Source: Pseudoleptotrichia goodfellowii
GTDB lineage: Bacteria; Fusobacteriota; Fusobacteriia; Fusobacteriales; Leptotrichiaceae
Direction: 5' to 3'
NCBI RefSeq assembly: GCF_007990505.1
Contig: NZ_AP019822.1
Coordinates: 434,001-498,000, forward strand
Length of the DNA stretch: 64,000 nt
Of the stretch, positions 1-64,000 are shown one piece after another. A model generated the notes under the pieces. The model ran no database searches. It had not been told where the DNA came from and saw nothing but the letters and a program-made list of their open reading frames with translations. Positions within the stretch are counted from its first letter, which is position 1; each line of letters begins with the position of its first letter. The translations under genes and the position numbers were made by a program.

Positions 1-46
1 AATATGATATAGTTAACTCATAAATATTATATAAGGAGCAGAAAAT

Positions 47-643
47 ATGTTTAAAAAAATAGAAAAAAACGGATTTTATTACGGATTTCCTGTAATACTT
101 ATGACAACAAAAGACAAACAGACAGGAAAGAATAATGTATCTCCGTTATCATCATCATGGGTATTGGGGAAAACAATGGTTATAGGAATAGGTCTTGGGA
201 GCAAAGGGTTTCAGAACATAGAAGAAGGCTCGGACTTGACTTTCAATATTCCTGACGAAAAATTATTTGAAAATATAAAAAGAATTGAAAAGTTTACAGG
301 TATGCCTGAAGTACCTGAAGCAAAACAGAAATTGGGATATTCTTATTGCGAGGATAAATTTGAAGTTGCCGAATTTACTGAAATAGAGGGGGAAACTGTA
401 AAAGCCGTAAGAATAAAAGAGTGTCCCATTCATATAGAAGCCAAAGCTGCCGATATTGTGAAAAAAGACTGGTTTGCCATTGTAACGTGTGAAATACAGG
501 CTATTTTTATGTCGGAAGAAATATTAAAAAATGATTCACAGATAGACACGGAAAAATGGAAACCTTTGATTTATAAATTTAGGGAATATGTAGGAACAGG
601 AGAAAGACTGGGATTGAATTTCAATTTTCAGGAAGCTTTGTAA
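47..643 (+). CDS. Flavin reductase family protein (FMN-binding split barrel)
   Basis: A 198-residue cytosolic protein resembling the flavin reductase-like (DIM6/NTAB) family, which binds FMN in a split beta-barrel and reduces flavin or acts as a small flavoprotein. The start of the family pattern is visible: PVILMTTKD near residues 15-23, NVSPLSSSWVLG around 29-40, and SKGFQNIEEGSDLTFNIP at about 52-69. A strong AAGGAG Shine-Dalgarno lies just before the ATG. It is the first complete gene in the window and may share a transcript with the VOC gene 26 nt downstream. Physiological substrate unknown. Confidence 0.8.
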   Translation: MFKKIEKNGFYYGFPVILMTTKDKQTGKNNVSPLSSSWVLGKTMVIGIGLGSKGFQNIEEGSDLTFNIPDEKLFENIKRIEKFTGMPEVPEAKQKLGYSYCEDKFEVAEFTEIEGETVKAVRIKECPIHIEAKAADIVKKDWFAIVTCEIQAIFMSEEILKNDSQIDTEKWKPLIYKFREYVGTGERLGLNFNFQEAL

Positions 644-669
644 AATATCGGATTGAAAGGGTGTTAATA

Positions 670-1056
670 ATGAAAATAAATCATATTGCATTGTATACAA
701 ACGACTTGGAAAGAATAAGAGAATTTTACGAAAAATATTTCGGAGCAAAGGCTAATACAAAATATCATAATAAAAACACAGGATTACAGACGTATTTCTT
801 AGGTTTTGAAGGAAGTGATACAAGGCTCGAAATAATGACAAGACCGGAAATCAGTCAAAGAGAAGAAAGAACAGTAAATGAGGGATTTATTCATCTGGCA
901 TTCAGTACAGGCTCTGACAGTGAAGTTGACAGGCTTACAGAAATGCTGGTTAAAGACGGATATAAATGTCTGAGCGGACCGAGAACGACGGGAGACGGCT
1001 ATTATGAAAGTGTGATTGAAGATCCTGACGGAAATTTGATAGAAATAACAGTTTAA
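670..1056 (+). CDS. VOC-superfamily (glyoxalase-like) protein
   Basis: About 128 residues, one vicinal-oxygen-chelate module pair. MKINHIALYTNDLERIREFYEKY at the N-terminus carries the metal-ligand His, and the C-terminus has GYYESVIEDPDGNLIEI with the expected E/D ligands. This pattern is usual for lactoylglutathione lyase-like proteins and for small dioxygenase or resistance proteins, so the substrate cannot be assigned. The frame is open from a GTG at 661, but GAAAGGG sits 8 nt before the ATG at 670, so I chose that start. Confidence 0.8.
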   Translation: MKINHIALYTNDLERIREFYEKYFGAKANTKYHNKNTGLQTYFLGFEGSDTRLEIMTRPEISQREERTVNEGFIHLAFSTGSDSEVDRLTEMLVKDGYKCLSGPRTTGDGYYESVIEDPDGNLIEITV

Positions 1057-1146
1057 GAATAGAGTATATGATTTATTTCCGTTTTTGCAGATAATACAAA
1101 AATTAAAGATAAGAGCAGGAATAAACTGTCGTACGAAAGGAATTAT

Positions 1147-1701
1147 ATGACAGAAAAAGAAAAAATGTTGGCGGGAATGATTTACGATGCCAATTATAAT
1201 GAAGAACTTGCAGAAGAAAGAAGAAAAGCTAAAGATTTGTGCTATGAATACAATCAGATTTATCCTTCTCAGGAGGAAAAGCAAAGAGAGGTTATGAGAA
1301 AAATTTTAGGAAAAACAGAAAAAAATTTTATGATTGTCGCTCCTTTTTGGTGTGATTATGGATACAATATTGAGATAGGAGAAAATTTTTATGCCAATCA
1401 TAATATGATTATACTGGACGGAGGCAAAGTAACTTTCGGAGATAATGTATTTATTGCACCGAATTGCGGATTTTACACTGCAGGACATCCCCTTGATACA
1501 GAGAGCAGAAACGCAGGACTTGAATATGCCCATCCTATTAAAGTGGGAAATAATGTCTGGATAGGAGCGGGAGTGAGTGTGCTGCCGGGTGTTACAATCG
1601 GCAATAATACGGTAATAGGTGCAGGAAGTGTTGTAACAAAAGACATTCCTGATAATGTAGTTGCCGTAGGAAATCCCTGCAGAGTAATAAAAAAATTATA
1701 A
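1147..1701 (+). CDS. maa: Sugar O-acetyltransferase (maltose/galactoside acetyltransferase type)
   Basis: A 184-residue left-handed beta-helix acetyltransferase of the LacA/Maa group, which moves acetyl from acetyl-CoA to a sugar hydroxyl. The N-terminal cap starts MTEKEKMLAGMIYDANYNEE, typical of Maa. Hexapeptide repeats run from about residue 75 to 180, including IGENFYANHNM, FIAPNCGFYTAGHP (catalytic His) and VWIGAGVSVLPGVTIG. Length matches the family (about 185). An intrinsic terminator follows. The biological sugar acceptor is not known for most members; detoxification of non-metabolised sugars is the usual proposal. Confidence 0.88.
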   Translation: MTEKEKMLAGMIYDANYNEELAEERRKAKDLCYEYNQIYPSQEEKQREVMRKILGKTEKNFMIVAPFWCDYGYNIEIGENFYANHNMIILDGGKVTFGDNVFIAPNCGFYTAGHPLDTESRNAGLEYAHPIKVGNNVWIGAGVSVLPGVTIGNNTVIGAGSVVTKDIPDNVVAVGNPCRVIKKL

Positions 1702-1753
1702 ATAAAATGCAGTATTTGAAAATGATCGGTTTTTGTAAATACTTATTATAAAG

Positions 1754-1786
1754 AATGTGAGGACGGTAAAATTCTCACATTTTTAT
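1754..1786 (+). terminator. Intrinsic terminator after maa
   Basis: Stem AATGTGAG (1754-1761) pairs with CTCACATT (1774-1781), followed by a T-rich tract. The same TGTGAG/CTCACA stem recurs in two other terminators in this window (22431 and 52032). Confidence 0.8.
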
Positions 1787-1810
1787 ATTTTGATAAAAAA
1801 ATTTTTTCAA

Positions 1811-1842
1811 TTCATTTTATATTCATAAAAGTAATTTATAAT
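1811..1842 (+). promoter_or_regulatory. PepSY promoter copy 1 with 11-bp direct repeat
   Basis: TTCAT at 1811-1815 and again at 1822-1826 (11-bp period), then TATAAT at 1837-1842, 26 bp from the first box. No good -35 hexamer is present, so an activator would be expected to bind the direct repeat. The same geometry occurs at 2265 and 2707. Confidence 0.65.
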
Positions 1843-1904
1843 AAGCTCAAGTTAAGAGGGAAAACAAAAAAATATAAAAATAAAATTATAAGGAGAGATG
1901 TAAA

Positions 1905-2264
1905 ATGAAAAGCAAAACTTTAAAACTTGCAGTATTGGGAATAGGAATGTTAGGAATTTTGGGAATCGCATACGGTGTGAGCAGAAATAACGTTTCAAAT
2001 AAAACAGAGTATGTAGTGAACAACGGAGCAAATACACAAAATACACAGGTAATAATGAAAGAAAGAGTAGAAGCCATAGCATTAAAAGAAGTTCCGGGAG
2101 CAAATGAAAGCAATATCACAGAAATGGAACTGGACAGGGAACACGGAAGAATGATATACGAAATAGAAATACAGTATAACAATACAGAACACGAATTTGA
2201 TATAGATGCAACAACAGGAGAAATTTTGAAAAAAGAAGTAAAAACTTATTATAAAAATTATTAA
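1905..2264 (+). CDS. PepSY-domain exported protein, copy 1
   Basis: A 119-residue protein with an N-terminal hydrophobic segment (residues about 8-24, LAVLGIGMLGILGIAYGV) acting as signal peptide or anchor. One PepSY domain covers about residues 50-115 (RVEAIALKEVPGAN, then ELDREHGRMIYEIEI, FDIDATTGEI). PepSY domains are thought to be inhibitory or binding modules that act outside the membrane. First of three tandem paralogues that lie just upstream of a two-component system; the start is supported by AGGAGAG upstream. Ligand unknown. Confidence 0.85.
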   Translation: MKSKTLKLAVLGIGMLGILGIAYGVSRNNVSNKTEYVVNNGANTQNTQVIMKERVEAIALKEVPGANESNITEMELDREHGRMIYEIEIQYNNTEHEFDIDATTGEILKKEVKTYYKNY

Positions 2265-2296
2265 TTCATTTTAGATTCATAAAAGTGATATATAAT
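2265..2296 (+). promoter_or_regulatory. PepSY promoter copy 2 with 11-bp direct repeat
   Basis: TTCAT at 2265-2269 and 2276-2280, TATAAT at 2291-2296. Spacing is identical to copies 1 and 3. It starts immediately after the stop codon of the first PepSY gene. Confidence 0.65.
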
Positions 2297-2340
2297 AAGT
2301 TCAAGTTAAGAGAAAAAATAAAAATTGAAGGAGAAGAAAT

Positions 2341-2706
2341 ATGAAAAACAGAATATTAAACGTAATGATATTGGGAATTATGATGCTGGGAGTTGCAGGA
2401 ACTGCAAATTCAGCGAGTAAATCAAGAAACAGCAAAACAGGAAACAGAGATGTTGAAGCTCAGGTAAGAAATGTTACAGCAGGAAGTTATATAGGAGTTG
2501 CAAGAGCTAAAGAGATAGCTTTGAAAAAAGTGCCAGGAGCAAATGACAGCCATGTAACCGAAGTTCACTTGGACAGAGAAGACGGAAGAATGGTATATGA
2601 AACAGAAATACGTTACAACAATACAAAATACGAATTTGATATAGATGCGACATCAGGCGAAATTGTAAAATGGAAAATGAAAAAAGCTAAAAACAGAAAT
2701 TATTAA
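2341..2706 (+). CDS. PepSY-domain exported protein, copy 2
   Basis: A 121-residue paralogue with signal-like N-terminus (MKNRILNVMILGIMMLGVAG, then ANSAS as a possible signal peptidase I site). The PepSY domain lies at about residues 57-117 (AKEIALKKVPGAN, HLDREDGRMVYETEI, FDIDATSGEIV). The C-terminus is basic (KWKMKKAKNRNY). The linker between signal and domain is longer than in copies 1 and 3. GAAGGAGAAG precedes the ATG. Its own copy of the direct-repeat promoter lies upstream, so it need not depend on read-through. Confidence 0.85.
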   Translation: MKNRILNVMILGIMMLGVAGTANSASKSRNSKTGNRDVEAQVRNVTAGSYIGVARAKEIALKKVPGANDSHVTEVHLDREDGRMVYETEIRYNNTKYEFDIDATSGEIVKWKMKKAKNRNY

Positions 2707-2738
2707 TTCATTTTAGATTCATAAAAGTATTATATAAT
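2707..2738 (+). promoter_or_regulatory. PepSY promoter copy 3 with 11-bp direct repeat
   Basis: TTCAT at 2707-2711 and 2718-2722, TATAAT at 2733-2738. Same 11-bp and 26-bp spacings as copies 1 and 2. Confidence 0.65.
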
Positions 2739-2786
2739 AAATTTAAGCAAAAAATAAAAAATAAAATTCAGAAGGAGAAGATAAAA

Positions 2787-3113
2787 ATGAAAAACAAAAA
2801 TTTAAAATTGGTAGTATTAGGATTGGCAATGTTCGGAGTGTTAGGGTTTGCTTATAGGGAAAATTCAAATAAAGTTTCTCAGTATGCTGTAAACAGCACA
2901 AATTCCCAAGTAATAACTGAAAGCAGAGCAAAAGCCATAGCGTTAAAAGAAGTACCGGGAGCAAATGAAAGCAACATAGTGGAAATGGAACTTGACAGAG
3001 ATCACGGAAGAATGGTGTACGAAGGAGAAATATACTACAAAGGATTGGAATACGATTTTGATATAGATGCAGTAACAGGAGAAGTTTTAAAATGGCACGT
3101 AGACAGAGATTAA
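2787..3113 (+). CDS. PepSY-domain exported protein, copy 3
   Basis: A 108-residue paralogue, closest in sequence to copy 1. It has a hydrophobic N-terminus (LKLVVLGLAMFGVLGFAY) followed by a PepSY domain at about residues 44-104 (SRAKAIALKEVPGAN, ELDRDHGRMVYEGEI, FDIDAVTGEVLKW). Preceded by GAAGGAGAAG. It is the last unit of the tandem array before the response regulator gene, 130 nt downstream. Confidence 0.85.
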   Translation: MKNKNLKLVVLGLAMFGVLGFAYRENSNKVSQYAVNSTNSQVITESRAKAIALKEVPGANESNIVEMELDRDHGRMVYEGEIYYKGLEYDFDIDAVTGEVLKWHVDRD

Positions 3114-3243
3114 TAAACATTTTATAGATATTATTATTAAGAGGGTTATTTGAAAATTCATTATTGTCAATTAACTTTCTTTTAATTTTGTCGGTTTTAT
3201 GGTATAGTTGTGTATCGGAATAAACGGAAGGAGTAATCGGAAA

Positions 3244-3921
3244 ATGAAGATTTTATTTGTTGAAGATGAAATAGATTTGAATAATATTGTTACAAAATAT
3301 CTGAAAAAGAACGGTCATAGCGTAGACGGCGTATTTGACGGGGAAGAAGCACTTGAGTATTTGGAATACGGAGAATACGATTTGGTCATTTTGGATGTTA
3401 TGATGCCTAAAATAAACGGATTTGAAGTTGTAAAAGAACTGAGAAACAAAGGAAACAATACTTCCGTTTTAATGCTGACGGCAAGGGACAGTGCAGAGGA
3501 TAAAGTAAAGGGCCTTGATATGGGAGCTGACGATTATCTTGTAAAGCCTTTTGACTTTAATGAGCTTTCGGCGAGAATAAGAGCCGTTGTCAGAAGAAAA
3601 TTCGGAAACAGTTCGAATAAAATCGAAGTGAAAGACCTGATTTTGGATACTACTGAAAAATCTGTTACAAGAGCCGGGAAAAAAATAGATCTCACAGGGA
3701 AAGAGTACGAAATTTTAGAATATCTTGTACAAAGAAAAAACAGGATTTTGAGCAGAGATCAGATTATAGAACGTGTTTGGGGCTATGAATATGAAGGAGA
3801 TTCAAATATAATAGATGTTCTTATAAAAAATATAAGAAAAAAAATAGACATAGGAGATGAAAAACAGATTATTTTTACAAAAAGAGGAATGGGCTATGTT
3901 GTAAAAGAAGAAGATGAATAA
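3244..3921 (+). CDS. OmpR/PhoB-family response regulator
   Basis: About 225 residues. The receiver domain (1-115) has the acidic pair VEDE, the phospho-acceptor aspartate at about D51 (VILDVMMPK), and LTARDS and KPFDF for the conserved Thr/Ser and Lys. A winged-helix output domain follows (about 130-225: LTGKEYEILEYLVQRKNRILSRDQI ends in the recognition region, then RGMGYVV). The frame is open from a GTG at 3208, but GGAAGGAG and the canonical MKILFVEDE support ATG 3244. It forms an operon with the histidine kinase downstream. OmpR-type regulators bind 11-bp direct repeats, which are found in front of the three PepSY genes. Confidence 0.92.
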   Translation: MKILFVEDEIDLNNIVTKYLKKNGHSVDGVFDGEEALEYLEYGEYDLVILDVMMPKINGFEVVKELRNKGNNTSVLMLTARDSAEDKVKGLDMGADDYLVKPFDFNELSARIRAVVRRKFGNSSNKIEVKDLILDTTEKSVTRAGKKIDLTGKEYEILEYLVQRKNRILSRDQIIERVWGYEYEGDSNIIDVLIKNIRKKIDIGDEKQIIFTKRGMGYVVKEEDE

Positions 3922-3953
3922 AAATCAGAAAATTATAATAAGAGGCAATGAAT

Positions 3954-5288
3954 ATGGGAAAAAAAGTTACAAAAATTTGGGGAAATTTACCGATAACTGT
4001 AAAAATAACTCTTTGGTATACGACATTTGTAATAATATTGATGTCGGCAATGCTGATTATATCTTTTACAGTTACAGACAAAATAAGCAAAGATAAAAAT
4101 CAGAGAGAATTAACAGAGGCAGTAAATGAGCTGATTTCAGATAATGACTTTGACGACTTTGATGACGGAATTTATTTTGTCAGATATAATAATGAAGGAA
4201 TAGAGTCGGGCGGAATGTCGCCCAGAGGATTTGATTTGACATTGAAGCTTGAAGAAGACACAATAGGTGCATACGAAAAAAATGGTGAAAAATTTTATTA
4301 TTATGACAGAAAAATGAATAATTCTGACGGAGATTGGATTAGAGGAATAATTCCTGTAAGAAAAATGTCCGATGAGATAAATAAATTATTTTTAATATTG
4401 ACTGTTTTAAGTCCGATACTGTTAGTAATTATCGTTTACGGAGGATACAGAATTGTAAAAAAGACGTTGAAACCTGTAGCGAAAATCTCGGATACAGCTC
4501 TTGAAATAAGTAAAAACGGTAATTTTTCCAAAAGAATAGATATAGATGACGGAAAAGACGAAATACATAAAATGGCAAATACTTTCAATGAAATGTTAAA
4601 TTCATTGGAAAACTTTTATTTGCGTGAAAAACAGTTCAGTTCGGACGTATCTCACGAACTGAGAACACCTGTCAGCGTTATACTTACAGAAAGTCAGTAT
4701 TCACTTGAATATGTAGATAATATGGAAGAAGCAAAAGATTCTTTCGGGGTTATTCAAAGACAGGCAAAAAGAATGTCGGAGCTTATAAATCAGATTATGG
4801 AATTATCGAAAATAGAAAAACAGATTAGTATTTTGCCTGAAAAAATAGATTTTTCCGAAATAACTGAAAAAATATTGGGAGATTATAAAAATTTACTGGA
4901 AGAAAAAAATATAAAAATTTTCCCGGAAATAGAAAAAAATCTTTCGATAAACGGAGATAAAATTATGATCGAAAGACTTTTGGATAATCTTTTGAATAAT
5001 GCAATGAAATTTACAAAAGATAAAATAAATGTGAAGCTGTATTCCGAAGATGAAAACTGTGTTCTCGAAGTAAAGGATAATGGTATCGGAATATCCGAAA
5101 AAGAAAAAGAACTGATTTGGAGAAGATTTTATCAGGTAAACGATTCAAGAAATAAAAAAATAAATAAAGGATTCGGATTGGGACTTTCTCTTGTTTCAAA
5201 AATTGTGGAAAATCATAATGCAACTATAAATGTTGAAAGTGAATTGAATGAAGGAGCAAAATTTACAGTAAAGTTCAAAAAGTGTTGA
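3954..5288 (+). CDS. Membrane sensor histidine kinase
   Basis: About 444 residues. The first membrane segment is near residues 16-38 and a roughly 105-residue extracytoplasmic sensor region follows. The second membrane segment (about 143-165, LFLILTVLSPILLVIIVYGG) leads to HAMP, then an H-box with the phospho-accepting His at about 234 (DVSHELRTPVSV). N-box DNLLNNAMKF, G1 DNGIGIS and G2 GFGLGLSL complete the ATPase. An ATG at 3948 is in frame, but AGAGG is better spaced for 3954. Partner of the adjacent response regulator. The acidic sensor region (DNDFDDFDDG) might sense cations or peptides; that is speculation. Confidence 0.9.
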   Translation: MGKKVTKIWGNLPITVKITLWYTTFVIILMSAMLIISFTVTDKISKDKNQRELTEAVNELISDNDFDDFDDGIYFVRYNNEGIESGGMSPRGFDLTLKLEEDTIGAYEKNGEKFYYYDRKMNNSDGDWIRGIIPVRKMSDEINKLFLILTVLSPILLVIIVYGGYRIVKKTLKPVAKISDTALEISKNGNFSKRIDIDDGKDEIHKMANTFNEMLNSLENFYLREKQFSSDVSHELRTPVSVILTESQYSLEYVDNMEEAKDSFGVIQRQAKRMSELINQIMELSKIEKQISILPEKIDFSEITEKILGDYKNLLEEKNIKIFPEIEKNLSINGDKIMIERLLDNLLNNAMKFTKDKINVKLYSEDENCVLEVKDNGIGISEKEKELIWRRFYQVNDSRNKKINKGFGLGLSLVSKIVENHNATINVESELNEGAKFTVKFKKC

Positions 5289-5342
5289 ATTATAAAAGAG
5301 AGTGTGATATAATTTTGTTATAATATTTTAAGGAGGCTGTAA

Positions 5343-5903
5343 ATGACTAAACAACTTTATATAATACACGGTTACGGAGCTTCGCCTGAAAAACACTGGT
5401 TCCCGTGGCTGAAAAAAGTAATGGAAGAAAAAAACTGGAAGGTTTCAGTGCTTGAAATGCCTGATTCGGAACATCCTAAGTTTGATAAGTGGCTTGAAAC
5501 AATGAGGGAAAATATAAAAAATATTAATGAAGATACTTATTTTGTTGCACATAGCCTGGGAACAATTACAATATTACAATATTTATCTGAGTATAAAAAT
5601 TTACCGAGATTCGGAGGATTTATTCTTGTTTCGGGATTTGATGAGGGAATTGCAGGATTTGAAGAACTTCATCCTTTTGTAAAAGAAAAACCTGATTATA
5701 AAAAAATAAATGAAAAAGCGGAACTTAGAGCGGTAGTTGCTGCAAAGGATGACCATATTGTGCCGGTAAAACTAAGCGAGAAAGTTGCTGAAAAATTGAA
5801 CGGAAAATTTTATCCTGTGGAAAAAGGCGGACATTTTTTGGATAGAGAAGGATTTACTGAATTACCTTTGGTAAAAGAGATTTTGGAAGAAAATAAGAAT
5901 TAA
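5343..5903 (+). CDS. RBBP9/YdeN-type alpha/beta serine hydrolase
   Basis: A 186-residue small hydrolase of the RBBP9 (YdeN) family. It opens with IIHGYGASPEKHWFPWL, has the nucleophile elbow AHSLGT with Ser at about 71, a likely acid Asp near 136 (AKDDHIVP), and a general-base His at about 164 (GGHFLDREGF). Length is normal for the family. Substrates are poorly defined; serine hydrolase activity is known for the group. AGGAGG precedes the ATG. The next ORF starts 3 nt after its stop without an obvious Shine-Dalgarno, suggesting translational coupling. Confidence 0.85.
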   Translation: MTKQLYIIHGYGASPEKHWFPWLKKVMEEKNWKVSVLEMPDSEHPKFDKWLETMRENIKNINEDTYFVAHSLGTITILQYLSEYKNLPRFGGFILVSGFDEGIAGFEELHPFVKEKPDYKKINEKAELRAVVAAKDDHIVPVKLSEKVAEKLNGKFYPVEKGGHFLDREGFTELPLVKEILEENKN

Positions 5904-5906
5904 ATT

Positions 5907-6254
5907 ATGTCAGTAAAGAAAAAAATTAATATATCTATGCTTGTGTTATTATTATTTATGTTTATATTTATTTTGTTTTTTATTGTACTGGCAATAACTT
6001 CTAAAGATGACTTGGCAGAGAATATGGAAGTAGATAGAATAAGACGCGATATATTCAGATTACTAAATAAAGATACGGAAGTATACGTGGAAGAAGTAAA
6101 ACTGAACGGAAAAGAAAGAGAAAAGGTATTACGCATATTTAATGGAGAAGATGTAGGAGGCTTGCCTTTTTCTCCATTATATTATCCCCGAGAAATGCAG
6201 GGAAGGCAAGAAGTGAAAGTAAAATTAAAAAAAGAGGATAAGAAATGGAAGTAA
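5907..6254 (+). CDS. Unrecognised single-span membrane protein
   Basis: A 115-residue protein I do not recognise. Residues about 10-31 (MLVLLLFMFIFILFFIVLAI) form one membrane helix, followed by a charged extracellular or cytosolic part rich in Lys, Arg and Glu. It starts 3 nt after the hydrolase gene and overlaps the next ORF by 10 nt. It could be the N-terminal part of a longer protein that continues in the next frame. The -1 frame is closed by a stop at 6239, so a slip could only occur between 6242 and the stop at 6252. Confidence 0.5.
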   Translation: MSVKKKINISMLVLLLFMFIFILFFIVLAITSKDDLAENMEVDRIRRDIFRLLNKDTEVYVEEVKLNGKEREKVLRIFNGEDVGGLPFSPLYYPREMQGRQEVKVKLKKEDKKWK

Positions 6255-6460
6255 GAATATTTATAAATTTTTACTGTTCTGATAAAAATCCTACAAGAGC
6301 CTACCTTGATTCAGAAGGGAAAAATTGTGAACCGGAAGAAGTTTTAAAAGTAAATTATCAAGGAAAAGAAAAGTCTATGATAGTTCATGTTTATGATGAA
6401 TCGGAAGAGGTATTAAAAAAGTATGTAAAAAATGATATTAAAGATAAGAACAATAAATAA
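6245..6460 (+). CDS. Unrecognised 71-residue protein or C-terminal fragment
   Basis: A 71-residue ORF that overlaps the preceding one by 10 nt. It has no signal or membrane segment. The sequence (FINFYCSDKNPTRAYLDSEG, then VNYQGKEKSMIVHVYDE) reads like the beta-rich end of a larger domain rather than a free-standing protein. Either it is translated by coupling from the upstream gene, or the pair is one gene split by a single indel. Function unknown. Confidence 0.4.
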   Translation: MEVRIFINFYCSDKNPTRAYLDSEGKNCEPEEVLKVNYQGKEKSMIVHVYDESEEVLKKYVKNDIKDKNNK

Positions 6461-6562
6461 CGTAGAATATCAGAATTAAAAAGCCATATTATATCATAGA
6501 ATAGATGATATGATTGAAAATGGAGTTGACTTATAGACTTTATTATTAAGAAGGTGAGGAAT

Positions 6563-7345
6563 ATGAGGATAGATAAAAAAATCATATTAATAATTATCAC
6601 ATCTTTTTTGTGTATCTCCTGTATGGAAAACGAATTAAACTTTGAATTAAAAATAAAAAGTAGGTATGAAAATTTTTCAGAGGAAGAGTCATCGGATATT
6701 GATACAAAAAAAAATGAAATATTGTTAAGTTGTCGAAAAGATAATTGTAAAATATATGAAAATGATAAGATGGTAAATAATAGAAATGTTAACAGATATG
6801 AAATTAAAAAAATAAAAAAGCTGTTAAATAAAATTATAAAAAAAAGCGAAAATATATTTATTGCCAGTAATTCTATTACAAAAATAAATATAAATCGGAA
6901 AGAATACATTATACCTTACATTATCGAAGAGGAAATAGAATTATTAAATATATTTTCTTATAAAAATAAAATATTAATAAGTGATGAGGAATATCATAAT
7001 TCAAAAAGATTTCTTTTTAGGGCTTTAAATGAATTTGGTAGCCAGTGGGAAATTTTTTGTGGTGAGAATAAATGTAAAATTCTGTATTATCCTAATAATT
7101 TAGATAAAGCAGAAAGAGTATGGGAAATAAAAAAATTAGAAACAGAAATATTACAAAATAAACTTATGGATGCTATAAATAATAAATATGAGGAAACATT
7201 ATATAATGAACAAAATTACGAGTTGATACTGGATAATGGAAAAAAATATCATAATAAGATTGAAAAAGGTAAATTCAAAAAAATTCTCAATGAATTAATA
7301 CAAGAAGATTATAAAAATATAGAAAAAAAGTATTTAGGATACTAA
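6563..7345 (+). CDS. Unrecognised putative lipoprotein with two CxnCKI repeats
   Basis: About 260 residues. The N-terminus (KKIILIIITSFLCISC) is a signal peptide ending in a lipobox-like LCISC, so lipid attachment to the cell membrane is likely. The mature part looks duplicated: a first unit with LSCRKDNCKIYEND and a second with IFCGENKCKILYYPN, each followed by a Lys-rich helical stretch. The codon use is extremely A-rich even for this genome. A GTG at 6554 is in frame; AAGAAGG spacing favours ATG 6563. Function unknown; neighbours are also unassigned. Confidence 0.6.
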   Translation: MRIDKKIILIIITSFLCISCMENELNFELKIKSRYENFSEEESSDIDTKKNEILLSCRKDNCKIYENDKMVNNRNVNRYEIKKIKKLLNKIIKKSENIFIASNSITKININRKEYIIPYIIEEEIELLNIFSYKNKILISDEEYHNSKRFLFRALNEFGSQWEIFCGENKCKILYYPNNLDKAERVWEIKKLETEILQNKLMDAINNKYEETLYNEQNYELILDNGKKYHNKIEKGKFKKILNELIQEDYKNIEKKYLGY

Positions 7346-7384
7346 AAAATAAAATTGAATATCAAATAAAAGAGAGTAACCGAA

Positions 7385-8335
7385 ATGAAACAGATACTTA
7401 AAAATACAGATAAAAGCGATCTTATAGGTGTATATAGATTTAAAGAAAATGATTTTATAGTCGGAAATATTATAAAAGTGTCAGATGATTATTTGTTTTT
7501 AAATTCCTGTGATATATACGGAAAATACAACGGTATAAAGATAGTAAACTTAGATATAATTGACAGACTTATTGTAAAATCAGATTATATAGACAGTTTG
7601 AATGAGTTGAGAAAAAACAAAGATAAAGAAAACAGAAAAATCGAATTATGTAAAATAAAATTTATTGAAGATTTTTATAAAAAGATTATTGATAATAAAG
7701 TACTGTTATCAATAGAATTGGAAGACGAAAGCACTGAAACAGGTTATATGAGAAAAAAGACAGAAAATAAATTTTATTTTGATTTTGTAAATGATGATAT
7801 GAAAGTCATTTCTACTGAGATTATTAAAGAAAGTTATATAAAAAGAATAAAACTTTTAGAAGAAATTGAAGACACGGTAAAAACTGACAGAGAGAATACT
7901 ATAAGAAAAATAGTAATGAATACGGGAGAAATATATTTCGGAAATGTTGTTCAAACAATAGGAGAATATTTTATCTTTAGAGAAAAGAGAGAATTTAATG
8001 AAAACAGTCAACTTTCAATTATAAAAATTGATAAAATAGAAGAAATAAATGAACTCATAAATTTTAATATTATGAAAAGGACAGAAATAAAGAATTTGTT
8101 TAAAAATATTGATTTTTTTGAAATTTTAAAAATAAGCATGGAAAATAAGTTAGTTGTTTCAATAGATAATGAAGATTATGAAGAAACAAAAGTTGGAATA
8201 ATAATTGAGATGAAAGAAGACATATTGAAATTAAAAAGATTTGAGAAATATAAACAATTTTCGGAGATTTCAATTATATCTTATTCAGAAATACAGTCAC
8301 TGTATGTTCATAATTATGAAGTGATTGAAAAATAA
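7385..8335 (+). CDS. Unrecognised protein with two-fold internal duplication
   Basis: A 316-residue, probably cytosolic protein with no signal or membrane helix. It appears to be a tandem duplication of a two-part unit. Residues about 22-75 (FIVGNIIKVSDDYLFLN) resemble about 178-230 (IYFGNVVQTIGEYFIF), and about 97-155 (NKVLLSIELEDES) resemble about 253-312 (NKLVVSIDNEDYEE). Each part ends near a Tyr-rich strand pair, suggesting small beta-barrel (Sm-like) repeats; that fold guess is weak. GAGAG precedes the ATG. A bidirectional terminator overlaps the 3' end. Function unknown. Confidence 0.6.
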   Translation: MKQILKNTDKSDLIGVYRFKENDFIVGNIIKVSDDYLFLNSCDIYGKYNGIKIVNLDIIDRLIVKSDYIDSLNELRKNKDKENRKIELCKIKFIEDFYKKIIDNKVLLSIELEDESTETGYMRKKTENKFYFDFVNDDMKVISTEIIKESYIKRIKLLEEIEDTVKTDRENTIRKIVMNTGEIYFGNVVQTIGEYFIFREKREFNENSQLSIIKIDKIEEINELINFNIMKRTEIKNLFKNIDFFEILKISMENKLVVSIDNEDYEETKVGIIIEMKEDILKLKRFEKYKQFSEISIISYSEIQSLYVHNYEVIEK

Positions 8336-8373
8336 AAAGTGCAATTCAGTATAACAACTGCCTTGCACTTTTT
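8334..8373. terminator. Bidirectional intrinsic terminator
   Basis: AAAAAGTGCA (8334-8343) pairs perfectly with TGCACTTTTT (8364-8373), with A and T tracts on both sides. It serves the converging gene at 7385 and the nadR-like gene. Confidence 0.85.
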
Positions 8374-8382
8374 CTATAGACT

Positions 8383-9471
8383 CTAAATAAAAGAATCGGC
8401 TATTTCCTGTAAATTATCCTGTCCGTTCAGATAGGCTTTTATAATCTCTTTACAGGCTAAATATCTTTTTTCGTAGTTATCGGATTTTACAATAATATAA
8501 GGAATTTTGTATTCTTTATACAGTTCCTTCAGTAAATCCTGAAATTTTTTTCTCCGTTCACTTTCCCCTATTGAGCGAAGTCCATCATTTACCCATTTTA
8601 CATTATTTTCCAAAAGTATAGTCAAGTCAAATTTATAATTCTGGACAAACTCTCTTATAATCGGATTGTCTCTTTTTTCGTAAGTCAGGCAAAAAGCGAG
8701 AGTCGTTATATAGTCGGTATCTATTAAAGCGAACTTGTTGGCATTTCTTGCGGCATAAAGGACGTTGGACTGATGACCGAACACGATTTTTTCATAATCG
8801 GAATATTGTAAAGAATCTTCATCGCCCCCAAGTTTTTCAAAAACATATTCACGCCCGTATTCCCAAGCAGAAGAAGTATTGAAAGCGTTGGCAAGTTTGT
8901 CGATCATTACGCTTTTTCCGCTGCTTTCTCCGCCGCAAATAGTAATAATCGGGATTAAATGTTCTCTTACTTCACGAGGCAGAAATTCCCAGTATTTACT
9001 CGGATTTTCTCTGATTTCCCATGAGTTTACAGGATATTCGAGATATTCCGGATCAATGGATTCAGTTTTGGCATTGAAATATTTTAAATTATATTTTGCA
9101 TCATCTTTTCTGTTGCTTATGAATAAAACGTCATTTTCCCAGTCTATATCAGGCTCTCTCGTTTCAATTTCCTTTTTTAAAAGACTTGACCATATTTCCC
9201 AGCCTTCGGGAAAAGGCGGACAGTTGCTTTCATCAAACAAAAAAGAAGAAATAGTATCCTGATGTTTAAAAGTCTGTTTTACGAATCTGAGTCTGTCTTT
9301 AGGCGTAATCTCTTTTATAAAACGGGAGTTGGAAATCATTTCCGTATCTCCTTTGTCGGAATAAGAAACTACTACGTAAACTTTATCAACCAGACCGCTT
9401 GCTCTTTGTATTAAATTCACATGTCCTGTATGTAAGGGAAGAAATCTTCCTACAACAATTCCGATTTTCAT
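8383..9471 (-). CDS. nadR: NadR-type bifunctional NMN adenylyltransferase / ribosylnicotinamide kinase
   Basis: A 362-residue protein for NAD salvage from nicotinamide riboside. The N-terminal nucleotidyltransferase part (1-170) begins IGIVVGRFLPLHTGH with the HxGH-type motif. The C-terminal kinase part (175-340) has the Walker A GGESSGKSV. The enterobacterial N-terminal DNA-binding domain is absent, as in Haemophilus-type NadR, so a repressor role is not expected. It stands alone on the minus strand, divergent from uppS. Together with the nicotinate phosphoribosyltransferase at 43.7 kb it suggests reliance on salvaged pyridine precursors. Confidence 0.9.
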   Translation of the reverse strand: MKIGIVVGRFLPLHTGHVNLIQRASGLVDKVYVVVSYSDKGDTEMISNSRFIKEITPKDRLRFVKQTFKHQDTISSFLFDESNCPPFPEGWEIWSSLLKKEIETREPDIDWENDVLFISNRKDDAKYNLKYFNAKTESIDPEYLEYPVNSWEIRENPSKYWEFLPREVREHLIPIITICGGESSGKSVMIDKLANAFNTSSAWEYGREYVFEKLGGDEDSLQYSDYEKIVFGHQSNVLYAARNANKFALIDTDYITTLAFCLTYEKRDNPIIREFVQNYKFDLTILLENNVKWVNDGLRSIGESERRKKFQDLLKELYKEYKIPYIIVKSDNYEKRYLACKEIIKAYLNGQDNLQEIADSFI

Positions 9472-9626
9472 TTGTATTCACTTCCTTGTAATTATTTATT
9501 CTAATTATATCATATAAAATTTTAAAATAACAAATTTAAAGCAAAAAAGATTTTTAAAAATTTGAAAAAATATGGTAAAATAAGGTAACAAAATAATAAA
9601 AAATAAATTTTTTTGAGAGGATATAT

Positions 9627-10322
9627 ATGGACTTGAAAATACCCGAGCATGTAGCTGTGATAATGGACGGTAACGGAAGATGGGCTAAAGAAAGAGGAAA
9701 AATCAGATTGGAAGGACATAGACAGGGTGCGATTAATCTTGAAAAAATAATAGAACATTCTATTGAAATAGGAGTAAAATATTTGACTGTTTATGCTTTT
9801 TCCACTGAAAACTGGAAAAGGCCTGAAAAAGAAGTGAACGGATTAATGGAGCTGTTTACCAAATATCTGGACACAAAAAAGAAAAGTTTGAAAAAACAGG
9901 GAATCAGACTTTTAGTAACAGGAACGAAGGAAAATATATCCGAAAAACTTCTGAAAAAAATTGAAGAAACGGAAAAATATTTGGAAGATTGTGAAAAAAT
10001 GATTTTTAATATAGCGTTTAATTACGGCGGGAGAAAAGAAATAGTCGATGCGGTAAATAAAATAATAAAAGATAAAAAAGAAACTGTTGATGAGAAGGAA
10101 TTTGCAGGCTATTTATACAGACCGGACATTCCCGATCCCGAACTGGTAATAAGAACAAGCGGTGAATTCAGGATAAGTAATTTTTTACTTTGGGAAATCG
10201 CTTATTCGGAATTTTACGTAACTGATGTTTACTGGCCTGATTTTACGCCTGAAGAATATGACAAAGCTATTCTGGCTTTTAATAAAAGAGACAGAAGATA
10301 CGGAGGTTTGAATGCTAAGTAG
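9627..10322 (+). CDS. uppS: Isoprenyl transferase (undecaprenyl diphosphate synthase)
   Basis: A 231-residue cis-prenyltransferase that adds isopentenyl units to farnesyl diphosphate, giving the C55 carrier for cell-wall synthesis. Seen: VAVIMDGNGRWA with the catalytic Asp, GHRQGA, TVYAFSTENW, and the C-terminal ELVIRTSGEFRISNFLLW. Length is typical (about 230-250). AGAGG precedes the ATG. The stop overlaps the start of cdsA by 11 nt, so the two are co-translated. Its IPP would come from the mevalonate pathway encoded 3-7 kb downstream. Confidence 0.95.
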   Translation: MDLKIPEHVAVIMDGNGRWAKERGKIRLEGHRQGAINLEKIIEHSIEIGVKYLTVYAFSTENWKRPEKEVNGLMELFTKYLDTKKKSLKKQGIRLLVTGTKENISEKLLKKIEETEKYLEDCEKMIFNIAFNYGGRKEIVDAVNKIIKDKKETVDEKEFAGYLYRPDIPDPELVIRTSGEFRISNFLLWEIAYSEFYVTDVYWPDFTPEEYDKAILAFNKRDRRYGGLNAK

Positions 10323-11238
10323 AATATTTGTAATAGTATTGTTTGTGCCTTTTCTTCTTTGGATATTTCTAAAAGGAGATATAATGTTTCTCATATTTAC
10401 AATGGTAATAATAGGAGTTTCTCTGCATGAATTTTACAAAATGCTTAAAGATAAAGGATTTGAAGTTGCAAACAGAATAGGAATAGGTCTGGGATTGTTT
10501 CTGCCTTTGGCAATATATTTTCAGCAAAATTCCAAAAATATATTTTCCTTTTTAAGATTGAAATTTTTTCAACAGATAAATTTCGATATGGGAGGATTTA
10601 TAGTATTTGCACTGATGCTTATAGCTTTCAGACAGATTCTGAAAGTGAAAATCCAAGGAGCGATGGCTGAAATAGCTTACACCCTCTTCGGAATAATATA
10701 TGTATCGTATTTCTTCTCGTATATACTCCTTATAAAATACGAGTTTCCCAATGGAAACGTCATAGTTGCGATGACTTTTATACTGATTTGGGCATGTGAT
10801 ATTTCGGCATATTTAGTCGGGAAATTTATAGGAGGGAAAATATTCAAGCAAAGACTTGCTCCGAAAATAAGCCCGAATAAATCTATCGAAGGAGCAATAG
10901 CAGGAATTGTAGGAGTGTTTCTTGTGATTTCGTTTTTTGATAAAATATATTTATTTATAGCAAATTTTGTGTGCAGTATAACATTAATATCGAAAACATG
11001 CAGCCTTGATTATAACTATATAGCCATATTGGGATGGCAGGCTTTTCTGCTTGCTCTGGGAATAGGAATTTTTGCGGAATTGGGAGATTTGGTAGAATCC
11101 AAAATAAAAAGGGAACTGGAAATAAAAGATTCGGGAAATTTACTTTTAGGACATGGAGGATTTTTGGACAGATTTGACAGTGCACTTTTTGTACTTCCCA
11201 TAGTTTACGTATTTATGAAATATGTGGCACATATGTAA
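10312..11238 (+). CDS. cdsA: Phosphatidate cytidylyltransferase
   Basis: A 308-residue integral membrane enzyme making CDP-diacylglycerol from CTP and phosphatidate. There are about eight hydrophobic segments. The C-terminal CDP signature is clear: LAPKISPNKSIEGAIAG near 180-196, then ELGDLVESKIKRELEIKD and LLGHGGFLDRFDS near 250-290. The length is slightly above the usual 270-285. Start ATG overlaps the uppS 3' end. uppS-cdsA is a common bacterial gene pair. Confidence 0.94.
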   Translation: MLSRIFVIVLFVPFLLWIFLKGDIMFLIFTMVIIGVSLHEFYKMLKDKGFEVANRIGIGLGLFLPLAIYFQQNSKNIFSFLRLKFFQQINFDMGGFIVFALMLIAFRQILKVKIQGAMAEIAYTLFGIIYVSYFFSYILLIKYEFPNGNVIVAMTFILIWACDISAYLVGKFIGGKIFKQRLAPKISPNKSIEGAIAGIVGVFLVISFFDKIYLFIANFVCSITLISKTCSLDYNYIAILGWQAFLLALGIGIFAELGDLVESKIKRELEIKDSGNLLLGHGGFLDRFDSALFVLPIVYVFMKYVAHM

Positions 11239-11274
11239 TTTAAAAAACAAATAAAAATAAAACAGGAGGAAAAA

Positions 11275-12507
11275 ATGAGTTTTACTAATGAAGCGGAAAT
11301 AAAAAAAGAAGTGGAAAGACAATTTGATATATTGAAAAGAGGTTGTGATGAAATAATTAATGAAAGTGAGTTTAAGAAAAAACTTGAAAAGTCTATTTCT
11401 ACAAATACTCCTTTAAGAATAAAATTGGGAATCGATCCTTCAGGAACGGATTTGCATTTGGGACATGCAGTGCCTTTGAGAAAATTGAAACAGTTTCAGG
11501 ATTTGGGACATCAGGTATTTTTTCTTATAGGAACATTTACAGGAAGAATAGGGGATCCTACAGGGAAATCCGAAACAAGAAAAATGCTTTCTGCAGAACA
11601 GGTTCAGGAAAATATAAAAACGTATCTGGATCAGGTTTCGTTAATACTTGATTTGGATAAAATAAAAGTAGTATATAACGGGGATTGGCTTGAAAAACTT
11701 AATCTTGAAGATGTACTAAGACTTTTATCACAGTTTACAGTATCTCAAATGATTTCAAGGGAGGATTTTGCCAAAAGACTTTCGGAAAATAAGCCTGTGT
11801 CGTTAATAGAATTTATGTACCCGATTTTACAGGGATACGACTCGGTAGAATTAAGAGCCGATGTGGAACTTGGAGCGACAGAGCAGAAGTTCAATCTTTT
11901 AAGAGGAAGAGATTTACAGAAAAATGCAGGGCAGGAACAACAAGTGTGTATGATTATGCCTATTCTTGAAGGGCTTGACGGAGTGGAAAAAATGAGTAAA
12001 TCTCTAAATAATTATATCGGTGTCAAAGACAGCCCTAACGATATGTTCGGAAAAGTGATGTCCGTATCTGATGATTTGATGTACAGATATTACGAAGTAA
12101 TAACCGAAGTGGCTCAGGAAGAAATCGCTAAGATGAAAGAAGAAATAAATAACGGTACACTTCATCCTATGGAAGCTAAAAAAAGGTTAGGAGAAGAAGT
12201 TGTAAAAATATATCATAACGAAGAAGAAAGTAAAAAAGCGAGAGAATGGTTTGAAAATGTATTCAGTAAGAAAAATCTCGATGTAGATTTACCTGAAGTT
12301 GAACTGGAATACAAAGAAATCGGAATAGTAGATTTACTTGTAAAAGAAACAGGGCTTTTAAGCTCTACGAGTGAAGCCAGAAGACTTGTAGAACAGGGCG
12401 GTTTTAAAATAAACGATGAAGCTGTAAAAGATGTAAAAGCGGTTGTAAAAATCCAAAGCGGAATGGTAATAAGAGCGGGGAAAAAGAAAATAGTTAAAGT
12501 GAAGTAG
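11275..12507 (+). CDS. tyrS: Tyrosine--tRNA ligase
   Basis: A 410-residue class I synthetase. The HIGH-type motif is HLGHAVPLRK (about residue 62), the KMSKS motif is intact (about 240), and a C-terminal S4 RNA-binding domain covers about 345-405. It belongs to the TyrZ-like group with HLGH. ACAGGAGG lies before the ATG. Only 36 nt separate it from cdsA, so there is no room for a T-box leader; it is probably read with uppS-cdsA or from a promoter inside cdsA. Confidence 0.95.
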   Translation: MSFTNEAEIKKEVERQFDILKRGCDEIINESEFKKKLEKSISTNTPLRIKLGIDPSGTDLHLGHAVPLRKLKQFQDLGHQVFFLIGTFTGRIGDPTGKSETRKMLSAEQVQENIKTYLDQVSLILDLDKIKVVYNGDWLEKLNLEDVLRLLSQFTVSQMISREDFAKRLSENKPVSLIEFMYPILQGYDSVELRADVELGATEQKFNLLRGRDLQKNAGQEQQVCMIMPILEGLDGVEKMSKSLNNYIGVKDSPNDMFGKVMSVSDDLMYRYYEVITEVAQEEIAKMKEEINNGTLHPMEAKKRLGEEVVKIYHNEEESKKAREWFENVFSKKNLDVDLPEVELEYKEIGIVDLLVKETGLLSSTSEARRLVEQGGFKINDEAVKDVKAVVKIQSGMVIRAGKKKIVKVK

Positions 12508-12529
12508 AGAAAATCTTGAATTTATAAAA

Positions 12530-12566
12530 AAATCAGTTATGAAAAACCTTGTTTTATAACTGATTT
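12530..12566 (+). terminator. Hairpin between tyrS and mvk
   Basis: AAATCAGTTAT (12530-12540) pairs with ATAACTGATTT (12556-12566), 11 bp. The following tract is not T-rich (GTACTTTATC), so termination may be weak. Confidence 0.5.
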
Positions 12567-12608
12567 GTACTTTATCATTAATATTCAAATAATGGAGAAG
12601 GATTTATT

Positions 12609-13487
12609 ATGAATGAAAAAAAAGGATCAGGAACTGCACACTCAAAAATAATATTGATAGGGGAGCATTCGGTAGTTTATGGATATCCTGCTATTGCTAT
12701 TCCTCTTGAAAATATAACTGTAAAGTGTGAAATAATACCTTCTCACAGTTTTTTTATTCATAATCCTGAAGATACTTTATCAACGGCTATTTATGAGGCA
12801 ATGAAATATTTAGGTAAGGAAAAAGAAAAAATAAAATATAATATAATATCCCAAATACCTGAAAAAAGAGGAATGGGCTCCTCGGCGGCAGTAAGTATAG
12901 CTGCAGTCAGAGCAGTGTTTGATTATTTTGGCAAAAATATCGATGATAAACTTCTGGAAAAAATTGTGCAGCGTGCAGAAATGGTTGCACATACTACTCC
13001 GAGCGGATTGGATTTCAGAACATGTATCAGTGAAAAAGCTGTAAAGTTTATAAAAGGAGCAGGTTTTTTCCCTTTGGATTTGAATTTGGGAGCGTATCTT
13101 GTAATAGCTGATTCGGGAGTACAGGGAAAAACGAAAGAAACTGTAACAGCAGTTCGTGAAATGGGAGAAAATGCCCGTCCTATGCTTTTGAAATTGGGAG
13201 AGCTTACCGATGAAACGGAAAAATTTATATCAGAAAAAGATATTGTAAATATAGGAAAGAATATGACAAAGGCTCACGAAGAACTTTCAAAGTTGGGATT
13301 AAATATTGAGGAAACGGAAATGCTTGTAAAAGAAGCGTTGAAAAACGGGGCTTTAGGAGCAAAGATATCAGGGGGAGGAAAAGGGGGATGCGTCATAGCA
13401 TTGACAGACAGTGAAGAGAAAGCGAAAGAAACAGCAAAAATATTGGTTGAAAAAGGAGCATTGAACACATGGATACAAAATCTGTAA
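12609..13487 (+). CDS. mvk: Mevalonate kinase
   Basis: A 292-residue GHMP kinase that phosphorylates mevalonate. Motifs: KIILIGEHSVVYGYPAIA (1), RGMGSSAAVSIA (2, ATP loop), and the C-terminal AKISGGGKGGCVIAL (3). Length fits the short bacterial form. GGAGAAGG precedes the ATG. It heads the operon; its last 19 nt overlap mvaD. Cytosolic; feeds IPP/DMAPP synthesis for undecaprenyl phosphate and quinones or tRNA modification. Confidence 0.93.
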   Translation: MNEKKGSGTAHSKIILIGEHSVVYGYPAIAIPLENITVKCEIIPSHSFFIHNPEDTLSTAIYEAMKYLGKEKEKIKYNIISQIPEKRGMGSSAAVSIAAVRAVFDYFGKNIDDKLLEKIVQRAEMVAHTTPSGLDFRTCISEKAVKFIKGAGFFPLDLNLGAYLVIADSGVQGKTKETVTAVREMGENARPMLLKLGELTDETEKFISEKDIVNIGKNMTKAHEELSKLGLNIEETEMLVKEALKNGALGAKISGGGKGGCVIALTDSEEKAKETAKILVEKGALNTWIQNL

Positions 13488-14410
13488 GATCCTATGCAAA
13501 TATAGCAATTATAAAATATTGGGGAAAAAAAGATGCGAAAAATATGATTCCCGCAACAAGCAGCATATCTCTAACCCTTGAAAATATGTATACAGACACT
13601 GAAATAAGTTTTATCGAGTCTGAAACAGATGTATTTTATCTCAATGGAGTGCTGCAGGATAGTAAACAGACAGAAAAAATAAGTAAAGTAGTGGATCTGT
13701 TCAGAGAAAATAAGGAACAGAAAGTATTGATAAAAAGTGAAAATAATATGCCTACTGAAGCCGGACTTTCTTCAAGTTCGAGCGGATTGTCGGCACTTAT
13801 AAAAGCCTGTAATAAACTTTTCAGGAAAAATATGACAAGAACGGAACTTGCCCGAATCTCCAAATACGGCTCAGGCTCGTCAGCGAGAAGTTTTTTCGGA
13901 CCGATAGGGGCCTGGGATAAGGACACTGGAGAAATATACGAAATAAAAACCGATCTAAAATTAGCGATGATAATGCTTGTATTGAATGAAGAAAAGAAAA
14001 TAATATCAAGTCGTGAAGGAATGAAACTTTGTGGAGAAACTTCAACGATATTTGATAAATGGATAAAAAATTCCGAAATTGAATATGAAGAAATGAAAAA
14101 AGCACTTGCTGAAAATAATTTTGAAAAAGTTGGAGAGTTGACGGAGAAAAATGCCTTGGCAATGCACGAAACGACACTTTACGCAAATCCTCCGTTTTCA
14201 TATTTGACGGATAAAAGCAGAGAAGCTATGGAATTTGTAAAAAAATTGAGAAAGAGCGGAGAAAAGTGCTATTTTACAATGGATGCAGGTCCTAATGTGA
14301 AAGTGTTGTGTCTTGAAAAAGATTTTGAAAAGTTGAAATATGTGTTAGGAAAAAAATACAAGATAATTGCTTCAAAAACAAAGGTGATTACCGATGAAAA
14401 TAACGATTAA
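13469..14410 (+). CDS. mvaD: Diphosphomevalonate decarboxylase
   Basis: A 313-residue GHMP-superfamily enzyme converting diphosphomevalonate to isopentenyl diphosphate. Diagnostic features: ANIAIIKYWGKKDAKN at the N-terminus, PATSSISLTL, EAGLSSSSSGLSALI for the ATP loop, and FTMDAGPNVKVLC near the C-terminus. Starts inside the end of mvk and overlaps the next kinase by 17 nt, so these three are translationally coupled. Confidence 0.95.
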   Translation: MDTKSVRSYANIAIIKYWGKKDAKNMIPATSSISLTLENMYTDTEISFIESETDVFYLNGVLQDSKQTEKISKVVDLFRENKEQKVLIKSENNMPTEAGLSSSSSGLSALIKACNKLFRKNMTRTELARISKYGSGSSARSFFGPIGAWDKDTGEIYEIKTDLKLAMIMLVLNEEKKIISSREGMKLCGETSTIFDKWIKNSEIEYEEMKKALAENNFEKVGELTEKNALAMHETTLYANPPFSYLTDKSREAMEFVKKLRKSGEKCYFTMDAGPNVKVLCLEKDFEKLKYVLGKKYKIIASKTKVITDENND

Positions 14411-15410
14411 TAATACTGATTTTGTAGAAGAAAAGGCTTGCGGAAAGCTCTATATAGCGGGAGAATACGCTATATTGACACCGGGATTGACAGCGATTGT
14501 AAAGAATGTGAACATTTACATGAATGCACAAATAAGATTTTCCGAAAAATATAAAATATATTCGGATATGTATAATTACTCTGTATCGTTAGAGCATGAT
14601 GAAAACTACAGTTTAATACAGGAAACTGTAAATGTTGTGAATAAATATCTGCACATAAAAAGTATAGATACAAAGCCTTTTGAACTTAATATAACAGGAA
14701 AAATGGAAAAAGAAGGTAAAAAATACGGTATAGGCTCAAGCGGAAGTGTTGTAATACTCACAATAAAGGCTATGGTGAGACTTCATAAATATTGTATTTC
14801 CAAAGACACAATTTTCAAATTGGCTGCTTATGTTCTTTTAAAAAGAGGAGATAACGGCTCTATGGGAGATTTGGCATGCATTGCTTATGAAGAACTTGTA
14901 GCTTATATTTCTTTTGACAGAGAAAAAATAAAAGAAAAAATTGAAAATGAAACTTTTGAAAAGGTTATTAATAGCGACTGGGGATACAAAATAGAAGTGC
15001 TGAAATGCAAGCATGACTATGAATTTTTAGTAGGTTGGACAGGAAAACCCGCTATTTCCAAAGATATGATAAATAATGTGAAAAAGTCTATAAATAAAGA
15101 TTTTTTGGAAAAATCCGATGAAAATGTAAAAAATATTATAAAAGGAATAAAGTCGGGAAATAAAGAGTTAATAAAAGAAGCAGTTATTAAAAGCGGAGAT
15201 TTATTGAAAAATCTGGATTCTTCAATCTACAGCAATGAGTTGACTGAACTTGTGAATGCTGCAAAAGAACTGGATATGTGTGCAAAAAGCAGCGGTGCCG
15301 GAGGAGGAGATTGCGGAATAGCAATATCTTTTAATAAAAATGACACAAAAACTGTTATAGAAAAATGGGAAAAAAAGGGTATTGTTTTGTTGTACAGGGG
15401 GAGATTATAA
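14394..15410 (+). CDS. Phosphomevalonate kinase
   Basis: A 338-residue GHMP kinase of the bacterial phosphomevalonate kinase type. It has KLYIAGEYAILTPGLTAI near the N-terminus, YGIGSSGSVVILT for the ATP loop, and SSGAGGGDCGIAISF near the C-terminus. Position between mvaD and the IPP isomerase agrees. The gene is immediately followed by a foreign-looking promoter for the Abi_2 leader RNA. Confidence 0.92.
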   Translation: MKITINNTDFVEEKACGKLYIAGEYAILTPGLTAIVKNVNIYMNAQIRFSEKYKIYSDMYNYSVSLEHDENYSLIQETVNVVNKYLHIKSIDTKPFELNITGKMEKEGKKYGIGSSGSVVILTIKAMVRLHKYCISKDTIFKLAAYVLLKRGDNGSMGDLACIAYEELVAYISFDREKIKEKIENETFEKVINSDWGYKIEVLKCKHDYEFLVGWTGKPAISKDMINNVKKSINKDFLEKSDENVKNIIKGIKSGNKELIKEAVIKSGDLLKNLDSSIYSNELTELVNAAKELDMCAKSSGAGGGDCGIAISFNKNDTKTVIEKWEKKGIVLLYRGRL

Positions 15411-15414
15411 ATAG

Positions 15415-15443
15415 TTGACAAATTATAAAAAAAAGGGTATCAT
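15415..15443 (+). promoter_or_regulatory. Promoter of the Abi_2 leader RNA (locus 1)
   Basis: TTGACA at 15415-15420, 17-bp spacer, TATCAT at 15438-15443. The expected start is near 15450. It lies 4 nt after the phosphomevalonate kinase stop codon. Confidence 0.7.
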
Positions 15444-15449
15444 TATACT

Positions 15450-15533
15450 AACAATGGATCGTACTGTATCAATGATTTTTTTAAGAAGTCGATACAGGCT
15501 GTATAAAAAGCCCCTTTAAAGGGCTTTTTTACA
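15450..15533 (+). ncRNA. Structured leader RNA of Abi_2 locus 1 (candidate RNA antitoxin or regulator)
   Basis: About 80 nt between the promoter and the Abi_2 ribosome-binding site. A 7-bp stem CTGTATC (15464-15470) with GATACAG (15491-15497) encloses a 20-nt loop, and a terminator hairpin follows directly. There is no credible ORF inside. The layout promoter, short RNA, terminator, HEPN toxin gene is that of RNA-neutralised toxin systems. Function as antitoxin is inference. Confidence 0.55.
15506..15530 (+). terminator. Intrinsic terminator between leader RNA and Abi_2 gene
   Basis: AAAAGCCC pairs with GGGCTTTT around a CTTTAAA loop, followed by a T run (15525-15530). Only a fraction of transcripts would reach the Abi_2 gene. 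Confidence 0.85.
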
Positions 15534-15552
15534 TATCCGGAGAGGGGGATTT

Positions 15553-16485
15553 ATGGATCAGCCATTTAAAACTTTTGAGGAACAAAGAAATATATTATTC
15601 AATCGTATGATTGTAGATAATGAAACTATTTCTATCTTGATGAGATATAATTATTATTCTATTGTAAATTTTTATAAAAAACCTTTTATCTTGGGCAAAA
15701 ATTCAAAAGGAGAAGATACATATATTCTGAATATCAGTTTTAAACATTTAAAAGCATTGCATGACTTTGATAAAAAGTTGAGAATTTTGTTTTTTGAATA
15801 TCTTACAGAGTTAGAAAAATTTTTTAAAACGGTTATTGCTTACTATTTTTCGGAAGTATACGGTCAAATAGAAAAAAATCCTTATCTCTTACCGAAAAAT
15901 TATAATACAGGACATGAAAATAAAAATATTCATTATATTTCTTACTTAATCAAAACTTTGAATAATATAAAAAAAGATAATGAAAAGATTATAATAAAAC
16001 ACTATAATACCACAAAAGACAATATACCCTTTTGGATTATAGTACATTATTTAACTTTTGGAGATATTAGCAAATTATATTTTTGTCTAAAAACTGAAAT
16101 ACACGATAAAATAAGTTCTCATTTTCAAAATTTATACAAAGTAGAGTATAATAATTTAGTTGCTATTTCTCCATCTTTTATAAAAAGTTTTTTATCTACT
16201 GCTTCTATTTTTAGAAATGTAACAGCACATAATGAGAGATTATATAATTATTCTTCCAAAAGAACGATTAATATTAAAAAAAGTCCTGTTTTAACAAATA
16301 ATAAAAGACAAAAGCTTTTTACCATTTATGAAGGATTAAAATTCTTTTTGTCCAGAAAAGAATATGACAAGCTTACAGAAAATTTAAAAAATATAATAAT
16401 CGTCTTGGAAGAAGATTTGGAAAATGTTATTAATATAAACAGTATTTTAATAGAAATGGATTTTCCTGTAAATTGGCATAAATAA
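15553..16485 (+). CDS. Abi_2 family (AbiF/AbiD-like) HEPN abortive-infection protein
   Basis: A 310-residue protein of the Abi_2 family. The family opening PFKTFEEQRNILFNRMIV is clear, followed by LMRYNYYSIVNFYKKPFI, LHDFDKKLRILFFEYL, and IPFWIIVHYLTFGDISKLYF. The HEPN RNase motif is at about residues 217-226, FRNVTAHNERLYNY, giving R-x4-H. HEPN Abi proteins are RNA-cleaving toxins that stop growth on phage infection. GGAGAGGGGG precedes the ATG. The gene and its leader interrupt the mevalonate operon. No cognate protein antitoxin is adjacent; the leader RNA is the candidate. Confidence 0.88.
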   Translation: MDQPFKTFEEQRNILFNRMIVDNETISILMRYNYYSIVNFYKKPFILGKNSKGEDTYILNISFKHLKALHDFDKKLRILFFEYLTELEKFFKTVIAYYFSEVYGQIEKNPYLLPKNYNTGHENKNIHYISYLIKTLNNIKKDNEKIIIKHYNTTKDNIPFWIIVHYLTFGDISKLYFCLKTEIHDKISSHFQNLYKVEYNNLVAISPSFIKSFLSTASIFRNVTAHNERLYNYSSKRTINIKKSPVLTNNKRQKLFTIYEGLKFFLSRKEYDKLTENLKNIIIVLEEDLENVININSILIEMDFPVNWHK

Positions 16486-16550
16486 AATTATAGAAAGGAA
16501 AAAGTTGTTTCAAAAATATGATCAGGTATTTGAGAGAACTTTAAATCGTA

Positions 16551-17558
16551 ATGAATAGAAAAGACGAACATATAAGATATGCGTTAAAATACGAGAGTCC
16601 TTATAACAGTTTTGACGATATGGAGCTTATACACCAATCCGTTCCGAAATTTAATATTGATGAAATAGATATTTCGGCAAGATTTGCGGGTAATGATTTT
16701 GAGTGTCCGTTTTTTATAAATGCTATGACCGGAGGAAGTGAAAAAGGCAAAGAAATAAACAGAAAACTTGCAAAAGTTGCTGAGGAATGCGGTATTTTGT
16801 TTGTTACAGGATCATACAGTGCAGCTTTAAAAAATTCCGATGACAATTCTTTTAAAATTGTAAAAGAGGAAAATAAAAAACTCCTTCTCGGAACAAATAT
16901 AGGAGCGGATAAAGATTATACAGCGGGACTTAAAGCTATAGAGGATTTGAAACCTTTATTTTTGCAAATACACGTAAATGTTATGCAGGAGCTTATAATG
17001 CCGGAAGGAAGCAAAAATTTCAAAGACTGGAGAAAAAATATAGAAGGTTTTGTTAAGAATATAAAAATCCCTCTGATATTAAAAGAAGTAGGCTTCGGAA
17101 TGAGTGAAGAAACTGTAAAGATTGGAATGGAGTCAGGAATAAAAACTTTTGATATAAGCGGTCGTGGAGGCACAAGTTTTGCATATATAGAAAATATGAG
17201 AAGAAAAAACAGTCTTTCTTATCTCGATGAATGGGGACAGACAACGGTAACTTCCCTTTTAAGTGTAAAAAAATATGCCGACAATATAGAAATAATAGCA
17301 AGCGGAGGAGTGAGAAATCCTCTCGATATAATAAAATCTTTAGTGTTGGGAGCAAAAGGTGTAGGAATATCGGGAACTGTATTGAGATTAGCTGAAAAAA
17401 ACACTGTTGAAGAAATGATAGAGATTGTAAACAGTTGGAAAGAAGAATGTAAAATGATAATGTGTGCATTGAATGCACAAAATTTGGAAGAATTAAAAAA
17501 AGTAAAATATATTTTATACGGAAAAGTAAAAGAGTTTTCCGAAGGATATTTCAAATAA
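16551..17558 (+). CDS. fni: Type 2 isopentenyl-diphosphate delta-isomerase
   Basis: A 335-residue FMN- and NADPH-dependent isomerase interconverting IPP and DMAPP. The family N-terminus MNRKDEHIRYALKYE, FINAMTGGSEKGKEIN, LILKEVGFGMS, and the FMN-phosphate region SGGVRNPLDIIKSLVLGA are present. It is the expected fourth mevalonate-operon gene but is now 1.1 kb from the third because of the Abi_2 insertion. The Shine-Dalgarno is weak (GAGAG 14 nt upstream), so expression may depend on read-through. Confidence 0.94.
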   Translation: MNRKDEHIRYALKYESPYNSFDDMELIHQSVPKFNIDEIDISARFAGNDFECPFFINAMTGGSEKGKEINRKLAKVAEECGILFVTGSYSAALKNSDDNSFKIVKEENKKLLLGTNIGADKDYTAGLKAIEDLKPLFLQIHVNVMQELIMPEGSKNFKDWRKNIEGFVKNIKIPLILKEVGFGMSEETVKIGMESGIKTFDISGRGGTSFAYIENMRRKNSLSYLDEWGQTTVTSLLSVKKYADNIEIIASGGVRNPLDIIKSLVLGAKGVGISGTVLRLAEKNTVEEMIEIVNSWKEECKMIMCALNAQNLEELKKVKYILYGKVKEFSEGYFK

Positions 17559-17622
17559 TGTAAAGAAGACAGTGTAAGAATATAAATAAAAATGGGTAAA
17601 TACTGTTCTGTAAATTAAAAAA

Positions 17623-17657
17623 TGAGGGAATAGCAGAATAATTCTGTTGATCCCTCA
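17623..17657 (-). terminator. Intrinsic terminator of dps
   Basis: TGAGGGA (17623-17629) pairs with TCCCTCA (17651-17657), with an inner CAGAAT/ATTCTG stem. On the minus strand it is followed by a run of six T. Confidence 0.8.
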
Positions 17658-17682
17658 TAGTACTTTGTCAGATAAAAGGTTT

Positions 17683-18120
17683 TTATTTTAGGTAAGCATT
17701 TAACATCCATAGATTTTTTTCATATTCCGAGATATACTCGTCCAACATAGCCGAAGTTCCGTAGTCATTTTCATCATCGGCAGTTACTTTAATTTCTTTT
17801 ACAAGTGTCAACATTGATTCAAAATCGGCTTTTACAGAAACAAGCACATCATGAACGGATATTTCCTTATTTTCAGCTTCTTTAATTGTGGTAAGCTCCA
17901 AGTAATCTTTCAATGTCCCGTAAGGTCTTGCCCCTATTGAAAGTATTCTTTCAGCCACATCGTCTACCTGCTCGTTGATTTTATCGTAAAATTCTTCCAA
18001 TTTTGTATGGATTGTAAAAAATCCTTTTCCCACTACATTCCAATGGTAATTTTGAACTTTTCTGTAAAGAACATTCAAATTAACCAGATACAAATTCAAT
18101 TTTTCAGAAGTTTTGCTCAT
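17683..18120 (-). CDS. dps: Dps-family ferritin-like protein
   Basis: A 145-residue four-helix protein that stores iron and protects DNA from peroxide by oxidising Fe(II) at inter-subunit sites. Ferroxidase ligands are recognisable in NYHWNVVGKGFFTIHTKLEE and YDKINEQVDDVAERIL (His, His, Asp, Glu). No basic N-terminal tail is present, so DNA binding may be weak. A strong promoter with a PerR-like operator lies upstream; a terminator follows. Length is normal for the family. Confidence 0.92.
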   Translation of the reverse strand: MSKTSEKLNLYLVNLNVLYRKVQNYHWNVVGKGFFTIHTKLEEFYDKINEQVDDVAERILSIGARPYGTLKDYLELTTIKEAENKEISVHDVLVSVKADFESMLTLVKEIKVTADDENDYGTSAMLDEYISEYEKNLWMLNAYLK

Positions 18121-18153
18121 TATTATCCTCTCCTTATTTAAAATTATTTTATA

Positions 18154-18202
18154 TTTGTAATAATTACAAACTAATTATATTAAAAAAATCATCTTTTGTC
18201 AA
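18154..18202 (-). promoter_or_regulatory. dps promoter with PerR/Fur-type box
   Basis: On the minus strand TTGACA (18202-18197), 17-bp spacer, TATAAT (18179-18174), a consensus promoter. A perfect 17-bp palindrome, TTTGTAAT-A-ATTACAAA (18154-18170), covers the expected start site. This has the 7-1-7 symmetry of PerR/Fur boxes, implying repression lifted by peroxide. Confidence 0.72.
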
Positions 18203-19036
18203 TCATTTTTTTCTTAAAAACGAGAATAATTTTACAAAAACTATTAAAATTATTAACGAAACTATTATCGACGGCCCTGAAGGAATATTTAAAGTATATG
18301 AAAAATATAATCCGAATAAAATTCCGAGGAATGAAAAGAATACCGATAAAAGTATAATAATATTGTATTTTTTTGCAACCATGGAAGCGGCTGCCTGAGG
18401 AATTGTAAGTATGGAAATAATAAGAATAATCCCTATAGTCTTAATATTTATTATTATTGCGGAAGATATAAGCATAACCATAAAATAGTTGATAAAATAA
18501 ACGGGAACACCATACAATCTGTATAATTTTTCGTCAAAACTTGTATAAACTATACCTTTATAAAAAATTATAAAAAATATGACAGTTATAATGTCAAGTA
18601 TTAAAAGAGAAATTATATTTGAATTATTGGAAAGAAGAATGTTTCCGAATAAATAAGTGGACATATCCGACTGATAACCGGGAGTCATAAAAGAAAATAT
18701 AATTCCCACAGCCATACCTAAAGACATGACCATACCTATGCCCAAATCTCCTTCAACATTGAAAAAGTCTTTCAAAATCAATATTAAAATACCCGATAAA
18801 ATTGAAAAAATAAGACCGAAAATTAAAGGGTCTTTCATCGGTAATCTGAAAAAATAAACAAGATAGATTCCGATCCCGATTCCTCCGTAAGAAGCATGGC
18901 TTATACTAGAAGAAATAAAGACCATTTTTTTATTAACTATATATGTTCCTATTATGCCGCAGCATATACTCGAAAGAAAGCCTACTATAAGGGCATTTCT
19001 CATAAAAGAATATCCTAAAATATTTAAAAAATCCAT
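18203..19036 (-). CDS. znuB: Zinc/manganese ABC transporter permease (ZnuB-like)
   Basis: About 277 residues, ABC-3 family membrane permease with 7-8 helices. Typical features: ALIVGFLSSICCGIIGTYIV near the start and SSISHASYGGIGIGIYL, then GIILIISILTIPQAAASM in the cytosolic coupling region. The frame is open from a TTG at 19048, but GGGGAG places the start at ATG 19036. It follows the ATPase by 21 nt. Its stop codon abuts the dps -35 element. Confidence 0.9.
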   Translation of the reverse strand: MDFLNILGYSFMRNALIVGFLSSICCGIIGTYIVNKKMVFISSSISHASYGGIGIGIYLVYFFRLPMKDPLIFGLIFSILSGILILILKDFFNVEGDLGIGMVMSLGMAVGIIFSFMTPGYQSDMSTYLFGNILLSNNSNIISLLILDIITVIFFIIFYKGIVYTSFDEKLYRLYGVPVYFINYFMVMLISSAIIINIKTIGIILIISILTIPQAAASMVAKKYNIIILLSVFFSFLGILFGLYFSYTLNIPSGPSIIVSLIILIVFVKLFSFLRKK

Positions 19037-19057
19037 TTTTCTCCCCAACTTTGATAT

Positions 19058-19750
19058 TTAATGTCTGTGTGTGTTATCTTCGCTGTCATAAAATGCTTTT
19101 TTGTTTTTGTATGTTTTAATAGTTCCTTCTACAATAAATATTGAATCCACATAATTATAAATTTTTTCCATTTCATGAGAAATTATTACAAGTGTTGAAT
19201 TTGAGAGCTTTTTTATTTTTTCAAATAGTTTAAACTCAAATTCTTTATCCAAAAATGATTCGGGTTCGTCCAGAAATATAATTTCCGGAGAAGAAACGAG
19301 TGCTCTTGCAATAAGAGCTCTCTGCAACTGTCCTCCTGAAACTTCGCTTATTAATTTATCTTTTAAATGAGAAATTCCGAATTCTTTTAAAAGATTTTCT
19401 GTCTTTTTCTTTTCTTCTTCGTTAAAACGTCTGAAAAGATTTTTTTTATCTGTAAGTCCCGATATAACAAGATCAAATATATTAATAGGGAAAGAAGCAT
19501 CAAATTCTCTAATTTGAGGGAGATAACCGATTTTCTTTTTATCGATAAAAAACCTGATTTCTCCCGATTTCTTTTTCAAAAAACCTAAAAGAACCTTTAT
19601 TAATGTAGATTTTCCGCCTCCGTTTCTTCCTAAAATAGCTACATTTTGTCCTTTTATTATATCAAAACTTATATTTTCCAAAATAATTTCATTGTGATAT
19701 TTAAAATTCAAATCTTTTACGCTTATTAATTTTTCTTCAGAATTACTCAT
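19058..19750 (-). CDS. znuC: Zinc ABC transporter ATP-binding protein (ZnuC-like)
   Basis: A 230-residue ABC ATPase. Walker A GRNGGGKSTL, signature VSGGQLQRALIARAL, Walker B IIFLDEP, and switch His in LVIISHEM. Energises import through the ZnuB-like permease. The C-terminus ends in a small His cluster (DNTHRH), a possible metal contact. Located 26 nt after the binding-protein gene. Confidence 0.92.
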   Translation of the reverse strand: MSNSEEKLISVKDLNFKYHNEIILENISFDIIKGQNVAILGRNGGGKSTLIKVLLGFLKKKSGEIRFFIDKKKIGYLPQIREFDASFPINIFDLVISGLTDKKNLFRRFNEEEKKKTENLLKEFGISHLKDKLISEVSGGQLQRALIARALVSSPEIIFLDEPESFLDKEFEFKLFEKIKKLSNSTLVIISHEMEKIYNYVDSIFIVEGTIKTYKNKKAFYDSEDNTHRH

Positions 19751-19776
19751 TATATCCCCTTTCTTAAAAAATCCCC

Positions 19777-20733
19777 TTAATCCAGATAATCTACAAAACG
19801 GTTCAGATTTTCAAATACGTTTTCCAAATCGGCATTAAATTCAGCTACTTTGGAATTAGGAATCTCCTTTGAAATAGCTTCTGCACTTTGCTTAGGAAAC
19901 TGAGGCTGCACTAAAATAGTAGTTATACCGTGTTCTTTAGCTTCATCTATAATTTCTTTAATTTGTTGTGCTGAAGGCTCTTTCCCTTCACTTTCTATCT
20001 CGATTTCTTTGATGTCATAGTCTTTCAAGAAATAATTCAATGCAGGATGATAAATCATAAATAATTTTTTAGTTTTTCCTGACATTTTTTTAGAGATTTC
20101 TTCTTTGAATTTAGTCAATTCAGCTAAAAAGTCATTATAATTTTTTTCAAAAGTATCTTTTTTATCAGGATACATTTGAGCCAATTTATCTTTTACATTT
20201 TTTGCCACTTGAGGCATCATTTCCAAAGAAAACCATACATGAGGATCTCTGGCATCTTCGTCATGATCGTGATGTTCTTTTTCTTCTTCATGTTTTTCAT
20301 TTTTATCATGGTCATGATCATGATCTTCGTCTTCATCATGGTGATGATGGTGTCCTTTTAAAAATAGAGCAGGATCTACACCGCTTAAAACATTTGTAAT
20401 TTTATCCGAGCCGTTCAAACTTTTTTCTATTGTTTCTTCAAAAGGTAATACGTCATAAGTAAAAAATACTTTTGTATCTTCAAGAGTTTTCAAATCTTCA
20501 GGTTTCGGCTCAAAAAGCTCGTGATTCATGTTAGGCTGTACAATAGAAGTAACTTCAAAATCACTGCCGGCAATCTTCTGGACAAGCCATTTAAGTGGCG
20601 GAATACTCGTTACAATTTTTTCTTTTTTAGGAGCTTCCGTTTTTGCTCCGCTTTCTTTTTTTTCAGGATTTTCAGTTTTTCCGCACGAAAAAACAAGAAG
20701 TCCCAATAACATTAGTGCTACAATTTTTTTCAT
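19777..20733 (-). CDS. znuA: Zinc-binding lipoprotein (ZnuA-like, cluster A-I)
   Basis: About 318 residues. The N-terminus is a lipoprotein signal (LMLLGLLVFSC). The periplasmic-type fold has the usual ligands: His in QPNMNHELFEPKP, His in DPHVWFSLEMM, His in MIYHPALNYFLKDY, and a late acidic ligand. Between the first two lies a long His/Asp/Glu-rich loop (about residues 125-165, GHHHHH followed by repeated HD) as in zinc-specific members. AGGAGG is 8 nt before ATG 20733. The operon with a Fur-family regulator supports zinc rather than manganese. Confidence 0.93.
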   Translation of the reverse strand: MKKIVALMLLGLLVFSCGKTENPEKKESGAKTEAPKKEKIVTSIPPLKWLVQKIAGSDFEVTSIVQPNMNHELFEPKPEDLKTLEDTKVFFTYDVLPFEETIEKSLNGSDKITNVLSGVDPALFLKGHHHHHDEDEDHDHDHDKNEKHEEEKEHHDHDEDARDPHVWFSLEMMPQVAKNVKDKLAQMYPDKKDTFEKNYNDFLAELTKFKEEISKKMSGKTKKLFMIYHPALNYFLKDYDIKEIEIESEGKEPSAQQIKEIIDEAKEHGITTILVQPQFPKQSAEAISKEIPNSKVAEFNADLENVFENLNRFVDYLD

Positions 20734-20798
20734 TTCCAAATCCTCCTGTAAGTTTTATATATAAGTCAGTACTGAGTGTAAACCGGGTTATTTTTCAC

Positions 20799-21155
20799 TT
20801 AATCGCAGTCGCTACATTTCCCCTTAAAAATGGATAAATGCGATAAAAGAGAAAATCCTTTTTTTTCCAATGTATTTTTTTCTTTTTCTATTTCCGAGTC
20901 CGAAAAATCGGGAACGGTTTCTATATGTTTACAAGTGTCGCATATAAAAAAGTTGGCATTTTCTTCTTTGAAATAATACTTTTCATTTTCAAAGTCAAAA
21001 GAAAATACAAGTTTATTTTTTTCTAAAAAATCTAAAGCCCGATAAATCGTAGAAAGATCAAAATCAACTTTTGTTTTTAAAAATTTTACATTTACGGGGA
21101 TATCCGAGATTTGTATTAAATCAAGGACCTTTTGCCTATTTTTAGTAAGTTTCAT
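20799..21155 (-). CDS. zur: Fur-family metalloregulator, probably Zur
   Basis: A 118-residue Fur-superfamily repressor. The N-terminal winged helix has KNRQKVLDLIQ and DLSTIYRALDFLEKN. The structural zinc site cysteines are in ICDTCKH and GKCSDCD. First gene of the operon with znuA, znuC and znuB, hence the Zur assignment. Shorter than many Fur proteins (about 135-150). A perfect 7-1-7 palindrome upstream predicts autoregulation. GAAGG precedes the ATG. Confidence 0.86.
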   Translation of the reverse strand: MKLTKNRQKVLDLIQISDIPVNVKFLKTKVDFDLSTIYRALDFLEKNKLVFSFDFENEKYYFKEENANFFICDTCKHIETVPDFSDSEIEKEKNTLEKKGFSLLSHLSIFKGKCSDCD

Positions 21156-21189
21156 AATGTTTACCTTCTATAAAAATAAAATTTAAAAA

Positions 21190-21245
21190 TGCAAATGATT
21201 TGCAAAAATATGATTTATTTTATAATAAATATTTTTATTTGTCAA
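21190..21245 (-). promoter_or_regulatory. zur-znuACB promoter with Zur-type box
   Basis: On the minus strand TTGACA (21245-21240), 17-bp spacer, TAAAAT (21222-21217). The palindrome TGCAAAT-G-ATTTGCA (21190-21204) lies at about +6 to +20, giving roadblock or start-site repression. It differs in core from the dps box, as expected for two regulators. Confidence 0.68.
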
Positions 21246-21403
21246 ATTTTTTTCTTCATTTTTTTAAAAATTTGACAAAAACTGTCATTAAGGTTATAAT
21301 TAGCGAAAATTAAAGCTTTTTTATTACAAAAATTACGAATCATCATGTCTTTAAAGCTGAAATTTCTTATAAAATCAAAAAATAAAATTATATAAAAATA
21401 TTT

Positions 21404-22397
21404 ATGACTAAAACGGAAAAAAGAAAATTAAATAACGGATATTTGAAAATGGCTATAGGATTTACTCTCTCTCTACGCTTACAACACCGCTTTTAAATTC
21501 TGTTGATACTGCAGTTGTAGGAAGATTGCCGAATCCTGTGTATATAGGAGGAGTGGCACTGGGAGGAACGATATTTAACACAATATATTGAATTTTAGGG
21601 TTTTTGAGAGTGAGTACGTCGGGATATTCGGCAAAGGCATTCGGTATGAAAGACGAAAAAGAAGAAGTTCTTGCACTTATAAGACCTATGATAATATCAG
21701 TTATAACAGGATTACTGTTTTTTGTATTTCAGAACGGAATATTGAATTTGGCTTTACGTTTTTACAAAGCTGATGAGCAGGTACTGCATTATATGGGAGT
21801 TTATTATAAAATACTCATATGGGGAGCACCTTTTGTCCTTTTAAATTATACTTTTCTCGGTTGGATAATGGGACGTAAGCAAATAAGAGAATGTCTGATT
21901 TTGTAAACATTGTTCTGGATTTATTTTTTGTAAAAAGTCTTAATATGAATGTCGCCGGTGTTGCCTATGCTACTCTTATTTCTCAAATTATGACAACTTT
22001 ATTGTCAATATACATAATATTGAAAGGAAAAAAAGGCGAGGATTTAAAAATAATTGAAGCCGTAAAAAAAATAGATTTTAAAAAGATATTTGATAAAGAA
22101 GCTGCAAAAAAGATTGTAGGAGTAAACTTTGATCTGGTCATAAGAACAGTGTGTCTTCTTGCAGTTACCAACCTGTTTATGGAAGAAGCCTCAGGAGAAG
22201 GAGAAATAGTCTTGGCGGCAAATTCCATACTATTTCAGATCCAGTATTTAATGGCGTATTTCTTTGACGGATTTGCCAATGCTTCGAGTGTTTTTGACGG
22301 TTTACTTTTTCATTATCCCTTTATGGGGGAATCATGGGCTTTGGTTTTCTTTTATACTGTTTTCGGGAGCAAGATCGGTGCTACTTTTTATATGTAA
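21404..22397 (+). pseudogene. MATE-family efflux transporter pseudogene
   Basis: Remnants of a DinF-like MATE exporter are spread over three frames. The start is MTKTEKRKLNNGYLKMA, then a frameshift in the CT-repeat near 21462-21476, then NSVDTAVVGRLPNPVYIGG. An in-frame TGA near 21588 replaces the Trp of YWILGF. A further shift near 21893 separates the two central parts (MGRKQIRE and NIVLDLFFVKSLNMNVAGVAYAT). The sequence then breaks off after GFANASSVF, so about a third of the usual 440 residues is missing. Clearly inactive. Confidence 0.88.
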
Positions 22398-22430
22398 AAA
22401 AAATGAAAAGAAAAGTATATTCGGAAATGG

Positions 22431-22465
22431 AAATGTGAGAGCTATAAACCCTCACATTTTTTAAA
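22431..22465. terminator. Intrinsic terminator, TGTGAG-type stem
   Basis: AAATGTGAG (22431-22439) pairs with CTCACATTT (22451-22459), then a T run. Near-bidirectional; it serves the MATE remnant and the gene ending at 22461. Confidence 0.8.
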
Positions 22466-22895
22466 TATTAAGAAAATCATTGTTTTCAATTTTTTCTCCT
22501 AAAGAGTTTTTAAGTTTCGGATTATTAATGTTAAAAACATATACATAAGCCTTGTCCGCTTTATTAAAACTCCTGTCGTATATGTCAAGATAAAGTTTGT
22601 TATATTCATTTTCAGGGTGATTTTTCCCGTAATAATTTTCCATTTTATCAAGATTTTCAAGTATTTCTGTTAAATTTTCAGTGTTATCGGGAAATTCATA
22701 CAATTCTCCTGTTGTAAAATTCTCCGGATTTTTATTTTCATCCTGTTCAGACAAAACTAATGCAGGATAATTCTTGTTTTTAATTGTAAAAATATTTCCT
22801 CTCACATAAAATATTCCTTTAAATTGAGCTTTATCAATATAATAATGATTGAAACATCCTTTTCTCAAAGAACCGTAGACAAATAATTTTATCAT
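22461..22895 (-). CDS. Gamma-glutamylcyclotransferase-like (AIG2/GGCT fold) protein
   Basis: About 144 residues. The family signature MIKLFVYGSLRKGCFNHYY (YGSLR) marks the substrate-binding loop; GELYEFPD and LDKMENYYG follow the AIG2/GGACT pattern. These enzymes release 5-oxoproline from gamma-glutamyl compounds. A longer frame to 22964 exists, but GGAGAG supports ATG 22895. It follows pcp, whose product also yields 5-oxoproline. Exact substrate not assigned. Confidence 0.8.
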   Translation of the reverse strand: MIKLFVYGSLRKGCFNHYYIDKAQFKGIFYVRGNIFTIKNKNYPALVLSEQDENKNPENFTTGELYEFPDNTENLTEILENLDKMENYYGKNHPENEYNKLYLDIYDRSFNKADKAYVYVFNINNPKLKNSLGEKIENNDFLNI

Positions 22896-22923
22896 TTTTC
22901 TCTCCTGTAATATAAATTTGTGT

Positions 22924-23565
22924 CTAACAAACGGTTCCGCCTGTTTTTTTAATATCTTCATCATTTTTCACAATAGCTTCGATAGCTGCTGTCAGTCCTT
23001 CGACTACAGTATCTACAGACATTGAAGGCATATTCGGTTTACTTATAACCTGTTCAGGCAAAAAAGGAATATGAATAAATCCTGATTTTTTTTCTTTATA
23101 TTTTTTCTCAATTAAATATCTTACACCATATAAAACGTGGTTGCAAACAAACGTTCCCGCAGTATTTGAAACCGAAGCCGGAATTTCATGATTTCTAATA
23201 TTTTCCACTATGGCTTTTACAGGCAAATTGGAAAAATAAGCACTTTCTCCGTCAGAGAAAACAGGTTCGTCTATAACCTGATTTCCTTCATTGTCGGGAA
23301 TACGGAAATCATCAATATTTATACCTATACGTTCTACAGTAATGTCGAATCTTCCTCCTGCCTGCCCGATAGATAAAATAACATCAGGATTATGCTCCTC
23401 AACAGCTTTTTCTATTTTCTCAAGAGATTTTATTCTGACAGTAGGAATTTCTATTTTTATAATTTCAGCTCCCGCAATATTATCGGGTAATTTTTTTACG
23501 GCTTCAAGAGCCGGATTTACAAGTTCTCCTCCGAAAGGATCGAACCCTGTAACTAATATTTTCAT
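22924..23565 (-). CDS. pcp: Pyroglutamyl-peptidase I
   Basis: A 213-residue cysteine peptidase of family C15 that removes N-terminal 5-oxoproline from peptides. Catalytic triad regions: [12 protein letters not shown] at the start, [16 protein letters not shown] with the Glu region, [14 protein letters not shown] with Cys, and [12 protein letters not shown] with His. Length is exactly that of the family (about 215). GAGGAGG supports ATG 23565. Lies directly after the DUF979/DUF969 permease genes, a conserved arrangement. Confidence 0.94.
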
Positions 23566-23584
23566 TGACGCCCTCCTCAAATGT

Positions 23585-24526
23585 TTATTTTATACCGAAC
23601 AGCAACAGCATTAATATTATATGAACAACGAATAATGCCAATGCCATAGGAATTTGTGTTTTAATCATAGCATTTTTATCTTTTATTTCAAGTATGGAAG
23701 CAGGAACTATATTAAAGTTTGCAGCCATAGGTGTCATAAGTGTTCCGCAGTAACCTGCAGTCATTCCTAAAGCTCCTATAACGGCAGGATTTCCTCCGTG
23801 TTTTAAAATGAACGGAATACCTATACCTGCTGTTATTACTGAGAATGCTGCGAAGGCATTTCCCATAATCATAGTAAATACTGCCATTCCTATTGCATAA
23901 ATAATGATACCTAAAAATATATTTCCTGAAGGAACTACAGACGAAATACTTTGAGCAATAACATTTCCGACACCGGCTTCTTTAAATACCACTCCGAGAG
24001 CTGCAAGTAACTGAGGCAAAAGAGCTGCTGCCCCTGTCTGCATCAGAAGTTTTGCAGAGTCTTCGTTTGTTTCGCTTAAATTCGGTTTTATAATTAAAAG
24101 TGCCACAATTAATGCAATAATAGCACCTCCTCCAATACCTAATGCAGCAGGAATAGCTGTTTTTCCGATTTTAAATTGAAGTATCAGAAAAGCTGAAATA
24201 CCTATTAATGCAGCAGGAATAAATATCAGATTTCCGAATTTTCTGCTTTGAGCTATTTTGAATTCGGCAGAAATATCTGCAAATTTTCCCATTTTAAGCT
24301 GATTTGTAACTGTAATAAGTCCTAAAACTATTAACATTCCGCCTGTGTATACATATGGAATATATTTTCCCAAAATGAATATAAGACCTAAAAGAAACCA
24401 GAATAAAAAAGTTCCTATTTTTGCTTTTTCATTTTTAAGCCCTCTGATTGCAGTGCTTATACTGACCAATCCGCAAAGAATGTAAATTATTTCGGATAAA
24501 TAGTTAAAAAGTGTTTTCAAGTCCAT
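23585..24526 (-). CDS. DUF979 family membrane protein
   Basis: A 313-residue integral membrane protein with about 9-10 hydrophobic segments, matching DUF979. [20 protein letters not shown] and [19 protein letters not shown] are typical. It occurs with DUF969 and Pcp in many Firmicutes and Fusobacteria. The two are thought to form a permease, perhaps for 5-oxoproline or pyroglutamyl peptides; this is inference from context. Starts within the stop codon of the DUF969 gene (TAATG). Confidence 0.85.
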
Positions 24527-25209
24527 TATTTATTACCTCCCTGCGAATCTTTTTTAAGTTTTTTGTCATAAAGACTTACTTGTATAATTGTAAATATTAT
24601 TGCAATAATTCCTATAGGAATTGAGTAAAATGCAAGATTTTTAAGAGAAACATTGTATCCGTTTTCTCCCATTGTACTTTGGATAAGAAGTAATCCTGAT
24701 GCACCGACAAATATGTTTTGAGCAAAGAAGTTACCGTAGTTTTCCACTGCACCGCTTAAGCTTTTTAAACGTTCAGTTTCATCTTCACTTAGTTTTCCCC
24801 CTTTGGAAGCTTCAGCAGCAGCCTCAGACATTGGTAAAATAAGCGGTCTTATAAATTGGATGTGTCCTCCGATTCTTATAGAAAGAGCCGATGCGACAGA
24901 ACGGATAATCATATAAAAACCTAAAATTTTTCCTGCAGTGGCATTTTTAAGGTTTCCTATAAGTTCCGCACTTCTTTCCTTCAGACCGTATCTTTCCAAT
25001 ATAGCAATGACAGGGAAACTGATTAAAAAGATAGACATTAATCTGTTCTCCACAAAGGCTTTCCCCATAATTTCAAGGATTTTGAAAAAGTCGATTTTTG
25101 CAGCCAATCCTGTAGCAACTCCTGCGGTTATTACGACAGCAAGAACGTCCAATTTCAAAGAAAATCCTACGACAATAATAACGATACCTATAAGTATCCA
25201 TAAATTCAT
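24526..25209 (-). CDS. DUF969 family membrane protein
   Basis: A 227-residue membrane protein with about 5-6 helices (first ones at residues 3-20 and 22-40). LISFPVIAILERYGLKERSAELI and HIQFIRPLILPMSEAAAEA match the DUF969 family. First gene of the minus-strand operon DUF969-DUF979-pcp-GGCT. GGAGGAG precedes the ATG. Probable partner of DUF979 in transport. Confidence 0.85.
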   Translation of the reverse strand: MNLWILIGIVIIVVGFSLKLDVLAVVITAGVATGLAAKIDFFKILEIMGKAFVENRLMSIFLISFPVIAILERYGLKERSAELIGNLKNATAGKILGFYMIIRSVASALSIRIGGHIQFIRPLILPMSEAAAEASKGGKLSEDETERLKSLSGAVENYGNFFAQNIFVGASGLLLIQSTMGENGYNVSLKNLAFYSIPIGIIAIIFTIIQVSLYDKKLKKDSQGGNK

Positions 25210-25526
25210 AAAAAACTCCTCCTTATATAAATAATAATTGTTACAGATACAGTATTTTAACCTTAAATTACGATAAATGCAATAGGTAAAAGTAATTAAA
25301 TTGAAAAAACGGTATGATATCCGACGAAATTTTTGCAGATTTTATGTTGTGAAAAAGTCTGAAAATAAAAGAAATTTTGAAAAAAATAAAAAATATTGTT
25401 TTAAATGGTAAAAATTCCGAAATGATATTTTTGAGAAATCTTAATATCAGAATATAGTGATTTAGGGAAAAAAGCGTTATTCTGATAAAATTCATTCATG
25501 ATAAAAGAAATCTGAAAGGAAAAATT
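25210..25526. other. Divergent intergenic region with 10-bp inverted repeat
   Basis: A 317-nt gene-free stretch between the divergent DUF969 and radical SAM genes. TATCAGAATA (25445-25454) and TATTCTGATA (25478-25487) form a perfect inverted repeat with 23 nt between, 40 nt before the radical SAM start. No T run follows, so an operator is more likely than a terminator. Nothing else stands out. Confidence 0.5.
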
Positions 25527-26765
25527 ATGAATAAGCCTGTGGAAGATAAATTGAGAATACTAAGTGCTGCTGCTAAATACGACGTATCGTGTTCGTCGAG
25601 CGGAAGTAAAAGAGCAAATAAAAATAACGGATTGGGAAATGCGGCTTTTAGCGGAATATGCCATTCGTGGTCGGCAGACGGGCGATGTGTTTCCCTGCTT
25701 AAAATCCTTATGACAAATCATTGTATGTACGATTGTAAATACTGTGTTAATCGTAGAAGTAACGATATTGAAAGAGCGATACTCACTCCTGAAGAGATTG
25801 TAAAGCTGACTGTAAATTTTTACAGAAGAAATTATATCGAAGGGCTGTTTTTAAGTTCGGGAATAATAAAAAGTGCCGATTACACAATGGAGCAGATGAT
25901 TATTGTAGCGAAAAAACTTCGACTCGAAGAAAACTTTAACGGATATATTCATATGAAAGTTATACCCGGTGCAAGTAAGGAACTTATACGGGAAATGGGA
26001 CTGTACGTAGACAGAGTTTCAGTAAATATAGAACTTGCTGAGAGTAAAGCTCTGAAATTGCTCGCTCCCGACAAAAAATCCATAGATATTTCAACATCTA
26101 TGGGACTGGTACATAAAAATGAAGTGGAAAATAAAGAAGAAAAGAAAATATTTAAAAGTGCACCTTTATACATTCCGGCAGGACAGACAACTCAAATGAT
26201 TATAGGAGCAAGCGGAGAAAGCGATTATAAAATACTTAATAAAAGTGAGAATCTTTATAAAAATTTTGACTTGAAAAGAGTATATTATTCGGCTTATGTT
26301 CCTGTAAACAAGTCAGGAATCCTTGCTAATGTCGATGCTGCTCCGATGATAAGAGAGCATCGTCTTTATCAGGCAGATTGGTTGCTCAGATTTTATAAAT
26401 TTAAAGCCGGAGAAATATTGAACGAGCAAAATCCATTTTTTGATCCTCTCCTCGATCCGAAAGCAAATTGGGCTTTGAGAAATTGGTATCTTTTTCCTAT
26501 GGAAATAAACAGAGCTTCTTATAAAGAGCTTTTGAGGATTCCCGGAATAGGAATAAATTCTGCCCGTCGAATAGTTATGAGCAGAAAATACGGCATAATA
26601 AAATATGAACATTTGCAAAAATTGGGGGTAGTAATAAAACGTGCAAAATATTTTATCACTGTAAATGGCGAGTTTTTAGGGCTTAAAAAAGAAAATCCGG
26701 AACTGATAAGGAATATTTTAATTGAAAGAGAAAAAATCGGCATGTATCAAATGAGACTTTTTTAA
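25527..26765 (+). CDS. Radical SAM protein, putative DNA modification/repair (TIGR03916-like)
   Basis: A 412-residue protein. The N-terminus (ILSAAAKYDVSCSSSGSKR) and GICHSWSADGRCVSLLKIL match a family usually annotated as putative DNA modification/repair radical SAM proteins. The cluster-binding motif is CMYDCKYC (C-x3-C-x2-C). The C-terminus carries a helix-hairpin-helix DNA-binding element (LLRIPGIGINSARRIVMSRK, about 345-365). It is paired with a TIGR03915-like gene, the usual partner. The reaction is not known. GAAAGG precedes the ATG. Confidence 0.88.
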   Translation: MNKPVEDKLRILSAAAKYDVSCSSSGSKRANKNNGLGNAAFSGICHSWSADGRCVSLLKILMTNHCMYDCKYCVNRRSNDIERAILTPEEIVKLTVNFYRRNYIEGLFLSSGIIKSADYTMEQMIIVAKKLRLEENFNGYIHMKVIPGASKELIREMGLYVDRVSVNIELAESKALKLLAPDKKSIDISTSMGLVHKNEVENKEEKKIFKSAPLYIPAGQTTQMIIGASGESDYKILNKSENLYKNFDLKRVYYSAYVPVNKSGILANVDAAPMIREHRLYQADWLLRFYKFKAGEILNEQNPFFDPLLDPKANWALRNWYLFPMEINRASYKELLRIPGIGINSARRIVMSRKYGIIKYEHLQKLGVVIKRAKYFITVNGEFLGLKKENPELIRNILIEREKIGMYQMRLF

Positions 26766-26845
26766 AGAAAGATATCTATAATTTGATAAATGAGAGGCTG
26801 AATGCTGAAAATACAGAATTTAAATAAGATTATCAGGAGGAAACA

Positions 26846-27577
26846 ATGCCTAATTATTATTATGACGGAAGTTTTGACGGATTACTCACGGTTATTTTTA
26901 AGGCATATAAAAACAGAAAAGAAGTGATAAGAGTAGTCGCCGAAACAGAACAGCTCACTTTCAGAACAGAGGATATACATGTTTTAACTGATCATTATGA
27001 AGCTCGACGTGTGGAAAGGACAATATGTAAAAGGCTTTCGGAAAATTTTTTCAAAAGTATACGTCTTTGTTTTTTATCCTTTGAAAACAATAAAGATACT
27101 GTAATAGCTAATACCGTTTATAAAGCATTGGATTCTGATGAAAAAATTATACATTCGGCAGATGAACATGCTTTTCTCATGAATAAATTTGTCAAAAGAG
27201 TTTTGAGAGAACGGCATAGATATCTCGGAGTTTTAAGATTCAGAGAAATGAAAGACGGAACATTGTTTTCAACAATCGAACCTAAAAATAATGTGTTACC
27301 GATCCTGCTTTCTCATTTTGAAAAAAGACTGGGAAAAGAAAAATTTGCTATTTTTGATAAAAAAAGAAAAATGATAGCTTATTATAATTCCGAAAAGTTT
27401 GAGCTGTTTTTTGTAAAAACACCTGAAATCGAATGGAGCGATGAAGAACAGGAATATTCTTCTCTCTGGTCGACTTTTCATAAAAGTATCTCTATAAAAG
27501 AACGGAAAAATAAAAAACTTCAGCAAAGTAATCTACCTAAATATTATTGGAAACATCTTGTGGAGGAAATGGGGTAA
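26846..27577 (+). CDS. TIGR03915-like putative DNA metabolism protein (DUF4130)
   Basis: A 243-residue protein that opens YYYDGSFDGLLTVIFKAYKNR, the family hallmark. FVKRVLRERHRYLGVLRFREM and LPILLSHFEKRLGKEKFAIFD follow, and the C-terminus is LPKYYWKHLVEEM. In many genomes it is fused to a uracil-DNA glycosylase domain; here it stands alone, 80 nt after the radical SAM gene. A joint DNA repair role is proposed but unproven. CAGGAGG precedes the ATG. Confidence 0.86.
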   Translation: MPNYYYDGSFDGLLTVIFKAYKNRKEVIRVVAETEQLTFRTEDIHVLTDHYEARRVERTICKRLSENFFKSIRLCFLSFENNKDTVIANTVYKALDSDEKIIHSADEHAFLMNKFVKRVLRERHRYLGVLRFREMKDGTLFSTIEPKNNVLPILLSHFEKRLGKEKFAIFDKKRKMIAYYNSEKFELFFVKTPEIEWSDEEQEYSSLWSTFHKSISIKERKNKKLQQSNLPKYYWKHLVEEMG

Positions 27578-27585
27578 ATCTTTAC

Positions 27586-27609
27586 CTACTTTTTTAAGAA
27601 AAAAAGTAG
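27586..27609 (+). terminator. Hairpin at the left edge of the intergenic element
   Basis: CTACTTTTTT pairs with AAAAAAAGTAG around a short loop (27586-27609). It follows the TIGR03915-like gene and could terminate it. Confidence 0.6.
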
Positions 27610-27618
27610 CAAAAAATA

Positions 27619-27760
27619 TTCGACTAAAATTTTACTAACTCAAAATAACTCACTTCGCTATAAAAACAACAAACTCGCTTCGGATTAAAAATCCTCGCTC
27701 AGACAGTTGTTTTTATAACGTTCCGTTTCGTATTTCTCGAAGTAAAATTTTAATGTCGAA
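27619..27760. repeat. Large palindromic intergenic element
   Basis: Nested inverted repeats about 142 bp long. The outer arms at 27619-27636 and 27741-27760 match except for a 2-nt bulge. The middle arms TATAAAAACAAC (27659-27670) and GTTGTTTTTATA (27706-27717) are perfect. The apex is GGATT-AAA-AATCC (27682-27694). No ORF. It looks like a MITE/REP-type intergenic repeat; only one copy is in this window. Confidence 0.65.
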
Positions 27761-27810
27761 GAAAAGAAAACATGTGTAATTGCAACATTCATATTTTATG
27801 ACGTAAAAAA

Positions 27811-27942
27811 TATTTTTTGAAAAAAGTTAAAAAAGTAAAAATGTGGTATAATATATAAAACAATATCCAAACGAGTATTTTTGAAAAAAGTTAAAAAAGG
27901 AAGGCGGAATGTGAAAACTTTTTTTGCTAAAGTTAAAAAAGT
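27811..27942 (+). promoter_or_regulatory. Promoter/operator region of the ROK-gal operon
   Basis: TATAAT at 27847-27852 sits among three copies of a TTTTTTG..AAAGTTAAAAAAG-type sequence. They end at 27835, 27899 and about 27941, with the first covering the -35 position. This arrangement suggests a repressor bound at several sites, most simply the ROK protein encoded next. Confidence 0.5.
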
Positions 27943-27976
27943 TGGGTATATTTAAAATGTGAAAAGGATGATTTCA

Positions 27977-29173
27977 ATGCAAAAAATAGAGAGCAAAAAA
28001 ATCAGGAAATTGAATACAACGGATTATTGGATTTTGGAAAAGGTAATGAAAGATTCCGAAGTTTCAAGAACGGATTTGGCAAAAGAAATGGAATTGACTT
28101 CGGCTGCAATTTCCAAAGCAATAAAAAAACTTATGTTGCAGGATATAATAATGGAACATGAAGTTTTGGAATCTACAGGGGGCAGACCGAGAAAATCGTT
28201 AATAGTCAATAAAGAGTATAAAAAAATTATCGGAGTAAATTTGGGAGTAGGCTTTATAAATATAGTTGTATCTCATTTAAACGGTGAAATTATACAAATA
28301 AGACAAAGAAAATTTGTGTATAAAACTCAGGAAAAAGTTCTTGATTTACTTTATGAAGGTATTTCAGATATGGTCGAAAAATTCGGAGAAGAATCAATCA
28401 TAGGAATAGGACTTGCAACTCACGGATTAGTAGACAGAAAAAAAGGAACAGTTATATTTTCGCCGCATTTCAAATGGAAAAAACTGGATATAAGAAGAGA
28501 GCTTGAAAGAAAGTTCAATCTCAAAGTAATCGTGGAAAATGACGTTAGAGCAATGCTTACAGCCGAACATATGTACGGGTGTGCAGGAAACATGAAAAAT
28601 TTTATGCTGCTTTATATTAGAAACGGCGTAGGTGCTGCAATATTTTTGAACGGCAGAATATTTGAAGGAAGCAATTATTCTGCAGGAGAAGTGGGACATT
28701 TTATAGTGAACGAAAAATCTACGATTCAATGCAGATGCGGTAAATTCGGATGTCTGGAAACGGAATATTCGGAGCAGGCTCTCATAAACAAAGTTATTTG
28801 GGAATTGGAAAAAAGGGACAGGAATGAATCTAAAGAAAAAATAACTATAGACAGGATATACAGTCGTTCCAAGCATAAGGAAGAACCTTATTATTCCATA
28901 GTGAAAGAGGCAGCTTACGAAACGGGAAAAGTAATCGGAAATATACTGAATATCCTTGATATTGATAATGTGGTAGTTGCAGGGGATATAATTATGACTG
29001 AAAAACTTTATATGAATAATTTCAGAAAAGGTGTAGACAGGATGATTTTGGAAGATTTTAATAAAAAAGTTAAAATCGTATCTTCGGCACTGGATGACAT
29101 GATAGGGATTTACGGAGCCATATCCCTTGTTACGAGTAATTTGTTTGTAGGAGAAAAACTGATGAAAGGGTAA
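27977..29173 (+). CDS. ROK-family transcriptional repressor
   Basis: About 398 residues. An N-terminal winged helix-turn-helix (about 15-75, SRTDLAKEMELTSAAISKAI) precedes a ROK domain with GIGLATHGLVD, NDVRAMLTAEHMYG, and the zinc motif CRCGKFGCLE. NagC/XylR-type ROK repressors release DNA on binding a sugar. Two in-frame starts lie upstream (GTG 27959, ATG 27968); AAAAGGATG spacing favours 27977. It heads the galactose operon, so galactose or a derivative is the likely effector. Confidence 0.88.
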   Translation: MQKIESKKIRKLNTTDYWILEKVMKDSEVSRTDLAKEMELTSAAISKAIKKLMLQDIIMEHEVLESTGGRPRKSLIVNKEYKKIIGVNLGVGFINIVVSHLNGEIIQIRQRKFVYKTQEKVLDLLYEGISDMVEKFGEESIIGIGLATHGLVDRKKGTVIFSPHFKWKKLDIRRELERKFNLKVIVENDVRAMLTAEHMYGCAGNMKNFMLLYIRNGVGAAIFLNGRIFEGSNYSAGEVGHFIVNEKSTIQCRCGKFGCLETEYSEQALINKVIWELEKRDRNESKEKITIDRIYSRSKHKEEPYYSIVKEAAYETGKVIGNILNILDIDNVVVAGDIIMTEKLYMNNFRKGVDRMILEDFNKKVKIVSSALDDMIGIYGAISLVTSNLFVGEKLMKG

Positions 29174-29220
29174 TATTAAGTTAAGGCAATAAAAAAAATA
29201 TTTTATAGAGGTGAAAAGGA

Positions 29221-30246
29221 ATGAAAAAGATTTTATTGGTTATGCTTGCAATGTTTATGCTGCTGGCATGTGGAGGAGAGAAAAAAGAAGAGGCAAAAGG
29301 AGGAGAACCGGCTAAAGACGGTAAAAAAATCAAAATCGGAGTTACCATTTACAAATATGATGATAACTTCATGGCTACATTGAGAAAAGACCTTGAAGCA
29401 TTTGCCAAAGAAGATGCAAATGTGGAATTGATTATGAACGATTCTCAAAACAATCAGGCTACACAAAACGAGCAGGTAGATACAATGATAGCAAAAGGTG
29501 TGGACGTACTTGCAATAAACCTTGTAGACCCTGCAGCAGGACAGACAATAGTTGATAAAGCAAAAGCTGCAAATTTACCTGTTGTATTCTTTAATAAAGA
29601 TCCGGGAGAAGCAACATTGAGCAGCTACGACAAAGCATACTATGTAGGAACTAAACCTGAAGAATCAGGAATAATTCAGGGACAATTAATCGAGAAAAAC
29701 TGGAAAGCAGATGCTAAAGAAGATTTAAACGGTGACGGAGTTATCCAATATGTGTTATTAAAAGGAGAACCGGGACACCCTGATGCAGAAGCAAGAACAA
29801 CTTTCGTAATTAAAGAATTAAACGATAAAGGAATCAAAACTGAAAAACTTCAGGAAGACACAGGAATGTGGGATGCAGCTCAGGCTAAAGATAAAATGGA
29901 TGCATGGTTGTCAGGACCTAACGCTTCAAAAATAGAAGTAGTTATTTCAAACAATGACGGAATGGCATTGGGAGCATTGGAAGCATTAAAAGCTCATCAA
30001 AAAAATCTTCCTGTATACGGAGTTGATGCGTTAGCGGAAGCATTGACATTAATAGAATCAGGAGAATTAAAAGGAACTGTATTGAATGACGGTAAAAATC
30101 AGGCGAAAGCAGTATTGGAATTGGCAAGAAACTTAGGAAACGGAAAAGAACCTCTTGACGGTACTTCATGGAAATTTGAAGGGAAATCTGTAAGAGTTCC
30201 TTATATAGGTGTAGATAAAGATAACTTGGCAGAATTCAAAAAATAA
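29221..30246 (+). CDS. mglB: Galactose/methyl galactoside-binding lipoprotein
   Basis: A 341-residue substrate-binding protein of an ABC sugar importer. Lipoprotein signal with [13 protein letters not shown]. The mature part has [43 protein letters not shown] in part, [23 protein letters not shown], and [12 protein letters not shown], all matching MglB, including the calcium-loop region ([11 protein letters not shown]). It delivers galactose or glucose to MglA/MglC. An attenuator-like hairpin follows it. GAGGTG(A)AAAGG precedes the ATG. Confidence 0.95.
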
Positions 30247-30267
30247 TTTTTAAATATTAAATTAAAC

Positions 30268-30314
30268 GGATACCGCTTATAAGATTTTTCCGAACTTATT
30301 CGCGGTACCTTTTT
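30268..30314 (+). terminator. Intra-operon attenuator between mglB and mglA
   Basis: TACCGC (30271-30276) with flanking GG pairs with GCGGTA-CC (30302-30309), followed by TTTTT (30310-30314). This would let more mglB than mglA/C mRNA accumulate, matching the need for excess binding protein. Confidence 0.65.
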
Positions 30315-30330
30315 AAAAAAGAGGTGAAAA

Positions 30331-31845
30331 ATGGAAAATTCCGATAAAAAACATGAATATGTTTTGCGAATGGAAGGTATCAGTAAAGAATTTCCCGGGG
30401 TAAAAGCACTGGATAACGTTAATTTGAGAATAAGACCTAACAGCGTACATGCACTTATGGGGGAAAACGGTGCAGGGAAATCTACTTTGATGAAATGTCT
30501 TTTCGGTATATATAAGAAAAATGCAGGAGAAATATATCTGGAAGATAAAAAAATAGAGTTTAAAAATTCCAAAGAAGCCTTGGAAAAAGGAGTTTCCATG
30601 GTGCATCAGGAGCTGAATCAGGTTATTCAAAGAAATGTAATGGATAACATATGGCTCGGAAGATACCCGAAAAAGGGCTTGTTCATAGATGAAGAAAAAA
30701 TGTATAAAGATACGAAAGAAATATTTGAAAGACTGGAAATAAAAATAGATCCGAGAACGAAAGTAAGCAATCTTTCAGTGTCCCAAATGCAAATGCTGGA
30801 AATTGCCAAAGCGGTTTCTTATGATTCAAAAGTATTGATATTGGACGAACCTACATCTTCGTTGACTGAAAATGAAGTAAAACATCTGTTTCACATAATA
30901 AAAAAATTACAGGGAAGCGGAATCGGGATAGTATATATTTCACACAAAATGGAAGAAATTACTGAAATTTGTGATGAAATAACAATATTAAGAGACGGAC
31001 AGTGGGTTACAACTGAAAAAGTAAAAGATTTGACTACCGATCAGATTATAAATCTCATGGTCGGAAGGGATTTGACAAACAGATTCCCTGATAAGACAAA
31101 TAAACCGTCAGATGTCATTATGGAAGTGGAAAATCTGACTGCTAAAAGAAAAAATTCTATCGAAGATGTTTCTTTTACTCTTCATAAAGGAGAAATACTT
31201 GGAATTGCAGGACTTGTAGGGTCTAAAAGAACGGATATTGTAGAAACGATATTCGGTGTAATGGAAAGAAAGTCGGGAACAATAAAAATACACGGAAAGA
31301 CTGTAAATATAAGAAATCCTAAAGAAGCGACAGCAAACGGACTTGCACTCATTACAGAAGAAAGACGTTCTACGGGAATATTTTCAATGTTGGACATAAA
31401 ATTCAATTCAATTATTTCCAATACGAGAAATTATAAATCTAAAATAGGGCTGTTGAATGATAAAAGAATACAGAAAGACACAGGATGGGTTATAGAAAGT
31501 ATGAGAGTAAAAACTCCTTCTCAAAGAACTCACATAGGAAGTCTGTCGGGAGGAAATCAGCAGAAAGTCATAATAGGAAGATGGCTTTTGACAGAACCTG
31601 AAATACTTCTGATGGATGAGCCTACAAGGGGAATAGATGTAGGAGCAAAATTTGAAATTTATCAGTTAATGGTAAATCTTGCAAAAAAAGATAAAGGAAT
31701 TATAATGATTTCATCGGAAATGCCTGAGTTACTGGGAGTTACCGACAGAATACTGGTTATGAGTAACGGTAAAGTTGCCGGAATAGTAAAAACATCGGAA
31801 ACTACTCAGGAAGAAATATTAAAATTAACGGCTAAGTATCTATAG
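30331..31845 (+). CDS. mglA: Galactose/methyl galactoside ABC transporter ATP-binding protein
   Basis: A 504-residue double ATPase. First cassette: Walker [15 protein letters not shown], signature [15 protein letters not shown], Walker [10 protein letters not shown]. Second cassette: [14 protein letters not shown]-like loop, signature [16 protein letters not shown], Walker [14 protein letters not shown]. The second Walker A is degenerate, as usual in this family. Powers import through MglC. AAAGAGG precedes the ATG; mglC starts 8 nt after its stop. Confidence 0.95.
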
Positions 31846-31853
31846 GAGGAAAA

Positions 31854-32882
31854 ATGGCGGAAAGAATGGATAAAGGCGTAAAGTCTTTTGATTTAAAAGA
31901 ACTGATATTAAACGGAGGAATATATTTTGTGTTGATTTTATTACTGATATTGATAGTAATAAAAGATCCTACGTTTCTCAGATTAATAAATATACAGAAT
32001 ATTCTTACTCAATCATCAGTCAGAATAATAATAGCATTGGGAGTTGCAGGAATTATAGTTACTCAGGGAACAGATCTGTCAGTAGGTAGACAGGTCGGTA
32101 TGGCGGCTTTACTTTCGGCAACATTATTACAGGCAGTAACTAATCCGAATAAAGTATTTAAAACACTTGGAGTTTTACCTATACCTGTAGTTATTCTTAT
32201 AATAGTTGTTTTAGGAGCGATTTTCGGACTTGTAAACGGACTGATTGTAGCGAAACTGGATGTAGTGCCTTTCGTTACAACTATGGGAACAATGGTTATC
32301 GTTTACGGTATAAACTCATTGTATTTTGATTATGTGGGAGCATCTCCCGTAGCAGGATTTGACAAGAGATACTCTGAAGTAGCACAGGGAGCATTATTTC
32401 AATTCGGTCAGTTAAGACTGTCATATCTGATTATATATGCAGTAATAGCGATAGTATTTATGTGGATATTGTGGAATAAAACAGTATTCGGGAAAAATCT
32501 GTTTGCAGTGGGAGGAAATCCCGAAGCTGCAAGAGTATCGGGAGTAAATGTGGCGAAAACACTTATACTTGTATATGTTCTTTCGGGAATTATGTATGCA
32601 CTTGGAGGATTTCTGGAAGCTGCACGTATAGGGTCGGCTACAAATAACTTGGGATTCATGTACGAAATGGATGCCATTGCAGCCTGCGTCGTTGGAGGAG
32701 TGTCCTTTAACGGAGGAGTAGGAAAAATCTCGGGAGTAGTTGCGGGAGTTATAATATTTACACTTATTAACTACGGATTGACATATATAAGTGTCAGCCC
32801 TTACTGGCAATACATCATAAAAGGTATAATAATAATAACTGCAGTTGCAATAGACGTATTAAAATACAGAAAAAATAAATAA
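31854..32882 (+). CDS. mglC: Galactose/methyl galactoside ABC transporter permease
   Basis: A 342-residue BPD-transporter-2 family membrane protein with about 8-10 helices. Diagnostic: GTDLSVGRQVGMAALLSATL, PFVTTMGTMVIVYGINSLYFD, and GGNPEAARVSGVNVAKTLILVY followed by the EAARIGSATNNLG loop. Forms the channel with MglA and MglB. AGGAGG precedes the ATG. Confidence 0.95.
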   Translation: MAERMDKGVKSFDLKELILNGGIYFVLILLLILIVIKDPTFLRLINIQNILTQSSVRIIIALGVAGIIVTQGTDLSVGRQVGMAALLSATLLQAVTNPNKVFKTLGVLPIPVVILIIVVLGAIFGLVNGLIVAKLDVVPFVTTMGTMVIVYGINSLYFDYVGASPVAGFDKRYSEVAQGALFQFGQLRLSYLIIYAVIAIVFMWILWNKTVFGKNLFAVGGNPEAARVSGVNVAKTLILVYVLSGIMYALGGFLEAARIGSATNNLGFMYEMDAIAACVVGGVSFNGGVGKISGVVAGVIIFTLINYGLTYISVSPYWQYIIKGIIIITAVAIDVLKYRKNK

Positions 32883-32940
32883 GACAGAATGTCTCAAGGG
32901 GAATTTAAAAGAGTATATTAATTTTTCAGGAGGATAAAAA

Positions 32941-34098
32941 ATGTTGAATTTAAAAGAAAAATTTTTTGAAGTGTTCGGAGAAAATTCGGAAAAAGAATTT
33001 TTTTCTCCGGGAAGAGTGAATCTTATAGGAGAGCATACTGATTATAACGGAGGTAATGTATTTCCGTGTGCCATAGACAGAGGTACTTATGCCCTTATAA
33101 AGACAAGAAATGACAACAGGTTCAGAATGTACTCGGAAAACTTTGAAAAAATAGGAATAATTGAATTTAGTCTGGATAAACTTGAAAATGAAAAAGCACA
33201 CGACTGGGCAAATTATCCTAAGGGCGTAATAAAAATGTTTATAGATGCGGGATATAAGATAGACAAGGGCTTTGATATACTCTTTTACGGCAACATTCCC
33301 AACGGAGCGGGACTTTCGTCATCGGCTTCCATTGAGATATTGACAGCGGTAATATTGAAAAATATGTTCGGCTTGAATATTGATATGATAGAAATGGTAA
33401 AACTGGGACAAAAAACGGAAAATCTGTTTATCGGAGTAAATTCTGGAATAATGGATCAGTTTGCCGTAGGAATGGGTAAAAAGGACCATGCAGTTCTACT
33501 TGACTGTAATACATTAAAATATGAATATGTTCCTGTAATACTGAAAAATGAAGTGATAGTAATATCCAATACAAATAAAAGAAGAGGACTTGCAGATTCA
33601 AAATATAATGAAAGACGTGGAGAATGTGAAACTGCGTTGAAAGATTTACAGGAAAAACTTAAAATAAAAGCATTGGGAGAATTATCCATAGAGGAGTTTG
33701 AAGAAAATAAAGATTTAATAAAAAATGAAATAAACAGAAAAAGGGCAAAACATGCAGTTTACGAAAATCAGAGAACGATAAAAGCACAAAAAGAATTATC
33801 GGCAGGGAATTTGGAAGAATTCGGAAAACTGATGAATCAGTCACATGAGTCTTTGAGAGATGATTACGAAGTTACCGGGAAAGAACTGGATACTTTAACG
33901 GAACTCGCTTGGAAACAGAACGGAGTAATAGGCTCGAGAATGACAGGAGCGGGTTTTGGAGGCTGCACTGTAAGCATTGTAAAAAAAGATAAAGTAGACG
34001 AATTTATAAAAAATGTAGGCAAAGGTTATAAAGAAAAAATAGGTTATGATGCTGATTTTTATATTGTGGAAGTAAGTGAAGGACCGAGAGAGTTATGA
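32941..34098 (+). CDS. galK: Galactokinase
   Basis: A 385-residue GHMP kinase making galactose 1-phosphate. Galactokinase signature [19 protein letters not shown] near residues 23-42, the ATP loop [11 protein letters not shown] (about 122), a catalytic Asp in [12 protein letters not shown], and [12 protein letters not shown] near the C-terminus. AGGAGG precedes the ATG. Overlaps galM by 4 nt (ATGA). Confidence 0.96.
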
Positions 34099-35147
34099 TT
34101 AATATAGAAAAAAAAGAATTCGGAATGTATAAGGGAGAAAAAGTATATAAATATGAACTGAAAGGTGAAAACGGATTTCAGGTAAACATTTTAAATTTAG
34201 GCGGCATTATAACCGAAATATTTGTGAAGAATAAAGAAGAAAAAGTTAAAAATGTAGTGTTAGGTTACGACAATATTGAAAAATATATTGACAATAAGGC
34301 TTATCCAGGATCGGTAATAGGAAGAACAGCAGGAAGAACTGCAAATGCATCTTTTTACATAGACGGGACAGAGTATAAACTGGATAAAAACAGTGGGAAA
34401 AATTCCATACATGGAGGAAATCAAGGATTTCATACGAAAATATTCAATGTGAAAGAACTGGAAAACGGGATAGAGCTTTCTTATACAAGTCCTGACGGCG
34501 AAGAAGGATATCCCGGAAATCTAGAATTTAAAATTTTCTATTTATTGGACAAAAATCGTCTGACATTAAAATATGAGGCGATTTCTGACAAAAAAACATA
34601 TGTTAATCCGACAAATCATTCGTATTTTAATTTGGCAGGAAATACTGAAAGAAATGGAGACGAGCAGATCTTGAAAATAGAAGCTGATAATGTGTGCGAA
34701 CTTGCCGATGATTCAGTTCCTACAGGGAGATTTATCAATGTTGAAAATACTGCATTTGATTTAAGAAAAGGAATTGTTATAAAAAAAGGTATAGAAAAAG
34801 GGCATTCTCAGTTTGAAATAACAAGGGCTTACGACCATCCTTTTGTTTTGAACAGTGTAGAAAAGGGAAAACCTCAAATCACACTTTTCTCCGAATACAG
34901 CGGAATAGAAATGAAAGTTTATACTACTGAAAATACAGCGGTTGTATATACGGGAAATTACCTCGATGATATGCCGTTATTTACAGGAGAAAATGACGGA
35001 AATAAAAATAACCGTTATTTGGGAGTAGCCATAGAAACACAGGATTTTCCTAACGGAATAAATGAAAAAAACTTTAAAACAAGTCCTCTTAATCCAGGGG
35101 AAAAGTATCACAGTAAAACAGTATATGAATTTAATGTTGCTCGATAA
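34095..35147 (+). CDS. galM: Aldose 1-epimerase (galactose mutarotase)
   Basis: A 350-residue GalM-family enzyme interconverting beta- and alpha-galactose. Seen: the substrate Arg in [22 protein letters not shown] with His, [12 protein letters not shown] with the catalytic His, and the catalytic Glu in [12 protein letters not shown]. Coupled to galK through the ATGA overlap. Confidence 0.95.
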
Positions 35148-35210
35148 ATAGAAAACAAAGAAAGAAATGTTAAATTTTAAGATATTGAAATAGAGAAAGG
35201 AGCAGATAAA

Positions 35211-36188
35211 ATGAATATATTGGTAATAGGAGGAGCGGGTTATATAGGTTCTCACACGGTAAATCTTCTGAAAAAGAGCGAATACAATCCAATAATTTAC
35301 GATAATCTGTCAAAAGGATACGAACAGGTAGCAGAAATATTGGGAGTAAAACTTATAAAAGGAGATTTGGGAGATAGGGAAAAACTCAAAGAAGTTTTTG
35401 AAAAAGAAAAAATAGATGCGGTTATGCACTTTGCGGCTTTTATAGAAGTCGGAGAATCTGTGCAGAAACCTTCGGAATATTACGATAATAATGTAGCAAA
35501 GGTTCTAAAACTGCTCGATCAAATGGTCGAATCGGGAGTGAAGAAATTTATATTCAGTTCCACTGCAGCAACTTTCGGAGAGCCTAAAAAAGAAAAAATA
35601 GATGAAACGCATATTCAGTTACCGATAAATCCTTACGGAAAAACGAAACTGACAGTGGAAAAAATACTTGAAGACTACGATACTGCTTACGGTCTGAAAA
35701 GTACGGTGCTGAGATATTTTAATGCGAGCGGATCTGACAAAGACGGGCTTATAGGAGAAAGTCATATCCCCGAAACTCATTTGATACCGTTAATATTACA
35801 GGCTGCAAGCGGTAAAAGGGAAAGTATAAAAATATTCGGAAACGACTATAATACAAAAGACGGTACTTGTATAAGGGATTTTGTCCATGTGTATGACTTG
35901 GGAAAAGCTCATATTTTAGGAATGGAGAAAATGTTTAAAGAAAACAGAAGTTTAAACTATAATCTCGGAAGCGGAGAAGGCTATAGCGTAAAAGAAGTTA
36001 TAGAAAAAGTCAAGGAAGTTACAGGAAAAGATTTTAAAGTCGATGAAGTGGAAAAAAGAGCAGGGGATCCTGCAGTTTTGGTAGCCGACTCGACAAAAGC
36101 CGAAAAAGAACTGAACTGGAAACCTGAATACGATCTCGAAGAAATTATAAAATCGGCTTGGAAATGGGAAATGAACAGAAAATATTAA
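35211..36188 (+). CDS. galE: UDP-glucose 4-epimerase
   Basis: A 325-residue short-chain dehydrogenase family enzyme with NAD+. GGAGYIGSHTVNLL at the N-terminus, HFAAFIEVGESV, the catalytic Ser/Thr in FSSTAATFGEP and the YxxxK in YGKTKLTVEKIL. It closes the Leloir cycle by recycling UDP-galactose. GAAAGGAG precedes the ATG. Confidence 0.96.
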   Translation: MNILVIGGAGYIGSHTVNLLKKSEYNPIIYDNLSKGYEQVAEILGVKLIKGDLGDREKLKEVFEKEKIDAVMHFAAFIEVGESVQKPSEYYDNNVAKVLKLLDQMVESGVKKFIFSSTAATFGEPKKEKIDETHIQLPINPYGKTKLTVEKILEDYDTAYGLKSTVLRYFNASGSDKDGLIGESHIPETHLIPLILQAASGKRESIKIFGNDYNTKDGTCIRDFVHVYDLGKAHILGMEKMFKENRSLNYNLGSGEGYSVKEVIEKVKEVTGKDFKVDEVEKRAGDPAVLVADSTKAEKELNWKPEYDLEEIIKSAWKWEMNRKY

Positions 36189-36204
36189 ATCGGATGTGAA
36201 AAGT

Positions 36205-37788
36205 ATGGATATATATGCAGAAATTGAAAAACTTGTGGAATATTCAGTAAAAAACGGATTTGTAAATGAAGAAGACAGGATTTTAATAACAAATTTAGTA
36301 GCGGGAGCAATAGAGCTCGATACTTACAGAGAGTTTTCCGAAAAAGAAAGAGAAGAAATAAAAAAGGAAACGGAAAATATTGTTTATCCTTCGGAAATTC
36401 TTGATAATATAGTAAAATGGGCAGGGGAAAACGGTAGATTGAAAAGTGATACGGTTACTTTTCAGGATTTAATGAACTCGAAAATAATGGGTCAAATCGT
36501 TCCGAGAACTTCCGAAGTGAGAAAAGAATTTTGGGATAAATACGATAATTATGGAATAGACAAGGCTACAGAGTTTTTTTACGGATTATCCAAAAAAAGC
36601 AACTATATAAGAATGGACAGAATATCCAAAAATATTCACTGGAATTATGAAAATAATTACGGAAATCTTGAAATAACAATAAATCTTTCAAAGCCTGAAA
36701 AAGACCCGAGAGAAATTGCGATGGCAAAAGACAAAGTTTCCTCAAATTACCCTAAAGGACTTTTGGACAAGGAAAACGAAGGATACATGGGAAGACTGGA
36801 TCATCCGGGAAGGCAGAATTTAAGAACAGTAAGACTTAATCTGACAAATGAGAACTGGTATTTTCAGTATTCTCCTTATACTTATTATAACGAACATTCT
36901 ATCGTGTTTTCCCATGAGCATAGACCTATGAAAATCGATAAGTCGACTTTTCAGAGATTACTCGAATTTGTAACAATATTTCCTCATTATTTTATAGGCT
37001 CAAATGCGGATTTGCCTATCGTAGGAGGCTCAATACTTTCCCATGATCATTTTCAGGCGGGAAGACATATTTTTCCTATGGAAAAGGCGAGAATAAAAGA
37101 AAAGATAGTGTTTAATGGATTTGAAGACGTTGAAGCGGGAATTTTGAACTGGCCTATGTCTGTTATAAGAATAAACGGAGAAAAGAAAAGGCTTGTAGAA
37201 CTTGCCGACAAAATACTGAAAAAATGGATAGATTACAATGAGGAAAAACTTGATATTTACTCGCATGCAAAGGGAGAAAGACACAACACTATTACACCTA
37301 TTGCAAGGTTTAAAGACGGGAAATACGAGCTTGATCTTGTATTGAGAAATAATCTTACCAATAAAAATCATCCTTTGGGGATATTTCATCCTCATGATGA
37401 ACATCATAATATAAAAAAGGAAAATATAGGATTAATCGAAGTGATGGGTCTGGCTATATTGCCGGGAAGACTTAAAGAAGAAACGGCACAAATAAAGGAA
37501 ATAATAACAAAAGTAAGAAATTCCGAAGAATTTAAAAATACAGGAAATTATGAAAAATGTTATGAGGAAATGGATAAAAACGAAAGTTTGAAAAAACATA
37601 CAAAATGGCTGAAACATTATTTAGAAGAGCATAAAATAAAACATCTGATTGAAGAAAGTCCGGATGTATTTATTGAAAATGCTATAGGAGAAACTTTTTC
37701 GAGAGTTCTTGAAGATTGCGGAGTATTTAAAAATAACGAAATCGGAGAGAAAGGCTTTTTGAAATTTATAAGAAAAGTGAATGAATAG
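36205..37788 (+). CDS. galT: UDP-glucose--hexose-1-phosphate uridylyltransferase (class II GalT)
   Basis: About 527 residues, the long low-GC Gram-positive-type GalT, unrelated in length to the 350-residue E. coli form. Features include PRTSEVRKEFWDKY, NLEITINLSKPEKDPREIA in part, GGSILSHDHFQAGRH with the active-site His region, and NHPLGIFHPHDEHHNIKKE in part. GTG 36196 is in frame; GGATG spacing suggests ATG 36205. Last gene of the operon, followed by a long terminator. Confidence 0.94.
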   Translation: MDIYAEIEKLVEYSVKNGFVNEEDRILITNLVAGAIELDTYREFSEKEREEIKKETENIVYPSEILDNIVKWAGENGRLKSDTVTFQDLMNSKIMGQIVPRTSEVRKEFWDKYDNYGIDKATEFFYGLSKKSNYIRMDRISKNIHWNYENNYGNLEITINLSKPEKDPREIAMAKDKVSSNYPKGLLDKENEGYMGRLDHPGRQNLRTVRLNLTNENWYFQYSPYTYYNEHSIVFSHEHRPMKIDKSTFQRLLEFVTIFPHYFIGSNADLPIVGGSILSHDHFQAGRHIFPMEKARIKEKIVFNGFEDVEAGILNWPMSVIRINGEKKRLVELADKILKKWIDYNEEKLDIYSHAKGERHNTITPIARFKDGKYELDLVLRNNLTNKNHPLGIFHPHDEHHNIKKENIGLIEVMGLAILPGRLKEETAQIKEIITKVRNSEEFKNTGNYEKCYEEMDKNESLKKHTKWLKHYLEEHKIKHLIEESPDVFIENAIGETFSRVLEDCGVFKNNEIGEKGFLKFIRKVNE

Positions 37789-37840
37789 GGGAAAAGAAAT
37801 ACTTTAACGATGCTTTCTCAAAAAATTCTTAGATTAATAT

Positions 37841-37889
37841 AAAAAGGGTTGTATTTAAAATAGTTTTTCTATTTTTTACAGCCCTTTTT
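37841..37889 (+). terminator. Terminator of the galactose operon
   Basis: AAAAAGGGTTGTA pairs with TACAGCCCTTTTT through an extended AT-rich stem (37841-37889), one G-U pair included, ending in TTTTTG. Confidence 0.82.
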
Positions 37890-37905
37890 GTAAGAGTTGA
37901 TTTAC

Positions 37906-38037
37906 TTATTTCGATGAAGTTTCTAAATTTTCAAAAACTTTGAAAAAATCATTGACGTTGAGTAAATTTTCTTCTCGCAATGATGAAAATGTTATTACTG
38001 ACAGGGACAAAAATATTGCCAAAATTATCTTTTTCAT
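37906..38037 (-). CDS. Possible 43-residue exported peptide or gene remnant
   Basis: A short ORF starting MKKIILAIFLSLSVITFSS, a convincing signal peptide, with only about 24 further residues (EENLLNVNDFF, then ENLETSSK). The leader resembles that of the broken secreted-protein gene just upstream on the same strand (MKKIILLIFITLAIISF). Either a small secreted peptide or the truncated head of a paralogue. AAGGA lies 12 nt before the ATG. Confidence 0.35.
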   Translation of the reverse strand: MKKIILAIFLSLSVITFSSLREENLLNVNDFFKVFENLETSSK

Positions 38038-38059
38038 AATATTTTATTTTCCTTATAAA

Positions 38060-38692
38060 TTATTTGGAGAAAAAACTCTTTATTTCATTTTGAGCCTTGG
38101 TAATTATAACATCTGTTTTTTGTGAAAACTCTTGTAAATTAAACATTTCGTCAAATCCTTTATCTTCCATTTTCCAATCCGAATCAATTTTCTCAAATCC
38201 GATTTTTAAGTCTTTTGTTTTTCTTTTTGCATTTGTTTTCTTTGAAATTGTTGAAAAAATTTTTACAAATTCTTCAGATGAAAATTCATCAGAATTTCTT
38301 TTGTCGGATGCTTTTTTCTGTGTTGCAAGTTTTTTGATATCTCCAATAATTTCAGATGAATATTTGTCAATATCTATAATAGAAATACTCATGTATACTG
38401 TTGCCTTTTTTCCTGTAATTTTAACATCTTTAATTTCATATTTATTGCTATTTATATAATCTGAATAAAAATCGGAAAGTTTTTCAATATCTTCTTTAGT
38501 TAAAGATCCGTCATCATTTTACAAATTCATATAAGATTTCAAATAATTATTTAAAGAATCACTTTTAAATAGCTCTATAATAAATTCAGTTTGTGATTTA
38601 ATAATCTTTTTATCATTTTCTATTTCGTTTTGTGTTGCAGGAAAACTTATAATTGCTAATGTTATAAATATTAAAAGAATTATTTTTTTCAT
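38060..38692 (-). pseudogene. Secreted protein gene with one in-frame stop
   Basis: The frame opens at ATG 38692 with MKKIILLIFITLAIISFPA (signal peptide) and runs to 38060 with a single TAA at 38521-38519 (codon 58). After the stop the same frame continues GSLTKEDIEKLSDFYSDY and on through a Lys-rich part, ending KAQNEIKSFFSK. The whole would be 210 residues. I do not recognise the family. Only one lesion is present, so the decay is recent; an internal start at 38392 could give a 110-residue fragment without a signal. Confidence 0.7.
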
Positions 38693-38782
38693 TTATATCA
38701 TCTCCTCATTTGTTTTATTTAAAATCATATTATCATAAAATAAGAAAAAAATAAAATAGAAAATGTTAAAATACAAAAAATC

Positions 38783-38811
38783 TTTACAAAATCCACAAAA
38801 AAGTATATAAT
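38783..38811 (+). promoter_or_regulatory. Promoter of the ToxI-like repeat RNA
   Basis: TTTACA at 38783-38788, 17-bp spacer, TATAAT at 38806-38811. Transcription is expected from about 38818, directly at the first repeat. Confidence 0.75.
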
Positions 38812-38820
38812 AAATATACA

Positions 38821-39004
38821 GAAAGCGAGCAGTTCAAGCCTTCCTGTGCAAGACAGGTGTTTAAAAGTTGAACCTTGACAGGAGCGAGTAGTTCGATCTC
38901 CCAAACTGAGAATGTTTGGTGTTAAAAAACGGATCTTAATAGGAGCGAGTAGTCCGATCTCCCAAACTGAGAATGTTTGGTGTTAAAAAACGGATCTTAA
39001 AAAA
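38821..39004 (+). ncRNA. toxI: Type III antitoxin RNA: three ~60-nt repeats (ToxI-like)
   Basis: Three tandem units begin with AGCGAG at 38824, 38883 and 38944 (59- and 61-nt steps). Units 2 and 3 are nearly identical; unit 1 diverges but keeps the fold. Inner hairpin: CCTGT/ACAGG in unit 1, CCAAAC/GTTTGG in units 2 and 3. Long-range pair: GTTCAA/TTGAAC in unit 1, GTTCG/CGGAT in unit 2, GTCCG/CGGAT in unit 3. The compensatory changes show that structure, not sequence, is selected. The toxin would process the RNA into units that fold and bind it. Confidence 0.82.
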
Positions 39005-39016
39005 GAAAATCTAAGA

Positions 39017-39041
39017 GAGGACGATGTTATGTCGTCCTTTT
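39017..39041 (+). terminator. Terminator between antitoxin RNA and toxin gene
   Basis: GAGGACGA pairs with TCGTCC(T) around a 7-nt loop (core GGACGA 39019-39024 with TCGTCC 39032-39037), followed by TTTT. It sets the excess of antitoxin over toxin mRNA, as in other type III systems. Confidence 0.88.
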
Positions 39042-39062
39042 ACTTAAATAGGGGGGAAGGGA

Positions 39063-39584
39063 ATGAGTAAAAAGAACAGGCTGTATTTCATAAGATTGAC
39101 TTATGAATATTTGATGTATTTGAAAAAAATTGAAACAAGAATATCCGAAAAAATTAAAAGACCTCTTATCGGAATAGTTTTGGAAGTGGATAATAAAAAG
39201 TATTTCGCACCTTTATCTTCTCCAAAAGAAAAACATAAGCTGATGAAAGAAAATTTAGATATTGTCAAGATAAAAAAGGGTGAATTGGGAATTATAAACC
39301 TGAATAATATGATACCTGTAATAGACGATAAAAAATACAGAACTGTAATTGACTTGAATATTTTAAAAAAAAGTAAGTCTGAAAAAGAGAGAAAATATTT
39401 TCGTTTATTGCAGGAACAACTGAATTATTGCGAAAAAAATAGAGAATTTATTGAAAGAAAAGCCGAAAAGATATATGAAATTTCTCAAAAAGATTATAAA
39501 GAACTTACAAAAACGGAAAAAAAGATACTTTCAAGAAGCAATAACTTTAAAATACTCGAAAAAGCAATAGAAAAAATAATATAA
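39063..39584 (+). CDS. toxN: ToxN/AbiQ-family endoribonuclease toxin
   Basis: A 173-residue type III toxin. The family core is visible: RLYFIRLTYEYLMYLKK, then RPLIGIVLEVDNKKYFAPL and SSPKEKHKLM (the conserved PLxSPK loop), and a helical C-terminus rich in Lys. Length fits ToxN/AbiQ (about 170-180). Such toxins cut mRNA and their own antitoxin transcript; RNA units inhibit them by forming cyclic complexes. They often give phage abortive infection and plasmid or island maintenance. A strong GGGGGAAGGG ribosome site precedes the ATG. Confidence 0.9.
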   Translation: MSKKNRLYFIRLTYEYLMYLKKIETRISEKIKRPLIGIVLEVDNKKYFAPLSSPKEKHKLMKENLDIVKIKKGELGIINLNNMIPVIDDKKYRTVIDLNILKKSKSEKERKYFRLLQEQLNYCEKNREFIERKAEKIYEISQKDYKELTKTEKKILSRSNNFKILEKAIEKII

Positions 39585-39605
39585 AATAAAAGGAGAAAAA
39601 GAAAT

Positions 39606-40421
39606 ATGGATTATAAGCTGATAGCAACAGATATGGACGGAACTTTATTGAATGACAGACATTTGATTTCCGAAGGAAATGTTCAGGCAATAAAAGAAGT
39701 TCAAAAAAAAGGGGTAAAATTTGTGTTGGCAAGCGGAAGACCGAGTTTTGCAATGCTGAATTATGCAAAGAAGTTGGAAATGGACAAAAACGAGGGGTAT
39801 GTGTTGGCATTTAACGGGGGTCAGCTTATAAATATGTCAGACGGAAAAGTCATGTTTCATGAAGGGCTTAATAAAGAAGATATAGAAAAAGTGTACAATG
39901 CTTCAAAAGAAATAGGACTTCCTATGGTTTTATATGCAGGAGACACTGTCTATGCAAACGGAAATTCCGAATATGTGCAGTTTGAAGTAAATCAATGTGA
40001 AATGAAATTTGTAGAATTTAAAAGTCTTGAAGAGTTATACGGATACGGAATAAAAGAAACTACAAAATGTATGATTATAGGAAATGGAGAAAGTGTCAAA
40101 AAAGCCGAAAAATATATGAAATCAAAATACGAAAAAGATTATTTTATTGCAATATCGGCTCCCATTTTTCTTGAAATTGCAAATAAAAATATAAATAAAG
40201 GTAAAACATTGAAAAAACTGGGAGAGATAACAGGAATAGATACAAGTGAAATGATAGCAGTCGGGGACAGCTATAACGATGCTCCTTTACTTGAAGTTGT
40301 GGGGATGCCTGTCGCTGTAGAAAATGCAGTTCCGAAAATAAAAGAGATGTCTAAATTTGAAAGTACTTCCAATAATAATGATGCTTTAAAAACTGTTATT
40401 GAGGAGTTTTTTATGAAATAG
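39606..40421 (+). CDS. Cof-type HAD-IIB phosphatase
   Basis: A 271-residue haloacid dehalogenase-fold hydrolase. Motif I ATDMDGTLL (nucleophile Asp), motif II LASGR, Lys in the KGKTLKKLG region, and motif IV VGDSYNDAPLL. Cap type C2B. These act on sugar phosphates or FMN; the substrate cannot be set by sequence. It starts 21 nt after the toxin stop with AAAGGAG, so could share its transcript. Confidence 0.9.
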   Translation: MDYKLIATDMDGTLLNDRHLISEGNVQAIKEVQKKGVKFVLASGRPSFAMLNYAKKLEMDKNEGYVLAFNGGQLINMSDGKVMFHEGLNKEDIEKVYNASKEIGLPMVLYAGDTVYANGNSEYVQFEVNQCEMKFVEFKSLEELYGYGIKETTKCMIIGNGESVKKAEKYMKSKYEKDYFIAISAPIFLEIANKNINKGKTLKKLGEITGIDTSEMIAVGDSYNDAPLLEVVGMPVAVENAVPKIKEMSKFESTSNNNDALKTVIEEFFMK

Positions 40422-40573
40422 AATATATGGAGGTTAGAGGACTGAGAAATTTGAGTCGGAAGTTTTCGCCGAGCTTTTTTAAAAAGCATACTCATGCAAG
40501 TTGATAATTACCGTAATTTATGCTAAAATATAACGAAAATAAAAATATAAATTATATAAAACGGAGGAAAATT

Positions 40574-41335
40574 ATGAGAAGAGTAATAGTAGCGGGGAAC
40601 TGGAAAATGAATAAAACTGCGAAAGAGGCTGCAAAATTCATATCCGAATTAAAACCTTTGGTAACAGATGTTAAAAAAACGGGAATTGTTATAGGAGCAC
40701 CTTTTACAGCTTTAGAATCGGCCGTAAAAGAAGCTGCAGGAAGTAATGTGAAAATTGCTGCACAAAATATGAATCCAAATGATAACGGGGCATACACAGG
40801 AGAAATTTCGCCGTTAATGTTAAAAGATTTAGGTGTAGAATATGTTATTTTAGGACATTCCGAAAGAAGAGAATACTACGGAGAAACTGACAAATTTATA
40901 AATGAAAAAGTAAAAGCAGCTTTAAAACACGGATTGAAACCTATTTTATGTGTAGGAGAAAAATTAGAAGAAAGAGAAAACGGAACTACTGAAAAAGTAG
41001 TAAAAGAGCAGACTGTAGGAGGATTGGAAGGGATTTCTGCAGCAGATATGGCAAATGTTGTTATAGCTTATGAGCCTGTCTGGGCTATCGGAACAGGAAA
41101 AACTGCAAGTCCTGCACAAGCTCAGGAAGTACACGCATTTATAAGAAAACTGTTGACAGACTTGTACGGAGCGGAAGTTGCCGAAAATGTAACAGTTCAA
41201 TACGGAGGATCTATGAAAGCCGACAATGCCTTTGAATTGATTTCTCAAAAAGATATAGACGGAGGATTAGTCGGAGGAGCAAGTTTGGAAGCAGGAAGTT
41301 TTGCAGAAATAATTAAAGCGGGAGATTCAATATAA
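40574..41335 (+). CDS. tpiA: Triose-phosphate isomerase
   Basis: About 253 residues. VAGNWKMNKTA at the N-terminus (catalytic Asn and Lys), LGHSERREYYGETD (catalytic His), AYEPVWAIGTGKTA (catalytic Glu), and YGGSMKADNAFEL with GLVGGASLEAGSFAEI for phosphate binding. The frame is open further upstream from 40520, but GGAGG and homology give ATG 40574. Glycolytic enzyme. Confidence 0.97.
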   Translation: MRRVIVAGNWKMNKTAKEAAKFISELKPLVTDVKKTGIVIGAPFTALESAVKEAAGSNVKIAAQNMNPNDNGAYTGEISPLMLKDLGVEYVILGHSERREYYGETDKFINEKVKAALKHGLKPILCVGEKLEERENGTTEKVVKEQTVGGLEGISAADMANVVIAYEPVWAIGTGKTASPAQAQEVHAFIRKLLTDLYGAEVAENVTVQYGGSMKADNAFELISQKDIDGGLVGGASLEAGSFAEIIKAGDSI

Positions 41336-41378
41336 TCGAAAATTTGATAAAAGTAAAATATAAACAGGAGGACAGGAA

Positions 41379-41579
41379 TTGGAAAATCTTTTAGTAGTAG
41401 CATTGGTAGCTTTGGCTGTAATAATGATAGTAGTTATTCTTCTTCAACCTGACAGAAGTCAGGGGTTAGCTAAAAACTCGAATGTTCTGGATCAGGAAAA
41501 AGAAGGAATTGAAAAATTTACAGAATATATAGCAGCAGCATTTTTAATAGTTGCAGTTTTATTTCAAATAATAAGATAG
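41379..41579 (+). CDS. secG: Preprotein translocase subunit SecG
   Basis: A 66-residue protein with two membrane helices (about 4-22 and 48-65) separated by a QPDRSQGLAKNSN loop, the SecG pattern. It probably starts at a TTG (MENLLVVALV), preceded by AGGAGG. Non-essential partner of SecYE in export. A terminator follows. Confidence 0.85.
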   Translation: MENLLVVALVALAVIMIVVILLQPDRSQGLAKNSNVLDQEKEGIEKFTEYIAAAFLIVAVLFQIIR

Positions 41580-41600
41580 AATAATGAAAATTATAATCAT

Positions 41601-41628
41601 AAAAAGGGTCTTCAACGGCTCTTTTTTT
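41601..41628 (+). terminator. Terminator of tpiA-secG
   Basis: AAAAAGGGTC pairs with GGCTCTTTTT, including G-U pairs, followed by a T run (41601-41628). Confidence 0.75.
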
Positions 41629-41711
41629 ATTCCTAAGGAAAGTAAATTTAAATTTAATGATTAAATAAATGATTAGAAATCAAATTCAATGATATGTTTT
41701 GCAAATTATAT

Positions 41712-41740
41712 AAGAGGCGTAAGCCTCTTTATTATCTTTT
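41712..41740. terminator. Hairpin AAGAGGC/GCCTCTT near the IS91 3' end
   Basis: AAGAGGC (41712-41718) and GCCTCTT (41723-41729), loop GTAA, T-rich after. A second hairpin, ATCCAAC-ATA-GTTGGAT, is at 41766-41782. One or both may belong to the 3' terminal (origin-type) end of the IS91-like element, whose ends are not inverted repeats. Confidence 0.5.
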
Positions 41741-41791
41741 TATTAAAAAAAATGCATGACAAAATATCCAACATAGTTGGATTAAAAAGAT

Positions 41792-43023
41792 TTAATAATA
41801 TCTTTTAGGTTTGGGATATAAATAATGATAAAATTCCCATACAATCATTCTAATGTTACATATAGGACAATAGAAAGGATTTATACCGAAAGTTTTAAAT
41901 GTTTGTCTTTGATAAAAAGAAAATTTATTAGGGACAATATTCTTCTTAAAAGGAATAACAGCTCTTTTTAGCTTATTGGAAATATGTCTTGCATATAGTC
42001 CATATCTATTAACCATTTTAAAATTTTTAGGAGGTACATGGATTAAAATTTGGGAAATAAATTTTTGAATAGGCATAGTAATAAATGTTTTTTGTTTATC
42101 ATTAGCTAAATCATTGTAAAAGAAAGTAACTTCATTGTCAGTAATATCAGTAATTTTATACTCAGCAATAGGAGAACGTGCAAGATATCGACCTAAGTAT
42201 TTGATAATACCTTTGGTGTTATTGACATCACCGCTTCTGACATTAAAAAAGAATCTTGCATTTTGACTATATAGCTTATTGACAGTAATTTTAGCTAATC
42301 TTTTAATTTTTTGATTAGGATAGTTCCCCTTAGAAATAATATCAAGGACGTGATATTTCCATTGAGCTGCAATAGTATCAACATTAAAGTATTCAAGTTT
42401 TTTAAAATCAAAATTTTTATTAAATCCTCCGAGAGAAACGATAGCGTGAATATGAGGATTCCATTTTAAATCACGCCCGAAAGTATGAATAACAGAAATA
42501 AGACCATAATGAAGAATATCAGAATCAGTGAAGTAATATTTAGAAGATTTGGAAATTTTATTAATTCTTTTATTCTTTTTAGAAATATTATGGAACTGAA
42601 ATTTAAAGATATCATTAACAGCGACAGAAAGCTTAGAAAGGAGATTTCTATCATAGAAGAAAAACATTCTGCATGCTTTAGGAATAGTAAAAAGAACATG
42701 TCTGTGAGGAATGTTTAGAATATGTTTATGAATATTATCAGTCCAAAGTTGCGACCGCAAGAAGGACAGAGTCTGGATTTACAGGAAAGAGGGAATTTGT
42801 GAGTAATAGGACAGTTAGGGCATTTGAAAGAAACAAAGCCTTTGGATAAATCTCTACAAGCAAGAAATTTAGAGATAGAAAATTTAATATATTGAAGGTG
42901 CTTAGGGTTAAGATAATTTTTCTTGCAAAAGTTTAAAGAATTTAGTACAATGTTTTTATTACTGAAGATAGTTTTCAGTTTATTTTGTATAAAGTGTTTA
43001 CTAGTCATAAATACAGTATACAA
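41792..43023 (-). mobile_element. IS91-family transposase gene, frameshifted
   Basis: Two minus-strand frames make one HUH-type rolling-circle transposase. The N-terminal part (to 42715) has the zinc-binding SFKCPNC and SRLCPSCGR. The rest (from 42760) has WTDNIHKHILNIPHRHVLFTIPK, the HUH motif WNPHIHAIV and the tyrosine motif IKYLGRYLARSPIAEY, and a C-terminal CPICN zinc knuckle. The frames meet near 42750-42760, where a single indel breaks the gene. Members of this family transpose to tetranucleotide targets without inverted repeats. Inactive unless frameshifting restores it. Confidence 0.88.
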
Positions 43024-43028
43024 AAAAA

Positions 43029-43610
43029 TCAGCCGAATTTCAATTCGGCTTTTTTTATAATCTTAAAAATATTACTGTAAATGATAAATCCCGTTTCGAT
43101 AATAAGAAAACAGAAGAAAAATAAGATTATACTGACAGTTTTTAAATTTTCCGAATAATATTCCTGTCCATGCTCGTCTATACCGTATTTATTCATAAAA
43201 TCAGAAGGATTCTCATATTTTATATTTTTACCGAATTTTTCTTCTATCTCCTTTTCAGTAAGCCCGATGAGATTTTCAGGAACACTTTTTCTAACGTAAA
43301 AATATCCTTTACAGGACTCCGAATTTTCTCCTGTTACATATCCGATATAATAATCTTTAATCATCGCCATTTTCGTTACTGTAAGACAAGTATCAATTTC
43401 ATTATCCTTGCCGTTTTCTGTCATTTCTCTGTTATCCAGAAAAATAAGTGAATTATTCAAATAACCGTAATCCGGCTTTGATATTAAATATTTATCATTC
43501 ATAAGTAGATAAGAAATATCCTTTTTATAAGGTATCCTAAAAACATTCAGAAAATAAATGACCGCTATTAAAAGGCTTATTAAAAGAGAAAATATAAGTT
43601 TTCTTTTCAT
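43029..43610 (-). CDS. Unrecognised two-helix membrane protein
   Basis: A 193-residue protein with a membrane segment at each end: residues about 5-24 (IFSLLISLLIAVIYFLNVF) and about 160-185 (TVSIILFFFCFLIIETGFII). The roughly 130-residue middle would sit outside the cell, with GYVTGENSESCKGYFYVRK. The last codons (AELKF G) are themselves one arm of a terminator hairpin (43031-43050). I do not recognise the family. Confidence 0.6.
   Translation of the reverse strand: MKRKLIFSLLISLLIAVIYFLNVFRIPYKKDISYLLMNDKYLISKPDYGYLNNSLIFLDNREMTENGKDNEIDTCLTVTKMAMIKDYYIGYVTGENSESCKGYFYVRKSVPENLIGLTEKEIEEKFGKNIKYENPSDFMNKYGIDEHGQEYYSENLKTVSIILFFFCFLIIETGFIIYSNIFKIIKKAELKFG
43031..43056. terminator. Bidirectional terminator overlapping a stop codon
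   Basis: AGCCGAAT (43031-43038) pairs with ATTCGGCT (43043-43050), loop TTCA, with T or A runs on both sides. It is formed by the last codons of the minus-strand gene ending at 43029. Confidence 0.82.
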
Positions 43611-43734
43611 AATGAAATCGCTCTCCTTTTTGTTTATTTTATAATAAATTATAAAATTTTACAATCGGACATACTTTTAAAATATGTAAAAATATGCGAT
43701 AATACAAATAAAAAACATAGATGGGGACATGTTA

Positions 43735-45120
43735 ATGGATAAATTTTTTAAATTTTTAAATTCGGACAGGTATCAGTATACTGAAAGTGAGATATATTTG
43801 AAAAATAACATGGAAAATCAAATTGCCGTATTTGATATATTTTTGCGTACGGAAAAAGAAAAGGATTACGCGATCGTATACGGAATATCTGATGTTTTGG
43901 AGCTTATAGACATACTTAACAGTACTTCTTATGAAGAGAAAAAGAAATACCTGTCAAAAATACTGAAAAACGAAGATTTGACAGAATATATTGCAAATAT
44001 GAAGTTTACAGGCTCTGTTAAAGGAGTAAGAGACGGAGAAACAGTTTTTACCGATGAGCCGATTTTGACTATTATTGCACCTCTTATTCAGGGGAAAATA
44101 TTGGAAACACCGATTTTAAATATATTGAATTATCAGATTCTGACAGCAACGGTTACTTCAAAAATAACACTGGCTGCAAAAGACAAGGAAGTGCTGTTTT
44201 TCGGGACGAGAAGAGTGCCGGGATTTGAGGCGTCTATGGCTATGACAAAGGCATCTTATATTGCGGGATGTATTTCCCATTCAAATATAATGGGAGAGTA
44301 TTTTTATGACTTGAAAAGTACGGGAACTATGACTCACGGATATGTGCAGAGTTTCGGCACTGAAAAAGATTCCGAATACAGAGCTTTCGACACCTTTATA
44401 AAGACATGCAAAGATGAAAAACTGCCTCTGATAATGCTCACAGATACATATAGTGTCTTGAAAAGCGGCATACACAGTGCAATAAGAGCTTTCAGAGACA
44501 ATAATATAAATGATGATTATGAGGGAATATACGGAATAAGAATAGACTCGGGAAATTTATTGAATCTTTCAAAAAAATGCAGAGAAATATTGGATGACGA
44601 AGGATTCAGAAAAGCCAAGATTATTTTGACAGGCGGAATTGACGAAGGGAAAATAAGACGGCTCATGAAACAGGGAGTGCAGGCTGATATGTTTGGAGTT
44701 GGAGATGCCATAGCATTGCCTAAAAAGGAAATAAGCACTGTTTATAAAATGTCCAGAATAGAACAGACAGATGTAATGAAAATTTCCGATGATAAAGGTA
44801 AAATGTCTTATCCGGGAGATAAAGAAATTTATAGAACTTATAAAAATAACAATTTTTTTGATGTTGTCACACTAAAAGATGAAAAAGAGGAAATGGAAAT
44901 ACTGAAAAAGGAAAAATACAGAAAATTAACTCTGGATTTTATAATAGACGGGGAAAAAATTGAGGAAAATATAGAATTGCTGGGGTTGACCGAAACAAAA
45001 AGATATTATGAAAATAACGTTTTTTATTTAAAGGAAATCTATAATGAAACTCAGAAAAGAAAAAGGATAAGATTTTCCAAAGGGATAAAAAAATTAAAAG
45101 AAGAATTGACAAAGTTTTAA
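43735..45120 (+). CDS. pncB: Nicotinate phosphoribosyltransferase
   Basis: About 461 residues, converting nicotinate and PRPP to nicotinate mononucleotide. Family features: YTESEIYLKNNMENQIAVFD near the start (substituting for the usual YxLTM..Y), FFGTRRVPGFEASMAMTKAS, the His region GTMTHGYVQSFG, and TDTYSVLKSG, and IRIDSGNLLNLSKKCREILD. GATGGGGA favours ATG 43735 over ATG 43729. Together with NadR it provides NAD salvage. Confidence 0.9.
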   Translation: MDKFFKFLNSDRYQYTESEIYLKNNMENQIAVFDIFLRTEKEKDYAIVYGISDVLELIDILNSTSYEEKKKYLSKILKNEDLTEYIANMKFTGSVKGVRDGETVFTDEPILTIIAPLIQGKILETPILNILNYQILTATVTSKITLAAKDKEVLFFGTRRVPGFEASMAMTKASYIAGCISHSNIMGEYFYDLKSTGTMTHGYVQSFGTEKDSEYRAFDTFIKTCKDEKLPLIMLTDTYSVLKSGIHSAIRAFRDNNINDDYEGIYGIRIDSGNLLNLSKKCREILDDEGFRKAKIILTGGIDEGKIRRLMKQGVQADMFGVGDAIALPKKEISTVYKMSRIEQTDVMKISDDKGKMSYPGDKEIYRTYKNNNFFDVVTLKDEKEEMEILKKEKYRKLTLDFIIDGEKIEENIELLGLTETKRYYENNVFYLKEIYNETQKRKRIRFSKGIKKLKEELTKF

Positions 45121-45175
45121 AGAAAAATATTGATATTTATTCGATATAATTTTATAATACTGAAAAGGATTTGAA

Positions 45176-45904
45176 ATGATAAAACAATTTTTAATTTTAA
45201 TACAGTTCATGACAAGAATACCCGTTTTTGTAAATGTGGAATATGACGAAGAAAAGCTTGGGAAATCTATAAAATACTTTCCTTTGGTAGGAGCAGTTAT
45301 CGGGATTTTTCTTTTCGGAATAAATTTTTTAGCGGGAAAAGTTACGGGAAACAGACAGATCATAGCTGTAATTATTGTTGTTGCGGAAATTTTTATAACA
45401 GGAATACTGCATATTGACGGATTGGCGGATACTTTTGACGGGTTGTTCAGTTATGCAAAAAAAGAAAGAATGCTCGAAATTATGAAAGATTCGAGAATAG
45501 GGACTAACGGAGCGGTAGTTCTTATACTTTATTTCATAACAAAAATAATACTGCTTTCGGAAGTAAAACCCGAATATATACTTTTATATCCGATAATTTC
45601 AAGGCTTTCCACGTCCATGAATGCAGGATTGGGAGAATATGCGAGAAAAGACGGTATGAGTAACAGCATAATCGAGAAAAACGGTCCGAAAGAAGCGGTT
45701 ATTTCCGTTGTTATAACAGCAGTCCTGTCCTTTTTAATATTGAAAATAAAAGGACTTGGAGTTTTAGCTGCAGCTATTGTATTTATACTCATTTTTATGA
45801 GAAACGTAAAAAAGAAAATAGGGGGAATAACAGGAGATACAATGGGAGCATCTCTTGAACTGACCTCAATTTTGATTTTATTAACAGGAGTAATATTGAA
45901 ATGA
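45176..45904 (+). CDS. cobS: Adenosylcobinamide-GDP ribazoletransferase (cobalamin synthase)
   Basis: A 242-residue membrane enzyme joining adenosylcobinamide-GDP to alpha-ribazole. FLILIQFMTRIPV at the start, HIDGLADTFDGLFSYAKKERMLEIM with the Asp-rich active site, DSRIGTNGAVVLIL, and GGITGDTMGA near the C-terminus. About six helices. ATGA overlap with cobC. No cobalamin riboswitch is visible in the 55-nt leader. Other cobalamin genes are not in the window. Confidence 0.93.
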   Translation: MIKQFLILIQFMTRIPVFVNVEYDEEKLGKSIKYFPLVGAVIGIFLFGINFLAGKVTGNRQIIAVIIVVAEIFITGILHIDGLADTFDGLFSYAKKERMLEIMKDSRIGTNGAVVLILYFITKIILLSEVKPEYILLYPIISRLSTSMNAGLGEYARKDGMSNSIIEKNGPKEAVISVVITAVLSFLILKIKGLGVLAAAIVFILIFMRNVKKKIGGITGDTMGASLELTSILILLTGVILK

Positions 45905-46515
45905 AAAATAGACAGACTAATGTCATATTTATAAGACACGGCGAAACCGATATGAATAAAGAAAACCTTTATTTCGGTCATTTGGACCCTGAATTAAATG
46001 AAACTGGAATATATCAGCTCAAAAAAACAAGAAAACTTTTGAAATATTTTGAGAAAAATATAAATATTGTATATTCCAGTGATTTGAAAAGATGTATGGA
46101 AAGTACAGGTATTTTAAAAATAGGAGCTAAAATAAAAAAGATACCGCTAAATGAATTTCGGGAAATGAATTTCGGGATATTTGAAGGAAAAACTTATGAA
46201 GAAATAAGTGACGAATTTCCTGAAGAAGTCGAAAAAATGAATAAAGACTGGAGAGAATATAAAGTGCCTCAGGGAGAAAGCCTTAAAGAAGTTATGGAAA
46301 GAGTCGTCGAAAAACTTGAGGAACTGATAAAAAAACATAAAAATAAAACAATAGTAATAGTATCTCATGCCGGAGTTATAAAAAGTATAGTAAGCTATTA
46401 TTTATACGGAAATTTGGACGGATACTGGAAAATAAAAGTAGATAACGGTTCGATGACTAAAATGTGCATACTGGAAGACGGATTTACTTATTTTGATTAT
46501 ATAAACAGACTTTAA
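45901..46515 (+). CDS. cobC: Histidine phosphatase, probable alpha-ribazole phosphatase
   Basis: A 204-residue phosphoglycerate mutase-like enzyme. The catalytic RHGETDMNKENLYFGH near the N-terminus, SSDLKRCMEST, EMNFGIFEGKTYEE, and VIVSHAGVIKSI with the second His. Direct coupling with cobS argues for alpha-ribazole-5'-phosphate dephosphorylation, although sequence alone would allow other substrates. Confidence 0.87.
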   Translation: MKNRQTNVIFIRHGETDMNKENLYFGHLDPELNETGIYQLKKTRKLLKYFEKNINIVYSSDLKRCMESTGILKIGAKIKKIPLNEFREMNFGIFEGKTYEEISDEFPEEVEKMNKDWREYKVPQGESLKEVMERVVEKLEELIKKHKNKTIVIVSHAGVIKSIVSYYLYGNLDGYWKIKVDNGSMTKMCILEDGFTYFDYINRL

Positions 46516-46538
46516 AAGAAAGTCTTTTCGGAGGAAAA

Positions 46539-47561
46539 ATGATTATTGCTCAAAGTTACGAAGAGTTGTTGAAAAAGAATAAGAAGCTCGTTTTTATTGA
46601 TGTGAGAAGTCCTAAAGAATATAAAGAGGCCCATATACCCGATGCGGTAAATATACCTGTATTTTCAGATAAAGAAAGAGAAATAATAGGTACTTTGTAT
46701 AAAAAAGAAGGGAAAAAAGAGGCAATACGTGAGGCACTGAAAAGAGTAGGTCCTAAAGTATATGATATTTATACGGAAATGGAAAAATATGTAGAAAGAG
46801 ATGCGGAAATAGTAGTCTACTGTGCAAGGGGAGGAATGAGGTCATCAGCTATTGTTTCTTTTTTTAAAGAATTTTCTTTGCCTCTCGTGAAATTAGCCAA
46901 AGGGTATAAAGGATACAGAAATTACCTTAATGAAAAACTTCCCGAAATGGTAGCTCAGTGTGAATATGTAGCTTTATACGGGAAAACAGGCTCAGGAAAA
47001 ACGAAAATACTTAAAGTCCTTGAAAAGAAAGGTTATGATGTTCTTGATTTGGAAGAATGTGCCAATAATAGAGGATCTTTGTTGGGAAGTATAGGATTGG
47101 GAGAGAAATATTCTCAAAAGTTTTTTGAATCCCAAGTTTTAAAAAGATTTCTTTCTTTTAAAACAAAAAAAATTATAATTGAAGGGGAGAGTAAAAGAAT
47201 AGGAAATATAGTAATGCCTAAATATTTATACGAAGCAGTAATAAATTCGGAAAAACTTCTTATAGAAACCGAACTTGCTAAAAGGATAGATATTATAAAA
47301 GAAGAGTATCTCAAAGAAAGTTATGAAAAAAAAGAAATCATAGAAACAATGAAAAAATTGGGAAGATATATAGGGGAAAAGCAGATAAACGAATATATCG
47401 AGAGAATAAAAAAAGAGGAGTATGATTTTGTAATTAAGGAATTGATTGAAAAATATTATGATAAAGTGTATACAACGAAAAATAAGGTTTTTCAGAAAAC
47501 TTTTTATAACAAAAACGAAGAAGAGTGTGCAGATGAGATAGTAAAATACATATTCGGATAA
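46539..47561 (+). CDS. mnmH: tRNA 2-selenouridine synthase
   Basis: A 340-residue protein with an N-terminal rhodanese domain (about 1-125) and a P-loop domain. FIDVRSPKEYKEAHIPDAVN, the selenium-accepting Cys in VVYCARGGMRS, and Walker A LYGKTGSGKTKIL. It replaces sulfur by selenium in the wobble 2-thiouridine of some tRNAs. Implies SelD elsewhere in the genome. CGGAGG precedes the ATG. Not functionally linked to the adjacent cobalamin genes. Confidence 0.93.
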   Translation: MIIAQSYEELLKKNKKLVFIDVRSPKEYKEAHIPDAVNIPVFSDKEREIIGTLYKKEGKKEAIREALKRVGPKVYDIYTEMEKYVERDAEIVVYCARGGMRSSAIVSFFKEFSLPLVKLAKGYKGYRNYLNEKLPEMVAQCEYVALYGKTGSGKTKILKVLEKKGYDVLDLEECANNRGSLLGSIGLGEKYSQKFFESQVLKRFLSFKTKKIIIEGESKRIGNIVMPKYLYEAVINSEKLLIETELAKRIDIIKEEYLKESYEKKEIIETMKKLGRYIGEKQINEYIERIKKEEYDFVIKELIEKYYDKVYTTKNKVFQKTFYNKNEEECADEIVKYIFG

Positions 47562-47650
47562 AATACAGGTTGCAAAAATCATTAATAATTATTATAATGT
47601 ATATACAAACTACAAAAAGTAGAACAAAAATTTAAAGAAGAGGTGAAATT

Positions 47651-48127
47651 ATGTTTTTTCCAATGTTTGTAAACGTTGAAAATAAAGAGATTTTAGTAAT
47701 AGGAGGAGGAAAAATCGGGGCAAGAAAAGCTGAGCTTTTAAAAGAGTACGGAGGAAATGTTACTGTTTATTCGGAAGTAGTTACTGAAGAAGCGTTGATA
47801 AAAATCGAAGGGATAAAAATAGTAAATAAAAATTTATCTCACGATGAAAATGAAATAAAAGAACTGGTTAAAAAATATTTTGTGGTAGTTGCTGCAACTA
47901 ATGATGAAGAGTTAAACGATAAAACAGCTCATATCTGTATAGCTGAAAATGTTCTTGTAAATAATGTTTCTTCAAAAACAGAAATGAACTCCATGTTCGG
48001 AGCAATAGTTAAAAATAAAGAATTTCAAATAGGAATATCTTCATACGGAAAAAGCTGCAGAAGATCGAAAGCTTTAAAAGGAAGAGTACAGAAAGTAATA
48101 GATGAAATTGCTGCAATGAGTGAGTAA
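47651..48127 (+). CDS. Precorrin-2 dehydrogenase / sirohydrochlorin ferrochelatase-type
   Basis: A 158-residue NAD-binding protein matching the N-terminal part of CysG (Met8/SirC type). FPMFVNVENKEILVIGGGKIGARKAELLKEYG is the Rossmann start and SYGKSCRRSKALKGRVQKVI the C-terminal dimer or substrate region. Oxidises precorrin-2 on the way to siroheme or cobalamin; iron chelation depends on further residues. Coupled to hemB (stop at 48127, next start 48144), which supports tetrapyrrole synthesis. Confidence 0.87.
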   Translation: MFFPMFVNVENKEILVIGGGKIGARKAELLKEYGGNVTVYSEVVTEEALIKIEGIKIVNKNLSHDENEIKELVKKYFVVVAATNDEELNDKTAHICIAENVLVNNVSSKTEMNSMFGAIVKNKEFQIGISSYGKSCRRSKALKGRVQKVIDEIAAMSE

Positions 48128-48143
48128 GAAAAGGCGGAGAAAA

Positions 48144-49118
48144 ATGTATAAAAGACACAGAAAACTTAGAAATAACAGTATGATAAGAAATTTGGTAAAA
48201 GATGTATATCTTGAAAAAAATGACTTAATATACCCTGTTTTTATTGAAGAAGGGGAAAATATAAAAAATGAAATAAAATCAATGCCGGGTATTTTCAGAT
48301 ATTCCCTTGATAAAATTGATGAAGAACTGGAAGAATTAGTAAAACTTGGAATAAACTCGATACTGCTGTTTGGAATACCTGAACATAAAGACGAGTATGC
48401 TACTGAAAGTTACAGCGAAGATGGAATTATTCAGAGAGCGATAAGATATATAAAAAGTAAATATCCTAATTTTCTTATAATCGGAGATGTATGCTGCTGC
48501 GAATATACGAGTCATGGGCATTGTGGAATACTTGACGAACATGGATATGTGAAAAATGATGAAACATTGGAAATTCTCGCTAAAATTGCATTATCTTATG
48601 CAAAGGCGGGAGTGGACATTATAGCTCCGTCCGATATGATGGACGGAAGAGTGGAAAAAATATCGGAAATACTTGCAAAAAATAACTTTGCAAATATTCC
48701 TGTTATGTCTTATTCGGTAAAATACTCGTCTTCTTTTTACGGACCTTTCAGAGATGCTGCCGATTCCGCTCCGAAATTCGGAGACAGAAAGTCCTATCAG
48801 ATGGATTTCAGATATGCGGGAGATGCTTTGAGCGAAGTAAAAGCCGATTTGAAACAGGGAGCGGATATAGTAATAGTAAAACCTGCCCTTGCTTATTTGG
48901 ATATATTGACAAAGGTAAAAGAAACATTCGGAGTTCCTGTTGTTGCTTATAATGTGTCCGGAGAATATTCCATGGTAAAAGCTGCTGCAATTAACGGTTG
49001 GATAAATGAAAAAAATATTGTTATGGAACAGATGTATGCTTTTAAAAGAGCAGGAGCAAATGCAATAATAACGTATTTTGCCAAAGATGTAGCCCGTTAT
49101 TTGAATGAAGAAAACTAA
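48144..49118 (+). CDS. hemB: Porphobilinogen synthase (delta-aminolevulinate dehydratase)
   Basis: About 324 residues. MYKRHRKLRNN is the family start (GGCGGAG spacing supports ATG 48144 although the frame is open from 48120). Metal-binding cysteines DVCCCEYTSHGHC, Schiff-base lysines in SYSVKYSSSFYGPFRDAA and IVKPALAYLDIL, and VAYNVSGEYSMVKAAAING in part. Condenses two aminolevulinate molecules for all tetrapyrroles. Confidence 0.95.
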   Translation: MYKRHRKLRNNSMIRNLVKDVYLEKNDLIYPVFIEEGENIKNEIKSMPGIFRYSLDKIDEELEELVKLGINSILLFGIPEHKDEYATESYSEDGIIQRAIRYIKSKYPNFLIIGDVCCCEYTSHGHCGILDEHGYVKNDETLEILAKIALSYAKAGVDIIAPSDMMDGRVEKISEILAKNNFANIPVMSYSVKYSSSFYGPFRDAADSAPKFGDRKSYQMDFRYAGDALSEVKADLKQGADIVIVKPALAYLDILTKVKETFGVPVVAYNVSGEYSMVKAAAINGWINEKNIVMEQMYAFKRAGANAIITYFAKDVARYLNEEN

Positions 49119-49192
49119 AAATAATACTTGTATATAAGCTGAAAATAAAATATAATACTGCTATAATTCGGACATAAAAGAAAGGGGAACAA

Positions 49193-50548
49193 ATGAAAAT
49201 AGTAATAGTCGGAGCGGGAGTTGTAGGAGAATCTCTTTGCAGCGAATTGTCAGAAGAAGGAAATGACGTTATTCTGATAGAAAAAAGAGAAGAAGTATTA
49301 AACAGAATAATAGATACTAATGATATTACAGGACTTGTAGGAAACGGAGCTTCTTATGAAAATCTTTTTGAGGCGGGTGCCGATAAAGCTGATGTCTTTA
49401 TTGCAGTAACCGAAGCCGACGAGCTGAACATCATTTCATGTATTATAGCTCAGAAAATCGGTGCAAAATATACCATTGCCAGAGTAAGAAATCCCGAATA
49501 CAGTGCGGATAAGAAATTCGTGAGAGAAGGACTGGGAATATCCATGATGATAAACCCTGAAGAAGAAGCGGCAAAGAGTATAATGAATAAGCTGAAATTT
49601 TCCAATGCAACGAGTGTAGACAGTATTTTTTCCAACAGAGCAACTATTCTTGAACTGGAAATAACCAAAGAAAGCAGTTTAAAAGGAATAATGCTGAAAG
49701 ATCTGGATAAAGTAACGTCGGAAAAAATTATAATTTTCATAGTAAAAAGAGGAAATGAAGTCTTTATCCCTTCAGGAAACTTTGTCCTTGAAGAAGATGA
49801 CAGTATATATGTTACAGGAACGAGCGATGCAGTAATGAAATTCTATAATGAAATGGGATATCAGCACAAAAATATAAATTCAGCAATGCTTATAGGCGGA
49901 GGAACAATTTCCCATTATTTGACTGAAAGACTGTTGAAAATAAAAAAACAGGTAAAAATAATAGAATCGGACAGAGAAAGAGCCGAAAAATTGAGCCGGT
50001 CTTATCCTAATGCTATAGTAATAAAAGGAGATGAGACAGATCAGGAACTTTTATTAAATGAAGGTATTAAAAATTATGATGCAGTTCTGGCATTAACTGA
50101 TAAAGATGAAGAAAATATAGTAATCTCAATGTTCGCAGAGTCTGTAAATGAAGGAAAAGTAATAACTAAAATGAGCAGAACTCTATTGTTGCCGATTTTG
50201 GAAGAAAAGGGACTTTATTCGGTTATTGTTCCGAAAAAAGTGATTGCGGATATAATTATAAGAGTGGTACGTTCCAAAATAAATGTTAAAGGCTCAAAAA
50301 TGAATACGCTTCACAGACTTGTGGATAATAACATAGAAGCAATAGTATTTGAAGTAAGTCCTCAAAGTAAAATAATAGGAATACCGTTAAAAGATTTAAA
50401 AGTAATTTCCGATCTTTTGATAGTGTGTATTTTAAGAGATGAAGAACTTATATATCCCGGCGGAGATGATATAATTCAGGCAAAAGACAAAGTTATGATT
50501 GTAACTCTTAAAAGAGCAATAGAAGATATTGACGATATTTTAGAATAA
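49193..50548 (+). CDS. trkA: Trk potassium transport NAD-binding protein TrkA
   Basis: A 451-residue cytosolic gating protein with two RCK units. First Rossmann VIVGAGVVGESLCSEL (residue 3 on), with acidic end VILIEKREE; TrkA-C near 140-220. Second Rossmann AMLIGGGTISHYLTERLLK (about 230), then VIKGDETDQELL, and a second TrkA-C domain at the end. Controls TrkH, encoded 24 nt downstream. GAAAGGGG precedes the ATG. Confidence 0.95.
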   Translation: MKIVIVGAGVVGESLCSELSEEGNDVILIEKREEVLNRIIDTNDITGLVGNGASYENLFEAGADKADVFIAVTEADELNIISCIIAQKIGAKYTIARVRNPEYSADKKFVREGLGISMMINPEEEAAKSIMNKLKFSNATSVDSIFSNRATILELEITKESSLKGIMLKDLDKVTSEKIIIFIVKRGNEVFIPSGNFVLEEDDSIYVTGTSDAVMKFYNEMGYQHKNINSAMLIGGGTISHYLTERLLKIKKQVKIIESDRERAEKLSRSYPNAIVIKGDETDQELLLNEGIKNYDAVLALTDKDEENIVISMFAESVNEGKVITKMSRTLLLPILEEKGLYSVIVPKKVIADIIIRVVRSKINVKGSKMNTLHRLVDNNIEAIVFEVSPQSKIIGIPLKDLKVISDLLIVCILRDEELIYPGGDDIIQAKDKVMIVTLKRAIEDIDDILE

Positions 50549-50572
50549 AGGTAACGTGAACAGGAGAAAAAT

Positions 50573-52021
50573 ATGAACAAAAAAATGATAGGTTTTATAG
50601 TTGGAAGAATACTTTTGCTTGAAGCGGGACTGATGATTTTACCTTTAATAGTGAGTTTTATTTATAGAGAAGACTGGAAATACAAGGTTTCTTATTTTTC
50701 AGTAATAATGATGCTTGTCATACTCGGATTTATTCTTTCGGGAAAATCTCCTAAGAACATGAGTATACAGGGAAGAGAAGGTTTTGTTATCGTGTCGCTC
50801 TCATGGATATTACTTTCGGCTTTCGGGGCATTACCTTTCGTTCTTACTAAAGAAATACCGTCTTTTATAGATGCATTTTTTGAAACAGTAAGTGGATTTA
50901 CTACAACAGGTTCGAGTATAATAACCGATCTTTCAAAAATAAGTCATTCAAATTTATTTTGGCGAAGTTTTACTCATTTTGTAGGAGGAATGGGAGTGCT
51001 GGTACTTGCTCTTGCAGTGTTTCCGAAAAATTCTCCGAGTTCAGTACACGTAATGAAAGCTGAAGTTCCGGGACCGACTTTTGGAAAACTTGTATCAAAA
51101 CTTTCTGCTACTGCAAGAGTGCTTTACCAGATTTATCTTGTAATGACAATAGTTGTCATGATTTTACTTATGTTCGGTGGACTTGATTTGTTTGAGTCGT
51201 CTTTACTTGCTTTCGGAACTGCAGGAACAGGAGGTTTTGGCTTAAGAAACGGAAGTATACTGCCTTATCACAGTGCTTATATTGAAATGGTTTTGGCTAT
51301 AGGGATGCTTGTTTTCGGAATTAATTTTAATATTTACTATTTTATACTTATAAAAAAAGCCAAAGAAGCTCTTGCTAATGAAGAATTGAAATATTATCTT
51401 ATGATTGTAATTTTCAGTACAGCGTTAATAATGATAAATATAATCCCTATGTATAAGTCTTTGTGGCAGTGTTTCAGGAATGCGTTCTTTTCAGTATCTT
51501 CTGTAATAACTACTACGGGATATTCTACTGCAGATTTTGGTATGTGGCCTGTATTTCCTCAAACAATACTGCTTATTCTTATGTTTTCAGGGGCTTGTGC
51601 AGGATCTACAGCGGGTGGACTTAAAGTGTCAAGAGTTGTTATGATGGGAAAAATGTTTTTCTCTGAAATAAAACAGATGATAAGTCCTAACAGAGTAGTT
51701 ACTGTAAAATATGAAAATAAACCCTTGGATATAAAAATACAGAAAAGTGTGGCAGCTTATTTTATGGTTTATATGATATTGTTTACGGCTATATTACTTA
51801 TAATATCTGTTAATTCACAGGACTTTTTAACAGCTTTCAGTGCTGTGGCGGCAACTTTCAATAATATAGGACCGGGACTCGGAAAAGTCGGCCCTGCATT
51901 CAGCTTTGCAGAGTATAATGATTTCTCAAAAACGGTATTGAGTTTTGCTATGCTTGCAGGAAGACTCGAAATATATCCTATGCTCATATTGTTTGCACCG
52001 GCAACATGGAAGATAAAATAA
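50573..52021 (+). CDS. trkH: Trk potassium transport membrane protein TrkH
   Basis: A 482-residue TrkH/KtrB-type channel with four pore repeats. Pore-like segments include ETVSGFTTTGSSII, FGTAGTGGFGLRNG, SSVITTTGYSTADF and NNIGPGLGKVGPA. SGACAGSTAGGLKVSR is typical of the loop after repeat three. Works with TrkA in K+ uptake. A perfect hairpin terminator follows the stop. Confidence 0.95.
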   Translation: MNKKMIGFIVGRILLLEAGLMILPLIVSFIYREDWKYKVSYFSVIMMLVILGFILSGKSPKNMSIQGREGFVIVSLSWILLSAFGALPFVLTKEIPSFIDAFFETVSGFTTTGSSIITDLSKISHSNLFWRSFTHFVGGMGVLVLALAVFPKNSPSSVHVMKAEVPGPTFGKLVSKLSATARVLYQIYLVMTIVVMILLMFGGLDLFESSLLAFGTAGTGGFGLRNGSILPYHSAYIEMVLAIGMLVFGINFNIYYFILIKKAKEALANEELKYYLMIVIFSTALIMINIIPMYKSLWQCFRNAFFSVSSVITTTGYSTADFGMWPVFPQTILLILMFSGACAGSTAGGLKVSRVVMMGKMFFSEIKQMISPNRVVTVKYENKPLDIKIQKSVAAYFMVYMILFTAILLIISVNSQDFLTAFSAVAATFNNIGPGLGKVGPAFSFAEYNDFSKTVLSFAMLAGRLEIYPMLILFAPATWKIK

Positions 52022-52031
52022 TATTATAAAT

Positions 52032-52062
52032 TTGTGAGAGTGAAAAATTCTCACAATTTTTT
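52032..52062 (+). terminator. Terminator of trkA-trkH
   Basis: TTGTGAGA (52032-52039) pairs with TCTCACAA (52049-52056), then TTTTTT. Same TGTGAG/CTCACA core as at 1754 and 22431. Confidence 0.88.
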
Positions 52063-52089
52063 AAATACTTTTCTTTTTGGAGGCATTTT

Positions 52090-53202
52090 ATGAGAAAATT
52101 TTTTAAAATTTTTATATTTTGTTTTTTAAGTTTGTCAATATTCGGAAATGACTGGGATTTTTATTTTACAGGAAAACAGATTGTTCCTTTTGAAATTTCG
52201 GAAACAGCTATAAAAAAGGAAATAATAAAAATAAACATAGAAGGAAAAGAAGCTGTAGTAAATGTCAAATTTATATTTGACAGCCCTGTAAAAAGTAAAA
52301 AAATGATAGGCTTTGTAGCTCCAACAATAAAAAATATGCAAAATCCGGGATTGGATAAATTAAATGTCAGAGATTTTGAAACAAAAGTAAATGGAAAAAA
52401 AGTAAATTCCAATGTGGAAAAACTGGATTATTTTTTAAAAAAGGGAATTATGAGTGAGGACAAATTAAAAAAATATACAGATGAAGAATATCCGGATAAT
52501 TATGTTTATTATTTTAATGCTGATTTTGTAAAAGGGGAAAATGTAGTTGAACACAGCTATAAAGGAGATTATATCTATGATTTTGAATATGTTTTAACGA
52601 CTATTTCCAAATGGAAAAACAAAAAAGTGGATGATTTTGAACTGATTATTGAGCCGGGAAATAAATTTATTCAATTACAGTACAGTTTTTGGAATGATCA
52701 AAAAATGATAAACTGGGAAATTGTCGGAGAAGGAAAATTAACGGCTATTACTCCCGAGATGGCAGAAAAAGCGGAAGGCAGTTTCGGTCAAAAAATTAAT
52801 GAAAATATATATGCGAGATTGAAAAACGGATATATAAGATATAAAGCTGAAAATTTTGCTCCTGATAAAGATTTTTACATGAAGTATATAGAAAATATTG
52901 AACAGATGGAAGATGAACTTCCAAGAGAAAAAGTAGGAAATTATATATTTACGGATAAACTTTTCATGATTGCAGCCTATGGCAATGAAAAAGAAATGAG
53001 AAAACTGAGTAATAAAGATCTTGATATTGTTAAAAATTATCTTTATGCAATAGCAGGGTATGATTTTTCCAAAAAGCAATTAAAAGATTATTTTTCAAAA
53101 TTTGTGTGGTATGTTCCTATTAACAAAGATGTTAAAATAGACGATTATAATAAATTGACAGAAAAAATAAATAAAATAAAAAAAGAAAGAAGTAGAAAAT
53201 AA
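52090..53202 (+). CDS. Secreted protein with C-terminal YARHG-like domain
   Basis: A 370-residue exported protein. Signal peptide FFKIFIFCFLSLSIFG (cleavage near residue 20). The central beta-rich part (about 30-240) includes VVNVKFIFDSPVKSKKMIGF, resembling DUF4424-type surface proteins. The C-terminus (about 285-355) has VKNYLYAIAGYDFSKKQLKDYF in part and FVWYVPINK, matching a YARHG-type extracellular module, although the name-giving motif is YAIAG here. Function unknown. GGAGG precedes the ATG. Confidence 0.7.
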   Translation: MRKFFKIFIFCFLSLSIFGNDWDFYFTGKQIVPFEISETAIKKEIIKINIEGKEAVVNVKFIFDSPVKSKKMIGFVAPTIKNMQNPGLDKLNVRDFETKVNGKKVNSNVEKLDYFLKKGIMSEDKLKKYTDEEYPDNYVYYFNADFVKGENVVEHSYKGDYIYDFEYVLTTISKWKNKKVDDFELIIEPGNKFIQLQYSFWNDQKMINWEIVGEGKLTAITPEMAEKAEGSFGQKINENIYARLKNGYIRYKAENFAPDKDFYMKYIENIEQMEDELPREKVGNYIFTDKLFMIAAYGNEKEMRKLSNKDLDIVKNYLYAIAGYDFSKKQLKDYFSKFVWYVPINKDVKIDDYNKLTEKINKIKKERSRK

Positions 53203-53280
53203 CTTATAAAAATTGTACAGAAAATACAGGGAAAAAATATTGTGTTCAGTATATAATATCCATGTAAGGAGGAGAGAGTA

Positions 53281-54144
53281 TTGAATATAATAAAAGCATT
53301 TAATCAGACGATCGGGTATATTGAGGAAAATTTAACTGAAAAGTTGGATGAAAAAATCATACAACAACTTTCAGGATATTCATTTCCTTTGTTCAGTAGA
53401 ATATTCTCAATTATGGTCGGCTATCCTTTAAGCGAATATATCCGTTTCAGAAAGTTGAGTTGTGCAGCTGTTGATTTGCGGGGAAAAGATGAAAGAGTAA
53501 TCGATATTGCTTTTAAATACGGTTATGAATCTCCCGATTCATTTACAGCGGCCTTTAAGAAATTTCACGGCTACACTCCCAATGAGGTTAAAAAAGGAAA
53601 GACTTTTAAAATATTTTCTCCAATCCTGTTATCTTTAAATGTTTCAGGAGGTAAAAACATGGATATTAAAATTGAAAAAAAGAAAGGTTTTAAAATTGCA
53701 GGGATAAGAAAAGAAGTAAATGAAAATACAAATTTTCCCGAAGTATGGAATAAGTTATTTTCCAAAGTAGACAGTCGTATTTTGGAAAATCTTGGAAATG
53801 GACAAAGTTACGGAGCTTGTTGTAATTTTAAAAATAAAATCGAAGTTTTATGTGAAAAAAATATATTCGATTATATGGCGGGATATGATGTTAAAGATAT
53901 GAATAAAGCAAAAGAAGCAGGTCTTGAAATACTGGAAGTTCCCGAAGCTGAATATGCTGTTATTAAATTGAAAGGGGCAATTCCTGAATGTATTCACGAA
54001 GGTTGGAAATATGTAACGAACGTATTCTTTCCCGAACAGGGATACAAACATGCAGGAACTCCGGATTTTGAAGTGTATTCTGAAGGAAACCCGGAAAGCA
54101 TAGATTACGAAATGGAACTTTGGATTCCTGTTGAAAAATTATAA
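53281..54144 (+). CDS. AraC-family regulator with GyrI-like effector domain
   Basis: A 287-residue protein: AraC-type DNA-binding domain at the N-terminus (about 1-110; RIFSIMVGYPLSEYIRFRKL, IDIAFKYGYESPDSFTAAFKK in part, GYTPNEVKKG), then a GyrI-like ligand-binding domain (about 130-287). Such regulators (Rob/MarA-like order) respond to small lipophilic compounds. Starts at TTG behind AAGGAGGAG. No obvious target gene beside it. Confidence 0.88.
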   Translation: MNIIKAFNQTIGYIEENLTEKLDEKIIQQLSGYSFPLFSRIFSIMVGYPLSEYIRFRKLSCAAVDLRGKDERVIDIAFKYGYESPDSFTAAFKKFHGYTPNEVKKGKTFKIFSPILLSLNVSGGKNMDIKIEKKKGFKIAGIRKEVNENTNFPEVWNKLFSKVDSRILENLGNGQSYGACCNFKNKIEVLCEKNIFDYMAGYDVKDMNKAKEAGLEILEVPEAEYAVIKLKGAIPECIHEGWKYVTNVFFPEQGYKHAGTPDFEVYSEGNPESIDYEMELWIPVEKL

Positions 54145-54181
54145 TAATCGATAAAATTTTGCCCTATAGAAAATTTAAGTG

Positions 54182-54210
54182 TTTACAAATTCCTTGAATA
54201 ATAGTATAAT
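54182..54210 (+). promoter_or_regulatory. Promoter of the SemiSWEET gene
   Basis: TTTACA at 54182-54187, 17-bp spacer, TATAAT at 54205-54210. Confidence 0.65.
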
Positions 54211-54237
54211 AAGAAAACTTTTTGAAAGGAGAAAAAT

Positions 54238-54495
54238 GTGAGCGAGAAAAATTTGAAAATTTTGGGATGGATAGGAACATTTCTTTCGGTAATAATGTAT
54301 GTTTCTTACATACCTCAAATAATGGGGAATTTACATGGGAATAAAACACCGTTTTTACAACCTTTGGCTGCTGCTATAAACTGTACAATATGGACAAGTT
54401 ACGGACTTCTTAAAGAGAAAAAAGATTATCCGTTATCGGCAGCAAATCTTCCGGGAATTATTTTCGGACTGTTGGCAACAATAACTGCGTTTTAG
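54238..54495 (+). CDS. SemiSWEET sugar transporter
   Basis: An 85-residue three-helix protein with one PQ-loop repeat: GWIGTFLSVIMYVSYIPQIM with the conserved PQ, then AAAINCTIWTSYGLLKEKK with the substrate-lining Asn and Trp. SemiSWEETs dimerise and carry sugars by facilitated diffusion. GTG start with AAAGGAG. It has its own promoter. Confidence 0.9.
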   Translation: MSEKNLKILGWIGTFLSVIMYVSYIPQIMGNLHGNKTPFLQPLAAAINCTIWTSYGLLKEKKDYPLSAANLPGIIFGLLATITAF

Positions 54496-54569
54496 GTTAA
54501 ATTAATTTAAAATAATTAAATATAGTGCAGTGTAATATAAAATAATTGAAAAATTTTATAATAAAGTTG

Positions 54570-54598
54570 TTGACTTTTTATAAAATATAAGGTAATAT
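54570..54598 (+). promoter_or_regulatory. Promoter of the Abi_2 leader RNA (locus 2)
   Basis: TTGACT at 54570-54575, 17-bp spacer, TAATAT at 54593-54598. Start expected near 54605. Same design as at locus 1. Confidence 0.65.
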
Positions 54599-54604
54599 AA
54601 TTAT

Positions 54605-54679
54605 AAGTGAATTACAAGCGAGCTGAGGCGGACTTGTGGAGTCTTACCTATCTGCGGAGAAGTAAGACTTTTTATTTTA
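54605..54679 (+). ncRNA. Structured leader RNA of Abi_2 locus 2
   Basis: About 75 nt with two hairpins. ACAAG (54614-54618) pairs with CTTGT (54633-54637); GTCTTAC (54641-54647) pairs with GTAAGAC (54662-54668). Both loops are 14 nt and purine-rich with a CTGnGG element. The second hairpin plus T tract is the terminator. It looks intact, although the toxin gene behind it is broken. Antitoxin role is inference. Confidence 0.55.
54641..54679 (+). terminator. Terminator between leader RNA 2 and the Abi_2 pseudogene
   Basis: Perfect 7-bp stem GTCTTAC/GTAAGAC, 14-nt loop, followed by TTTTTATTTT. Confidence 0.82.
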
Positions 54680-54694
54680 ATTAAGGGAGGATTT

Positions 54695-55624
54695 ATGAGT
54701 AAGCCGTTTAAAACTTATAGACAACAACTTTCTATTCTTAGAAATAGAGGAATGGAAATAAAAGATGGCGGTAAAGTTATAAAAATTTTAAAAAGGGAAA
54801 ATTATTATAGTATAATAAATGGATATAAAGATATTTTTATAGATAATAATTCTACAATTGAAAAGTTTAAAATGGGAACTACTTTTGAAGATATATATTG
54901 CATTTTTGAATTTGATAGAAATTTAAGAAATATTTTTAAAAAAACATTTTAAAAATTGAGAGCCTTGTAAACACGAAAATTTCTTATTATTTCTCAGAAA
55001 AAAATCAAAAAGAATTCAGCTACTTAAATATTAATAATTTTCACCCAAGTAAATTAGAAGAAAATACAGGACTGATAGCAAATATATCACATGTCATAAA
55101 AGATAAAAGTAAGTCGAATAAAAATAATCAAATTTCTCATCATTTAAAAAATCATCAAGACTTTACTTCTTTGGGTATTAATAAAACAATTTACGTTTGG
55201 TATTACAGCTTTTTTCTATTCTTCTCTTACAGATGATATTAAGGCTAAAATTTCAAATGAAATATCGAGTGAATATTCTCATGAATATAAGAACATTAAA
55301 ATTAACCTTTCTAAAGAAGAATTAGAAAATGTTATTCATTTTTTGAATTTTTTGAGAAATAAGTGTGCCCATAATGAACGTTTTTTTAATACAAATAAAA
55401 AGAAAACTGCTATTGAATATCCGCATAGTTCAGAAATATTTAAAGGAAGATTATTTGATGCTGTTCTTTTACTAAAATTATTTTTATTTAAAAAAGATTT
55501 TAATATTTTTAGAAAAGAATTGAAAATAGAAATAGATAAAATAAATAAAGAGTTGAATACGAGTATATTTAATAAAGTATTAATAGAAATGGGGTTCCCA
55601 AAAAATTGGGAAGAAAGAATTTAA
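54695..55624 (+). pseudogene. Abi_2 family (AbiF-like) toxin gene with two frameshifts
   Basis: Three consecutive frames rebuild a 309-residue Abi_2 protein, the same length as locus 1. It starts MSKPFKTYRQQLSILRNRG. A one-base loss in the A7 run at 54938-54944 moves the frame into ILKIESLVNTKISYYFSE. A one-base gain near 55165-55170 returns it, giving LWVLIKQFTFGITAFFYSS. The HEPN motif LRNKCAHNERFFN is intact in the last part. Ribosome site GGGAGG and start are like those of locus 1. Probably inactive, unless slippage at A7 and a second event occur. Confidence 0.85.
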
Positions 55625-55648
55625 AAAGCAATTAATTACTAAAAATAA

Positions 55649-55677
55649 AACTCCCACTTATAGAATTAGTGGGAGTT
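55649..55677. terminator. Bidirectional terminator after clpB
   Basis: AACTCCCAC (55649-55657) pairs with GTGGGAGTT (55669-55677). The minus strand continues TTTTATTTTT, so it mainly serves clpB. Confidence 0.85.
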
Positions 55678-55710
55678 ATCTCAAAATAGAATATTGTTGA
55701 TTTTTACAGT

Positions 55711-58281
55711 CTATTTTACCTTATAAGTAAGTTTTTCTCCGTCACTGTCTATTAAAACAGTACTGTTTTCAGGTATTTCATTAGATAAAATCATTTTTGA
55801 AAGATTAGTTTCTATATCTTTTTGAACAAATCTTTTTAAAGGTCTTGCTCCGTAAGCAGGATCATATGCCTCGTCTACTATATAATCAAGAGCTTTGTCG
55901 GTAAATTCTATTTTTATAAACTGATCTTTAAGTTTTTTGTTTATATCTTTAAGTATCAAACTTATAATATTTTTTACGTGTTCTTTTCCTAATGACTTAA
56001 ACACGATAATATCGTCAATTCTGTTTAAAAATTCAGGCTTGAATCTGTGTTTCATTTCATCGAGCACGGCTTCTTTTGTAACATTGGAAAGTTTAGGATC
56101 TTCGAGTATAATCTCACTTCCGATATTCGATGTCATTATAACGATAGTATTTTTAAAGTCTACGACTTTACCTTTTCCGTCTGTAAGTCTTCCGTCATCA
56201 AGTAATTGAAGCAGAACATTGAATACATCGGGATGAGCTTTTTCAATCTCGTCGAACAGTATAACCGAATAAGGTTTTCTTCTGACAGCTTCTGTGAGTT
56301 GTCCGCCTTCTTCGTATCCTACGTATCCCGGAGGTGCCCCTATAAGTCTTGTGACGCTGAATTTATCCATATACTCACTCATATCTATTCTGACAATATT
56401 ATTTTCGTCATCGAACAAGTTATGTGCAAGAGTTTTAGTCAGGTAAGTTTTCCCCACTCCTGTAGGTCCGAGGAATATAAATGAACCTATAGGTCTGTTC
56501 GGATCTTTCAATCCTGCACGGGATCTTATTATTGTATCGCTTATAGTTTCTATAGCTTCATCCTGCCCTATTACACGAGCTTTCATATGCTCAGCGAGAT
56601 TCAATATTTTCTCTTTTTCTCCCTGCAATAATTTTGAAACAGGTATTCCTGTCCATTTTCCGACAATTTCGGCTATTTCCTCACTGTCGATTTCCTGTTT
56701 CAATAATTTGTTTCCGTTTCCTTCGTTTCTGTCTTTCCATTTTTCTTCTTCATTTTCTCTCTCTTTTTCAAGAGTAGCCAATTTTCCGTATTTTAATTCG
56801 GCTAATTTGTTATAATCGCTTTTTCTTTCGGCTTCCTGAATCTCTAAGTTGACTTTTTCAATTTCTTCGTTGATTTTTGTAAGTCTTCCCGCTTCCTGTT
56901 TCTCGTTTTCCCATTGAGATTTTAATTTAGTCTCTTCTTCTTTTAATTCGGCTATTTCTTTCTCCAATGATTCGAGTCTATCTTTGGAAGCCTGATCTTT
57001 TTCTTTTGTCAATGCCACTTTTTCTATCTCAAGCTGCATAAGACGTCTTGTTACTTCGTCAAGCTCTGTAGGCATGGAGTTTATTTCGGTTTTTACTTTA
57101 GCAGCGGCTTCGTCTATAAGGTCGATAGCTTTATCCGGCAAAAATCTGTCATTTATATATCTGTCACTCATTGTAGCGGCTGTAACTATGGCGTTATCAG
57201 TAATTCTGATACCGTGAAATATCTCAAATTTTTCTTTCAGTCCACGTAATATTGAAATTGTATCTTCTACAGTAGGCTCATTTACCATAATAGGCTGAAA
57301 TCTTCTTTCAAGAGCAGCATCCTTTTCGATATATTTTCTGTATTCATCCAATGTAGTAGCACCGATAACTTTAATTTCTCCACGGGCAAGCATAGGTTTC
57401 AAAAGGTTTCCTGCGTCCATAGAACCTTCGGTTTTTCCTGCCCCCACTATATTATGTACTTCGTCTATAAATAGTATTATTCTTCCGTCGCTGTTTTCCA
57501 ATTCGTCAAGAACGGCTTTAAGTCTTTCTTCAAATTCTCCTCTGTATTTTGCACCGGAAATCAATGCTCCCATATCAAGCGAGAATATAGTTTTATCTTT
57601 TAAATTTTCAGGCACGTCACCTTTGAGTATTCTTTGTGCGATACCTTCAGCAATAGCTGTTTTACCTACTCCCGGCTCACCGATTAAAATAGGGTTATTT
57701 TTATTTCTTCTGGATAAAATCTGAATAGCACGTCTTATTTCCTGATCCCTTCCTATAATCGGATCAAGTTTACCTTTTCTTGCCAGTTCTACCAGATCTT
57801 TTCCGTATTTTTCCAATGCTTCATATGAATTTTCAGGGTTGTCGGACATAATTTTTCTACCTCCTCTTATTTCATTTAGTACGTTTTCAAATTGATTTTT
57901 TACAATACCGTTTTCTCTTAAAAAACTGTTATTGTCATAACTCGCTAAAAATAGGTGCTCTGTACTTATATAAGCGTCCCCCATTTTTTTAGCGTAATCT
58001 TCGGCACCTACTATGACTCTGTTTAACTCTCCATTAGGTCTTGGATCTGAAGTACCGCCTTCAATTTTCGGCATTCTGTTCAATTTATCTTCGAGTTTTT
58101 TTGTTAATTCTATTGTGTTTATTCCCATTTTTTTAAGTATGTTGGGAATAAGCCCGTTCATTTGCCCGATTAATGCGAGCAACAAATGTTCTACTTTCAT
58201 ATCCGAACTTTTATATCTTACCGCAAAGTTATGAGCTTCGGAAAGAGCTTCCATACTTTTTTGCGTAAATTTTTCTTCCAT
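55711..58281 (-). CDS. clpB: ATP-dependent disaggregase ClpB
   Basis: About 856 residues, a Hsp100 hexamer that extracts polypeptides from aggregates with DnaK. N-domain (1-150), NBD1 with Walker [14 protein letters not shown] (about 200), coiled middle domain (about 410-530, rich in Lys/Glu), NBD2 with Walker [13 protein letters not shown] (about 600) and [11 protein letters not shown]-terminal D2 domain. AAGGAGA spacing favours ATG 58281 over an upstream TTG. A CIRCE-like operator and a sigma-70-type promoter precede it. Confidence 0.97.
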
Positions 58282-58375
58282 ATCTATCAATCTCCTTGTT
58301 TTTCAAATTTTTTGTTGCTTTTATATACTGTATTATAAAGTTAGATTCAGTACAAATCTTTTATTTTTTAAATTA

Positions 58376-58438
58376 TTAGCACTCTGTACCGTTGGTTGCT
58401 AACAAAAATAATATATCATACTTTTTGATATATGTCAA
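58376..58438 (-). promoter_or_regulatory. clpB promoter with CIRCE-like HrcA operator
   Basis: Minus strand TTGACA (58438-58433), 17-bp spacer, TATATT (58415-58410). TTAGCACTC (58376-58384), 9-nt spacer, GGTTGCTAA (58394-58402): one arm is consensus and the other has two mismatches to GAGTGCTAA. The site lies at the start of the transcript, as for HrcA repression. Confidence 0.75.
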
Positions 58439-58535
58439 CACTTTTTTTGAAAAAAACAATTTTTTTGTAAATGCTGAAAATGTCAATAAAATTAAGGATA
58501 AAATAGATTCTGAAGAAAAACAGGGGGTAACATTA

Positions 58536-58553
58536 TTTCAAATATATTTGAAA
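58536..58553 (+). promoter_or_regulatory. 18-bp perfect palindrome before the PTS regulator
   Basis: TTTCAAATATATTTGAAA is a perfect palindrome 65 nt before the regulator start. A TTGATT ... TATTAT promoter follows it (near 58566-58594). Candidate operator for a local or global regulator; the 336-nt gap from clpB contains no ORF. Confidence 0.5.
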
Positions 58554-58617
58554 ATCAGTGCAAATTGATTATTCTGTTTTATGGGGTATTATTATAATAA
58601 ATAAAAGGTGATATATC

Positions 58618-60675
58618 ATGTTGAATTATAAAGAAATAGAAATATTAAACAGCCTTATAAAAGGTGAAAAGTGCAGTTTCAGAGCCATATCCGAGAAATA
58701 CGGAATATCCGACAGAGCTGCCAGATATTATATTGATAATATTGATTACATATTGAAAATACTCGGCTATAAAATAACCGAGAAGGACAGAAATATTATT
58801 TTTCTGGAAACAGATCAGGATTTCAGTAAGATTTTTGAGATCTTAAAAAAAGCACAGAAATTATCTGTTGATGACAGAGTAAATATTTTGAAGTTAATTC
58901 TCTTTTTTGATGAAAAAGGACTTAATATAACAAAAATATCCGAAGAACTTCAAATTTCAAGAACAACGATAAAAAAAGATATGAAACTGTTATCGGAGGA
59001 GCTTGGAAAAGACGGAATAAAGCTGAATTATAAAAATAATATCGGCTATAAACCTGAAGGAAATAACGGAGAAATTCTTATCAAACAGATTGAACTGATT
59101 GAAGAAATACTGGAGCTGTCCAAAGGAAAAGATGATTTTAAAATAGTAAAAACTCAAATTCTGAATTATTTTTATAAATATATAAAAGAAGAAAATATTG
59201 AAAATACAAAAGAATTTATAGTAGAAGTCGAAAAAGTAATGGAACTGAATATAAACGGAGAAAGCTATAATAAAATATTTTCTTATATGCTGATATTGCT
59301 GAACTTTGACGGTAAATACGGCAACAGTCAGGATTCTGTTTCTAAAAAATTTCTCGCTCATACTGATGAATATGAAAAAATAAAGGAAATACTTGAAAAT
59401 ATTTTGAAAGCAACTGTAAAACAGGAAATGTTGATAGAAATGACCGATTTAATAACAGGAATTACAATAAACAGTTTTGAAAATAATTCTTTTGAGGACT
59501 GGATAAATGAAGAACTGATTATAAAGAAGATGATTTCCAAAGTCAGTAAAATAGTGAAAACCGATTTGACAAGGGATGAAATACTGTATAACGGACTTTT
59601 GTATCATATAAAACCTGCAATGTACAGAATAAAAAACAATATTCAGATAACAAATTCAGTGTTTAAAGAGCTTATACTCGCAAAAGATCCTGTCCTTAAT
59701 GTCGTAAATGAAGGGATTAAGGAAATAGAAGAACTTTTCGGAGTTAAATTTCCCGAAGATGAAATAGCTTTAATAGGTTTTCATATAAAAGCTTCAATAG
59801 AAAGAAATACTTCGGAAAAAACGAAAAAAGTAATACTCATTTGCGGTTTGGGGTACGGAAGTTCCAAAGTTCTGGAGCAAAGTCTGAAAGAAAATTATGA
59901 CTTAGATATAGTGGATGTTCTTCCTTATTATTTAATAGAAGATACTTTGCCTAATTATAAAAACATTGATTTGATTTTATCTACTGTCGATTTGAAGCAT
60001 AAATACGGAGATGTTCCTGTAGTTAAGATAAATCCTTTACTTAAAGAAGACGATTTTGTCAAACTTTCTAAATACGGCATAAAAAAAGGTAACAGGAAAA
60101 TATCTATGAAAAAATTAATGAAAATAATAAAAAATAATACGACAATGGAAAATTCCGATAAACTTATTGAGGAGCTGAAACAGGAACTGGAAAACAGTAT
60201 TGTTGATGATTTATCTGATGCAGGAACGATTCTGAGAGAAATACTTAATAAAGAAAATGTTAGATTTGCTGAAAAAGTTCAGGATTGGGAAGAAGCAATA
60301 ACAAAGTCGGGCAATATACTTGTTGAAAATAAGGTTGTAAAAAGCGGATATGTAGAAGAAATGATAAAACTTGTGAAAAAACACGGAGCTTATATAGTAA
60401 TCGAAGAGGGAATAGCGATACCTCATGCGGGAATTTCGGAAAATGTATTGAAAACAGGTGTGTCATTATTAATAGTAAAAGAAAAAGTATTTTTCCCGAG
60501 CGGAAGAGGAGCAAATATATTTCTGAGTTTTGCAACAATAAATAAAAACGATCATTTGAATATACTGAATGATTTGTTTGAATTGATTACCAAATATAAT
60601 TTTATAGAAGAAATATCAAAAATAAGTAAATACGAAGAATTGGAAAAATATTTCAGAAAGGAATTTGTATGTTAG
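58618..60675 (+). CDS. PRD-containing PTS transcriptional regulator (BglG/MtlR type)
   Basis: A 685-residue activator. N-terminal helix-turn-helix units (about 1-120), two PTS regulation domains (about 180-395), EIIB-like domain with Cys near 409 (ILICGLGYGSSKVLEQS), and EIIA-like domain with His near 603 (GIAIPHAGISENV). Phosphorylation by HPr and the EII proteins adjusts its activity. Heads the PTS operon; its end overlaps the EIIA gene by 7 nt. A strong AAAGGTG precedes the ATG. Confidence 0.92.
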   Translation: MLNYKEIEILNSLIKGEKCSFRAISEKYGISDRAARYYIDNIDYILKILGYKITEKDRNIIFLETDQDFSKIFEILKKAQKLSVDDRVNILKLILFFDEKGLNITKISEELQISRTTIKKDMKLLSEELGKDGIKLNYKNNIGYKPEGNNGEILIKQIELIEEILELSKGKDDFKIVKTQILNYFYKYIKEENIENTKEFIVEVEKVMELNINGESYNKIFSYMLILLNFDGKYGNSQDSVSKKFLAHTDEYEKIKEILENILKATVKQEMLIEMTDLITGITINSFENNSFEDWINEELIIKKMISKVSKIVKTDLTRDEILYNGLLYHIKPAMYRIKNNIQITNSVFKELILAKDPVLNVVNEGIKEIEELFGVKFPEDEIALIGFHIKASIERNTSEKTKKVILICGLGYGSSKVLEQSLKENYDLDIVDVLPYYLIEDTLPNYKNIDLILSTVDLKHKYGDVPVVKINPLLKEDDFVKLSKYGIKKGNRKISMKKLMKIIKNNTTMENSDKLIEELKQELENSIVDDLSDAGTILREILNKENVRFAEKVQDWEEAITKSGNILVENKVVKSGYVEEMIKLVKKHGAYIVIEEGIAIPHAGISENVLKTGVSLLIVKEKVFFPSGRGANIFLSFATINKNDHLNILNDLFELITKYNFIEEISKISKYEELEKYFRKEFVC

Positions 60676-61100
60676 AAGAAATACTTGATGGAAATATACA
60701 GACAGTCGATTTTGTAAAGGACTGGGAAGAAAGTATAAAAATAGCTTCTAAGCCCTTACTTGAAAAAAAAATTATTGAAGAAAAATATGTGGAAGCAATG
60801 ATAGAAAGTATAAAAAAACTGGGATTTTACATCATTTTAAGGGAAAATCTTGCTATGCCCCATGCAAGACCTGAAGAGGGGGCGATAGATACAGGGATAA
60901 GTCTTTTAAAACTGAATCAGCCTGTAAATTACGGAGATGAAAAGGTATATCTTGTAATTGTGCTGGCTTCCAAAGATTCTGACAGCCATACGGAAATACT
61001 TATGAAACTTGTGGAACTGTTTCAGGACGACGAGAGTATAGAGGAGCTTATTAAGGCTGAGACAGTGGAAGAGATAAGGCGGATAGTGGGGAAGTATTAA
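60669..61100 (+). CDS. PTS EIIA component (ascorbate/mannitol type)
   Basis: A 143-residue phosphocarrier with the active His near 65 in ENLAMPHARPEEGA. Family PTS_EIIA_2, as UlaC. It resembles the C-terminal domain of the preceding regulator (LVKDWEEAI/FVKDWEESI at the start of each), implying duplication. Passes phosphate from HPr to the EIIB protein encoded next. Confidence 0.88.
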   Translation: MLEEILDGNIQTVDFVKDWEESIKIASKPLLEKKIIEEKYVEAMIESIKKLGFYIILRENLAMPHARPEEGAIDTGISLLKLNQPVNYGDEKVYLVIVLASKDSDSHTEILMKLVELFQDDESIEELIKAETVEEIRRIVGKY

Positions 61101-61156
61101 ATATGTTATAAAAATTATTTTTATATAAATTTATTGGAATGAGAGGAGATGTTTTT

Positions 61157-61426
61157 ATGAAAATTATGGCAGTTTGCGGTTCAGGATTGGGAAGCAGCTT
61201 TATAGTTGAGATGAACATAAAAAAAGTATTGAAAAAAATCGGAGTTGAAGCAGAAGTGGAGCATTCGGATTTGGCATCGGCAGTTTCAGGAGCAGCTGAT
61301 TTGTTTGTAATGGCAAAAGATATTGCAGAAAGTTCAAGTGTTCCCGCTGAAAAACGGATAGTTTTGGACAGTATTATAAGTATGCCAGAACTTGAAGAAA
61401 AATTAACAAATTATTTTAAAAAATAA
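61157..61426 (+). CDS. ulaB: PTS EIIB component (UlaB-like)
   Basis: An 89-residue phosphocarrier of the lactose/cellobiose/ascorbate fold. Active Cys at about residue 7 (IMAVCGSGLGSSFIVEMNIK). The frame is open from 61139, but GAGAGGAG and the canonical MKIMAVCG support ATG 61157. Starts 56 nt after EIIA. Confidence 0.9.
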   Translation: MKIMAVCGSGLGSSFIVEMNIKKVLKKIGVEAEVEHSDLASAVSGAADLFVMAKDIAESSSVPAEKRIVLDSIISMPELEEKLTNYFKK

Positions 61427-61442
61427 AATTTAGGAGGAAAGT

Positions 61443-62798
61443 ATGAAAACTTTATTGACTTTTATAGTGGATATTTTAAAAGTACCGTCAATTTTAGTAG
61501 GATTAATAGCAATGATAGGATTGATGGTTCAGAAAAAACCTGTTGCCGATATAGTAAAAGGTACAATTAAGACTATTTTGGGATTTCTTGTATTAGGAGG
61601 AGGAGCGGGACTTGTAGTAAGTTCTCTTGCACCTATGGGAACTATGTTTGAACAGGGCTTTCATGTACAGGGAATTGTTCCTAATAATGAAGCAATAGTT
61701 TCATTAGCATTAAAAGAATACGGAACAATTACAGCTCTTATAATGGCACTTGGAATGTTTTGGAATATATTTATTGCAAGATTTACAAAATTGAAATATA
61801 TATTTCTGACAGGACATCATACATTATACATGGCTTGTATGATAGGGATAATATTGAAAGTCGGAGGATTTGAAGGACCTTTATTGATATTTATAGGATC
61901 CTTGACTTTAGGACTTGTAATGGCTATATTCCCTGCTTTGGCACAACCTTATATGAGAAAAATCACAGGTAGTGATGATGTAGGATTCGGACATTTCAGT
62001 ACAATAGGATACGTATTGTCGGGAATAGTAGGGTCTTTAATAGGAAAAGGTTCAAAATCAACAGAAGAAATGAAATTACCTAAAAACTTAAGTTTTTTAA
62101 GAGACAGTTCGATTTCTATTTCATTGACAATGATGATAATTTATTTGATACTGGCTTTGGTAGCAGGAAAAGATTTTGTTGAAAAAGAATTAAGCGGCGG
62201 AGATAATTATCTTGTATTTGCAGTTATTCAGGCTATAACATTTGCTGCCGGAGTTTATATCATCCTGTCGGGAGTAAGACTTGTTTTAGCGGAAATAGTT
62301 CCTGCATTTGTAGGATTTTCAGAAAAACTTGTACCAAATGCAAAACCTGCGTTGGATTGCCCTATAGTTTTTCCTTATGCACCTAATGCAGTGTTAATAG
62401 GATTTTTATGCAGCTTTTTAGGAGGGATAATCGGGCTCTTTATATTGGGGATGTTAAAATGGACGCTTATTTTACCAGGAGTAGTTCCTCATTTCTTCTG
62501 TGGTGCCACAGCAGGAGTGTTTGGAAATGCTACGGGAGGTAGAAGAGGTGCTTCGTGGGGAGCTTTTGCAAACGGATTGCTATTGACTTTCTTACCTGTA
62601 ATACTGTTACCTGTATTGGGAAATTTAGGGTTTGCAAATACTACATTTTCAGATGCGGACTTTGTAACTGTAGGAATCGTTTTAGGAAATATGGCTAAAT
62701 CAGTATCACCAATGATAGTATCTGCAATAATAGTAGGTATAACTGTTGTATTGGTAGCTTTAGGATTTGTGCCTTCAAAGAAAAAAGAAGAAAAATAA
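61443..62798 (+). CDS. ulaA: PTS ascorbate-type EIIC permease
   Basis: A 451-residue UlaA/SgaT family membrane transporter with about 11 helices. Typical: MIGLMVQKKPVADIVKGTIKTILGFLVLGGG in part, FFLTGHH-like IFLTGHHTLYMACM, and PALDCPIVFPYAPNAVLIGFLCSF. Moves a substrate related to ascorbate while it is phosphorylated by EIIB. No ascorbate catabolic genes (ulaD-F, lactonase) follow; instead a split transketolase does, so the true substrate may be another ketose-like sugar. Confidence 0.9.
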   Translation: MKTLLTFIVDILKVPSILVGLIAMIGLMVQKKPVADIVKGTIKTILGFLVLGGGAGLVVSSLAPMGTMFEQGFHVQGIVPNNEAIVSLALKEYGTITALIMALGMFWNIFIARFTKLKYIFLTGHHTLYMACMIGIILKVGGFEGPLLIFIGSLTLGLVMAIFPALAQPYMRKITGSDDVGFGHFSTIGYVLSGIVGSLIGKGSKSTEEMKLPKNLSFLRDSSISISLTMMIIYLILALVAGKDFVEKELSGGDNYLVFAVIQAITFAAGVYIILSGVRLVLAEIVPAFVGFSEKLVPNAKPALDCPIVFPYAPNAVLIGFLCSFLGGIIGLFILGMLKWTLILPGVVPHFFCGATAGVFGNATGGRRGASWGAFANGLLLTFLPVILLPVLGNLGFANTTFSDADFVTVGIVLGNMAKSVSPMIVSAIIVGITVVLVALGFVPSKKKEEK

Positions 62799-62834
62799 TT
62801 ATAGATTCATTAATAATCCGAAAGGAGCAGAAAA

Positions 62835-63686
62835 GTGAAAAATTGTAATTGTGAAGAAAAATTAAAAGAAATAGAAAAATTGGCTTCGAAAATTAGAATA
62901 AATACTCTGAAATCTTTAACTCATTTGGGTTTCGGACATTACGGAGGAAGTTTATCGGTTGTCGAGGTTTTGGCAGTTCTTTACGGCGGAGTGATGAATA
63001 TTAATCCTGAGGATCCTAATTGGAAAGGAAGAGATTATTTTGTATTATCTAAAGGACATGCAGGACCAGCTTTATATGCAACTCTTGCATTAAAAGGATT
63101 TTTCCCTGTAGAAGAAATTTATACATTAAATCAAAATGGAACAAATTTACCAAGCCATCCCGATAGACTTAAAACTAAAGGCGTTGATGCTACTACAGGA
63201 TCTTTGGGACAGGGAATTTCCATTGCTACAGGAATTGCTAAGGCACTGAAAATGGATAAAAAATCTAACAGGGTATTTTCAATAATCGGAGATGGAGAAA
63301 TTAATGAAGGACAGTGTTGGGAAGCGTTTCAATTTATTGCTCACCATAATCTGAATAATTTAACGGTATTTCTTGATTATAATAAGCAACAGCTTGACGG
63401 TACTTTGGAAGAAATAATCAAACCTTTTTCTTTCGAGAATAAATTAAAAGCTTTTGGATTTGATACAGTTACCATAAAAGGCGATGATATTAAAGGAATA
63501 TATGAAATGGTAAAAAACCCCCGAAAAGAGAATGAAAAGCCTTTGTTTGTAATACTTGATACTGTTAAAGGTCAAGGTGTGGAATATATTGAAAAAATGA
63601 AAAATTCTCATCACTTGAGATTAACTGAAGAATTGAAAAAAGAAATAGAGGAAGTAATAGAAAAACTGGAAAGAGAGGCGGAATAA
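62835..63686 (+). CDS. Transketolase, N-terminal (TPP-binding) subunit
   Basis: A 283-residue half-transketolase. HLGFGHYGGSLSVVEVLAVLY, LSKGHAGPALYATLAL, GSLGQGISIATGIA, and the thiamine diphosphate motif GDGEINEGQCWEA ... NLTVFLDYN. Archaeal-type split form common in Firmicutes and Fusobacteria. GTG start with GAAAGGAG. The C-terminal subunit gene follows without gap. Confidence 0.92.
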   Translation: MKNCNCEEKLKEIEKLASKIRINTLKSLTHLGFGHYGGSLSVVEVLAVLYGGVMNINPEDPNWKGRDYFVLSKGHAGPALYATLALKGFFPVEEIYTLNQNGTNLPSHPDRLKTKGVDATTGSLGQGISIATGIAKALKMDKKSNRVFSIIGDGEINEGQCWEAFQFIAHHNLNNLTVFLDYNKQQLDGTLEEIIKPFSFENKLKAFGFDTVTIKGDDIKGIYEMVKNPRKENEKPLFVILDTVKGQGVEYIEKMKNSHHLRLTEELKKEIEEVIEKLEREAE

Positions 63687-64000
63687 ATGTTTAAGGTATA
63701 TAAAGGTGAACCTAAAAAAGATGATATTGAGATGAGAAAAGTTTATTCCTCCAAACTTTCCGAGTTAATGAAAAAAGATGACAGAGTGGTGGCCCTTGAA
63801 GCTGATTTGATGAGTTCTATGACAATGGATAAAGTACAGAAAGAAAATCCCGACAAAGTAATAAATTGCGGGATAATGGAAGCGAACATGATAGGGGTAG
63901 CAGCAGGAATGTCCATAGCGGGGAAATATCCTTTTGCTCATACATTTACGGCTTTTGCAAGCAGAAGATGCTTTGATCAGCTTTTTATGTCGGGAGCATA
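63687..64000 (+). CDS. Transketolase, C-terminal subunit (runs off the window)
   Basis: Start ATG directly follows the TAA of the N-terminal subunit. The visible 104 residues show the pyrimidine-binding domain: KVYSSKLSELMKKDDRVVAL, EADLMSSMTM, INCGIMEANMIGVAAGMSIAG in part, and AHTFTAFASRRCFDQL. The 3' end is beyond 64000. Forms a heterotetramer with the N-terminal subunit. Confidence 0.9.
   Translation, partial: MFKVYKGEPKKDDIEMRKVYSSKLSELMKKDDRVVALEADLMSSMTMDKVQKENPDKVINCGIMEANMIGVAAGMSIAGKYPFAHTFTAFASRRCFDQLFMSGA

Follow-up and report, generated by a model that had tools for sequence, protein, structure and literature searches.

A probable AbiF-type RNA-neutralised toxin-antitoxin module inserted in the mevalonate operon of Pseudoleptotrichia goodfellowii

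In C. difficile, the AbiF system consists of a SigA promoter, the RNA RCd22, a Rho-independent terminator and abi_2 (Saunier et al. 2025, PMC12373285). Mutation of R202/H207 abolishes the toxicity of the protein, while RCd22 acts in cis by premature termination and in trans by binding and neutralising the toxin; RF03085 is a motif in this antitoxin RNA (PMC12373285). As relayed by PMC12373285 and PMC12737573, Zilberzwige-Tal et al. (2025) described PbAbiF-AbiFr of Prevotellaceae as an AbiF toxin with an RNA antitoxin and connected it with the origin of Cas13. The HEPN domains of AbiD/F have been linked to Cas13 and to RF03085 (PMC12165695).

Within the 64,000-nt stretch of DNA analysed here (the window), a cassette at 15415-16485 very probably represents an AbiF-type RNA-neutralised toxin-antitoxin or abortive-infection module, inserted at the pmvk-fni junction. 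This reading draws on the family, fold and catalytic motif of the gene, the anatomy of promoter, RNA and terminator, a covarying RNA that is linked to the toxin, and the insertion itself, all observed here. Judged by its sequence, the locus has every feature of an AbiF/AbiFr system that can be tested at this level. The system type has been known since 2025; what is new is the present copy, where it lies and the variant of its RNA. The locus and its neighbours comprise:

14394..15410, + strand: phosphomevalonate kinase-like GHMP kinase gene (pmvk), intact left neighbour
15415..15443, + strand: sigma-70-type promoter TTGACA-17-TATCAT of the RNA/abi transcript, 11/12 consensus
15450..15504, + strand: antitoxin-like RNA core, AbiFr-type, from fold, covariation and model R1; 5' end predicted
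15457-15462, + strand: GAUCGU, unpaired, in the RNA core
15464-15470 / 15491-15497, + strand: RNA outer stem CUGUAUC / GAUACAG
15474-15480 / 15484-15490, + strand: arms of the RNA inner hairpin
15505..15530, + strand: intrinsic terminator hairpin AAAAAGCCC-CUUUAAA-GGGCUUUUUU, located between RNA and toxin gene
15505-15513 / 15521-15529, + strand: terminator arms
15540..15548, + strand: purine-rich ribosome-binding site GAGAGGGGG of abi, from sequence, followed by ATG
15553..16485, + strand: abiF-type Abi_2 HEPN toxin gene, 310 aa, from ORF, family, motif and fold matches
16551..17558, + strand: fni, type 2 isopentenyl-diphosphate isomerase, intact right neighbour

The one ORF between the GHMP kinase gene and fni (15553-16485) matches PF07751 (Abi_2; E 1.1e-36) and the AbiD model of PADLOC (E 1.2e-45). 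Its HEPN motif, R221-N-V-T-A-H226, occupies codons 221-226 (16213-16230); R221 and H226 do not vary among 13 aligned homologues, and the 310 residues contain a single R-x4-H motif and one HEPN domain. When the AlphaFold model of the protein (pLDDT 86.6) was submitted to Foldseek, 8vz6_A was the only significant PDB match (E 1.7e-8, TM 0.72/0.75), and a PDB sequence search likewise returned 8VZ6 as its only significant match (E 8.6e-8). Identity to PbAbiF was 21% in the structural alignment. From its entry title we take 8VZ6 to be a "PbAbiF dimer bound to ncRNA". Based on conserved motif and fold, the Abi_2 protein is predicted to be a HEPN ribonuclease and a dimer. The Abi_2 gene with R-x4-H that an earlier note on this DNA had recognised is thus borne out by family, AbiD model, invariant RNVTAH residues and PbAbiF fold.

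The leader lies 5' of abi on the same strand and has its own predicted promoter, a structured RNA and an intrinsic terminator ahead of the gene. The promoter ranks first among 17 promoter-like sites in 2 kb, a total close to the 12.3 expected by chance, and homologous loci have a promoter at the equivalent position. The predicted RNA (~15450-15530, ~80 nt) combines a two-part hairpin, whose outer stem is A/U-rich, with the terminator hairpin. Its folding energy (leader 15450-15531) is -21.6 kcal/mol, compared with -12.5 +/- 2.8 in shuffles (z = -3.2), and RNA model R1, in which the leader itself is included, matches 15451-15510 (E 3e-14). A simple terminator scanner missed the terminator because its U-run belongs to the stem; the arms were nevertheless located. 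All three elements named in the earlier note, TTGACA-17-TATCAT, an ~80-nt structured RNA and a terminator, are therefore present.

Comparison across Abi_2 loci, which the same note had proposed, provided evidence for the RNA. When seven close leaders were scored against the 12-pair structure, standard pairs made up 83% of the cells and 14 changes were two-sided, as in CUGUAUC/GAUACAG of the window versus CUAUAUC/GAUAUAG of G010. The covariation score of these seven was 0.476, against at most 0.25 with the partner slid by 1-3 columns, and 0/500 shuffles reached it. Pooling all leader types in one MAFFT alignment put stems in the wrong place; pairs were therefore formally counted only in these close sequences, and a manual alignment served for the wider set. 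In 14 leaders aligned in this way, GAUC(G/A) or a near variant is followed directly by a stem of varying sequence; 95% of positions were paired versus 58% after arm exchange, a supporting value only, as arms were picked partly for pairing. Single-sequence shuffles of the wider leader set were weakly significant. RNA and protein distances were strongly correlated (Mantel r 0.90; 0/5000 permutations), and a terminator was found in the 130 nt preceding the abi start at 60/71 distinct Abi_2 loci, compared with 13/89 other ORFs of the same loci and 6-12/71 in shuffles. The layout of promoter, RNA, terminator and abi recurs in Fusobacteriales, Lachnospiraceae and viral contigs. R1 gave 17 confident matches in 13 of 33 family genomes, and those examined were upstream of intact or broken abi, or were orphans. 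On this comparative evidence the leader RNA is real, because covariation, co-evolution with the toxin, terminator enrichment and R1 matches at abi loci coincide.

The terminator that almost every locus has between RNA and gene would also suit a leader that is a cis-acting attenuator only, limiting abi and perhaps sensing a signal, with no binding or neutralisation of the protein; the C. difficile mechanism does include premature termination (PMC12373285). We consider this improbable. Conservation is highest in the RNA ahead of the terminator, exceeding that of the terminator itself; this RNA covaries, tracks the protein and persists where the gene is gone. The structure 8VZ6 is, moreover, an RNA complex. 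Relatives act in trans by binding (PMC12373285), as the antitoxin reading proposes.

Rfam did not recognise the RNA: the abiF RNA model RF03085 had no match at E<=10 in the leader or its own genome, the leader gave only sub-threshold chance matches to Rfam, and the whole window contained no match at the gathering cut-off. Since RF03085 likewise fails to match almost all of the other Abi_2 leaders tested, a match to it is not a defining feature of AbiF RNA systems. By its sequence, the RNA at this locus is a subtype missed by Rfam's abiF model. Elsewhere in the window (54606-55625, + strand) there is a second, decayed Abi_2 gene with 33% identity and several stops or frameshifts; an intact-looking promoter, a hairpin RNA (about 54606-54676) of a different subtype (GUGAAUUACAAG.../CUUGU) and a terminator are located directly upstream. 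Further Abi_2 remnants or distant homologues occur in the same genome (G000) at C1:1007350, C1:183825 and C1:1369987 (L003, L004, L005).

Could the RNA instead be a guide or sensor, with which AbiF recognises a phage transcript as Cas13 does with crRNA? The relatedness of AbiF and Cas13 HEPN domains (PMC12165695) and the unpaired segments of the RNA would fit such a role, but the stem and GAUCGU are fixed within the RNA subtype, repeats and spacers are absent, and the 310-aa protein has a single HEPN domain. AbiF proteins characterised so far are non-guided toxins with an RNA antitoxin (PMC12373285, PMC12737573), and we regard a guide function as highly improbable.

The position of the cassette was examined in Leptotrichiaceae, using genome collections with one genome per species. 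In the window, mvk overlaps mvd and mvd overlaps pmvk, whereas pmvk and fni are separated by 1140 bp. In all relatives with both genes placed, the pmvk-fni gap is 17-332 bp or an overlap and never contains abi; it is 40 bp in a genome of the same genus (G001), and in G002 the contig ends just past the uninterrupted fni start. Conversely, neither pmvk nor fni was found adjoining homologous abi loci. In relatives the cassette sits elsewhere: ahead of infC in G010 and G017, ahead of nrdF (ribonucleotide reductase small subunit) or relB in G004, G008 and G017, and beside a gene recognised by eye as parA-like in G001. The data support an insertion of 15415-16485 in this lineage, because the pmvk-fni junction is uninterrupted in all relatives with both genes placed. 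This is what the earlier note had suspected from the overlapping mevalonate genes and the 1.1-kb gap, and the presence of Abi_2 at this position in all relatives, which would have spoken against it, was seen in none of those examined. The insertion has left both the C-terminus of pmvk and the start of fni intact. No terminal inverted repeats stand out around the cassette, and a transposon origin was rejected: in DNA this rich in A+T, flanking repeats as short as ATAG (15411-15414 / 16490-16493) and ATTATA carry no weight. Separately, a phosphomevalonate kinase homologue is split across frames in G014 (L053/L064) and in G009 (L054), reflecting either a pseudogene or a sequencing error.

The gene directly downstream of the insertion, fni, is probably essential. 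A terminator and a toxin gene now separate pmvk from fni, and the host's tolerance of the cassette would therefore have to include a polar effect on fni or an internal promoter. A frame of 17 codons plus stop (16505-16558, + strand), with a TTG start and an RBS-like AAAGGA, has a stop that overlaps the fni start (ATGAATAG); translational coupling of fni to this frame after the insertion is possible. The location within the operon, on the same strand and with a terminator in the path of pmvk-fni transcripts, might suggest a domesticated regulator in which AbiF or its RNA senses isoprenoid status and controls fni. However, only this genome has the cassette there, copies in relatives being upstream of infC, nrdF, relB and others, and we give this explanation almost no weight.

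Several relatives retain the RNA while the gene behind it has changed. In G014 (L116), promoter, RNA and terminator are intact and the abi interior is lost. At the infC site, RNA and abi are found in G010 and G017, whereas the same RNA precedes a DUF3644/EC042_2821 defence gene in G015 (L124) and G018 (L129), in the latter as a remnant; by sequence comparison, this gene has replaced abi behind the same RNA. In G009 (L125) the RNA stands alone at another site, with promoter and RNA core kept and abi absent. In G011 (L128), an RNA near 1500 with promoter and terminator directly precedes a Fic/DOC gene (1635-2489), in tandem with a second RNA and a truncated abi. Relative to the abi-linked RNA of G010, the orphans differ at 0/50 (G015), 0/50 (G018) and 2/50 (G009) core positions, and at 34/198, 21/198 and 89/198 flank positions, respectively. 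These sequences indicate a clearly constrained RNA core, whether the constraint acted before toxin loss or also after it. DUF3644 was rejected as a second toxin type paired with the RNA; other DUF3644 copies in the family lack an R1 RNA, and the RNA before DUF3644 is therefore probably an orphan. Retention of the RNA after loss of the toxin was not used as proof of a toxin-antitoxin system, because the ORF is ~15 times the length of the RNA and would be struck first by chance. It is conceivable, but in our view unlikely, that the AbiF RNA is a selected unit of its own, serving in Leptotrichia species without the toxin as a stand-alone anti-addiction antitoxin against AbiF modules that arrive from outside, and that fni in the window, behind the terminator of the toxin, depends on read-through, making the module hard to silence.

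By analogy with characterised relatives, from which toxicity, RNA-protein binding, neutralisation and trigger are carried over, we propose that the single promoter would yield mostly an ~80-nt RNA ending at the intrinsic terminator, and occasional read-through the abiF mRNA. AbiF would act as a homodimeric HEPN ribonuclease. The RNA would be abundant and, carrying single-stranded GAUCGU next to a short stem, may bind AbiF and block the HEPN active site; the terminator would thus restrain toxin synthesis in cis, and the RNA would neutralise the toxin in trans. Should infection or another stress upset the RNA, AbiF would cut RNA and growth would stop. The earlier note's suggestion of an RNA antitoxin ahead of an AbiF HEPN toxin agrees with covariation, toxin co-evolution, the near-universal leader before Abi_2 and the literature, the function of the locus being that expected from relatives. 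Cas13 has been proposed to descend from non-guided AbiF and its RNA, and the locus offers a clean mobile AbiF example in Leptotrichiaceae, a family that also has Cas13a. Loci with the toxin intact, decayed, deleted or replaced behind the same RNA form a natural series, and these variants are test material for the RNA parts that matter and for RNA retention without toxin.

The proposed arrangement of RNA antitoxin, terminator and endoribonuclease toxin follows the logic of type III ToxIN systems. At this locus, no tandem-repeat array was found in the leader and no ToxN fold in the protein, whose fold match is to AbiF only. CRISPR-Cas13 shares a related HEPN RNase lineage (PMC12165695), in line with the proposal, mentioned in the earlier note, that AbiF-like HEPN proteins are Cas13 ancestors, but has two HEPN domains and a CRISPR array, whereas the protein here is single-HEPN and no CRISPR array or repeats were found in the cassette. 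The accompanying remark that Leptotrichia carries Cas13 applies to the family, with Cas13a matches in 5-6/33 genomes, and not to this genome, where Cas13a gave no match. The lactococcal abortive infection proteins AbiD/AbiD1/AbiF share Pfam Abi_2 and the PADLOC AbiD model with the present, putatively anti-phage protein; they are plasmid-borne in Lactococcus. PbAbiF/AbiFr (8VZ6) is alike in protein family, fold, R-x4-H and the presence of a short gene-associated ncRNA, and differs in protein sequence, with 21% identity. AbiFCd/RCd22 of the phi027 prophage has the same order of SigA promoter, short RNA, Rho-independent terminator, RBS and abi_2 with RNxxxH (PMC12373285). RCd22, however, contains two RF03085 motifs in 98-132 nt and resides in a prophage, whereas the RNA described here is a single stem unit of ~80 nt, distinct from RF03085, in a metabolic operon.
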